Below are positions 1-40,134 of a stretch of 40,134 nucleotides of DNA, one piece after another (within the stretch, counting starts at the first letter, position 1; every line of letters begins with the position of its first letter). Origin of the DNA: an uncultured Chloroflexota bacterium (GTDB lineage: Bacteria > Chloroflexota > Anaerolineae > Aggregatilineales > Phototrophicaceae); the NCBI GenBank assembly GCA_903864435.1, contig CAIPFY010000182.1, forward strand, positions 1 through 40,134. Direction: 5' to 3'. Position numbers and translations under genes: made by a program. The notes under the pieces are model-generated. The model did no database searches, was not told the DNA's origin, and worked only from the letters and a program-made list of their open reading frames with translations.

Positions 1-435
1 GACCCGTCCAGTACCAACCTGTTCTTCCTCAAGAGCTTCCGCGATAACAACACTGGCAAGACCGGCGGCCTGCTATCGCAGGTGGATACCAGCCGCCTCG
101 CAGAACTGCCGCTGACCGAACAGCGCGGCACGCAGATTGTGGCGGATGACCTGCACTTCACCCACGACGGGCGCTACCTGCTGCTGGTGAGCGCGAACGG
201 CTTCGGCGTGCAGGATATGCGCCTGAACACCTCGCGCAGCCTTGTGCAAGATACGCGCTTCGCCCCCGGCGCGGTTTTTGACGCCAGCGGCGATTGGATC
301 ACCTTCATCAATGCCGGACGCGGCACGCCGGACATCGCGCAAATCTACATCATCCAGCGCACCGGCGACAACGGACGGCAGATCAGCTTCCATCAGGAAG
401 GCACGATCAGCGATTTGAACTGGGGCGCGTTGTAG
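1..435 (+). CDS. TolB/WD40-like beta-propeller protein, 3' end only
   Basis: The reading frame is open from base 1 and stops at 433-435, so the 5' end lies outside the window. About 144 residues remain. They contain propeller-type repeats: a FTHDGRYLLLVS segment followed by FDASGDWITFINAGRGTPDI, the alternating 'D-G-x-hydrophobic strand' pattern of TolB/PD40 blades. The anchored propeller at 32546-34030 has the same kind of repeats. The stop codon is followed with no gap by the ATG of the glycerate kinase, suggesting co-transcription. Function cannot be told from the fragment; propellers of this type usually act as protein-binding or sensing modules outside the membrane. Confidence 0.6.
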   Translation, partial: DPSSTNLFFLKSFRDNNTGKTGGLLSQVDTSRLAELPLTEQRGTQIVADDLHFTHDGRYLLLVSANGFGVQDMRLNTSRSLVQDTRFAPGAVFDASGDWITFINAGRGTPDIAQIYIIQRTGDNGRQISFHQEGTISDLNWGAL

Positions 436-1584
436 ATGAAGATCGTCATCGCCCCCGGCGCGTTCAAACACAGCCTGACGGCGCGACAGGCCGCCGAAGC
501 GATTGCGCGTGGCCTGCGCGAATCGGCACTGGCGGCGGAACTGCTGCTGCTGCCCATCGCTGACGGTGGCAACGGCACGCTGGATGCCTTCCTCGCGGCG
601 GGTGGGCAGCGCATAACCGTGAAAACCACTGACGCGCTTGGTAGGCCGCTGCTGGCGGAAATCGGCCTGCTGCCGGACGCGCAAACCGCCATTGTCGAGA
701 TGGCGCTGGCGTCCGGCCTCGAAAAACTGCGCTTTGGCGAACTGAACCCGCTGGTCACATCCACAGCGGGGACGGGGCTGTTGATGCAGGCCGCGCTGAA
801 CAGCGGGGCGCGGCGCATCATCGTGGGCATGGGCGGCAGCGCGACAGTGGACGGCGGCGCGGGTGCGCTGGCGGCGTTAGGGGCGCAGTTGCTGGATGCC
901 TACGGGCAGCCCGTCGAAGCCTGCGGCGGGACACTCGGCGCGGTGCAGTCGGTGGATTTGAGCAACCTCGATCCGCGTTGGGCGCAGGTGGAATTGATTC
1001 TCGCCAGCGATGTGCGTAATCCGGCGGTCGGTGCGGACGGCGCGGCGGCGGTCTTCGGGCCACAAAAAGGCGCGGGGCCGCATGAAATCCGTCTACTGGA
1101 AGCGGGACTGCGGCATTTTCTGGCGCGGTTGGCGGCGGTCAGCGGACGCGACGTGCTGCACACCGAAGGCGGCGGCGCGGCGGGTGCGCTGGCGGCGGGG
1201 TTGATGAGCGCGTTGGGCGGACGCATCGAGTCCGGCGTGGATTTGCTGCTCGATCACAACGGGTTCGATGCGGCGCTGACCGGCGCGGGGCTGGTCATCA
1301 CAGGCGAGGGCAAGCTGGACTCGCAAACGCTCGGCGGCAAAGGGCCGTTGGGCGCGGCGCAGCGGGCGCGTAACGCAGGTGTTCCAACGGTGGCGCTGGT
1401 CGGCGGACTGGATGCACCAGCGGAGGCGCTGCGGGAGGCGGGGTTCGCGGCGGTGCTGCCCATCACGCCGCGTCCGTGCGCGTTGCAGGAGGCGCTAGAG
1501 CAGGCCGACGCATGGCTGGCCGATTCCGCCCGCCGCTTAGGGGACGTGCTGGCGATTACCCCTTCACGCGGTTGGGGTCAATGA
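436..1584 (+). CDS. glxK: Glycerate kinase (glycerate 2-kinase, GarK/GlxK type)
   Basis: A 382-residue protein of the glycerate kinase type 1 family (PF02595), which phosphorylates D-glycerate with ATP in the cytoplasm. Family members with this N-terminus usually make 2-phosphoglycerate in glyoxylate or serine-type routes. The N-terminus MKIVIAPGAFKHSLTA matches the family start MKIVIAPDSFKxSL. Other signatures are PIADGGNGTLDAF (about residues 41-53), a glycine-rich MGGSATVDGGAG (about 133-144) and GEGKLDSQTLGGKGP (about 290-304). Length is normal for the family. The ATG directly abuts the preceding stop codon. The 3' end overlaps the convergent gene at 1556-2569 by 29 bp. The symbol is by family; garK would be equally valid. 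Confidence 0.93.
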   Translation: MKIVIAPGAFKHSLTARQAAEAIARGLRESALAAELLLLPIADGGNGTLDAFLAAGGQRITVKTTDALGRPLLAEIGLLPDAQTAIVEMALASGLEKLRFGELNPLVTSTAGTGLLMQAALNSGARRIIVGMGGSATVDGGAGALAALGAQLLDAYGQPVEACGGTLGAVQSVDLSNLDPRWAQVELILASDVRNPAVGADGAAAVFGPQKGAGPHEIRLLEAGLRHFLARLAAVSGRDVLHTEGGGAAGALAAGLMSALGGRIESGVDLLLDHNGFDAALTGAGLVITGEGKLDSQTLGGKGPLGAAQRARNAGVPTVALVGGLDAPAEALREAGFAAVLPITPRPCALQEALEQADAWLADSARRLGDVLAITPSRGWGQ

Positions 1585-2569
1585 TGTAGTCCCACCAGTT
1601 CCACGAAAGGCCGTGTGTCTCGCCCACCACATGCGGGAAGTGCTGCATCCACCAGCGATGATGCTGGCGAATATCGCCGCCGCCCCATTCGCGGCTGTCC
1701 ATCAGACGCGGGTCGCCGTGCAGGTCGGGGAAGCGATACCACACATCGGCGCGGCTGGGGACGGGGGTCAGGTTGCCCCATTCGTAATCGCGCAAGCTGT
1801 TGGGCGCAAAATGCACATTGCCACACTCGGCCTGTCCGGGGTGCGTCTTATGGTAGCGGGTGAAACGCTCGAACAGGTTGGCCTCCCCGCGTGTGCCTTC
1901 AAATACTTTGTGCAAAATCGACTCGGCGCGGTGTCCGAGGTCTTCCAGCATTTCGCCCACGCCGCGCTCGAAATTGAATCCCATGATGACGAAGCGCCGT
2001 CCGGCGGCTTCCGTCCCGGTCAGCGGGGGCGCGTTGCACCAGAACGCGCCGGGGCCGCCCATGATCGACTCCCAGTAGCCGCCGTAGGGATGCCCGAACA
2101 GCCACACCTCGTCAATGCGCCCGCTGCGGATTTGCGCCAGCAGGTCAAACTCGCGCACCAGCGCCATGTAATCCACGCCGTCAGGGTCATGGAAGCGGCG
2201 TTCCCGCCACGCCTTGAGATAGGTGTCCTCGGTGTAGCGGAAGCCGTCGCGCTTGATCGGGTAGTCCTCGATCACCAACCGTTCAACAATCTCGTACCGC
2301 GCATAGCCGTAGCTGCATTCGAGAACATCCTCGATGTAGCCCTGCGCCAGCGCGTTCGGGTCGTTCCAGTGAAAATGTTCTTTCAGGGTGCGCCCGCCCT
2401 GCGAGCGCAAGCGCGGGTTGTGCGTAATCATCAGCACACGGCGGGTGATGGGCGCGGGCAGCGCAACCTCGCCCCCGACAGGCGGCGCGAAGGTGTGCGG
2501 TGGGGCATTCAACGGGTGCGCGCCACCCTCACCGAGCAAACTGCGTAACAGCTTGCGAAACTCATCCAT
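1556..2569 (-). CDS. Conserved protein of unknown function, coupled to a Ser/Thr kinase
   Basis: A 337-residue protein with no signal peptide or membrane segment. I recognise the pattern as a conserved uncharacterised family but cannot assign a reaction. The core is rich in W, H, D and E: DEVWLFGHPYGGYWESIMGG (residues 153-172), GAFWCNAPPL (174-183), FERGVGEMLEDLGHRAES (200-217), CGNVHFAPNS (249-258) with DYEWGN (261-266), and a C-terminal HHRWWMQHFPH (303-313). Conserved-looking His, Glu and Asp residues would suit a metal-dependent hydrolase, which is inference only. The ATG at 2569 lies within ATGGATGA, overlapping the kinase stop by 8 bp, so translation is probably coupled. An earlier in-frame start at 2620 lies wholly inside the kinase gene and was rejected. 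The 3' end overlaps the glycerate kinase. Confidence 0.72.
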   Translation of the reverse strand: MDEFRKLLRSLLGEGGAHPLNAPPHTFAPPVGGEVALPAPITRRVLMITHNPRLRSQGGRTLKEHFHWNDPNALAQGYIEDVLECSYGYARYEIVERLVIEDYPIKRDGFRYTEDTYLKAWRERRFHDPDGVDYMALVREFDLLAQIRSGRIDEVWLFGHPYGGYWESIMGGPGAFWCNAPPLTGTEAAGRRFVIMGFNFERGVGEMLEDLGHRAESILHKVFEGTRGEANLFERFTRYHKTHPGQAECGNVHFAPNSLRDYEWGNLTPVPSRADVWYRFPDLHGDPRLMDSREWGGGDIRQHHRWWMQHFPHVVGETHGLSWNWWDYIIDPNRVKG

Positions 2570-4961
2570 GTCTTTTGGCTTTGACCAGCGGGCGCAACCG
2601 CCGCCACAGCACACGCACATCCCCCCACACTCCCTGCGCGAACGCGCCGATGGCGATCAGCAGCACGACGGGAATACCGAGCGTGAAAATCTGGTCGGGG
2701 AAGGTGAAATAATCGTAGTACAGGATGGGTACGGGCGTGAGCGCGATGGGCAGGAACAATTCACCCGTGATTGAATACTGGTACATGGCGTAAATCGGCA
2801 GATAGGTGAGTGCGGTTGTCACCAGCACCGAAACCCAACCGCGCAGCCCGACCAGCGACGACAGGATGAGGCCGAGCGCGGTGCAGACCCCGACAAACGC
2901 CATCACATCCCAATCGGGCGGGTAGTTCAGGAAGAACCATGTGAACGCGCCCCACGTCAGCGTCCCCCACAGCAGGCCAACCACCGCGCTGACGATCAAC
3001 CGCGCCCACCACGGCCAGAAGCCGCGTACCCGCGCCGGCATTTCAGCCACCAGCACCGTCAAAATTGCCATGAACATGCCGAAGGTCAGGCCAATCGAGA
3101 TGGTCTTGCCCCAGCGTTCGGCGTTGAAAATAGCCTCGCTACGGAAGGTGATGAACACCTGCAAGCCCATCGCCAGCGTCGCGCCGATCAGCGCCAGCGC
3201 GAAGCGGTTCACCGTGCGCAACGGGTCGTCCGACAGCCGCCGCCATGTGTTCGCCAGCCACGCATACAGCCGCCCCTGCGGGCTGACCACGTTCGGCAGT
3301 GACGGCGCTTCGTCACGTACCAGCGCCAGCGCCCGCAGCGCCCCCGGCGTCCGCGTTCGTTGCGCTTCGGCGATCTTCTTGAGCGCGGTGAGCGAACGGA
3401 TGCGCCCGACGGTTCGCGCCGCCTGTTCCGCAATAGCCGGCTGCGACTGATCGAGCGCAATCTGTGCGATCAGTTCGTCAATCTCTTCGTTGTAGACCGT
3501 TTTGCGCCAGTCCAACGCCACTTGAGTCAGGACGCTCTCGCGGGTGCGCACCGTCAGCAGCCGTCCGGTCAGCCCCGCGCCGGGGACTTTGCGGTACACG
3601 CCGCTGGGGAAATCGTGCTTGGCGCGAACGGCCAGCACGTCCAGCGCCGCCCGCTTGGCTTCCTCGTTGGTTTCGACGGCTAAGGACTGCGCGACCAGCG
3701 TGGGAATGCGCGGCGGGTCGCTGTCGGGGATGGTTTCCAGACGGTACAGGGCGCGGACGCGGGCGGGCGCGTTGCCGCTGCGGATGGCATGCAGCGCCAC
3801 CCAACGGCGGTTTTCGTGATCGAGCTTGTTCCACCAGAAATCGGCTTCGTGGTCATATTCCAGCGCACCGCGCAGGAGCATTTGCAAACCGGCCTCGTCC
3901 ACATCCAGATGATTATGTTCGGCCTGCATGTAGGCATCGCTCATCATCATGTAGTGCGTCACGCCGAGCAGGAAGCGCCCCTGCCCATGCGCCCACGCCC
4001 GCCGCGCTTTGCTGTAAATATCCTGTGCCTCGCGCAGTTCCATTGTGCTCGAATCGGCGACGGTATCCAATCCGGCTAGGTCAATCGTGATCCCGCCAAC
4101 GATAATGTCACTATCGTCCATATCCGTCATCAGATTGACCGGACGGCGAATCTGTCCTAGCACCGTTTCCAGTTCCTGCACCAGCTCCATCAGCGTGTTC
4201 GGGCGATCCTGCGGATTGAGCGCCGTGCCGTGCCGCAACACCGGCGTGAGCGCCTCGCCCAGATTGCCCCCCAGTTTTTCGATGTCGGGCAGGTCTTCCT
4301 GCCACTGAAGCTGTTTGAGCGCCAACGAGGTCGTGGCATCGAAAGGCAGTTCGCCCGTGAGCATCTGGTAGACGAGGATGGCGAAACTATAGATGTCGGC
4401 GCGGTGATCCAGTTCGCCCGCCGTGATCTGTTCGGGAGCCATATACAGCAGCGTGCCATAGCCGGGGTTGGCGGCGCGTCCTTCCGGGCCGAGTACCGTC
4501 GCCAGCCCGAAGTCCGCCAGATACGACGACTGGTTGCTGTCCATCAGGATATTCGACGGCTTCAGATCAAGGTGGATGACGTGATTGGTATGGGCGTAGT
4601 CCAGCGCACCGGCGATGGCTTTGGCGTGGCGCAGCACTTCTTCGGTGGGCATCGGGCCAGCCGAGAGCGAATCTTCCAGCGATCCGCCGGTGACGAAGCG
4701 CATGACGATGTATAGCTGGCCTTCGTAGTCGCCAAAATCGTAGATGGGCAGGATGTGGGGATGCTCAAGCTGCGCGATGGTTTGCGCCTCGCGCTCGAAC
4801 AGCTTGATCGGCTCGGTATCCACCGTCAGGTCGCGCACGATTGTCTTGATGGCGACGGTACGGTTCAGGCGCTTATCCCGTGCCGACCAGACATCCGCCA
4901 TGCCACCGCGCCCGATATGTTCGATCACTTTATAGTGGCTAAATTCGATTCCGACATCCAT
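2562..4961 (-). CDS. Membrane Ser/Thr protein kinase with HEAT-like middle and multi-TM C-terminus
   Basis: A 799-residue Hanks-type kinase. The catalytic domain fills about residues 8-270: glycine loop IGRGGMADVW (16-25), VAIK lysine 39, catalytic loop HLDLKPSN (130-137), ADFG (149-152) and APE (175-177). The usual HRD arginine is leucine, so this is a non-RD kinase and may not depend on activation-loop phosphorylation. Residues about 380-560 are alpha-helical, with repeated Ala/Leu helices resembling HEAT repeats. The last 200 residues hold about seven hydrophobic segments (for example LALIGATLAMGLQVFITF and IPVVLLIAIGAFAQG), anchoring the kinase with a cytoplasmic N-terminus. The ATG at 4961 was chosen because AAGGA lies 9 nt upstream; a TTG at 4970 and ATG at 4967 are in frame. 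The stop overlaps the next gene. Confidence 0.88.
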   Translation of the reverse strand: MDVGIEFSHYKVIEHIGRGGMADVWSARDKRLNRTVAIKTIVRDLTVDTEPIKLFEREAQTIAQLEHPHILPIYDFGDYEGQLYIVMRFVTGGSLEDSLSAGPMPTEEVLRHAKAIAGALDYAHTNHVIHLDLKPSNILMDSNQSSYLADFGLATVLGPEGRAANPGYGTLLYMAPEQITAGELDHRADIYSFAILVYQMLTGELPFDATTSLALKQLQWQEDLPDIEKLGGNLGEALTPVLRHGTALNPQDRPNTLMELVQELETVLGQIRRPVNLMTDMDDSDIIVGGITIDLAGLDTVADSSTMELREAQDIYSKARRAWAHGQGRFLLGVTHYMMMSDAYMQAEHNHLDVDEAGLQMLLRGALEYDHEADFWWNKLDHENRRWVALHAIRSGNAPARVRALYRLETIPDSDPPRIPTLVAQSLAVETNEEAKRAALDVLAVRAKHDFPSGVYRKVPGAGLTGRLLTVRTRESVLTQVALDWRKTVYNEEIDELIAQIALDQSQPAIAEQAARTVGRIRSLTALKKIAEAQRTRTPGALRALALVRDEAPSLPNVVSPQGRLYAWLANTWRRLSDDPLRTVNRFALALIGATLAMGLQVFITFRSEAIFNAERWGKTISIGLTFGMFMAILTVLVAEMPARVRGFWPWWARLIVSAVVGLLWGTLTWGAFTWFFLNYPPDWDVMAFVGVCTALGLILSSLVGLRGWVSVLVTTALTYLPIYAMYQYSITGELFLPIALTPVPILYYDYFTFPDQIFTLGIPVVLLIAIGAFAQGVWGDVRVLWRRLRPLVKAKRHG

Positions 4962-4996
4962 GCACATCAATCCTTGAGCGTGTAGACACCTTTTCG

Positions 4997-5005
4997 ATTA
5001 TAGCA
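4997..5005 (-). promoter_or_regulatory. Extended -10 promoter element for the kinase operon
   Basis: On the minus strand the sequence reads TGCTATAAT, a perfect extended -10 box. A good -35 hexamer is not visible (TTCCTG at 18 bp spacing is weak), as expected when an extended -10 is present. Transcription would start near 4990, giving a leader of about 29 nt before the kinase ATG. Confidence 0.5.
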
Positions 5006-5040
5006 GCGAATGAAATCTGGCAGGAAATATGCCCCCGCCG

Positions 5041-5703
5041 TCACTCCGGCGAAGGGCCATCCTGACTGAGCAAAAACGCCAGCAGGTCGGCAAGGTCTTG
5101 CGCGGTCAGCCGTTCGCCGAAGTCAGTGGGCATGACCGGTTGATAGTTCGGCGCGACATACTGCGCCGGGTTGACGATGCTTTCCACGATGTACTGTTCG
5201 GGCGTGTAGTCTTTTAACAACGGATCGCTCAGGCGGGTTTCTTCGGTGCGCGTGAACGTGCCTTCGGTATGTGGCGCGACCACCCCGCCGCTGACCATGT
5301 GGCAACCCGAACAGGCCAGTGCGCCGCTGTACAGCACTTGTCCGTTCAGCGGGTCGCCATACAGCGTGTCCAGCGTGTTCAGAATGCGCTCGACCTCTGT
5401 CCCGACGGTGCGTATCGCCGCGTCCGGCGGGATATAGCCGCAGTCCAGCGCCAACGTTTGATAGGCCGCACCCACTTCAAACAGGGTTTTGAGCGCGGCG
5501 GCGGGGTCAGACTGGCTGGCAGCATCAAAGTCCGTCAGTAGCGCCGCATACTGCGCCTGCTGGTCGCGCAGTGCGACCGGATCACATAGCAGAGTCAGTG
5601 GGGCGGGGGTGTCGTTCTGGGCAACCGCCGCGCCTGCCAGCAGCAGGCTGCACAGGCCGACCAGCAGAAGCATGAGGCGGAAGGGGTGGGTGTTTGGGAA
5701 CAT
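5041..5703 (-). CDS. Monoheme c-type cytochrome, secreted
   Basis: A 220-residue exported cytochrome. Residues 1-28 form a signal peptide (MLLLVGLCSLLLAGAAVAQ). The heme site is ACSGCH (CxxCH at 131-135), with methionine 191 in QPVMPTDFGERL as likely sixth ligand. Residues about 116-212 are clearly homologous to the second heme domain of the diheme cytochrome encoded just upstream: both have DPLLKDYTPE, an ES-I stretch, and FGER followed by QDLADL. It probably carries electrons from the bc-type complex to a terminal oxidase or other acceptor outside the membrane. It is separated from the upstream operon by a strong terminator, so it depends on read-through or a promoter in the short gap. The N-terminal part (31-115) is not recognised. 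Confidence 0.85.
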   Translation of the reverse strand: MFPNTHPFRLMLLLVGLCSLLLAGAAVAQNDTPAPLTLLCDPVALRDQQAQYAALLTDFDAASQSDPAAALKTLFEVGAAYQTLALDCGYIPPDAAIRTVGTEVERILNTLDTLYGDPLNGQVLYSGALACSGCHMVSGGVVAPHTEGTFTRTEETRLSDPLLKDYTPEQYIVESIVNPAQYVAPNYQPVMPTDFGERLTAQDLADLLAFLLSQDGPSPE

Positions 5704-5738
5704 AAGCGGACAGCCTTTCGGGGTGAGGTATGCCTAGC

Positions 5739-5769
5739 AAAAAGCCCCCGGTCATGTGCCGGGGGCTTT
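5739..5769 (-). terminator. Rho-independent terminator after the bc-type operon
   Basis: Inverted repeat AAAGCCCCCGG (5741-5751) and CCGGGGGCTTT (5759-5769) with a 7-nt loop, 11 bp stem. On the minus strand the stem is followed by a T tract, so it ends transcripts coming from the diheme cytochrome gene and insulates or attenuates the downstream monoheme cytochrome. Confidence 0.9.
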
Positions 5770-5799
5770 GAAACAACAGACCGCGAGATAGTGTACCCG

Positions 5800-6978
5800 T
5801 TAAGGGGTATCCATCGTCTTGATATACGCGATCAGGTCAGCAAGGTCTTGCAGCGTGATTCGTTCGCCGAAGTTGGGCAGCATGGCGTTCTGGAAGCCGG
5901 GAACAAGGTAGTTGCCGGGCATCAGGATGCTCTCAAGAAGGTAGTGTTCGGGCGTGTAGTCCTTCAACAGCGGGTCGTTTACCCGTTCGTTCTGAACGCG
6001 GAAGAACGTCCCCTTAGTCATCGGGCCAGTGCCGTTTACATCCTGCTGATGGCAACCGTTGCAAGCCAACGCCTGCCCCAACTGCGATTGTACTTGGTTG
6101 TGGTACAGCTGATCGCCGCGTACCGGGTCGCCGGTCACACTGGCAACCTGCTCAATCACAGCGGTGATATCCGTGCCAACCGGTTCGGGGATGACGCCGC
6201 CAGAAGCCTGAAGCTGTTCGATGAGCGCCATCAGCGGCGCGCCATCCACCGGTTCCTTAGCGAACTGCTTGACCGCGAACAGATCGTCCAGCGTCCACGC
6301 ATCGCCCTTGTTCCAGTTTTGAACGTAGCGTGCGAGGTCTTGGATTTGATCCATACGCAGGGGGCCACCTGCCGTTTGCGACCACGCGGGCATCGCGCCG
6401 TTCGGCCAGTAGTTGATGCTGGTCGGGCGGCCATGAATGAGCGTGGTTACGATCAGGGCTTCCTGCGTCCCCACCCAACCGAGGTTGTTCAGGCGGATCG
6501 GGCGCTGCGGATCGTAGCCGTTATCTACTGCTGCTGTGATCTGCCCGTTACGTTGGGTAGCCAGTTCAGCGATTTGCGTGTCAATTTCCACCAACCGCGC
6601 ATCAATGGCGGTCTTGCGCTCTGGAGTGGTTGCCGAAAGCGATTTCTCGGCGTTCAGTCCCACCTTCTCGGCGCTCAGATCATTGATTTGCTTGGTGATT
6701 TCCGGGAAGAAATCATATCCGAAGAACTGGGGAGAGTTCAGACCGGGGCCGAAACCCGCCAACCCGCGCCCATCTGTGCCATGACAGCGAGAGCAGTTGA
6801 TGGAAAACAGCGCGGCTCCCTGTTCAATCGAACGGGCTTCTTCCATCTTAGTGAAGGCTTGCATACGACCACCTTCATTGATGGCCGCCCAGCCCAACAA
6901 CACCATCATCCCGACAAAAGCCAAGACGCCGACGGTGACTCGATTTTCAATTCTGCCAACGAGCATACGTTCAAACAT
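5800..6978 (-). CDS. Membrane-anchored diheme cytochrome c of the bc-type complex
   Basis: A 392-residue protein with one N-terminal membrane anchor (about residues 14-33) and two c-type heme sites, CSRCH (62-66) and CNGCH (306-310). Likely Met ligands are M196 (GAMPAW) and M366 (NAMLPNF). It should accept electrons from the Rieske protein in place of cytochrome c1 or f. Residues about 94-150 are an unusual charged helical insertion with coiled-coil character between the first heme site and its methionine. The C-terminal heme domain is a paralogue of the monoheme cytochrome at 5041-5703. The gene starts 10 bp after the cytochrome b stop and is followed by a terminator, so it is the last gene of the operon. 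Confidence 0.88.
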   Translation of the reverse strand: MFERMLVGRIENRVTVGVLAFVGMMVLLGWAAINEGGRMQAFTKMEEARSIEQGAALFSINCSRCHGTDGRGLAGFGPGLNSPQFFGYDFFPEITKQINDLSAEKVGLNAEKSLSATTPERKTAIDARLVEIDTQIAELATQRNGQITAAVDNGYDPQRPIRLNNLGWVGTQEALIVTTLIHGRPTSINYWPNGAMPAWSQTAGGPLRMDQIQDLARYVQNWNKGDAWTLDDLFAVKQFAKEPVDGAPLMALIEQLQASGGVIPEPVGTDITAVIEQVASVTGDPVRGDQLYHNQVQSQLGQALACNGCHQQDVNGTGPMTKGTFFRVQNERVNDPLLKDYTPEHYLLESILMPGNYLVPGFQNAMLPNFGERITLQDLADLIAYIKTMDTP

Positions 6979-6988
6979 GGTTCAATCC

Positions 6989-8821
6989 CTAGTGCGAAAA
7001 GTACGCAGCGTCTTTGTGAACGAAGACATGGGCGGTGCTTACGCGGCGCATCGGATTACCGTTGACATCCAGCACCAGCACGGGCTTGCCATCGGCACCC
7101 ACAACGGGTTCACCGTTCTCGACCTTTACTTCATCCCATGAGATCACCAGATCAATGCGCTTCAGGTTGTCCTGATTCTGGCTAATGATGATCGCGCCCC
7201 ATGCGTTGTAAAGCTCGTTGTTGGCTGCCAACAGACGATCACCGAAGTATTGAAGCTGCTGGAGCAGTTCAGGCGCATCCGACGGCACGGTGCGGAAGGT
7301 CAGGCCGCTAGGCAGCGGTAGGTGCTGGACTTCCAGATCGCGCTTCACCCGTTCTTCGAGGGTGATCGTGCTGCCAGCAACCAATGGATCGGGAACCATC
7401 TGCTGTTCAATTTCGGCATTGAACGCGCCGATAGCGGCTTCAGCATCTTCCGGGCTGGCGGATGTCTGGCGGGTGCTATACACGCCTGCCACCAGTTGTT
7501 CGTAAGGCACAGGCAGCAGCTTGCCCACATGATTATGTGCAGGCGGGAAGGTCATTTCGTGGAAGATTTCCACATCCGGCGACGTTCTTACGCCGAACTC
7601 CGCCAACCCCATATAACTGAGGATGGTCACGAAGGAAATGATGGAGAGGAAGAAGGTGATGGCGAAACGCCGATCGGCATAGCGACGGCTGACCGTCACA
7701 TCCAGATAAGGCCACACCGCCAGCAAACCGAGGATCAGGCCGGGGAAAATGATGCCCCAGAACACCTTATCACCCAGCTTGAGCGCACCCTGAATCCACA
7801 GGAAGTACCAAGGAGCCGTCGTACCTAGCGGCGTCACCTGCGGGTCGGCATGGTGTTCCAGCGGCGCATCGTAGAACCAGATGCACAGGACGACGAGGAT
7901 GAGCGTGGTCACGCCCAGCCACATGATTTCACTGGTCAGCACATCGGGGATGAAGTACACGCGCTTGTCCAGCGGGACGCGCTTGGCGGTGTCTTCGCCG
8001 ATGTTTTCCTTGCGCGGGGGCAAGCTGTGCCCGTGAACGATGACCTTGTAGTAGTGAACGCCGGTAAAGACGAACAGCAGCGCGGGCAGCAGCAGCACAT
8101 GCAGCAGGTAGAACCGCAACAAACCGTTGGCTGCGATTTCTGGGCCACCGCGTATCAGCAAGTTCAGGTTATCGCCGACGATTTGCGGCGGGGTGGCTTC
8201 GATCATGCTGGCACCGATCGTGACCGCCCACAGTGCTAACTGATCCCACGGGAGCAGGTAGCCGCTGAAGCTCAGGAAGCCGGTGATGGCCAGCAGGATA
8301 AGCCCTGTAAACCATGTGAATTGTCGGGGTTTCTTGTATGAACCTGTAAAGAACGTTCGCACCATATGTAAGGCGACGATCAAAACCATCGCTTCGGCGC
8401 CCAGACGATGCAGGTCACGCACCAGTTGTCCCATCGGCACATTGCCCAGAATGTTGAGCATGTCGCTGTAGGCCACTTCCGGCGACGGCGTGTACCACAC
8501 CATCAGCAGGATACCGGTGATCGTTTCAAAGAAAACGAGATACGTGGACAGCCAACCCAGACGGAAGGTGGGGTATAAGCCCGTCATATCCGAATGGAAA
8601 TAGCCGGGACGCATGTGCAACCAGAAGCCATCGGCATGAGGTTGCAAGCGGGGGTTCGGCTTACGACTGGCAGGCTCACCGCGCAGGGCTTCACGAATAT
8701 CCTGCACATTCATACCTGCGGTCAGACGCTCCACCGACTCGTCGACGAGTTCAAAGACGGCCTTCTTTAGGCCCTTTTCTTTAACATCGTCCAAAAAGGA
8801 TGGAAAGGGGAGTACGGACAT
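6989..8821 (-). CDS. Cytochrome b of a menaquinol-oxidising bc-type complex, fused form with long C-terminal extension
   Basis: A 610-residue cytochrome b with the b6-like four-helix heme domain joined to the subunit IV-like domain. Heme ligands are H138/H152 and H241/H256; the 14 and 15 residue spacings match the b6 type. SFSGYLLPWDQ (184-194) is typical of the family. The quinol-site motif, usually PEWY, reads APWY (336-339). Three further helices follow (about 296-316, 353-372, 386-404). Residues about 420-610 form a soluble extension absent from standard cytochrome b. An N-terminal region of about 75 residues precedes the first helix. The start ATG at 8821 has GAGGAGA 5 nt upstream. It lies between the Rieske and diheme cytochrome genes, giving a complete quinol:cytochrome c reductase unit. 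Confidence 0.92.
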   Translation of the reverse strand: MSVLPFPSFLDDVKEKGLKKAVFELVDESVERLTAGMNVQDIREALRGEPASRKPNPRLQPHADGFWLHMRPGYFHSDMTGLYPTFRLGWLSTYLVFFETITGILLMVWYTPSPEVAYSDMLNILGNVPMGQLVRDLHRLGAEAMVLIVALHMVRTFFTGSYKKPRQFTWFTGLILLAITGFLSFSGYLLPWDQLALWAVTIGASMIEATPPQIVGDNLNLLIRGGPEIAANGLLRFYLLHVLLLPALLFVFTGVHYYKVIVHGHSLPPRKENIGEDTAKRVPLDKRVYFIPDVLTSEIMWLGVTTLILVVLCIWFYDAPLEHHADPQVTPLGTTAPWYFLWIQGALKLGDKVFWGIIFPGLILGLLAVWPYLDVTVSRRYADRRFAITFFLSIISFVTILSYMGLAEFGVRTSPDVEIFHEMTFPPAHNHVGKLLPVPYEQLVAGVYSTRQTSASPEDAEAAIGAFNAEIEQQMVPDPLVAGSTITLEERVKRDLEVQHLPLPSGLTFRTVPSDAPELLQQLQYFGDRLLAANNELYNAWGAIIISQNQDNLKRIDLVISWDEVKVENGEPVVGADGKPVLVLDVNGNPMRRVSTAHVFVHKDAAYFSH

Positions 8822-8874
8822 ACAGTCTCCTCGTTACAAACACGTGTCCGACTTCGGAACGTTACAGGCTCGCC

Positions 8875-9462
8875 TTAAACTTGCCCGTTGCGCTTCAGCC
8901 GCGCACCGGTATTGATCGCCACATTCAAAATTTTCTTGCCGTTCAACGGAATCGGGTCGCCGTTTTCGTTGGTTTCGGCGGTGCTGCCATCGTCAAACGT
9001 CAGCTTGGTCTTGAAACGATCCAAACTGCGCGGGGCCGGGCCTTCGATCCACTTACCATTCAGCTCGTATTTGGAGCCGTGACACGGGCATTCAAAACGG
9101 CTGTTGGTTTCCACCCACTTCGGCAGGCAACCCAGATGGGTACACACGCCGTACAACGCCACAAACCCTTCGTCAGTGATGTTGCTGAGCCAGAAACGAC
9201 CCGAAGGAATGTTCACCGGAGGCTCACCCGCTGGTGGGATGGCATCGCCAGCGAAACTGAACGTACCGCCGAACTCGCCTTCTTTGAAGCGCGGCAGTGC
9301 AAACCAGATCAAGCCGGCTGAAGCCTGACCGAGGATGAGCGCAATGGATGCGCCCCAGATGTAGTACAAGAACTCACGTCGGCTTGGTGCGCTAACTTGA
9401 ATAGACTGGCCTGCTTTGGCAAGTCCATCCGGTTTCGCTTTGGTCACGCTTGCTGTCGCCAT
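8875..9462 (-). CDS. Rieske [2Fe-2S] iron-sulfur protein
   Basis: A 195-residue Rieske subunit. Cluster-binding boxes are CTHLGC (107-112) and CPCHGS (125-130). The N-terminus carries SRREFLYYIWG (27-37), a twin-arginine motif, followed by one membrane helix (about 33-56), as expected for a Tat-inserted Rieske protein whose cluster domain sits outside the cytoplasmic membrane. It moves electrons from quinol at cytochrome b to the diheme cytochrome c. ATG at 9462 has AGGGAGA upstream; a longer in-frame start at 9486 lacks support. It is the first gene of the operon, 53 bp before cytochrome b, behind the promoter at 9604-9632. Confidence 0.95.
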   Translation of the reverse strand: MATASVTKAKPDGLAKAGQSIQVSAPSRREFLYYIWGASIALILGQASAGLIWFALPRFKEGEFGGTFSFAGDAIPPAGEPPVNIPSGRFWLSNITDEGFVALYGVCTHLGCLPKWVETNSRFECPCHGSKYELNGKWIEGPAPRSLDRFKTKLTFDDGSTAETNENGDPIPLNGKKILNVAINTGARLKRNGQV

Positions 9463-9603
9463 GCAGTGTCTCCCTGACAAACACAAGACGGGTCAAGAGT
9501 TTATCGCAGACACCGAAAAGAAACCACAGTGTGATTTCGCATTTGTGTACGGGCTGCGTATTACAAACGAAGGTACGGCGGTGCGGGGCTTCACCGTGTG
9601 TAA

Positions 9604-9632
9604 AATATATCACAAGCGATATAGAGTGTCAA
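9604..9632 (-). promoter_or_regulatory. Sigma-70-type promoter of the Rieske/cytochrome b operon
   Basis: On the minus strand TTGACA (9632-9627) and TATATT (9609-9604) are separated by exactly 17 bp, close to consensus. The start point would be near 9597, leaving a leader of about 135 nt before the Rieske ATG, long enough to hold regulation although no clear structure is visible. Confidence 0.75.
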
Positions 9633-9719
9633 AAAAACTATCGGATTTGCCCGGTGATTTTTCCCACGCCGCACCCTACTCTATGATAATCATCTTATGG
9701 CGCAGAAACGAGGCACAAA

Positions 9720-10637
9720 TTGACATCTTTTGTTATTCAGTGCAAACGCTTTTCGTGGATCAATATTGTTCGCCCTGACCGGGAAGATATTGCTCATTTA
9801 TCGGCCTTACATCCTGAAATTCATCCTTTACATCTGGATGACCTGCTCAGTAAAACCGAACGCCCCAAGATTGACCGTGAAGACAACTATCTGTTCGTGG
9901 TACTACACTTTCCGGTATGGGATGAACGCAACCGTGTATCGCGCCCCAATGAAATTGAGTTCATCATTGGGCGTAATTTTCTGGTGACGGTGCATGATGG
10001 CGGTTTGCGCCCGCTGGTGCGGCTGTTTGCTCGTTTTGAACTGTACGCAGACCAGCGCGATCGAGTCCTCGGCAAAGGTGCGAACGATGCTTTTTACGCC
10101 TTGCTCGACCAACTGGTGGACTACCTTTTCCCCATTCTTCGCAAAGTAGATAGCAATATTCACACCCTAGAGGACACGGTTTTTACCGCCGATACGCGCC
10201 AAATCATTCAGGATATCGCGCTGGTGCGGCGCGACATCATCGCGCTCCGCCGCATCATTCGCCATCTCGTCCCGATTGTGTCGGCGCTGGAACGGATAGA
10301 TCATCCGGTCATCCGCGAAGACATGGAAGACTATTTTGGTGATACCGTAGACCATGTTCAGGCGGCGCAGGATATCATAGATGAGGATTATGAGGTGATC
10401 GGCGGTCTTTCGGAAACGGCCGATACGCTGGTGAGCCACCGCATCAACGATGTGATGCGCGTGCTTACTGTGTTTTCGGTCATCATGTTGCCGCTGACGC
10501 TGGTATCCGGTATTTACGGCATGAATATCCGGTTGCCCTTGAATGAGCATCCTGACGCATTTATAGTTGTAATTGCTCTAATGACAACCATCGCTACACT
10601 TATGCTCGTGTACTTTCGACGGCGAAAGTGGATTTGA
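9720..10637 (+). CDS. corA: CorA-family divalent metal ion channel
   Basis: A 305-residue CorA-like protein (PF01544) for Mg2+, Co2+ or related ion transport across the cytoplasmic membrane. The N-terminal cytoplasmic domain is followed by long helices and two C-terminal membrane segments (about 243-263 and 280-299). The signature YGMN follows the first (SGIYGMNIRLP). The loop after it reads NEHPDA rather than the typical MPE, so ion selectivity is uncertain. The C-terminus ends in basic RRRKW. The start is TTG at 9720 with GAGGC nearby; no better in-frame start exists downstream before conserved sequence. Its stop overlaps the RNase D start as TGATG, indicating a two-gene operon. Confidence 0.88.
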   Translation: MTSFVIQCKRFSWINIVRPDREDIAHLSALHPEIHPLHLDDLLSKTERPKIDREDNYLFVVLHFPVWDERNRVSRPNEIEFIIGRNFLVTVHDGGLRPLVRLFARFELYADQRDRVLGKGANDAFYALLDQLVDYLFPILRKVDSNIHTLEDTVFTADTRQIIQDIALVRRDIIALRRIIRHLVPIVSALERIDHPVIREDMEDYFGDTVDHVQAAQDIIDEDYEVIGGLSETADTLVSHRINDVMRVLTVFSVIMLPLTLVSGIYGMNIRLPLNEHPDAFIVVIALMTTIATLMLVYFRRRKWI

Positions 10638-11779
10638 TGAAATGGCCCTTTTCTCCAGCAGTTTATATTGACCACGACACTGATTTTCAGCGGTTGGTGA
10701 GCAACCTTGCCAATGAACCGTTGATTGCCATTGATACCGAGTCTAACAGCCTGTACGCCTACCGCGAACGGGTGTGTCTCGTGCAAATCTCCACCCGCAC
10801 AGCGGATTACATCGTAGACCCGCTGCGGGTGGCGGATTTGAGTCCGCTGGGGCCGCTGTTGAGCAACCCGTCTATCGAGAAAGTGTTTCATGCGGCGGAA
10901 TATGACCTGCTGTGCCTGAAGCGCGACTACGGCTTCGTCGTCCACAACCTGTTCGATACGATGGTGGCCGCCCGCATACTGGGGCGCAAGTTGGTCGGCC
11001 TGCACAACCTGTTAGCCGACTACTGCGGGGTGCCACAGGTGGACAAAAGCCACCAGCGCGACGATTGGGGGCAGCGCCCCTTGCCGGAAGATGGCCTGCT
11101 CTATGCCCAGCAGGATACCCACTACCTACCCGCGCTGCGAAACTTTCTGGAGGCCGAACTGCAAGCCGCTGACCGTATGCCGGAATCGGCGGAAATTTTC
11201 GCCGAGTATGCTGACGTCCAGCCCACCGAACGCAGCTTCGATCCCGATGGTTTCTGGCGCATCGGTATTCCGGCGGATTTGAATCGGCGGCAGATGGCGA
11301 TTCTGCGCGAAGTGTATTTGCTGCGCGAACGCCTTGCGGAAGAACGGGATGTGCCGCCCTTCAAAGTGTTCTCCGACAAGAGCTTGCTGGCTTTCGCTGA
11401 AATGGCTCCTGCCGCTGTCCGCGATCTGGAACGCATTAAGGGGATGACCCCGCAGCAGGTACGGCGCTATGGACGCGACATTATGGCGGCCATCGAACAG
11501 GGCAAACATGCGCCCAACCCGCGCCAACCCGCCCGTCCGCCTGATCTTGACCCGCAGGTGGTGGAACGCTTCAGTGCCCTCAAGGATTGGCGGCGGATGC
11601 GCGCCGAACAACGCGGCGTGGAATCCGATGTGATTTTGTCCAAAGATGCGCTGTGGGATATTGCCTTCAAAACCCCCGGCAGTCTGGAAGAAATGACGAC
11701 CATCACCGGCTTAGGCCCGTGGCGGCGGGCAACTTACGGAAGCGAGATTCTGGAAATCTTAGAACGGGTACGCGGCTGA
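10637..11779 (+). CDS. rnd: Ribonuclease D-like 3'-5' exonuclease with HRDC domains
   Basis: A 380-residue DEDD-family exonuclease. Catalytic motifs: DTE (33-35) in AIDTESNSLY, D90 in HAAEYDLLCL, and YAQQD (156-160), the Y-x(3)-D Exo III motif. The C-terminal half contains two HRDC-like helical modules (about 213-290 and 300-378), as in RNase D, which trims 3' ends of tRNA precursors and other RNAs. ATG 10637 overlaps the CorA stop (TGATG); a GTG at 10628 is an alternative. Length is typical of the family. The link with a metal channel is positional only. Confidence 0.93.
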   Translation: MKWPFSPAVYIDHDTDFQRLVSNLANEPLIAIDTESNSLYAYRERVCLVQISTRTADYIVDPLRVADLSPLGPLLSNPSIEKVFHAAEYDLLCLKRDYGFVVHNLFDTMVAARILGRKLVGLHNLLADYCGVPQVDKSHQRDDWGQRPLPEDGLLYAQQDTHYLPALRNFLEAELQAADRMPESAEIFAEYADVQPTERSFDPDGFWRIGIPADLNRRQMAILREVYLLRERLAEERDVPPFKVFSDKSLLAFAEMAPAAVRDLERIKGMTPQQVRRYGRDIMAAIEQGKHAPNPRQPARPPDLDPQVVERFSALKDWRRMRAEQRGVESDVILSKDALWDIAFKTPGSLEEMTTITGLGPWRRATYGSEILEILERVRG

Positions 11780-11802
11780 CCTGCCCCCCCGCCATAACCC
11801 GC

Positions 11803-11808
11803 TATAAT
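11803..11808 (+). promoter_or_regulatory. Candidate -10 box upstream of the hydrolase-like gene and lipB
   Basis: TATAAT lies 32 bp before the ATG at 11840, in the short gap after RNase D. No convincing -35 element is present, so this is a weak call. It would give a leader of about 25 nt. Confidence 0.35.
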
Positions 11809-11839
11809 CAACTGCATCGGTGTGCGAGGATGCAGCATT

Positions 11840-12583
11840 ATGCCCATTTATGACCCGGATCGCGTCGAATACGGCACTACCAGCGGTCACATTGATATTG
11901 TGATGGACAATGGTCGGCAGTTTCCCGCGTACTGGGCGTATCCCACCAGCGGCCATCTCTTTCCAGCTATCGCGCTCATTCACGATTGGTGGGGACTCAC
12001 CCCGCTGATACGACGGCTGGCGAACCTGTTTGCGCAGGCGGGCTACTATGTGGTCGCGCCCGATCTGTTCGATGGGCAGGTGGCCGAATCGCCCGCGCAG
12101 GCGCTCGAACGGGTGAAAGTATTAGGCGACGGTGGCTATTCGCGTGTGGATGCGGCGCTGGCGGCGCTGGAAAGCCACCATAACACCAACCGCGATGTAG
12201 CGGCGCTCGGCATCGGCATGGGCGGCAGTTTGGCCTATGAAGCCGCCATTACCCGCACCAATCTGGAGGCGGCCATTTCGGTCTACGGCTTCCCGCAGAA
12301 GTACCTCGGACGTTTCGCCCATGCGCCCACCCCGATTCTGGCACTCTACGGCGAACATGAGCCGTTCACGCTCAAGCCCGTGCTGACCAAGCTGCAAGCC
12401 GAACTGCGTGCCAGCGCCCACAAACTGCCGCATGAGTTCGTGATGCTGCCCGGTGTGGGGCGGGATTTCTTCGGGGAGCAGGCCACCGAAGCCGAGCAAA
12501 CGCAGGGACGCGCCGCGCTGCGCCACATTTTCACCTTTCTGGAAAAATATCTGCGCGGGCCAATGCGCCCGAAAATCCTATGA
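11840..12583 (+). CDS. Dienelactone hydrolase-fold protein, probably non-catalytic
   Basis: A 247-residue alpha/beta-hydrolase of the dienelactone hydrolase type (PF01738). Fold markers are present: IHDWWGL (47-53), APDLFDG (73-79), the strand-turn-helix GIGMGGS (124-130), and LALYGEHEPF (167-176). In active members the turn reads G-x-C-x-G-G; here the nucleophile position is Gly126. The usual acid Asp is Glu174 and the usual catalytic His is Arg208 (LPGVGRDFF). By eye the nucleophile and histidine are both missing, suggesting a pseudo-enzyme or binding protein. ATG 11840 has GAGGA 9 nt upstream. The stop overlaps the lipB start as ATGA, so the pair is co-translated. Confidence 0.82.
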   Translation: MPIYDPDRVEYGTTSGHIDIVMDNGRQFPAYWAYPTSGHLFPAIALIHDWWGLTPLIRRLANLFAQAGYYVVAPDLFDGQVAESPAQALERVKVLGDGGYSRVDAALAALESHHNTNRDVAALGIGMGGSLAYEAAITRTNLEAAISVYGFPQKYLGRFAHAPTPILALYGEHEPFTLKPVLTKLQAELRASAHKLPHEFVMLPGVGRDFFGEQATEAEQTQGRAALRHIFTFLEKYLRGPMRPKIL

Positions 12584-13302
12584 CCTTACCCGATCACCCA
12601 CCGCTGCCCATCTGTCAGGTGCGCCTGCCGGGGCGCGTAGAGTACGAAACCGCGCTGGCGGAACAGAACGCGCTGGCGGAGGCACGCGGACGCGGAGCCA
12701 TCCCCGACCAACTGCTGCTGCTGGAACATCCCCACACCTACACCCTCGGCACCTCGGCGCACGATGAACACTTGCTGCTCACTCCGCCAGAATTGGAGGC
12801 GCGGGGCATCCGGGTCTACCGCGTGGATCGCGGCGGCGACATCACCTATCACGGGCCGGGGCAGATCGTCGGCTACCCGATCATGGCGCTACCGCGTGAG
12901 TCCGAAGGGCTGCGGGCGGATGTGGTGGGCTACGTGCGGCGGCTGGAGACGGTCATTATCCGCTTGCTGGCGGATGACGGCCTACAGGGGCAGCCTATCG
13001 CGGGATTGACGGGCGTGTGGGTACAAACGCCGTCCGGCGCAGCGAAGGTGTGCGCCATCGGCGTGCGCGTGAACGTGAAGGCTGTCACCAAGCACGGTTT
13101 CGCGCTGAATGTGAATACCGATCTGGACTATTTTGGCGGGATTATCCCGTGTGGTATCCGCGACAAGGGCGTGACGAGTTTGGCGACGCTGCTGGGTGCG
13201 CCGCAGGATATGGCGCAGGTGCGGGAACGGTTAATCGCGCACTTCGGCGCGGTCTACGGGCGCGAGATGCAGCTTACAACGACCACACCCCCGCTTGCAT
13301 AA
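12580..13302 (+). CDS. lipB: Octanoyl-[ACP]:protein N-octanoyltransferase LipB
   Basis: A 240-residue LipB. It moves octanoate from acyl carrier protein to lipoyl domains of 2-oxoacid dehydrogenases and glycine cleavage H protein, the first step of lipoate synthesis in the cytoplasm. The signature RGGDITYHGPGQIVGY is at 84-99. The catalytic lysine is K156 (AAKVCAIG) and the acyl-thioester cysteine is C191 (IIPCGI). Length matches the family. It overlaps the preceding gene by 4 bp (ATGA). LipA is not in the window. The last 29 bp overlap the convergent HNH gene. Confidence 0.96.
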   Translation: MTLPDHPPLPICQVRLPGRVEYETALAEQNALAEARGRGAIPDQLLLLEHPHTYTLGTSAHDEHLLLTPPELEARGIRVYRVDRGGDITYHGPGQIVGYPIMALPRESEGLRADVVGYVRRLETVIIRLLADDGLQGQPIAGLTGVWVQTPSGAAKVCAIGVRVNVKAVTKHGFALNVNTDLDYFGGIIPCGIRDKGVTSLATLLGAPQDMAQVRERLIAHFGAVYGREMQLTTTTPPLA

Positions 13303-13678
13303 GTCTATACCGCGTTTCAACCTGCTCAGGGTGGTTCATTTGCAATACGCGGATAGTGACCCGCCCGATGGCTGTTTTGCCAATCAGCAGAGCATCGTCA
13401 AATTCAAAATGCTCATTCCAATCTTGGATGCGGGGATTGAACAACGGAGTCAATATGCCGCCGTCATAAGATGCGACATCACTTCCTTTTGTCGTATTAC
13501 ATTGAAAACAGGCGTAAGCTAGGTTATCAGGCTCGGATGAGCCTTCATGTTTCAGCGCGATAATATGGTCAATCTGATGACGATATAAGCTGTAGCCTTC
13601 TGGCTTATGGCAATATTCACAACAATATTGCGCCCGTAATCTAACAAATTCGCGGATTGAAGCAGAGATTAGCGTCAT
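13274..13678 (-). CDS. HNH endonuclease, second gene of a two-gene cassette
   Basis: A 134-residue HNH nuclease (PF01844). Zinc pairs are CEYC (20-23) and CFQC (57-60). The HNH core runs HQIDH (34-38), NLAYAC (52-57), N61 and KGSD (64-67), and a conserved tail LFNPRIQDWNEHFEF (79-93) follows. I recognise this arrangement from a family common in cyanobacteria and other multicellular bacteria, where it often follows a small helical gene as here. The target is unknown; neither a methyltransferase nor a phage gene is adjacent. Its ATG overlaps the upstream stop by 4 bp (ATGA). Its 3' end overlaps lipB. Confidence 0.85.
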   Translation of the reverse strand: MTLISASIREFVRLRAQYCCEYCHKPEGYSLYRHQIDHIIALKHEGSSEPDNLAYACFQCNTTKGSDVASYDGGILTPLFNPRIQDWNEHFEFDDALLIGKTAIGRVTIRVLQMNHPEQVETRYRLMQAGVWSL

Positions 13679-13926
13679 GTGCGGTGAAGAATAGCCAATG
13701 CCCGCGCTTTGAGAAGCGAAACTAGCCGATCAGCCAGCAACATTTGTTGTAGCTCGGCTGTCTCGTCCGGCGTGAGCGTCCCCGCACTGTTGCGTTCAGC
13801 CAATTCCTCCGCACGTTGTTGTGCGGGATCCGAAGCATGAAACGCGAGAATCTCCTGTGGCGTAGCCTTTTGCACAAGGAAGTCTAAAAGGTCATCATAG
13901 ATGGGTGCGAGTTTGGCAGCAGTCAT
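13675..13926 (-). CDS. Small helical protein paired with the HNH nuclease
   Basis: An 83-residue, all-helical, soluble protein: KLAPIYDDLLDFLVQKATPQEILAFHAS, then two helices joined by a turn (TLTPDETAELQQMLLADRL), ending in a basic helix LLKARALAILHRT. No DNA-binding or catalytic motif is evident. Similar small proteins occur directly upstream of this HNH family in other genomes, from memory. It overlaps the nuclease start by 4 bp. ATG 13926 has GGAG 9 nt upstream. An antitoxin-like or adaptor role is possible but unproven. Confidence 0.68.
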   Translation of the reverse strand: MTAAKLAPIYDDLLDFLVQKATPQEILAFHASDPAQQRAEELAERNSAGTLTPDETAELQQMLLADRLVSLLKARALAILHRT

Positions 13927-13962
13927 CGTGGCCTACTCCAGAACGCCCGACAGTCTGTGAAC

Positions 13963-13971
13963 AGTGTAGCA
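13963..13971 (-). promoter_or_regulatory. Extended -10 element for the small helical protein/HNH cassette
   Basis: Minus strand TGCTACACT, an extended -10 with one or two mismatches, about 37 bp upstream of the ATG at 13926. No strong -35 element. The predicted leader is about 30 nt. Confidence 0.35.
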
Positions 13972-13996
13972 TAAATCGAGTAACGAGGCGGTACAC

Positions 13997-14518
13997 ATGA
14001 TCTGGATTGATCCGCGCACAGCGGCGGCAGTGGGGTTGACCTTCGCGTTCATGGCGGCGGGGCTAGGACGCGCTTTGCCGCTGGATGGCAGCGAAATTGT
14101 GCCGCTGGTGGTCAGCGCCGCCTTCCTGACGGGCTATTTCTACCTGTGGCGCACGCTGCTGCGGTTGCCCTTCGCGCTGGTCATCACCCTGCGCCGCGCT
14201 CGCCACGCGCAAACCCGCTACGGACTCAGCCGCCGCGAAAGCCTGCGCGATGGCTATGTGCGCGGTTTTCTGGATACGCGCCGCTGGACGGTGGGGCCGC
14301 TGGCGCTGTTTGACCGGATGGCGGTGTTCTGTCTGGCGCTGCTGGCCTGCACCCCCGGCGCGGCACAACTGTTCCTGTGGTTGGGGGGCATCATCGGCCT
14401 CGCCCTGCTGCTCACTGTGTATCTGCTGCGCGGCACGTTCGGCTGGCTGGTGGACGAAGCGCCGCGCCCCGACGGGATAAACCGTCCGGCGCTGCCGTTC
14501 CTCGACCTGCGCGATTAG
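13997..14518 (+). CDS. Integral membrane protein of unknown function
   Basis: A 173-residue membrane protein not recognised by family. Hydrophobic segments lie at about 8-24, 35-52, 104-126 and 128-148, with a basic loop between the second and third (LRRARHAQTRYGLSRRESLRDG). The start ATG at 13997 has GAGG 9 nt upstream. The C-terminal 25 residues are polar. It is divergent from the HNH cassette and convergent with the next gene. No function is proposed. Confidence 0.6.
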   Translation: MIWIDPRTAAAVGLTFAFMAAGLGRALPLDGSEIVPLVVSAAFLTGYFYLWRTLLRLPFALVITLRRARHAQTRYGLSRRESLRDGYVRGFLDTRRWTVGPLALFDRMAVFCLALLACTPGAAQLFLWLGGIIGLALLLTVYLLRGTFGWLVDEAPRPDGINRPALPFLDLRD

Positions 14519-14535
14519 CGTCCGCTTCGTCCGCT

Positions 14536-14865
14536 TCAATCTGTCTCGTCTGTCTCGCTCGCCTCATCCGCATCGCTCGTCAGGATGATGCCGTGTAGCT
14601 CCTCGAAGGCGCGTTCCATCTCACGCGCATCAAACTGCGCCTTCACGACGGCGCGGCTCAACGGCTGAAGGTTGCCAAACAGGTGTTCCGCCAGCTTGGT
14701 CTGCCGGTCTTTCTCGCGCAGTTGTGCGGTTTCCGGCGGCAGTACCGCGAACAGGCCCTCATAAGCGCGTTCGCCGTCACGCAACTTGAGTGCCATCACA
14801 TCCAGCAGTTCGCGGAAACGCATAATCTCCTGCCGGACTTTTTCGATGTGTTCAGGATTGCCCAC
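14536..14865 (-). CDS. Small helical hypothetical protein with acidic tail
   Basis: A 109-residue soluble protein starting with GTG at 14865, with AGGG 5 nt upstream. Residues 5-95 are charged alpha helix (EKVRQEIMRFRELLDVMALK and LSRAVVKAQFDAREMERAFE), and the last 12 residues are acidic (SDADEASETDETD). No known domain is recognised. The amphipathic helices suggest a coiled-coil or helical bundle. It is convergent with the membrane protein upstream in coordinates, 17 bp apart, without a visible terminator. Confidence 0.5.
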   Translation of the reverse strand: MGNPEHIEKVRQEIMRFRELLDVMALKLRDGERAYEGLFAVLPPETAQLREKDRQTKLAEHLFGNLQPLSRAVVKAQFDAREMERAFEELHGIILTSDADEASETDETD

Positions 14866-14927
14866 AATGCCCTATCTTTCGGGATAAGACGCATGAAGCG
14901 CGTCATCGGAAAACCCCTATCCCCCAG

Positions 14928-14957
14928 CCCCTTTCCCCATAGCAATAGAGAAAGGGG
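14928..14957. repeat. Inverted repeat, 8-bp arms
   Basis: CCCCTTTC (14928-14935) and GAAAGGGG (14950-14957) with a 14-nt loop, inside a C-rich stretch. It lies between the GTG of a minus-strand gene and the 3' end of the SPFH gene. It has no T tract, so a dispersed repeat is as likely as a transcript end. Confidence 0.5.
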
Positions 14958-15032
14958 AGCAAGAGGCGGTGGCGTACCTGCGTCGGGTGACACTCGTGTT
15001 GTCCGCTTGCCCCGCCTTTTGCCCCAAAACCA

Positions 15033-15060
15033 TAGGGACACAGTTTGCGCCGCGTCCCTA
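15033..15060. repeat. Inverted repeat, 7-bp arms, just downstream of the SPFH gene
   Basis: TAGGGAC (15033-15039) and GTCCCTA (15054-15060) flank 14 bp of GC-rich sequence. It resembles the short palindromic repeats scattered in filamentous bacterial genomes, from memory. It sits 44 bp after the SPFH stop and could also fold as the 3' end of that transcript. Confidence 0.5.
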
Positions 15061-15103
15061 CGAAAAACGCTTCCGGTTGTTCAGGCTAGGCAGTACGTTC
15101 CCG

Positions 15104-16906
15104 TTAGCCTTCGCTGGTCGGTTCGTCCGGGTTGGTCGGTGTGTTCATCTTCTGGATTTCGCTGCGGAGCATCATGCCCAGCAATGCTTCCACCAGACTG
15201 CCGCCGCCCTGTCCGCTGCCCCCGCCGTTGACCGCGATTTCCGGGATGATCCGCACGTTCTGATCGCCCACGATCTGCATGAGCTGAACAGCGGTGAACC
15301 CCTGCTGACCCATCGCTTCGGCCCCGGCGCGATACGCAGCGGCCTTCGCTTCACCGATGGCGCGGACGGCTTCGGCCTCGCCCTGCGCCTTCAAGCGGAT
15401 CGATTCGGCCTCACCTTCGGCCTGCTTGATCTGAGAACGCGCTTGCAGTTCAGCAATGCTCACGCCCTGTTCCGACTTCACCATGTTTTGCTGAATGTCG
15501 GCTAGTTCGGTGGCGCGTACCAATTGCTGACGCTGCGTTTGTGCTTCCTGCTGCACCTGATAGGTCTTGTTCTGTTCTTCCGCCAGCTTACGGTCGGTCA
15601 GCGTTTGCATCAGCGCCGGCGGCGGGACGATCTTGCCGATCAGCGTGTCAATCGCCTCCACATCATAGGCGCGGATGGCCTTGCCCACATGTACGGTGGC
15701 TTCCGCTTGCCGGTCACTACGGGCGTTCAGGAAGTCCAGCACCGTGTAGGACTGCGCCGCGTTACGGAAGTAGTTGCTGACGATGGGCTGCAACACATGA
15801 TCCACCATGTTTTGCACCGACCCGATGCGCGAGATCACCTTCGGGGCTTCCAACGCGCCCACATGGATGACCTGCGCCACATCCAACTCGAACGTGAAAC
15901 CGTCCTTCGAGTTGACCGTGATGGACGACAGCGTGGAGTCGTAGCTGTGTGCCTCGGTACGGGGCGACCAGTTCAGAACGATGTTGGTGGTCGGCACCAG
16001 TTCAACCTTCATGATGTGCGTGTTGATGGGGTGCTTGCCGGGATACAGTGGCGACACCCACACGCCCTTATGCCCGATGTTCACCAGATCGCCGTGCTTG
16101 AACTCGATGCCGCTGACATCAATATGCGCCTTGCCCACATACGAGATGACCACGCCCACATAGCCGATGGGGATTTCGGTCATCGGCACCTGTTCCACCT
16201 GTGCGAACCAGGGATTCAGGTTCCACGAACCGGACAGCAGCACCTGTTCTTGCAAACCACGCCGCCCGCCCGATTGCAAAAAGGCCTGCGCGTTCTGGAA
16301 GTTGTCGTGGCCGGGGATGTACAGGCCGGCGATTTCGCCCTCATCAATCGGTGCGCCGTCCAGCGTGGTCACGATGCCCACCTGATCGGGTTCGACCTTA
16401 TAGATTTCCAGATCGTCCTTGCTCATGCCGTGCTGGCTGGCACTGGCAGCCGTGATGATGGTGAACAGCGCGGTGTTGATGCGGTATGCGCCGCCGGTGA
16501 GAATGCCTAGCTGACGGCCTTTTTCGCCTTTGTTGGTCAGGAACTTACGCGCATCCTGAAAATCATCACAATCCACCACGCGCCCCAAAATGCGCTCCGG
16601 CGGAATGGATGAACCATCTGCCGCCACCACCAGCCCGATCTCGCCGGGGGGGATGACGGTGATAGGCACTCTCTTGACGCTGTAGAACCAGGGCACATAG
16701 CCAAAGTGAAAACCGGGCGCGAGCGTATCGGCCTGATAACCGGCCTCACCGTTGAGCGCGATCAAGCGGTCGGGCGACAGGGATTTGCGGGACGTGCGCT
16801 TGATGACCACGCCCACCTGTCGCTCATTGATGATGACCAGTCCGGTGACGGCGATGATGCCAAACACCACCACGATCACAACCAGAATCGGGATCAGCAG
16901 TTCCAT
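15104..16906 (-). CDS. SPFH/band-7 (flotillin-like) membrane protein with internal duplication
   Basis: A 600-residue membrane-anchored SPFH protein. A single N-terminal helix (3-25) is followed by two related modules: residues about 85-150 (PPGEIGLVVAADG... FQDARKFL... GAYRINTALF) and about 171-236 (EPDQVGIVTTLDG... FQNAQAFL... GSWNLNPWF). A third partial copy (IPIGYVGVVISYVG, 245-258) leads into the band-7 core to about 430. A helical, Ala/Glu/Gln-rich region follows (about 440-545: KQAEGEAESIRLKAQGEAEA), typical of flotillin oligomerisation. The tail is Gly-rich then polar. Such proteins form large membrane-associated cages or microdomains. ATG 16906 has GGAGGAA 6 nt upstream; ATG 16921 was rejected. 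It appears monocistronic. Confidence 0.88.
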   Translation of the reverse strand: MELLIPILVVIVVVFGIIAVTGLVIINERQVGVVIKRTSRKSLSPDRLIALNGEAGYQADTLAPGFHFGYVPWFYSVKRVPITVIPPGEIGLVVAADGSSIPPERILGRVVDCDDFQDARKFLTNKGEKGRQLGILTGGAYRINTALFTIITAASASQHGMSKDDLEIYKVEPDQVGIVTTLDGAPIDEGEIAGLYIPGHDNFQNAQAFLQSGGRRGLQEQVLLSGSWNLNPWFAQVEQVPMTEIPIGYVGVVISYVGKAHIDVSGIEFKHGDLVNIGHKGVWVSPLYPGKHPINTHIMKVELVPTTNIVLNWSPRTEAHSYDSTLSSITVNSKDGFTFELDVAQVIHVGALEAPKVISRIGSVQNMVDHVLQPIVSNYFRNAAQSYTVLDFLNARSDRQAEATVHVGKAIRAYDVEAIDTLIGKIVPPPALMQTLTDRKLAEEQNKTYQVQQEAQTQRQQLVRATELADIQQNMVKSEQGVSIAELQARSQIKQAEGEAESIRLKAQGEAEAVRAIGEAKAAAYRAGAEAMGQQGFTAVQLMQIVGDQNVRIIPEIAVNGGGSGQGGGSLVEALLGMMLRSEIQKMNTPTNPDEPTSEG

Positions 16907-17278
16907 TCTTTCCTCCCCCATCCAGTATGGACGGGAACCCCCTAATATGGAGCGAAACGAATACCTTTATCATACACCCGTCGGTGTAAGGTTCGGCAAA
17001 TTGTATTATCGGCCTAAACGGGGTGTCTCGATCCCCCAGAAATGGGGGAACACGAACGGGGGAAAACGAAGAATCTCACCCCTCGGTCTTCTGTCCATCA
17101 CGTGGTGTACTGTTTGGCGACGGGAAGCATCTGATTTGCCTACTTTCGTCCCTGACGCGCAGCGGAATTGCCGGGGATGAGGGTATTATTGATGTGACGG
17201 TTCGCACAAAACGGGGCGATGCGATAGCATTGTGCGCTTAAAGCAGCGTGCCGGGTTCGATCAGGAGATAGTCTGCTT
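16907..17278. other. Divergent intergenic region with operator-like palindrome and GNRA hairpin
   Basis: This 372-bp gap between the divergent SPFH and lipoprotein genes has no convincing ORF. It holds a weak minus-strand promoter (TTGCCG at 16999-16994, TATGAT at 16974-16969, 19 bp apart) with a 16-bp palindrome TACACCCGTCGGTGTA (16973-16988) between the boxes. Further on is a hairpin at 17032-17049 (TCCCCCA, GAAA loop, TGGGGGA). No clear plus-strand promoter was found for the lipoprotein. Confidence 0.5.
16973..16988. promoter_or_regulatory. 16-bp palindrome, candidate operator for the SPFH gene
   Basis: TACACCCGTCGGTGTA: perfect 6-bp arms around 4 bp. It occupies the spacer between candidate -35 and -10 boxes of the SPFH gene, a usual position for a repressor or MerR-like activator site. 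Function is inferred from position. Confidence 0.4.
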
Positions 17279-18538
17279 ATGTTCATACGACGTACTGTGG
17301 GTCAACGCGCCCTTTTGCTGGCGATCATCATCATACTGACGCTGGCCTTAACCGCCTGTAACCTTGCCAGTGGAACGGGCGACGGTGGGCAAAACACCGT
17401 CACGGGCGTGCCTGTGGTGCAGATCGCTGCGCCGCCGCCCAACGCCACCTTCCTTGAGAATGTGGCAGTCAATATTCAGGCGCTCGTTTCTAACGCGGGA
17501 ACGGATATTGACCGTGTAGAAATCCTTGTGGATGGCACCAACATCCAGACGTTGAAATCGCCCAACGCGGCGGGTGCCAGCAGTTTCAGCCTGTCGCAAG
17601 CGTGGCAATCTGCCGGAGCAGGACAGCACACCATCAGCGTGATCGCTTTCCGCGCCGATGGCAGCAGCAGCGTCCCCGCTACCGTAACGGTGTCGGTGGT
17701 ATCCAACCAACCGCTACCTTCGGCTACCGCAGCCATGCAGGGCGGCGGTCAGCCTGCGCAGCCCACGCCCAATAATGGCGGCAGCAACAACGACGGTCAA
17801 CCGGCACAGGCTACCCCCGTTCAAGAACAGCCCACTGCGCCGCCAGCAGAACCGACTGCGGTTCCAGCCAGCGCCACGCCGAGCAAGCCCACCGCCACGC
17901 TCAATCAGGGCGTGAACGTCCGCAGCGGCCCCAGCACCCTGTTTAACCCGCCCATCGGCAGTTTTGCCGCCGGACAGACCGCCGATATTGTGGCGAAAAC
18001 CCCGGCAGGCGACTGGTACAAGGTGCGTTACTACAACGGCGAGGGCTGGGTGTTCGGTCAATTGCTGACCGTATCGGGGGATGTGAACGCCATTCCGGTT
18101 GATGCAGGGCCACCTATTCCCACGCTCACGCCGGTTGTGCCGACAGCGATCCCCGCCACGCCTGTGCCGCCGACAGCGGTTTCGCAGGCTGACCTCGTGC
18201 TGGGCAACGTGGTCATCTCGCCCGATGTGCCGCTGAAGTGCAATCGCACCGTCGAGTTCAAGATTGATGTGGCGAATCTGGGGACAACGGCGACCACCGC
18301 CGGCGGGACGATCAGCATCCGCGACATCGCGGCGGCGGGCGAAACGACTACCAACGGCGTGTTCCCGGTGTTGAACCCCGGACAAACACAGAACATTGGT
18401 GGGATTTTCCTCACCGTTTCGATCAATGTGGGTGAAAATCACCGTCTGGTTGTGTCCCTCAATCCCAACGGAGCTGTTCCCGAAACCAACCCGAACAACA
18501 ACTCCCGCGAATGGAACTACACGCTGGCGGGCTGCTAG
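17279..18538 (+). CDS. Lipoprotein with Ig-like, SH3b and CARDB domains
   Basis: A 419-residue exported lipoprotein. The signal peptide ends in the lipobox LTAC with C27. Domains in order: an Ig-like module (about 42-140, AAPPPNATFLENVAVNIQA); a low-complexity linker rich in P, T, Q, N and A (about 145-205); an SH3b domain (about 206-262, GVNVRSGPSTLFNPPIG... GEGWVFGQLL); a second Pro-rich linker (262-298); and a C-terminal CARDB domain (about 300-415) ending NPNNNSREWNYTLAGC. This architecture suggests a surface adhesion, peptidoglycan- or ligand-binding protein. ATG 17279 has AGGAGAT 9 nt upstream. A strong terminator hairpin follows the stop. No enzymatic domain is present. Confidence 0.87.
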   Translation: MFIRRTVGQRALLLAIIIILTLALTACNLASGTGDGGQNTVTGVPVVQIAAPPPNATFLENVAVNIQALVSNAGTDIDRVEILVDGTNIQTLKSPNAAGASSFSLSQAWQSAGAGQHTISVIAFRADGSSSVPATVTVSVVSNQPLPSATAAMQGGGQPAQPTPNNGGSNNDGQPAQATPVQEQPTAPPAEPTAVPASATPSKPTATLNQGVNVRSGPSTLFNPPIGSFAAGQTADIVAKTPAGDWYKVRYYNGEGWVFGQLLTVSGDVNAIPVDAGPPIPTLTPVVPTAIPATPVPPTAVSQADLVLGNVVISPDVPLKCNRTVEFKIDVANLGTTATTAGGTISIRDIAAAGETTTNGVFPVLNPGQTQNIGGIFLTVSINVGENHRLVVSLNPNGAVPETNPNNNSREWNYTLAGC

Positions 18539-18556
18539 AGCCACCCGCAGGCACAG

Positions 18557-18589
18557 CACACGGGGCGGGTATCTCACCCGCCCCGTGTG
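18557..18589 (+). terminator. GC-rich 14-bp hairpin after the lipoprotein gene
   Basis: Perfect inverted repeat, 18557-18570 with 18576-18589 (arms CACACGGGGCGGGT and its complement), 5-nt loop. It begins 18 bp after the stop. The U tract is poor (ATTCC), so termination may need help, but the stem is very stable. Confidence 0.7.
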
Positions 18590-18626
18590 ATTCCGGGCGT
18601 TAAGTCCACTTTAGGCCAGCGTGTAC

Positions 18627-18656
18627 TTGTTTGGACTTATCCTCTATTCCTACAAT
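18627..18656 (+). promoter_or_regulatory. Candidate promoter of the MFS pair
   Basis: TTGTTT (18627-18632) and TACAAT (18651-18656) with 18 bp between. The start near 18663 would give a leader of about 128 nt before the ATG at 18791. Moderate match only. Confidence 0.4.
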
Positions 18657-18790
18657 CACCATACACATTTGTGCATAACGGACAACGTGACAGACCGAAA
18701 CTCGCTCTGCTGCTACGGGTCGCGGAACGGTTGTTTTGTGCCGCCACAGTGTTCAAAATCCGAAGTAACAATACGAATGCAGTACGCCTT

Positions 18791-20038
18791 ATGACCACCA
18801 CCGCCGCCGCCAAACCCCCTTCCGCGCTCCAGCACAGCACCTTGTCCGCGCTGCGCTACACCAACTTCCGCCTGTATTTCATCGGGCAGGTGGTGTCGCT
18901 GTCCGGCACATGGATGCAGTCGGTGGCGCAGGGCTGGCTGGTGTTCCACCTCACGCAGTCCGAACTGGCGCTAGGCATCGTGGCTTGCGCGGCGGGTGTA
19001 CCGGCGCTGATCTTGTCGCCGGTGGCGGGGGTGATGGTCGAACGGATACCGCGCCGCAACATCCTGATCTTCTCGCAAATCTACCAGATGATTCTGGCCT
19101 TCGTGCTGGCCTTCCTGACGGCTACCAACATGGTGCAGGTCTGGCACATTATCGTGCTGGCCTTCCTGCTGGGCATCATCAACGCGATTGACGCCCCCGC
19201 CCGCCAAACGATCATCAAAGATATGGTCGGCACCGAGAACCTGCCTAGCGGGATCGCACTGAACGCCATCATGTTCAACGCCTCGCGGGTGGTGGGGCCT
19301 GCTGCCGCCGGAATCGCTCTCACGCAGCTGGGGCCGGCGTGGTGCTTCTTCGTCAACGGCCTGAGCTTTCTGGCTGTGATTTTCATGCTCATTATCATCA
19401 AAGTGCAAACGCTAGTCGCCAAAAACGACCAGTTCGCGCCACTCGCCCGATTGCGCGAAGGGCTGGCTTTCGCCCGCCATCATGCCACCATTCGCCCGCT
19501 GCTGCTGCTGGCGATCAATGCCAGCCTGTTCACGGTGAACATTTCCACGCTGCTGCCGGCCTTTGCCGATACGGTGCTACATTCGCCCAAAGAAGGTTTC
19601 GCGGCACTCAGCACCGCCACCGGAATCGGCGCGGTCATCGCCGCCATGCTCATCCCCATCGCCGGACGACGCTTCGGGCGCGGGCGCGTGGTGACGGTGA
19701 TGGGCATCTTCACCACACTGGCCTGCATCGTCGTCAGCCAGACCAGCGACGCGACCATTGCCACGATTTTTATGGGCATCTACGGCTTCGCCATCATCAT
19801 GCAGTTCACCACAGTCAACACGCTGATCCAGAGCGAAGTGCCGGACGAATTTCGGGGGCGAGTCATCAGCCTGTACACGCTATCGTGGTTCGGCGTGTCG
19901 CCCTTCGGGGCGCTGGCGCTAGGGCTGGTGGCGCAGTTGATCGGCGCACCCATCGCCATCCTCATCTACAGCATCATCGGCGGCGTGCTAGGCGGCATCG
20001 TCGCGCTGCGTTCGCCAGAAATGCGGCGGTTGTGGTGA
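18791..20038 (+). CDS. MFS transporter, EntS-like (first of a tandem pair)
   Basis: A 415-residue major facilitator of the MFS_3/EntS-like group (PF05977), with about 12 membrane helices. Family features are NFRLYFIGQVVSLSGTWMQS near the N-terminus, NAIDAPARQTIIKDMV at the end of the first bundle and QSEVPDEFRGRVISLYTLSW in the second half. It likely exports a small molecule (siderophore, drug or peptide) by proton antiport; the substrate is unknown. The start at 18791 was chosen because it gives exactly the length of the downstream copy; the frame is open to 18587 but that region looks like leader sequence. The next gene starts 13 bp after the stop. Confidence 0.86.
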   Translation: MTTTAAAKPPSALQHSTLSALRYTNFRLYFIGQVVSLSGTWMQSVAQGWLVFHLTQSELALGIVACAAGVPALILSPVAGVMVERIPRRNILIFSQIYQMILAFVLAFLTATNMVQVWHIIVLAFLLGIINAIDAPARQTIIKDMVGTENLPSGIALNAIMFNASRVVGPAAAGIALTQLGPAWCFFVNGLSFLAVIFMLIIIKVQTLVAKNDQFAPLARLREGLAFARHHATIRPLLLLAINASLFTVNISTLLPAFADTVLHSPKEGFAALSTATGIGAVIAAMLIPIAGRRFGRGRVVTVMGIFTTLACIVVSQTSDATIATIFMGIYGFAIIMQFTTVNTLIQSEVPDEFRGRVISLYTLSWFGVSPFGALALGLVAQLIGAPIAILIYSIIGGVLGGIVALRSPEMRRLW

Positions 20039-20051
20039 CAGGTTCGCATCC

Positions 20052-21299
20052 ATGAGCGCCACACCCACCACACAACCGCCGTCGGCGCTCTCGCACAGTG
20101 CCTTATCCGCGTTGCGTTTCAAGAATTTCCGGCTGTACTTCATCGGGCAGGTGATTTCGCTGTCCGGCACATGGATGCAGTCGGTAGCACAAGGGTGGCT
20201 GGTCTATCACCTCACCCAGTCCGAACTGGCGCTAGGCATCGTGGCCTGCGCCGCCGGATTGCCCGCGCTGCTGCTGTCGCCGGTGGCGGGGGTGGTGGTG
20301 GAACGCTGGCCGCGCCGCAGCATCCTCATTTACGCGCAAACCGGTCAGATGATTCTGGCGTTCGTGCTGGCGGCGCTGACGGCGACCAATACGGTGCAGG
20401 TGTGGCATATCGTCCTGCTGGCGTTCCTGCTGGGCGTGACGAACGCGGTGGATGCGCCCGCCCGCCAGATTATCATCAAGGACATGGTGGGGGCGGAAAA
20501 CCTGCCTAGCGGCATCGCGCTCAACGCGATCATCAACAACGCTTCGCGGGTGGTGGGGCCAGCGGCTGCCGGTCTGGTACTCACGCAAATCGGCCCGACG
20601 TGGTGCTTTTTCGTCAACGGCCTCAGCTTTCTGGCGGCCATTCTCATGCTGGTCGTCATCCATGTGCAAACGCTGGTGGTCAAGCACGCGCAGTTCGCGC
20701 CGATGGCTCGCCTGCGCGAAGGGGTGGCTTTTGCCCGTCATCACGCCACGCTGCGCACGCTGCTGCTAATGACGGTGGTCGCCAGCCTGTTCACGGGCAA
20801 TATCAACACGCTACTGCCTGCCTATGCCGATACCGTGCTGCACTCGCCCAAAGAGGGCTTCGCCGCGCTCAGTACCGCCACCGGCGCGGGGGCGGTACTC
20901 GCCGCCATGCTGATTCCGGTTTTCGGGCGGCGCTTCGGGCGCGGGTGGGTGGTCACGGTGATGGGCGCGTTCACGCTGCTCAGTGGTGTCGTTGTGGCGC
21001 TCACGAGCGATTTGACGATGGCGACCGTGTTCATGGCGATTAACGGCTTCGCGCTCATCATGCAGTTCACCACGGTCAACACGCTGATTCAGAGCGAAGT
21101 GCCGGACGAGTTCCGGGGGCGCGTCCTCAGCCTGTACACGCTGTCGTGGTTCGGCCTCTCGCCGTTCGGGGCGCTGATTCTGGGGGTGGTGGCGCAGGGG
21201 ATCGGCGCACCCGCCGCCATCCTCATCTACACGCTGATCGGCGGCGTGTTGGGCGGGTACGTGGTGCTACGCTCCCGCGAGACGCGGCAGTTGTGGTAG
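20052..21299 (+). CDS. MFS transporter, EntS-like (second of a tandem pair)
   Basis: A 415-residue protein, the same length as the preceding gene and roughly 80% identical to it by eye over the full length. The two copies align at a constant offset of 1261 bp with no net insertion or deletion. Same family features: NFRLYFIGQVISLSGTWMQS, NAVDAPARQIIIKDMV and QSEVPDEFRGRVLSLYTLSW. Differences concentrate in membrane helices, including the middle ones, which may alter substrate range. The pair could act as two separate exporters or as a hetero-oligomer. A bidirectional terminator follows. Confidence 0.86.
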   Translation: MSATPTTQPPSALSHSALSALRFKNFRLYFIGQVISLSGTWMQSVAQGWLVYHLTQSELALGIVACAAGLPALLLSPVAGVVVERWPRRSILIYAQTGQMILAFVLAALTATNTVQVWHIVLLAFLLGVTNAVDAPARQIIIKDMVGAENLPSGIALNAIINNASRVVGPAAAGLVLTQIGPTWCFFVNGLSFLAAILMLVVIHVQTLVVKHAQFAPMARLREGVAFARHHATLRTLLLMTVVASLFTGNINTLLPAYADTVLHSPKEGFAALSTATGAGAVLAAMLIPVFGRRFGRGWVVTVMGAFTLLSGVVVALTSDLTMATVFMAINGFALIMQFTTVNTLIQSEVPDEFRGRVLSLYTLSWFGLSPFGALILGVVAQGIGAPAAILIYTLIGGVLGGYVVLRSRETRQLW

Positions 21300-21308
21300 G
21301 AAAAACAA

Positions 21309-21331
21309 CACCCCGCCTATGCAGCGGGGTG
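21309..21331. terminator. Bidirectional terminator between MFS and rhamnose operons
   Basis: CACCCCGC (21309-21316) and GCGGGGTG (21324-21331), 8-bp stem, 7-nt loop. The plus side continues with CGTTTGTT and the minus side with TTGTTTTT, so it can stop both convergent transcripts; the minus-strand T tract is the better one. Confidence 0.82.
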
Positions 21332-21363
21332 CGTTTGTTCAAGGTAAAGAAGCCGCAGCCGCC

Positions 21364-22125
21364 TTAGCTGCTGGCGGTGAACATGTTGCGGCGGAAGATT
21401 TCGTCAGGCCGCTTGTAGATGTGCTTCACATCTTCGCGGCTCATGAACACCGGGCCGCCGATGCTGCTGGCACCGATGAAAATCCGCGCCGCCTTCACAC
21501 CCATCGCCGTGATGTTCAGCACTTCCGTCGGTGTCTTGCCGAGCGCGATAAAGCCGTGATTCTGCATCAGGATGACCTTCGGCGCTTCGCCCTGTTCATC
21601 CATATAGCGCCACACCCGTTCGCGGATCGCCAGCGCCAGCGGCAGACCGGGGTCTACATACGGCACGAACACCGACTGCGGCCCGCACAGCACCACTTCG
21701 TCCGGGAACATGCGGTTTTCGGCAAAATCGCGGGCGCGGGCGCTGCACAAAATCTGGTTGACGGCGGCAGGGTGCGTGTGACCGATGTAGTCCACGCCGC
21801 ACTCGTTCAGCACCATCGCGTGAAACGTCACTTCTACCGAAGGCGTGGCTTTAGAACTGGAGTCCACTTTGGCGGCATTCATCGCCGCCTTCTGCGCCGC
21901 CAGATCGCCGGGGGAACGTTCCAGCATCTCCAGAATCGGGGCAAAGCGCACCGCCACGAACCCTTCCGGGCTGATGTCGCGCATCCCCTGTCCGCTGGCC
22001 TTAATCCAGAACGAGTCGTCATTCACGCGGCGCGAAGTGTTGCCCTCGCCAATAATCACATAGTCGTTTTCCGGTCGCCCCAGTTCGCGGGTCATATCCA
22101 GAAGCGGTTTGAGGGTATCGTCCAT
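21364..22125 (-). CDS. rhaD: Class II sugar-phosphate aldolase (probable L-rhamnulose-1-phosphate aldolase)
   Basis: A 253-residue class II aldolase/adducin-family enzyme (PF00596). It contains GEGNTS near the N-terminus, the catalytic glutamate in PSVEVTFH, the zinc pair HTHP and a further ligand in QNHGFIALG. In this operon it most likely splits L-rhamnulose 1-phosphate to dihydroxyacetone phosphate and L-lactaldehyde; L-fuculose-phosphate aldolase activity cannot be excluded. ATG 22125 has GGAG 7 nt upstream; the frame extends to 22206 but without a ribosome site. It lies 200 bp after the binding-protein gene with a stem-loop between, so its expression may differ from the transporter genes. 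Confidence 0.82.
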   Translation of the reverse strand: MDDTLKPLLDMTRELGRPENDYVIIGEGNTSRRVNDDSFWIKASGQGMRDISPEGFVAVRFAPILEMLERSPGDLAAQKAAMNAAKVDSSSKATPSVEVTFHAMVLNECGVDYIGHTHPAAVNQILCSARARDFAENRMFPDEVVLCGPQSVFVPYVDPGLPLALAIRERVWRYMDEQGEAPKVILMQNHGFIALGKTPTEVLNITAMGVKAARIFIGASSIGGPVFMSREDVKHIYKRPDEIFRRNMFTASS

Positions 22126-22258
22126 GAGTGTCTCCAGTTCGCTTTCGATACACAGCCGCGCATCCCTCTCATCCGCACAGCGCAGGAGTAAGGCGATAAC
22201 GGGCATCGGGGTTAAAGCAGTCCTGTGAATAAAAATAGTTGAGGGTACTTTTTGGGAA

Positions 22259-22283
22259 GGCGGGGAGCCAGAAGCCCCCCGCC
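22259..22283 (-). terminator. Stem-loop after the binding-protein gene (processing or attenuation site)
   Basis: GGCGGGG (22259-22265) and CCCCGCC (22277-22283) around an 11-nt loop, 43 bp beyond the binding-protein stop. No T tract follows on the minus strand, so it may protect the 3' end of the abundant binding-protein mRNA or partly stop transcription before the aldolase. Confidence 0.45.
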
Positions 22284-22325
22284 GTTTTCATCCGTCAGAT
22301 GCTGGCGGACGAGTGGAGACAACGA

Positions 22326-23468
22326 CTAGAAGTCGAAGCCGCCGATGTTTTCCTTGTTGAACACGAAGGCCGGGCCAAGCAGCACTTCGCTGCCATTGAC
22401 GACCTGGAGCATACCCAGACGGCCAGCCGACACTTCGGTGTCGCCGGGCTTGAAGGTACCATCCACAACGGCACGCATGACGTAGACGGCGGCGTAGCCC
22501 AGATCAACCGGGTTCCACAGCACGACCGACTTCACGCAGTCCGATTCAACGAAGGGCTTCATCGGGTTCGGGGTCGCCAGACCGATGACCGCAACCTTAC
22601 CGCACAGTCCCGCCTGCGTAACAGCGTCCGCCGAGTTCGGGGTCGCCACGCTGGTCATACCGAACAGACCCTGAATTTCCTCACCGTACTTGTTCAGCAG
22701 GGTGTTGGCCTGATCGAAGGACAGCTTCGAGTCTTCCTGAGCTTCGACAGTTTCGAGCCACTTCAGGTTGGGGTAGCACTTGCCGGCATAGGCCCACATT
22801 TCCGAAATCCAGCGCGACTGGTTCGGGGTGGTGAAGGTGCTGGTGACGATACCGAAAGCGGCGCTGTCGCCCTTTTCGGTCACGAGGCTATCAATGAGCG
22901 CCTTGGCGATGCCATTGAATTCGGCCTGATTGACGAACCATTCACGGGCGTCCGGCTGCGCATTGGCATCGTAACCCACGACATGGATACCAGCTTCCAG
23001 AGCCTTCTGGAGAACCGGGGCAATCGCAACCGGGTCATTGGCGGCGAACAGAACGCCGTTCACGCCCTGCGTGATGTAGTTGTCAATGAAGGTGATCTGA
23101 TCGTCAATGTTCGCTTCGGTCGGGCCGTCATTGATGACCGTGACGTTGCCCAGTTCGGCGGCAGCTTCCTGCGTGCCCTGAGCGGTGGCATTGAAGTAGC
23201 CGATGCCGACCAGCTTCGGAATATCCACAACGGTGATTTCCGCGCCAGTCAGATCAGGGGCGTTGACAGCCATGCCGCCATCATAAGCGGGGGCTTCGGG
23301 GGCTTCGGTCGCAGCGGCATCAGCCGGGGCAGCTTCGCCATTGGCGCATTCCAGCGGGTTGACGGGCAGATCATCGGCGCCGTCCCAACGAGTTTCCTGT
23401 GCGCTGACCATGCCGACTACGCCGAGCAGCATAACGACCAGTACGAGTGCGAAAATTTTCTTAGCCAT
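22326..23468 (-). CDS. rhaS: Rhamnose ABC transporter substrate-binding protein
   Basis: A 380-residue periplasmic-binding-protein-like protein of the RhaS/RbsB type (Peripla_BP_4). The signal peptide MAKKIFALVLVVMLLGVVGM... likely cleaves after VSA (residue 23). A 40-50 residue Ala/Glu/Pro-rich linker (EAAPADAAATEAPEAPAYDG) precedes the binding domain, which begins near ITVVDIPKLVGIGYF. Binding-domain features include FIDNYITQGVNGVLFAANDP and VVGYDANAQPDAREW. It captures the sugar outside the membrane. ATG 23468 was chosen since the signal peptide starts there; GAGGAG lies 13 nt upstream. An internal promoter lies directly upstream. Assignment to rhamnose rests on the neighbouring rhamnulokinase. 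Confidence 0.87.
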   Translation of the reverse strand: MAKKIFALVLVVMLLGVVGMVSAQETRWDGADDLPVNPLECANGEAAPADAAATEAPEAPAYDGGMAVNAPDLTGAEITVVDIPKLVGIGYFNATAQGTQEAAAELGNVTVINDGPTEANIDDQITFIDNYITQGVNGVLFAANDPVAIAPVLQKALEAGIHVVGYDANAQPDAREWFVNQAEFNGIAKALIDSLVTEKGDSAAFGIVTSTFTTPNQSRWISEMWAYAGKCYPNLKWLETVEAQEDSKLSFDQANTLLNKYGEEIQGLFGMTSVATPNSADAVTQAGLCGKVAVIGLATPNPMKPFVESDCVKSVVLWNPVDLGYAAVYVMRAVVDGTFKPGDTEVSAGRLGMLQVVNGSEVLLGPAFVFNKENIGGFDF

Positions 23469-23559
23469 GTTTCTAGATATGCTCCTCAAATTGATCGTGA
23501 AACGTGTATCACAGACAAAACCGAACAGACTACAGGATAGTGCATCACCTCCCTCACTT

Positions 23560-23586
23560 ATTATACCCCCGATTACGAACTTGCAA
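23560..23586 (-). promoter_or_regulatory. Internal promoter for the binding-protein gene
   Basis: Minus strand TATAAT (23565-23560) with TTGCAA (23586-23581) at 15 bp spacing; the -35 box lies inside the end of the upstream permease gene. It would give extra transcription of the binding protein, which transporters need in excess. Spacing is short, so moderate confidence. Confidence 0.5.
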
Positions 23587-24595
23587 AACGACGTTTGAAC
23601 CACTCAGGCGGGTTCTGGATGAAGTTGTTGAGGACGATAGCCAGAATGAGTACCAACCCCACCACGATCGTCGTCGAATCGCCTTTCACACCACTCAGCG
23701 CCAACCCGTTCTTTAGGAGTTGGATGAGGATTAAACCGATCACCGTGCCGATGATCGTGCCGCTGCCGCCAAAAATGCTGGTTCCACCGATCACCACAGC
23801 GGCGATGGCATCCAGTTCCAAACCGGTTCCCATATCCGAACGGGTGGTGCTGACGCGAGAGACATAAATCCACGCGGCCATCCCCGCCATGAACCCCGAA
23901 AAGCTATAGATGACGAGTTTGTACAGAAATACGGGAATGCCGGAAAACCGTGCGCCCATCTCGTTATTGCCGATGGCGTATAGGCCGCGCCCGAAGGGGG
24001 TGCGCGCCAGAATAATGCCCACAATCACAGCCGCAATCACGACAATGATAAGCTGGTTGGGCACGCCTTTTTCGTAGCTCATGAAGTTCTTCTGACCCAT
24101 TTCAAAGAACCAGTCGGGGTAGCCACGCACCGAACGTGCCTGACTGATGCCTTCCGCCAACCCGCGATACAGCGCGAAAGTTGCCAGCGTCATAATCAGC
24201 GGCGGCAGCCCCAGCCGCACGATGAACAGGCCGTTCAGAAGGCCAGCCACCAGACCGACCACCAGCGTGAACGCAATCGCCAGTTCCAGCGGGAAACCGA
24301 GGTTCTTCCAACTGTAGCCGAGGACAATGGCGCACACCCCCATGATCGAACCCACTGACAGGTCAATACCGCCAGTAATGATAATCAGGGTCATGGGCAG
24401 CGCCACCAGCGCCACCTCGGTCACTAAGCGCCCTTGATTGAGAATGTTATCCACCGTCAAGAACTTATCGCTCTGGGTGGCTAACAGCAGCACCCCGACA
24501 ATCGTGATGACGAACAGGATGAATTCCTGACGGATCAGGAGGGCGCGCAGCGAAAAACCGGATTGTGCGGGCGCCTCGTTAGAAGATACAGTCAT
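23573..24595 (-). CDS. rhaQ: Rhamnose ABC transporter permease
   Basis: A 340-residue BPD_transp_2 permease (PF02653) with about 9-10 membrane helices. Family features: LIIITGGIDLSVGSIMGVC, the EAA-like region TPFGRGLYAIGNNEMGARFSGI and AIAAVVIGGTSIFGGSGTIIGT. It forms the channel with the other permease and is driven by the duplicated ATPase. It starts 20 bp after the upstream permease. The rhaP/rhaQ labels are by order only. The -35 box of the rhaS promoter lies in its last codons. Confidence 0.9.
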   Translation of the reverse strand: MTVSSNEAPAQSGFSLRALLIRQEFILFVITIVGVLLLATQSDKFLTVDNILNQGRLVTEVALVALPMTLIIITGGIDLSVGSIMGVCAIVLGYSWKNLGFPLELAIAFTLVVGLVAGLLNGLFIVRLGLPPLIMTLATFALYRGLAEGISQARSVRGYPDWFFEMGQKNFMSYEKGVPNQLIIVVIAAVIVGIILARTPFGRGLYAIGNNEMGARFSGIPVFLYKLVIYSFSGFMAGMAAWIYVSRVSTTRSDMGTGLELDAIAAVVIGGTSIFGGSGTIIGTVIGLILIQLLKNGLALSGVKGDSTTIVVGLVLILAIVLNNFIQNPPEWFKRRFASS

Positions 24596-24615
24596 AATGC
24601 CCTTCTTTAAATGCG

Positions 24616-25644
24616 TTACTGTCGGGACTGGCGGCGGCGGCGTAACACGTCCACCAGCACCGTGACCAGAATGAGTGTGCCTTGTACCGCTTTTAACCAG
24701 TAGGGCGACACGTTGATGAACACCATGGCGGAACCGATGGTCTTCACCAGAATGGCGGCCAGAGTAGAACCTAGCACCGTACCGGTACCGCCCAGAATAC
24801 TCACACCGCCCACCACCGCCGCCGTGATGACGAACATTTCCAGTCCGGGGGGCGCGGTGGCCTGAATCTGGTTAAACTGCGTCGCCAGCATCAAGCTGCA
24901 AATTCCGACCATCAGCCCGTTCAGGATGAAGGTAATCATGATGACGCGCCGCGTGTTGATGCCGGACAAACGCGCTGCTTCGGCGTTACCGCCCACCGCG
25001 TAGATCGAGCGTCCGGTTGCGCTGTAGCGCAGCCACAGGAACACCACGATGGTCAGGATCACCATGAAGTAGATGGTAGACGGGATGCCCAACCAGTCCT
25101 GTTGAGCGATGGTGTAGCCTTCCGGCAGGTTGTAAATGGTGTTGCCACCCGCCACAAGGATCAAACCGCCTTTGAGGATGCTGAACATCCCCAGCGTGAC
25201 CACAATGGCGGGAATGCGTAAGTAGGCGACGAAGAAGCCGTTCACCGCGCCGATGACCATCCCGCCGATGAGTGGCGCGACCCACGCGATGATGTTGACC
25301 AGCATTAAAGGCCAACCCGCATCCGCCAGCCCGACCGCCAGATTGCCGGAGAGGGTAATCAGCACACCGACCAGTGCCCCGCTGGAAATATCAATGTTGC
25401 CAGAGATAATGACCATCGAAACGCCGAGCGCCGCCACCGCGATATAGGCATTAGCGGCGAACACATCTTTCAAGTTGGTCTGCGATAGGAAACGCGGATT
25501 GCTGGTGCCGACTGCTACCATCAACACGATGATGACAATCAGCAGAATCCCTTCCTGCGAGCCGAAAAAGCCGCGCAGAGAGCTAAGGAAGCCGCCGTCC
25601 TTTTTGGAAGCGGCACCGGAGTTGGAATGGGTAGAAGCGGTCAT
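24616..25644 (-). CDS. rhaP: Rhamnose ABC transporter permease
   Basis: A 342-residue BPD_transp_2 permease homologous to the next one. Features: MVIISGNIDISSGALVGVL, a cytoplasmic SATGRSIYAVGGNAEAARLSGI loop region, and VVGGVSILGGTGTVLGSTLA. An N-terminal tail of about 35 polar residues precedes the first helix; the C-terminus is arginine-rich (RRRRQSRQ). The ATG overlaps the ATPase stop by 4 bp, so translation is coupled. Pairs with the second permease as a heterodimer. Confidence 0.9.
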   Translation of the reverse strand: MTASTHSNSGAASKKDGGFLSSLRGFFGSQEGILLIVIIVLMVAVGTSNPRFLSQTNLKDVFAANAYIAVAALGVSMVIISGNIDISSGALVGVLITLSGNLAVGLADAGWPLMLVNIIAWVAPLIGGMVIGAVNGFFVAYLRIPAIVVTLGMFSILKGGLILVAGGNTIYNLPEGYTIAQQDWLGIPSTIYFMVILTIVVFLWLRYSATGRSIYAVGGNAEAARLSGINTRRVIMITFILNGLMVGICSLMLATQFNQIQATAPPGLEMFVITAAVVGGVSILGGTGTVLGSTLAAILVKTIGSAMVFINVSPYWLKAVQGTLILVTVLVDVLRRRRQSRQ

Positions 25645-27188
25645 ACCTTGCTGCTTTCCGACAACTTGCGCTGGTTGTTCATGTTTCGCACCGCATCGCT
25701 CATCATAGCGGCGGCGATATTTTCTTGCGTAGCCTCCGCACGGCTGTATTCCGCCATAATCTCACCCTCACGCATGACCAGAATACGGTCACTCATGCCC
25801 AGAATTTCCGGCAATTCGCTGGAGATCATCAGAATGCCCAGCCCCTGCTGCGCGAGTTCGCTAATCAGGCGGTGAATTTCGGCTTTCGCGCCCACGTCTA
25901 CGCCGCGTGTCGGTTCGTCCATAATCAGCAACTTGGGTTTGCTGGCGAGCCATTTGCCCACCACCACCTTCTGCTGATTGCCGCCAGAGAGCTTGTTCAC
26001 CACCTGCTCACGGCTGTAAGCGCGAATGCTCAACTGCTTGATCGTCTTATCCGCCAGATCATTTTCGGCGTTGTTATCTACGAAAATGCCCTTCATCAGG
26101 GTACTCAACACCGCCATCGAGACATTTTCGCGGATTTTCATCTGCCGCACCAAGCCCTGCGTCCCGCGATCTTCCGGCACGTAGGCCACGCCCAGTTCCA
26201 TCGCCTGCGCTGGACTTTTGATCTGCACCGGCTTGCCTTCGATCAACACCTGACCACTCTCGGCGGGGGTGATGCCGAACACCACCTGCGCCAGTTCGCT
26301 GCGTCCGCTGCCCACCAACCCGGCCAGCCCCACGATTTCGCCCGCCCGCACCGTCATGGTGACATTCTTGGTCAGCGGCTTGCAACACAAATCGCGGACT
26401 TCCAGCACTTCATGTGTCACTTCACTCGGCAGTTTGGGGAACAGGTCGTTAATCGTGCGCCCCACCATCATGCGGATCAGGTCATCTTCAGAGGTTTCCG
26501 AGACGGGTTTGGTATCCACATAATGCCCGTCGCGCAGCACCGTCACGCGATCCGCCAGATCAAACACTTCCTGCAAACGGTGGCTGATGTAGATGATGCT
26601 CACGCCGCGCTGCTTGAGCAGGCGCACAATCTCGAACAAGCGCACCACATCGGCCTCGGTGAGGGCGGCGGTCGGTTCGTCCATAATCAGCACGCGGGCG
26701 TTGAGCGAGAGCGCCTTCGCAATCTCCACGCGCTGCCGGTTGCCCACCGTGAGCGCACCCACCTTGCGGTGCGGGTCAAGGTCGTGGATGTTGAGCGAGG
26801 TCAACAGTTCCAGCGACTTTTCGTTCATGGCTTTCCAGTCCAGCACGCTGAACGGCCCCATCCGGCGGCGCATCCCGTGACCCATGAAGATGTTCTCGGC
26901 AACGGTCAGTTCAGGGTACAGGCTGAGTTCCTGATAAATCGTGGCAATCCCCTGAAGCTGCGCCTGCCGGGGGTTATCGAAATGAACCGGCATCCCTTCA
27001 ATCTTCATCGTGCCGGTGTCGGGCTTATGCACACCGGAGATCACCTTGATGAGCGTGGACTTGCCCGCCCCGTTCTCACCGAGGAGCGCATGCACTTCAC
27101 CGGCTCGTGACTCGAAGCGCACATCGTTGAGCGCCTTCACGCCGGGAAACTGTTTACTGATATTCTCAAGTTCCAGAATTGCCGTCAT
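25641..27188 (-). CDS. rhaT: Rhamnose ABC transporter ATP-binding protein, duplicated ATPase
   Basis: A 515-residue protein with two ABC ATPase domains, as in RbsA/RhaT sugar importers. Domain 1: Walker A GENGAGKST (about 37-45), degenerate signature LTVGNRQRVEIAKAL and Walker B VLIMDEPTAAL. Domain 2: degenerate Walker A GLVGSGRSE, canonical signature KLSGGNQQKVVVGKWL and Walker B LLIMDEPTRGVDVG. The degenerate second Walker A is usual for this group. It powers sugar uptake with the two permeases. It starts 47 bp after the kinase gene stop and overlaps the permease start (ATGA). Not to be confused with the proton-symporter RhaT of enterobacteria. Confidence 0.93.
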   Translation of the reverse strand: MTAILELENISKQFPGVKALNDVRFESRAGEVHALLGENGAGKSTLIKVISGVHKPDTGTMKIEGMPVHFDNPRQAQLQGIATIYQELSLYPELTVAENIFMGHGMRRRMGPFSVLDWKAMNEKSLELLTSLNIHDLDPHRKVGALTVGNRQRVEIAKALSLNARVLIMDEPTAALTEADVVRLFEIVRLLKQRGVSIIYISHRLQEVFDLADRVTVLRDGHYVDTKPVSETSEDDLIRMMVGRTINDLFPKLPSEVTHEVLEVRDLCCKPLTKNVTMTVRAGEIVGLAGLVGSGRSELAQVVFGITPAESGQVLIEGKPVQIKSPAQAMELGVAYVPEDRGTQGLVRQMKIRENVSMAVLSTLMKGIFVDNNAENDLADKTIKQLSIRAYSREQVVNKLSGGNQQKVVVGKWLASKPKLLIMDEPTRGVDVGAKAEIHRLISELAQQGLGILMISSELPEILGMSDRILVMREGEIMAEYSRAEATQENIAAAMMSDAVRNMNNQRKLSESSKV

Positions 27189-27235
27189 AGTGCAGTTTGC
27201 TTTCCATCAAGCACAGGCGCATCGGCAGCCCGGCA

Positions 27236-28675
27236 TTAAATCTTGACCAGCTTCTCGAAGCGCGGATACACCGCGTCCCAATCGGCAGGGCTTTGCGGTT
27301 CGTAAGTCGTCATGCCGCTGGAACGGCTGAGAATAGACCGCGCTTCTGCCACATCCTTAAACTCGCCCAACGCCACCAACTGCACGATGGCATTCCCCAA
27401 CGCCGTTGCTTCCGCTGGCCCCGCCACCACCACGCGCCCGGTGGCATTGGCGGACATCTGGCACAGCAGCGCGTTCTTGCTGCCGCCGCCGATGATGTGC
27501 AGCGTATCGGCGGGCTGACCGCTGGCCTCGACCAGTTTGTTCAGCACGTTGCGATATTTGAGCGCGAGGCTTTCGTAGATCACGCGCATCACTTCGCCCA
27601 CGCTCTCTGGCACATGCTGACCGGTTTCGCGGCAGTAGTCGCGCACCCGTCCGGGGATGTCGCCCGGTGGGTAGAAGCGGTCATCGTCGGGGTCAATGAA
27701 GGACACAAACGGCTTGGCTTCTTGCGCCAGCGCCGCCAGTTCCGCGTATTCGTAATCGCGCCCCGCGTCCGCCCATGTCGCACGGCTCTGCTGCACCAGC
27801 CACATGCCGGCGATATTGCGCAGGAAGCGGAACGTGCCGTTGATGCCGCCCTCGTTGGTGGCATTGGCGGCGAAAGTGGCGTCCGTAATCACCGGACGAT
27901 CCAGTTCCAGACCGAGCAAGCTCCATGTGCCGCTGCTCAGGTAGGCGTAATTCTTGGTGGTGGTCGGCACCGCGACGACGGCGCTGGCGGTGTCGTGGCT
28001 GGCAGGGGCGATGACCTTCATGCCCTCGTACAGGCCATAGGTGGTACCGGGTTGCACGATTTCGCCAAACATTTCGGTGTTCGGCATGCCTAGCCGCCGC
28101 ATCAGTTCAAAGTCCCAACCGTTCAGGCGCGGGTTCCACACCTGATGGGTGCTGGCGTGGGTGAATTCGCTCAACTTCGCGCCGCACATCCAGTAATGGA
28201 ACAGGTCGGGGATGGGCAGGTAGGTCTTGGCAATATCGAACAGCGGGCTGTTGTGCTTGACCATTGCCGCCAACCGCCAGATGGTGTTCACGGGGATGAG
28301 TTGCAAGCCCGTGCGCTCATACAGTTCGCGCTTGGGAATGCGTTCGTACACCCATTCCATCATGCCTTCCCAGCTAGGGTCGCGGTAATGTAGCGGGTTG
28401 GCGACCAAGCGCCCGTCCCGGTCGAGCATGGCGAAGTCCACGCCCCACGCATCCACGCCCACCGAAGCCGCGCCGGGGGGGACGGCCTTCAGACCAGTTT
28501 GGATTTCATGCCACAGGCCCAGCGCATCCCAGTACAGCGAACCGTTCGCAAACACGGGGTTGTTCGCAAAGCGGTGTAGTTCATCGAGATGGAGTGTTTT
28601 GCCGTCAAAATGAACCTGCATCACGCGCCCGCTGGACGCGCCGAGGTCTACGGCAATTACCCGTTTATCAGTCAT
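27236..28675 (-). CDS. rhaB: Rhamnulokinase
   Basis: A 479-residue FGGY-family kinase of the rhamnulokinase type, phosphorylating L-rhamnulose at C1 with ATP in the cytoplasm. Markers: AVDLGASSGRVMQVHFDG at the N-terminus (8-25), SVGVDAWGVDFAMLDRDG, PASHDTASAVVAVP, SSGTWSLLGLEL, NEGGINGTFRFLRNIAGMWL and IGGGSKNALLCQM. The NEGG-to-MWL stretch is specific to rhamnulokinases among FGGY kinases. ATG 28675 has AAGGA 9 nt upstream. First gene of the operon, behind the promoter at 28784-28812. It supplies substrate for the class II aldolase; the isomerase step is missing from the window. Confidence 0.93.
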   Translation of the reverse strand: MTDKRVIAVDLGASSGRVMQVHFDGKTLHLDELHRFANNPVFANGSLYWDALGLWHEIQTGLKAVPPGAASVGVDAWGVDFAMLDRDGRLVANPLHYRDPSWEGMMEWVYERIPKRELYERTGLQLIPVNTIWRLAAMVKHNSPLFDIAKTYLPIPDLFHYWMCGAKLSEFTHASTHQVWNPRLNGWDFELMRRLGMPNTEMFGEIVQPGTTYGLYEGMKVIAPASHDTASAVVAVPTTTKNYAYLSSGTWSLLGLELDRPVITDATFAANATNEGGINGTFRFLRNIAGMWLVQQSRATWADAGRDYEYAELAALAQEAKPFVSFIDPDDDRFYPPGDIPGRVRDYCRETGQHVPESVGEVMRVIYESLALKYRNVLNKLVEASGQPADTLHIIGGGSKNALLCQMSANATGRVVVAGPAEATALGNAIVQLVALGEFKDVAEARSILSRSSGMTTYEPQSPADWDAVYPRFEKLVKI

Positions 28676-28783
28676 TCAAAAATCCTTGCAACAAACTACT
28701 TCACAAGAAGAACGCGCAGCCACCCAACTATTCTCAACCCACAACGCTTGCACTGAGTTTCGTTTGCTTTCGTTGTGTTATTA

Positions 28784-28812
28784 GTTGTATCGCATCCGGC
28801 AAGGTCTGTCAA
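28784..28812 (-). promoter_or_regulatory. Promoter of the rhamnose operon
   Basis: Minus strand TTGACA (28812-28807) and TACAAC (28789-28784) at exactly 17 bp. The start near 28777 would leave a leader of about 100 nt. Downstream, between the start and the gene, are near-repeated motifs CGAAAGCAAACGAAAC (about 28755-28771 region) that could bind a LacI- or DeoR-type regulator; no regulator gene is adjacent. Confidence 0.68.
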
Positions 28813-28912
28813 ATGAATGGGCTGCGATGGGGTCAAGCAAAACGCATGGTGAGGATGAGGGGCATTCGGGCTGTTTTCCTGCCAAACCGCCGTTATCCGC
28901 CCGGATTTCACC

Positions 28913-28941
28913 TTCACTGACACAAAGCACTCGATTATGAT
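28913..28941 (+). promoter_or_regulatory. Promoter of the MBL-fold hydrolase gene
   Basis: TTCACT (28913-28918) and TATGAT (28936-28941) at 17 bp spacing, giving a leader of about 24 nt before the ATG at 28971. Divergent from the rhamnose promoter about 100 bp away. Confidence 0.45.
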
Positions 28942-28970
28942 GACTTCCCGAAGGAAAATGGGATTCATCA

Positions 28971-29705
28971 ATGACTGATACGCTGATTCAACTCACTCCG
29001 CAAGTCTGGGTTTTTCCGTACGATCCCGATCCGGTGAAAATTCAACCGAACGTGGGCATCGTGATCGCCGGCAAGCACACCGTCCTGATTGACGGCGGCA
29101 ACAGCCCGCGCCACGCCCGCCGCGTGATGATCGCGCTGGATGATATTGACGCGCCGCCCGTGTCGCACGTCATTTACACCCACTACCACTGGGATCATGT
29201 GTTCGGGGCGATGGTGTTCGGCGCGACGGCGGTGGCGCATGAACTGTGCCGCAAACACTTGAGCGAGATGGCCGTCAAGCCCTGGAGCAACAGCTACATT
29301 CAGGAAGAAATCCAGCGTTCGCCCAGCCGCGAGCCTATTCTGCGGGCGATGGCGCGGGCGGTGGAAGACTGGCGCAGTTTTCGCATCGTGCAACCGGAAA
29401 TCGTTTTTAACCACACGCTGCGCCTGTATCTGGACGGTATCTCGTTTGAGCTAGAGCATGTGGGCGGCGCACACAGCCCGGATTCGATCACCGTTCGCGT
29501 GCCGGAAGCGCGGGTGTTGTTCACCGGTGACTCGCACTACCCGCCGCCGCCGCACAGCCGCAAACCGGGCGACACTTATGACGCGACCCTGAGCGAACGT
29601 TTCGCAGCCGACGAGCGTGTGAACTGGATCGTCGCCGGCCACGAAGCCCCGCGCACCCGCGCCGAATTTGCCGTCGCCAAACGCCCCGAACGCAACGGCG
29701 CTTAA
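28971..29705 (+). CDS. MBL-fold metallo-hydrolase
   Basis: A 244-residue metallo-beta-lactamase-fold protein (PF00753). Metal-binding residues: HYHWDH (71-76), H168 in GGAHSPDS, D187 in FTGDSHY and H224 in AGHEAPRT, a full dinuclear metal site. The substrate is unknown; the general class includes lactonases, glyoxalase II-like and other hydrolases. No signal peptide, so cytoplasmic. It is divergent from the rhamnose operon, which may mean shared regulation, although the product of the aldolase (lactaldehyde) is not a known substrate. Followed by a hairpin. Confidence 0.9.
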   Translation: MTDTLIQLTPQVWVFPYDPDPVKIQPNVGIVIAGKHTVLIDGGNSPRHARRVMIALDDIDAPPVSHVIYTHYHWDHVFGAMVFGATAVAHELCRKHLSEMAVKPWSNSYIQEEIQRSPSREPILRAMARAVEDWRSFRIVQPEIVFNHTLRLYLDGISFELEHVGGAHSPDSITVRVPEARVLFTGDSHYPPPPHSRKPGDTYDATLSERFAADERVNWIVAGHEAPRTRAEFAVAKRPERNGA

Positions 29706-29747
29706 CTTCTGCCTGCTAACCGTAACCGCTTCACCGCTCACCAATCC

Positions 29748-29786
29748 ATCGGCTTTCCTGATCTTTTAGGGGTTCGGAAAGCCGAT
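29748..29786 (+). terminator. Hairpin after the MBL-fold gene
   Basis: ATCGGCTTTCC (29748-29758) and GGAAAGCCGAT (29776-29786), a perfect 11-bp stem with a 17-nt loop, 43 bp after the stop. No continuous T run directly follows, so efficiency is uncertain. Confidence 0.6.
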
Positions 29787-29839
29787 TCACGCGATGTTTC
29801 AAAAAATTCACGCGAAATTCATGCTATTTGTAATATAAT

Positions 29840-29845
29840 GCAAGG
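29840..29845 (+). promoter_or_regulatory. AT-rich leader with possible -10 box
   Basis: The AT-rich stretch at about 29795-29885 differs sharply from the GC-rich surroundings. It contains a consensus-like TATAAT near 29835-29840, without an obvious -35 box. It is the probable promoter zone of the unknown gene that starts at 29925. The exact box position is approximate. Confidence 0.35.
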
Positions 29846-29924
29846 TGGGTTTGGGTTATTTTTAGGTTAAGGGTCTATAAAAACGCTACCTGTTTCGTTT
29901 ATTGACCTTGCAAGGATGATTGAC

Positions 29925-30485
29925 ATGCCATTACTGCATGACCGCACTCGCGCTTACTGGGAAACACTGGAAGCCGACAAGTTCGTTGGCGCGGTGTTCT
30001 ACGGGCCGCTGCGAGCGCAAATCAATGATCTCCATACACGGGTCAGCCTGTATACGGGTATCCTGCACCGTTCGATGAACGGTTCTATCCTGCGGTTAAG
30101 CGCCCCGCCAGCGGGCGGCCCGACCTCGGTTGTGCGCGTGCGTGACCTGTTCAAGCACATGCGGGCGTGCATGGCGGATGCCAGCGACATCATCAACGGC
30201 GAATGCGCCACCCTGAAGATTACGGCACACACCCATGAAGCGTATATCCTGCTCACGGTCAACGAACTGCACCGCTATTTGAGCAATATCGAACGCTGGT
30301 CAACTCACCTGCTGAACGATACCCTTGCCAACAGTGTCGCGCTGCCCGAACTGGGCAACACCTACGCGCACAATATCGCCCGCGAGTTGCTCGACCATCT
30401 GGAGGCCATCTACAGCCTGCTGGAATTTTCGCTGCACTATGCGGAGCTTTCCAACAATCGGCGGCTGCACAGCGCCACCGTCTAA
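29925..30485 (+). CDS. Hypothetical helical protein
   Basis: A 186-residue protein not recognised. It is soluble and mainly alpha-helical, with long amphipathic stretches (LFKHMRACMADASDIING, LLTVNELHRYLSNIERWSTH, IARELLDHLEAIYSLLEFSL) and several histidines. No signal peptide, membrane segment or catalytic motif. ATG 29925 has AAGGA 8-9 nt upstream; another in-frame ATG at 29916 overlaps that ribosome site. It is preceded by an unusually AT-rich leader. Its stop overlaps the convergent CutC gene stop by 4 bp. Confidence 0.6.
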   Translation: MPLLHDRTRAYWETLEADKFVGAVFYGPLRAQINDLHTRVSLYTGILHRSMNGSILRLSAPPAGGPTSVVRVRDLFKHMRACMADASDIINGECATLKITAHTHEAYILLTVNELHRYLSNIERWSTHLLNDTLANSVALPELGNTYAHNIARELLDHLEAIYSLLEFSLHYAELSNNRRLHSATV

Positions 30486-31150
30486 GCCAGCGCCTGCCGC
30501 AGCAACCGCACCCGCGCCCCATCTACAAGGCCGTTGGTGCGGGCTGCCGCGCCGAAATGGTATTCATCCACACCGACACTCGCCACGAACGCTGGCAACC
30601 GTTCCAGCGTCAACCCGCCTGAACTCACAAACCGGAACTCGGCACGGTAGGTTTCGCGCCAGCGGCGGACGCTTTCGCGCCCCGCCCACGCATCCGGCGC
30701 AGTCCCCGCCGTGTGAATGCGCCCCACCACGCCCACCAGCGCCCGCAGCGCCCCTTCAGGATCGCGGCACGAATCCAGCGCCCGATGCACCGTGACGGTC
30801 AGCGGCGCGGCGGCTGCCGCCACCTGCGCAATCTGCCCGATGTGCAAATCCCCTTCGGCGGTGTGTGCGCCGAACACCACGCCATCTGCGCCCGCCGCTT
30901 TCGCCGCCGCCACCGCCCCCAGCACCATGACCATCTCGGCAGGCGAATACACGAAATTTCGCGCATGAGGGCGAATCATGATATGTAGCATCAGATCAGG
31001 GGAGACGGCCCGCACCGCAGGCAGATCGTCCAGCGGCGGAGTCAAACCGCCCGCCGCAAGGTTGCGCAAAAATTCCACGCTGTCCGCGCCGCCATCCAGC
31101 GCAGCGCGGGCTTCCGATGGGGAGAGGACGGCAATTTCGAGGCCGGGCAT
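30482..31150 (-). CDS. cutC: CutC family protein
   Basis: A 222-residue TIM-barrel protein of the CutC family (PF03932). Matches include LEIAVLSPSEARAALDGGADSVEF at the N-terminus, LHIMIRPHARNFVYSPAEM, GADGVVFGAHTAEGDLHI, VTVHRALDS and the late FVSSGG. The family was linked to copper homeostasis, but its true activity is unsettled. The ATG at 31150 sits one base after the stop of the upstream gene (TAAGATG), so translation is coupled; a start at 31186 would overlap that gene by 35 bp and adds no conserved sequence. Last gene of a four-gene operon. Confidence 0.9.
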   Translation of the reverse strand: MPGLEIAVLSPSEARAALDGGADSVEFLRNLAAGGLTPPLDDLPAVRAVSPDLMLHIMIRPHARNFVYSPAEMVMVLGAVAAAKAAGADGVVFGAHTAEGDLHIGQIAQVAAAAAPLTVTVHRALDSCRDPEGALRALVGVVGRIHTAGTAPDAWAGRESVRRWRETYRAEFRFVSSGGLTLERLPAFVASVGVDEYHFGAAARTNGLVDGARVRLLRQALA

Positions 31151-31151
31151 C

Positions 31152-31841
31152 TTAACGCGCTGACCGGGCTGCACGTCCGCCCTCATCTACCAGCATCGCA
31201 AGGCGGGCGGTGAAATAGGCTTGCACGGGAACCCATAGCGCGGGAGCCGCCGCCCACCCCACGCAGGGAATGGCGAAAATCAACCCTAGCACCACGCTGG
31301 TGAAAAACGTCGCCAGCATCCACTGTACCGTGATATCCAGCCGTCCCCACAGGGTCACGAGGAGGTCGGTGAACTGGAAGTACACGCCGATATTGCGTTC
31401 CTCGGCATAACGCGCCGTGCCGAGCGCGATCATCGGCCACGTCACCACGTTATAGGCGATCAACAGCGGGGTGAGGCAGCACAGCAGGACGAGGTTGAAC
31501 GTATCGCCCAGAAAGCGGTTGTTGAACAGCAGACCCGTGCCGAGCAAGCAGCACAGCGGCAGCAGGTTTGGCAGGTTGTAGACGATCACCGCCGTCAGGA
31601 TACTGCCACCCGCCGCCATCCGTTCGCCCAGCCTGTCCCAGCGCGGCAGCGGGCGCGGTTGAGAAGCACGCAAGCCGCGAATCACATCGGCATGGTAGCC
31701 CAACACCAGCGCCCACGCGGCAAGGCCGATCAACACGGGCGAGAGGATGACGCCCACAAAAGACGCCACCGCCACCATGAGCAGTTTCTGCGCCCATTCT
31801 TTGTCTTGAAAAGCATAGGTCAGCGCACGCCCGAAGTTCAC
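31152..31841 (-). CDS. DUF4013 membrane protein
   Basis: A 229-residue membrane protein matching the DUF4013 pattern: MNFGRALTYAFQDKEWAQK at the start, then about 5-6 helices (for example LLMVAVASFVGVILSPVLIG, AVIVYNLPNLLPLCCLLGTG, WPMIALGTARYAEERN and VVLGLIFAIPCVGWAAAP). Function unknown. Start is GTG at 31841 with AGGGAGGG 4-5 nt upstream, 19 bp after the thioredoxin-like gene stop. Adjacent to CutC with a one-base gap. Confidence 0.8.
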   Translation of the reverse strand: MNFGRALTYAFQDKEWAQKLLMVAVASFVGVILSPVLIGLAAWALVLGYHADVIRGLRASQPRPLPRWDRLGERMAAGGSILTAVIVYNLPNLLPLCCLLGTGLLFNNRFLGDTFNLVLLCCLTPLLIAYNVVTWPMIALGTARYAEERNIGVYFQFTDLLVTLWGRLDITVQWMLATFFTSVVLGLIFAIPCVGWAAAPALWVPVQAYFTARLAMLVDEGGRAARSAR

Positions 31842-31860
31842 TCGCCCTCCCTTATTCCGG

Positions 31861-32472
31861 TCAGCCAGTGGCTTTCATCTCGTTCAAATAGGCGTTCAGG
31901 TCTTTCATCTTCAACTCACCCAGATGTTTGTAACGCACCACGCCGCCGGGGTCAATCACAAAAGTCGTCGGCATGACCTGAACATCATAGGCGGTATAGG
32001 TTTCCAGATCGGTATCCAGCAGCACATTCAACCCGCCGAGGCCGTTGTCGGCGAAGTATTTCTCGATCACATCTTTCGGTTCAGCCACATTCACAGCCAG
32101 AATCAGCGCACCGCTATCGCCCTGTTCAGCGGTGAACTGCTGGAAGGCGGGCAATTCGCGCTTGCACGGTTCGCACCATGTAGCCCAGAAGTTCAGGAAC
32201 ACCACCCTGCCGCGTGTGCTGGACAGGCGAAAAGCTGTGCCGTCCAAGCCGGTTAGCTCAAAATTGGGCGCAGGTTGACCGATTAGCGAACCGGCATTCA
32301 CATCCAGCGTGACGGGCAGCGGCGTGGGCAGCGCCCCGGACGTTGCGCCCTGTTCACTGAGCGCGAATCCGAGGGCGGCGATAATGCCGAGGATCGGAAA
32401 GACGAGAAACAGGATGAGAATGGGTGATGGCCGATTCGGGGGTGGCACGGGAGTGGGATTTGCTTCGGTCAT
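31861..32472 (-). CDS. TlpA/ResA-like membrane-anchored thioredoxin
   Basis: A 203-residue thiol-disulfide protein. One N-terminal membrane anchor (about 16-38), a Pro/Ala-rich spacer, then an AhpC/TSA-thioredoxin domain with active site WCEPC (99-103) and cis-proline in VMPTTFVID. It faces the outside and likely reduces cysteines, for example in apocytochrome c or copper-site maturation, or forms part of redox stress control. This fits a window containing cytochromes c, but the genes are not adjacent. 73 bp separate it from the upstream propeller gene. Confidence 0.9.
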   Translation of the reverse strand: MTEANPTPVPPPNRPSPILILFLVFPILGIIAALGFALSEQGATSGALPTPLPVTLDVNAGSLIGQPAPNFELTGLDGTAFRLSSTRGRVVFLNFWATWCEPCKRELPAFQQFTAEQGDSGALILAVNVAEPKDVIEKYFADNGLGGLNVLLDTDLETYTAYDVQVMPTTFVIDPGGVVRYKHLGELKMKDLNAYLNEMKATG

Positions 32473-32545
32473 GCGGATTGTATTCCTTCTAGCGACCCTA
32501 TCTATCAGGCCGCGTGCAAGCTATTTCAGGGGCGCAAACAGGCGG

Positions 32546-34030
32546 CTAAGGCACCCAGCGCCCGTTAAAAGCATCTTCAGCCACGCGAATAGCCGCTTTC
32601 GTCTGCACGTCTATCGTCCAGATTTCGGGCAAGCCGGGGTTGACCGGATCGTTCATCGCCAGCGCATCCGGGAACCGCTGCACCAACACCTGTGCGCCAG
32701 TGGGGTCCCACGAGAAAAAGCCGTTTTGGTAGCGATCGTCCACCAGTAGCGGTTCTACGCTGCTGTCATCCGGGTTCAGGATGTACAACTGCTTGCCGCG
32801 TGTGTAGCGGTCATCGGTGTAGCGGCGGCCAATCAGCAGGCGGGTTCCGTCTGGACTCCATGCCGCAATATCATCATCTACCGGGTCTTCGGGTTGCGTC
32901 AGGCGGCGCATTTCCTGTTTGCTCAAATCCACCAGCTGCAAATAGGAACGCGCCTGATTCGCTTCGAGCATAATTTCAGGATACACCACCCGCAGCCCGT
33001 CCGGCGACATCTCGCCCGGATTGCCGTATTTACTCGGCAGAATTACCGTCGAGTCGTCGCGGAAATCGTAAATCAAAATGCCCTGACTGTGATAGTCAAA
33101 CACCGATACGCGCTGCCCATCCTTCGACCAGCGCAGCCCATAGCCCAACGTTTGCGAGTCGGCGAACATCGGGCGGGTGGTGGTCGGGCGGCTGGCAAGG
33201 TCAATCAGCCAGATGCGCGTGGGGCTAACCCCCACTTGCTGCGCCATATCGCTGTTATAGTCCACGCGCTCGTAAGCGATCACCTGTCCGTCCGGTCGCC
33301 ACACCGGACTTTTGCACTCGGCATCCTCGCAGTTGGTCAGTTGTTCCACCGCGCCGGTTTCGAGGTCAAGTAGTTTGATGTCCATCGTGCCGGTGCTGGA
33401 ATTGCGCTCCGAAAAGGCCAGTTGCGACCCATCAGGACTCACGCCGAAATCGTACACGCCGGATGGGCTGAAAGTGATCTGCCGCGCCGATCCCGCCTCG
33501 AACGGGTCTACCAACCAGATGTTGAACGGCGTGCCGCTGGCAGGCGCGAGATAGGCCACACGCGGATGGCGCACGGTGAAGCTGAAGCGATATTCCGCGA
33601 GGACGGCGCGACCACTCTCGCTCAGTGACCCCGGTTGCAACGACACTTGATAGGTCGCGCCGGGGCGCAGCGCCGCTGACGGGCGAAAGGCCAGCGTAGA
33701 ACCGTTCCATGTGACCGCACCTTCAAGGGTGGCGAGGATGTCATCCGGCGTGAGGGCTTGTCCGGCGCGGTCTGCCGGAACTTCGACCACTTGAAGGCGC
33801 TCCGGCACGCTGTCGCGCTGCATGGCCTCGCTGAATTGCAGGGTGATATTGCCCGTGCTGCGTGCCATGCCCATCGGCGACACCCGTTCGAGCGTCACCC
33901 CTACCCGATCACCGAGCAGAATCGTGAATACTAGCGCCAGCAGCAGAGCGCCAATGACCAGCGCCACATGGCGATCAAAGCGGGTGAGCGCAGGCCGCAG
34001 CCGATTGCGAACAACAGGATCAGGGGTCAT
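32546..34030 (-). CDS. Membrane-anchored Ig-like/TolB beta-propeller protein
   Basis: A 494-residue exported protein. One membrane segment (about 23-40: VALVIGALLLALVFTILLG) anchors it. Residues about 45-155 form a bacterial Ig-like (Big_5/SbsA type) domain: SPMGMARSTGNITLQFSEAM... LRPGATYQVSL. Residues about 160-494 form a TolB/PD40-type propeller, with blades ending in SPDGSQLAFSE, RPDGQVIAYE, SKDGQRVSVF, SPDGLRVVYP, SPDGTRLLIG and DPTGAQVLVQ (six blades). No catalytic domain. It probably senses or binds extracellular ligands. ATG 34030 has AAGGTG 4-5 nt upstream. First gene of the propeller-tlpA-DUF4013-cutC operon. Confidence 0.87.
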   Translation of the reverse strand: MTPDPVVRNRLRPALTRFDRHVALVIGALLLALVFTILLGDRVGVTLERVSPMGMARSTGNITLQFSEAMQRDSVPERLQVVEVPADRAGQALTPDDILATLEGAVTWNGSTLAFRPSAALRPGATYQVSLQPGSLSESGRAVLAEYRFSFTVRHPRVAYLAPASGTPFNIWLVDPFEAGSARQITFSPSGVYDFGVSPDGSQLAFSERNSSTGTMDIKLLDLETGAVEQLTNCEDAECKSPVWRPDGQVIAYERVDYNSDMAQQVGVSPTRIWLIDLASRPTTTRPMFADSQTLGYGLRWSKDGQRVSVFDYHSQGILIYDFRDDSTVILPSKYGNPGEMSPDGLRVVYPEIMLEANQARSYLQLVDLSKQEMRRLTQPEDPVDDDIAAWSPDGTRLLIGRRYTDDRYTRGKQLYILNPDDSSVEPLLVDDRYQNGFFSWDPTGAQVLVQRFPDALAMNDPVNPGLPEIWTIDVQTKAAIRVAEDAFNGRWVP

Positions 34031-34138
34031 TGCACCTTCAGCAACAAACAGTCTCTATTCAATGGCGATTCGACTCAAGCCTAGCACAGCCGCGCCTCAC
34101 CTGCGAGATGGAGTTGGGCTGGCAAGGGGCGTTTGCGC

Positions 34139-34930
34139 TCAACGCCGTTTGCGCTTGTTGGCCTGCGAGAGTTCGTCGTCGTACACTTCGGTGATTTCGC
34201 CGTCGTCGGTGAGTTCCAGCCGGCTGCGGCGGTCATTCTTGGGCTTTTCGTAGGCCATGCTGCGCTCGCGTTCACGCTGAATCTCGCGCTGGATTTCGCG
34301 TTCGCGCTTCTCCGCGCCGCCGCCGTATTTGTTGTAGTAGTCGCTGATGTGCGAGAACAGGCCGATTCCCCAGAAGAACATGACGATTAAAGGCCACGGG
34401 AAATCTATGACCTGCTGCACCTCAGACGGCAAGGCCGTCCCACTTATCGTCTGGAAGATTTGCGGCGCGTCACTCGCCCATATCGCCCACATCAACAGGT
34501 TCACGAACACGTAAACCGCCGTGTGGATGATGACGCCCGTCCGTTCCTCGCGGCGCTTGATGACCCGTTCGCGGATGCGTTTTTCTTCGATCTCCTCCGG
34601 CGTGAGTCCGGCGTTCGAGCCAGCAGAGGCTTCGCGCACTGCCACTTCAATCTGGTTGGCGATGCGCTCCACCCACTGCGCCCCTTTGCGAACACCCTCT
34701 TCTACTTTGCGCCCCGCGCTCTGAAACTCCAGTTGAAATTCCACTTTGGGCGACTGGGACGATTGCTGCGCGTTCGGGCTGGGGATGCTGACGTACTTGC
34801 GCCCGCCCTCGTCCATGCGGACAGGTGGAATCGGCGCGGCACGCTGCGCGAACGAACGCTCGGCCTGTATCCGCCCGATCAGCGCCCAAATCCAGTAGGC
34901 TACTGTCCTGCACCGCCATGCGGAAGGCAT
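34139..34930 (-). CDS. 2TM-domain protein, probably the frameshifted tail of the upstream kinase
   Basis: A frame of 263 codons that reads in a different phase from the kinase at 34647-35729 and overlaps it by 284 bp. The real protein sequence begins near QAERSFAQRAAPIPPVRMDE (about 22-41) and continues through a charged region and an EEIEEKRIRERVIKRREERT stretch (about 113-132). A 2TM domain follows: TGVIIHTAVYVFVNLLMWAIWAS, then FPWPLIVMFFWGIGLFSHIS. The tail is helical and charged, then RSRLELTDDGEI. The first 20 codons look like shadow sequence. If independent, the start would be ATG 34816. I consider it more likely part of the kinase gene; see findings. Confidence 0.65.
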   Translation of the reverse strand: MPSAWRCRTVAYWIWALIGRIQAERSFAQRAAPIPPVRMDEGGRKYVSIPSPNAQQSSQSPKVEFQLEFQSAGRKVEEGVRKGAQWVERIANQIEVAVREASAGSNAGLTPEEIEEKRIRERVIKRREERTGVIIHTAVYVFVNLLMWAIWASDAPQIFQTISGTALPSEVQQVIDFPWPLIVMFFWGIGLFSHISDYYNKYGGGAEKREREIQREIQRERERSMAYEKPKNDRRSRLELTDDGEITEVYDDELSQANKRKRR

Positions 34931-35729
34931 CCATCAGCGCGTTGGGGCTGTCGTACCGTTCCGAGGGTTGCTTGGCAAGCGCCTTCATCAGCACATTTTC
35001 CACTTCCGGCGTGATATTCGGGTTCATCTCCGAAGGGCGCGGGAGTTCGGTGTAAATATGATCGTGAACGACGGCATAAGGCGTGTCGGCGGTGAACGGC
35101 ACGCGCCCCACCACCATCTCGTACAGGATCACGCCTAGCGAATACACATCGGTGCGCGGGTCGAGGTCGCGGCTGCCGCTGGCCTGCTCCGGCGAAATAT
35201 ACTGTGGCGTACCGAGAATCATGTCCTGACTCATGGTGGTCGTGCCCATCTGGGCGATTCGCGCCAGCCCGAAATCCGTCAGGTAAGGGGTGCCGCTGCT
35301 ATCCAGAATGATGTTGGAAGGCTTGACATCGCGGTGCAGCACGCCCCGGCGGTGGGCATAGGTCAGTGCGTCCGCCACGCTGCCCATGATGCGGGTGACT
35401 TCGCTCAGGGGCAGCGGCCCGCGTGAAAGGACTTTCTTGAGCGTTTCGCCTTCCACATACTTCATGACCAGATAGGGTTGGTTGTTCTGTTCGGCATAGT
35501 CGAACACTGGAACGATGTGCGGGTGTTCCAGATTGGCGACAATCTGCGCCTCGCGCTCGAAACGCGAAATAAAGTCCGGCTCGGCGCTAAAGGCCGCATG
35601 GAGCGCCTTAATCGCCACATAGCGATCTAGCTTGGGGTGATAGGCTTTGTACACATTCGCCATGCCACCCGTACCCAGCGGCCCGATCACCTGATATGGC
35701 CCGACCATCTGCCCTTCGTTGAATGCCAT
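34647..35729 (-). CDS. Ser/Thr protein kinase, catalytic part; frame leaves the family sequence after about residue 285
   Basis: A Hanks-type kinase. Catalytic residues are all present: glycine loop GTGGMANVY (19-27), K41, HRDVKPSN (132-139), DFG (152-154) and SPE (179-181). The domain ends around residue 270 (DAFRMAVQD). After about residue 285 the frame reads into Arg/Ala/Cys-rich, atypical sequence (AFVRAACRADSTCPHGRGRA), while the normal tail continues in the overlapping +1 frame at 34139-34930. The complete gene would therefore span 34139-35729 with one frame shift. The start ATG 35729 is 35 bp after the 2TM gene stop, so the two are co-transcribed. As it stands the kinase domain lacks its membrane segments. 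Confidence 0.8.
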   Translation of the reverse strand: MAFNEGQMVGPYQVIGPLGTGGMANVYKAYHPKLDRYVAIKALHAAFSAEPDFISRFEREAQIVANLEHPHIVPVFDYAEQNNQPYLVMKYVEGETLKKVLSRGPLPLSEVTRIMGSVADALTYAHRRGVLHRDVKPSNIILDSSGTPYLTDFGLARIAQMGTTTMSQDMILGTPQYISPEQASGSRDLDPRTDVYSLGVILYEMVVGRVPFTADTPYAVVHDHIYTELPRPSEMNPNITPEVENVLMKALAKQPSERYDSPNALMDAFRMAVQDSSLLDLGADRADTGRAFVRAACRADSTCPHGRGRAQVRQHPQPERAAIVPVAQSGISTGVSERGAQSRRGCSQRGAVGGAHRQPD

Positions 35730-35764
35730 GCCGCCCCCAGAACGTCCGTCTATTGCTGCCTGTA

Positions 35765-36238
35765 TTATAGCGCGTCCGATGAGGGGCGCTGCATATCCGC
35801 CCGTTCCGCCGCGTCGTCCGCGTCCAGCGGTTCTTCGACCAGTTCGCCATCGTCGGTGAGCGACAGCAACCGCTTGCGTTTGGTCACAAGCGGCAGATCA
35901 TCGTCCACACCCAACCGCTGCATTTCTATATCCAGCGCCCGCGCCATCGCCCGTTCGCGCATTTTCTGCTGCCAGCGGCGCGACCCGATGCTTAAGCTCA
36001 TGATGTGGAAGAACAACCCCATCAGCGAACCAATTGTCACCAGCATCATCATGCCGAAGGTGTCCTCGGTCAAAGGAGCGTTCGAGCTGAGCAGCACCGC
36101 CCAAGCCACCGTCGAAAACACCACCGAAACCACAAAATGCCCGAAGAACATGCCGAAACGCGCCTGCTTCTTTTCGCGTTCCAGTTCAACCTGCATCGTG
36201 CGACGCAGTTCACGTAAGTTCACCTGATCGAGTGACAT
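35765..36238 (-). CDS. 2TM-domain membrane protein
   Basis: A 157-residue membrane protein with two helices (about 28-49: FGMFFGHFVVSVVFSTVAWAV, and 62-85: GMMMLVTIGSLMGLFFHIMS) between charged helical arms, the 2TM arrangement (PF13239). The C-terminus carries RKRLLSLTDDGELVEE, closely matching RSRLELTDDGEITEV at the end of the kinase tail downstream. It probably works with, or is derived from, that kinase. ATG 36238 has GGAGG 6 nt upstream. The stop overlaps a TATAAT-like sequence at 35764-35769 that might be an internal promoter for the kinase. Confidence 0.75.
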   Translation of the reverse strand: MSLDQVNLRELRRTMQVELEREKKQARFGMFFGHFVVSVVFSTVAWAVLLSSNAPLTEDTFGMMMLVTIGSLMGLFFHIMSLSIGSRRWQQKMRERAMARALDIEMQRLGVDDDLPLVTKRKRLLSLTDDGELVEEPLDADDAAERADMQRPSSDAL

Positions 36239-36408
36239 TCTGCCTCCGGGGTGATCTTTTCAACGAACGCGGTGTTCATCTGTAATACGCACCAGACGAA
36301 CGAAAAGTTGTAAACGGATTGCACACCCCAACATGACTAAAGGGTGGTTTTCGCTATTGTCAAACAATTATATACTGCGTTAAGCGCATGGTGACGCTGA
36401 GAGAGTGA

Positions 36409-37800
36409 ATGACGCAATCCACCGCTTCTACCTCCCCCAAACGATCCCCCAACGTGCCGCCACTGGCATCGTTCGTGTTCATGCTGGTTGTCTTGTTCGC
36501 GGTGATGGTGATCGTGGGGGTACTTCTCGGTCAACAAAACGACATTCTGCTCACGGAAGCCGCAGGCGAAGAATGGGCGTTGGCGGCGGTACAAACCAAC
36601 CGCACCCTGTTGCTGGCGCTGGGAATCGCCGCCTTCGCGCTGATGGGGCTGCTGCTGGTGTTCATGATCCGGCTGCGGCGCTATGTGGCTGAACGCGCCG
36701 CAACCGAGGCGCTGGCGCTGGCACGGATGCGTGGGCGCGAAAGTGAACTCACCGCCCTCCGCGCCACCCTGAAAGCCTTGATGAGCAACAGTTACGAAGG
36801 CATGATCTTCGTCGAGGGAAACCGCGTCAAATCCAGCAACCGGGCGCTGACCCGTCTGACCGGCTATACCGACAGCGACCTTCAGAACAGCCTATTTGCA
36901 GAAAATGGCGCTTCTGCGCCGGAGAACGATCTGCGCCGCCTGTACGAAACCCTCTCCGCCGCCGTGCGCAAGGGCGGGCTGTGGCAGGGGCCGTTCACGT
37001 TGCGCTCCAAATCCGGCGAAACGCTGGAACTGCATGTGGTCGGCGCACCCATCGAAGGGCAAAACGAACACCTGCTCATCGTCATCCGCGACAGCAGCCA
37101 CGAAAAACGTTTGCGCGAACAACAAACCAAGTTCGTGTCCAACGCTTCGCACGAACTTCGCACGCCGCTGGCGAACCTCAAAACGCGCCTGTACCTGCTT
37201 CGCCGCCAGCCGGACAAAGTGGATGAACATCTGCCCGTGCTGGAGGACGTGACCAACTACATGCAGCAGTTGATTGACGAGATGATGGATATGGGGCGTT
37301 TCGAGCGCGGCGTAGTGTTGCTCCAGCGCGACAACGGCAACCTGCAAGACCTCACCGCCGAAGCCGTCGAAAACTACCAAATCCGCGCCGAGCGTCGTTC
37401 GATCACGCTGAAAACTGATTTCACCGCCGACCCGCTGCCGGTGTTCGTAGACCACAAACGCATCATGCAGGTCATCACCAACCTGATCGCCAACGCCATG
37501 AACCACACGCCACAGCAGGGTACGGTGCAAGTGCGCCTGCGCCGCGATGTGGACGGTGACGGGGGCGTGGTGGAAGTGCAGGACAACGGGGTGGGCATCT
37601 CGCAAGAAATGCTGACCGCCGCCTTCCAGCCGTTCGCCACCGCCAGCATGGGGCTGGTGACGGGGACGGTGTTAGGGTTGAGCCTCGCCAAAGAGATCAT
37701 CGAGCTGCATGGCGGGCGCATCGCCGTCGAAAGCGAAGAAGGCAAAGGAACGTTGTACCGCGTCCGGTTGCCGCTGCTGTCACCCCTCACCGTAGAATAA
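36409..37800 (+). CDS. Sensor histidine kinase with PAS domain
   Basis: A 463-residue membrane sensor kinase. Two helices (about 20-41 and 66-88) flank a short outside loop of some 25 residues. A PAS-like domain follows (about 122-228: SNSYEGMIFVEGNRVKSSNR), then HisKA with FVSNASHELRTP (242-253, phospho-acceptor H248). The ATPase domain has N362 in NLIANAMNHTP, the G1 box DNGVGIS (392-398) and a degenerate G2 box GTVLGLSLAK (419-428), where GxGLGL is usual. With such a small outer loop, it probably senses membrane or cytoplasmic signals. No response regulator lies within the window, so it is an orphan here. Confidence 0.92.
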   Translation: MTQSTASTSPKRSPNVPPLASFVFMLVVLFAVMVIVGVLLGQQNDILLTEAAGEEWALAAVQTNRTLLLALGIAAFALMGLLLVFMIRLRRYVAERAATEALALARMRGRESELTALRATLKALMSNSYEGMIFVEGNRVKSSNRALTRLTGYTDSDLQNSLFAENGASAPENDLRRLYETLSAAVRKGGLWQGPFTLRSKSGETLELHVVGAPIEGQNEHLLIVIRDSSHEKRLREQQTKFVSNASHELRTPLANLKTRLYLLRRQPDKVDEHLPVLEDVTNYMQQLIDEMMDMGRFERGVVLLQRDNGNLQDLTAEAVENYQIRAERRSITLKTDFTADPLPVFVDHKRIMQVITNLIANAMNHTPQQGTVQVRLRRDVDGDGGVVEVQDNGVGISQEMLTAAFQPFATASMGLVTGTVLGLSLAKEIIELHGGRIAVESEEGKGTLYRVRLPLLSPLTVE

Positions 37801-37886
37801 AAAAAGCCCCCGGCAGACTAGCAGAGTTCCGGTTTTAACGTTACGCTTAGGGCATAAAAATATTTAGTTATTAGGATGAGTGGTCT

Positions 37887-38903
37887 GTGGTAGGCGTGCA
37901 AGCGACCCCCAGCGCGGCCTTCACCACCAGTGGCCCGCGCCCCGTTAATCTCCGTACCGATCTGGCAGCATTAGCTGACCTGATTGAAATTGCCTTTGCA
38001 AGCAGCATGGACAACAGCGGCAGGGCTGCTGTACGCGAAATGCGGACTATGAGCCGTATGCCCAGCCAGTTTCTTATCAACGGGTTGAGCAGCCTGTCGC
38101 AAGGCATGGGGCAGGGCTGGGTGTGGATTCAGGATGGTCGTCTGGTCGGGAACGTCTCGATTTACCCGGCCAACGGGGTAGGCGACGAACGCCACACATG
38201 GGTGATCGTGAATGTAGCCGTTCACCCGGATTACCAGCGACAGGGGATCGCCGCCCAACTGATGCAGGCCAGCATGGATATGATCGCCGAACGCGGCGGG
38301 CGAGCCGCCATCTTACAGGTGGATGCCGACAACCCTACAGCACGCCGTTTGTATCAGCGGTTGGGATTCCACGAAGAACGCGGCTGGACAAGCTGGCGGC
38401 GCAGCGCCACTTACGACCTGCCGCCGCCGCTGGATCGCAGCGAAGTTCGCATCGCTCGCCGCCGCGCTACCGAATGGCAGGCGGAATATGCGCTGGCGGA
38501 ACAGGTGCGCCCCAACGAACGCGGCGGAATCGGTTGGCTGCGTCCGCTGCATCCGTCTGCTTTTCAGCGCAGCCTGTGGCAGCAAATTGGCGATTGGTTC
38601 AGTTTTCGCAGCGCCGAACGCTTGGTCATCCGTTCGGAGGACGAAAGCCGCATCCTTGCGGCGCTGTGGGTGGAAAACGGGTTTGGCAGCGTCAGCACAC
38701 AACTGACGCTGCTGGTGCATCCCGATTATGAAGGCTTGTACGACGAAGTGCTGCTGAACAGCGGCGTGCGGCGGTTTGGCAACGCCCCCCTGACGCTGGA
38801 ACACCCCGAAGATTGCATCCTCACCAACAGCCTTCTGCGCCGCTACCATTTCAGCATTCGCCGCGATGTCATCCACATGCGCTGGGATGTGCCGCCCCGG
38901 TGA
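37887..38903 (+). CDS. GNAT-family N-acetyltransferase with extra C-terminal half
   Basis: A 338-residue protein. The N-terminal half is a GNAT domain (PF00583): motif A VNVAVHPDYQRQGIAAQLM (108-126) with the Q-x-x-G-x-A acetyl-CoA loop, and motif B NPTARRLYQRLGFHE (149-163). Residues about 190-338 have no clear family match and may be a second, degenerate GNAT-like domain (LTLLVHPDYEGLYDEVL resembles a worn motif A). The acceptor is unknown. Start is GTG 37887 with AGGATGAG upstream; no in-frame ATG is nearby. The gap before the CNNM gene is 32 bp. Confidence 0.83.
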   Translation: MVGVQATPSAAFTTSGPRPVNLRTDLAALADLIEIAFASSMDNSGRAAVREMRTMSRMPSQFLINGLSSLSQGMGQGWVWIQDGRLVGNVSIYPANGVGDERHTWVIVNVAVHPDYQRQGIAAQLMQASMDMIAERGGRAAILQVDADNPTARRLYQRLGFHEERGWTSWRRSATYDLPPPLDRSEVRIARRRATEWQAEYALAEQVRPNERGGIGWLRPLHPSAFQRSLWQQIGDWFSFRSAERLVIRSEDESRILAALWVENGFGSVSTQLTLLVHPDYEGLYDEVLLNSGVRRFGNAPLTLEHPEDCILTNSLLRRYHFSIRRDVIHMRWDVPPR

Positions 38904-38935
38904 AAACGGTATTCCCTACGGAGTGAATCAATCGA

Positions 38936-40134
38936 ATGGAACTACTGATCGTTTTCATGCTTACGCTGGTCAACGGCGCGTTAGCTATGGCTGAAATCGC
39001 TATTGTTTCGGCGCGAAAAGTGCGGCTTCAACCGTTAGCCGATGATGGCGATGAAGGCGCAAAACGAGCCTTAGAGCTGGCTGCTGCGCCGAATCGCTTC
39101 CTCTCCACTGTACAGATCGGAATCACGCTGGTCGGCGTGCTGAACGGCGCGGTGGCCGGCGCGACCCTATCCAACGAATTGGCTACCACGCTCAACGGCT
39201 TGATACCGGCACTGCAACCGGTCAGTCAGGCCATCGCTTTCAGCGTTGTGGTGGTTTTTACCACCTACATCTCATTGGTCGTAGGCGAATTAGTTCCGAA
39301 ACGGCTGGGGATGCAAAACCCAGAACGTGTCGCACGGTTGATGGCCGCCCCCATGCACCGCCTTTCGCGGCTGACCGCGCCAGTGGTGCGGCTGTTGAGC
39401 TTCTCGACAGATGTGTTGCTGCGCGTGCTAGGCGGATGGCAGACTGATGAACCTCTCGTGACCGAAGATGATATTCACGGCCTGATCGCGCAGGGGGTCG
39501 AAACGGGCGTGTTCGATGAAGATGAGCGCGAAATGGTCGCCGGGGTATTCAGTCTGGATGATATGCGGGTGAGCGCCCTGATGACTCCCCGGACAGAAAT
39601 CGAATGGTTGAATTTGGATGATCCGCCGGAAGCCAACCTCCGCAGAATCGTGGATAGTCAGCATTCACGCTTCCCGGTGGCGCGTGGGTCGCTCGATCAA
39701 GTGGTGGGCATCCTGCGTGCCAAAGATTTACTGAACGCCGCCCTCACAGGCGTTGAACGGCTGAATTTCAACACGCATGTCAAAGAGGCGTTGTATATCC
39801 CGGAGAGCGCCACCGCTGCCCACACGCTGGAACTGTTCAAACAGTCCCAACGCCACATCGCGCTCATTCTGAGCGAATATGGCGGTGTAGAAGGGCTAAT
39901 CACGCTCAATAATCTGGTCGAACAGATTGTGGGCGGCATCGAACCGCCTGAAGCCACTCAACGTGAGGATGGTTCGTGGTTGCTGGATGGATTACTGATG
40001 ATAGAAGACCTCAAGGCGCTATTTGACCTGAGTCTGTTGCCGGGGGAGGAGGATGGACATTTTCAGACCCTCGGTGGTTTCGTCATGGCGCAGTTAGGAC
40101 ATATCCCCGCCGCCGCCGATTCGTTCGATTGGAA
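38936..40134 (+). CDS. CNNM/CBS/CorC-type membrane protein (hemolysin-related), 3' end cut by window
   Basis: Open from ATG 38936 to the last base of the window; 399 codons are visible. Domains: CNNM membrane region (PF01595, about 1-175, starting MELLIVFMLTLVNGALAMAE, with STVQIGITLVGVLNG and VVGELVPKRLGM), a CBS pair (about 215-325: VSALMTPRTEIEWLNLDD, FPVARGSLDQVVGILRAKDLL, IALILSEYGGVEGLITLNNL) and the beginning of a CorC_HlyC domain (DGSWLLDGLLMIEDLKALFD... GGFVMAQLGHIP). Proteins of this type are linked to Mg2+/Co2+ efflux or membrane ion homeostasis. GGAG lies about 14 nt upstream. The stop codon lies outside, likely within tens of codons. Confidence 0.9.
   Translation, partial: MELLIVFMLTLVNGALAMAEIAIVSARKVRLQPLADDGDEGAKRALELAAAPNRFLSTVQIGITLVGVLNGAVAGATLSNELATTLNGLIPALQPVSQAIAFSVVVVFTTYISLVVGELVPKRLGMQNPERVARLMAAPMHRLSRLTAPVVRLLSFSTDVLLRVLGGWQTDEPLVTEDDIHGLIAQGVETGVFDEDEREMVAGVFSLDDMRVSALMTPRTEIEWLNLDDPPEANLRRIVDSQHSRFPVARGSLDQVVGILRAKDLLNAALTGVERLNFNTHVKEALYIPESATAAHTLELFKQSQRHIALILSEYGGVEGLITLNNLVEQIVGGIEPPEATQREDGSWLLDGLLMIEDLKALFDLSLLPGEEDGHFQTLGGFVMAQLGHIPAAADSFDW

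Follow-up and report, generated by a model that had tools for sequence, protein, structure and literature searches.

The analysed window, a stretch of 40,134 nucleotides, carries two long open reading frames on its minus strand that overlap by 284 bp. The first (35729-34647) encodes a protein kinase of 360 amino acids, and the second (34930-34139) encodes a tail of 263 amino acids in the +1 frame relative to the kinase. The Ser/Thr protein kinase half is intact from residue 1 to approximately residue 285 (34876-35729, minus strand). Pfam matched residues 12-265 of this frame to Pkinase (PF00069; E=4.5e-54), the motifs GTGGM, VAIK, HRDVKPSN, DFG and SPEQ are all intact, and identity to fused relatives is 60-75%. 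The C-terminal half (34139-34867, minus strand) comprises a linker, a 2TM domain and a conserved tail, all read in the +1 frame; here the second frame matches PF13239 (E=2.6e-09), and approximately 43-57% of residues are identical to the corresponding region of the fused relatives. The kinase domain and C-terminal 2TM domain that characterize kinase-2TM fusions are both present, and the single open frame that joins them in such fusions is absent from the window.

A separate, small 2TM-like gene lies directly upstream of the kinase on the same strand (35765-36238), with a PF13239 match (E=0.0012) that falls under the curated cut-off. Small, separate 2TM-type open reading frames adjoin the kinase-2TM gene in relatives too, and several of these relatives have at least two such genes, which look like tail-domain copies arranged in tandem.

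We located the frame change by homology and by coding signal. Protein alignment with 16 relatives showed that the kinase frame matches them up to ..LGADR.. and the tail frame from ..QAERSFAQR.. onwards; kinase homology stops near residues 285-288 and tail homology starts at approximately residue 21 of the tail. The spacing in this alignment places one base too many within approximately 34874-34868 on the minus strand, a net gain of one base compared with the fused relatives, and a codon print-out and the switch in codon usage agree with this interval. The surplus base adjoins a GGG run and lies outside the run itself. Codon log-odds favoured the kinase frame to approximately 34880 and the tail frame from approximately 34870. 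A codon-usage model trained on the window's own genome put the likeliest switch point at 34892-34862, and a frame HMM put it at 34863. The break falls in a poorly conserved linker, and at the switch the codon print-out revealed no stop codon, no recognizable slippery codon and no long homopolymer. Open reading frames, their overlap and the handover of homology therefore bear out the initial annotation, which had described a kinase-2TM gene split by a +1 frame change, a kinase frame that is normal to about residue 285 and a switch within 34860-34895.

Beyond the switch, the kinase frame continues as an out-of-frame extension of 75 residues (34647-34875, minus strand). Its codon log-odds are negative, clear homology past residues ~288-307 was not found in relatives of the same genus, and the corresponding sequence is non-coding in this frame in relatives. 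When the same wrong frame was followed from the homologous point, it stayed open for at least 74 codons in three of the 16 relatives. The 75-codon extension is therefore within the range of chance and ordinary for DNA of 60% GC, and an overlap of 284 bp between open frames is not remarkable in itself in such DNA.

The genome to which the window belongs (contig C182) is a 5.39-Mb draft in 464 contigs and is approximately 95% complete. We searched for the tail in 41 genomes, comprising this genome and 40 relatives. It was present in 29 of them, among which were 15 of the 16 other species of the genus. Sixteen of these matches, 15 from the same genus and one from the same family, formed the aligned set, and in all 16 a single frame of 502-590 codons, uninterrupted by stops, spans both kinase and tail. 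More distant matches (L018, L019, L021-L024, L026, L028 and L029) are single fused frames as well. The frame is broken in the window's genome only, with no frame change in any of the aligned relatives, and this genome holds a single copy of the tail; a second intact copy was not found. Profile scanning returned 17 loci in named genomes, all of them metagenome-assembled; one record carries the label Bacteroidetes, and the others are labelled Anaerolineae, Aggregatilineales or Chloroflexi. Unlike the profile scan, a contig scan using a single tail protein as the query gave no matches.

This distribution argues against two of the ways in which the locus might be read, and leaves an assembly or sequencing error or an ordinary mutation. 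The first is that a soluble kinase is encoded separately from a 2TM protein whose gene starts at 34930 or 34816. ATG codons are present at both positions, but the one at 34930 sits inside kinase codons, and the one at 34816 aligns with an internal methionine of some fused relatives (MDD..) and is preceded by no Shine-Dalgarno sequence evident by eye. The initial annotation had named two separate genes in close relatives as grounds for refuting its reading; the relatives carry one. With no plausible internal start and with fused relatives, we rejected a separate downstream gene, which we consider very improbable.

The second is programmed +1 frameshifting, by which one gene would give rise to both a soluble and a membrane kinase. 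Two overlapping open frames and a switch in the linker between domains are what such a mechanism would display, and nothing else speaks for it. Against it stand the length of the overlap, which chance accounts for, the lack of a stop or recognizable slippery codon at the switch, and the unbroken frame in all of the aligned relatives. We also looked for a stimulatory RNA structure around and after the switch: the predicted fold was no better than those of shuffled sequences (z = -0.03), and the RNA at the switch matched none of the Rfam families searched. A literature search found nothing on kinase frameshifting, and one on indel errors yielded nothing of use. We rejected programmed frameshifting for want of conservation, a slippery site and RNA structure, and regard it as highly unlikely. 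A lineage-specific frame change that yields a soluble kinase, and in which leaky frameshifting supplies some of the membrane form, would be similarly far-fetched. If programmed frameshifting did operate here, it would represent a new mechanism by which a bacterial kinase alternates between a soluble and a membrane form. The split is of a type of single-base break that other genes of draft metagenome assemblies also display, and a claim of recoding calls for conservation. Among the explanations first offered, a break confined to one genome leaves error and mutation, and programmed frameshifting, unconserved and lacking signals, is unsupported.

We surveyed 843 kb of the window's genome, sampled as stretches, for other frame breaks. 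The survey was done partly by eye and yields no calibrated rate, and the detector is not exhaustive: a wider scan did not pick up even the kinase break. On inspection by eye, most of the automatically flagged candidates proved to be ordinary genes in adjacent, overlapping or convergent arrangement, and we set these aside. Three further breaks stood out. The tsaD gene is broken at a run of approximately nine C (contig C6 of the same genome, locus L082, ~11387, minus strand). Of the two tsaD pieces, which are in different frames, the first is this genome's only TIGR03723 match above the cut-off. Because tsaD is essential in most bacteria, its split here is indicative of consensus indel errors. 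A repeat-rich surface-protein gene (contig C2, L045, ~4900, plus strand) switches frame within a G-rich stretch, with its coding signal persisting beyond the change, and a gene that appears chelatase-like by eye (contig C45, L133, ~5357, minus strand) changes frame at a run of approximately nine A. Assemblies of relatives contain at least two similar breaks in 580 kb (L148, ~5255, plus strand; L071, ~9875, minus strand), one of which sits at a C run, so the window's genome is not clearly exceptional in this respect.

The state of the tail bears on whether the break exists in the organism. Tail divergence matches kinase divergence, with a mean residual of -1.5 points against a standard deviation of 5.8 among pairs of relatives. 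The tail is as conserved as the kinase half predicts and shows no decay, so the break either arose very recently or is not real. If this lineage or strain did acquire a recent frameshift mutation, its product would be a truncated soluble kinase followed by 75 nonsense residues and lacking the 2TM tail. Such a mutation is compatible with an intact kinase domain and intact catalytic motifs, and the cell could tolerate losing the tail; the undecayed tail and the other broken genes of the same assembly, one of them normally essential, weigh against it. Assembly indels are commonest in long homopolymers. The kinase break lies outside any such run, which counts against an error, and real mutation accordingly keeps an appreciable share of the probability, as the weaker of the two main readings.

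We favour, as the probable explanation, one ordinary kinase-2TM gene with a single surplus base that reflects either an error in the consensus or strain variation left unresolved by the metagenome assembly; error rather than mutation is the most likely origin of that base. The gene would encode, like its relatives, a Hanks-type Ser/Thr kinase with a linker that connects it to a two-helix membrane domain at the C terminus, interrupted in the linker by the surplus base in this draft genome, and the living cell probably produces a normal membrane-anchored kinase.

Two known systems provide a comparison. Genes with a programmed +1 frameshift of the prfB type resemble the locus in having a +1 change inside the coding sequence, but the window lacks the stop codon, slippery codon, stimulatory signal and conservation of those genes. 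The kinase-2TM fusions of Aggregatilineales and Anaerolineae (PF00069 with PF13239) share the domain order and the conserved C-terminal motifs found in the window; their frame is unbroken, whereas that of the window is broken once, in the linker.
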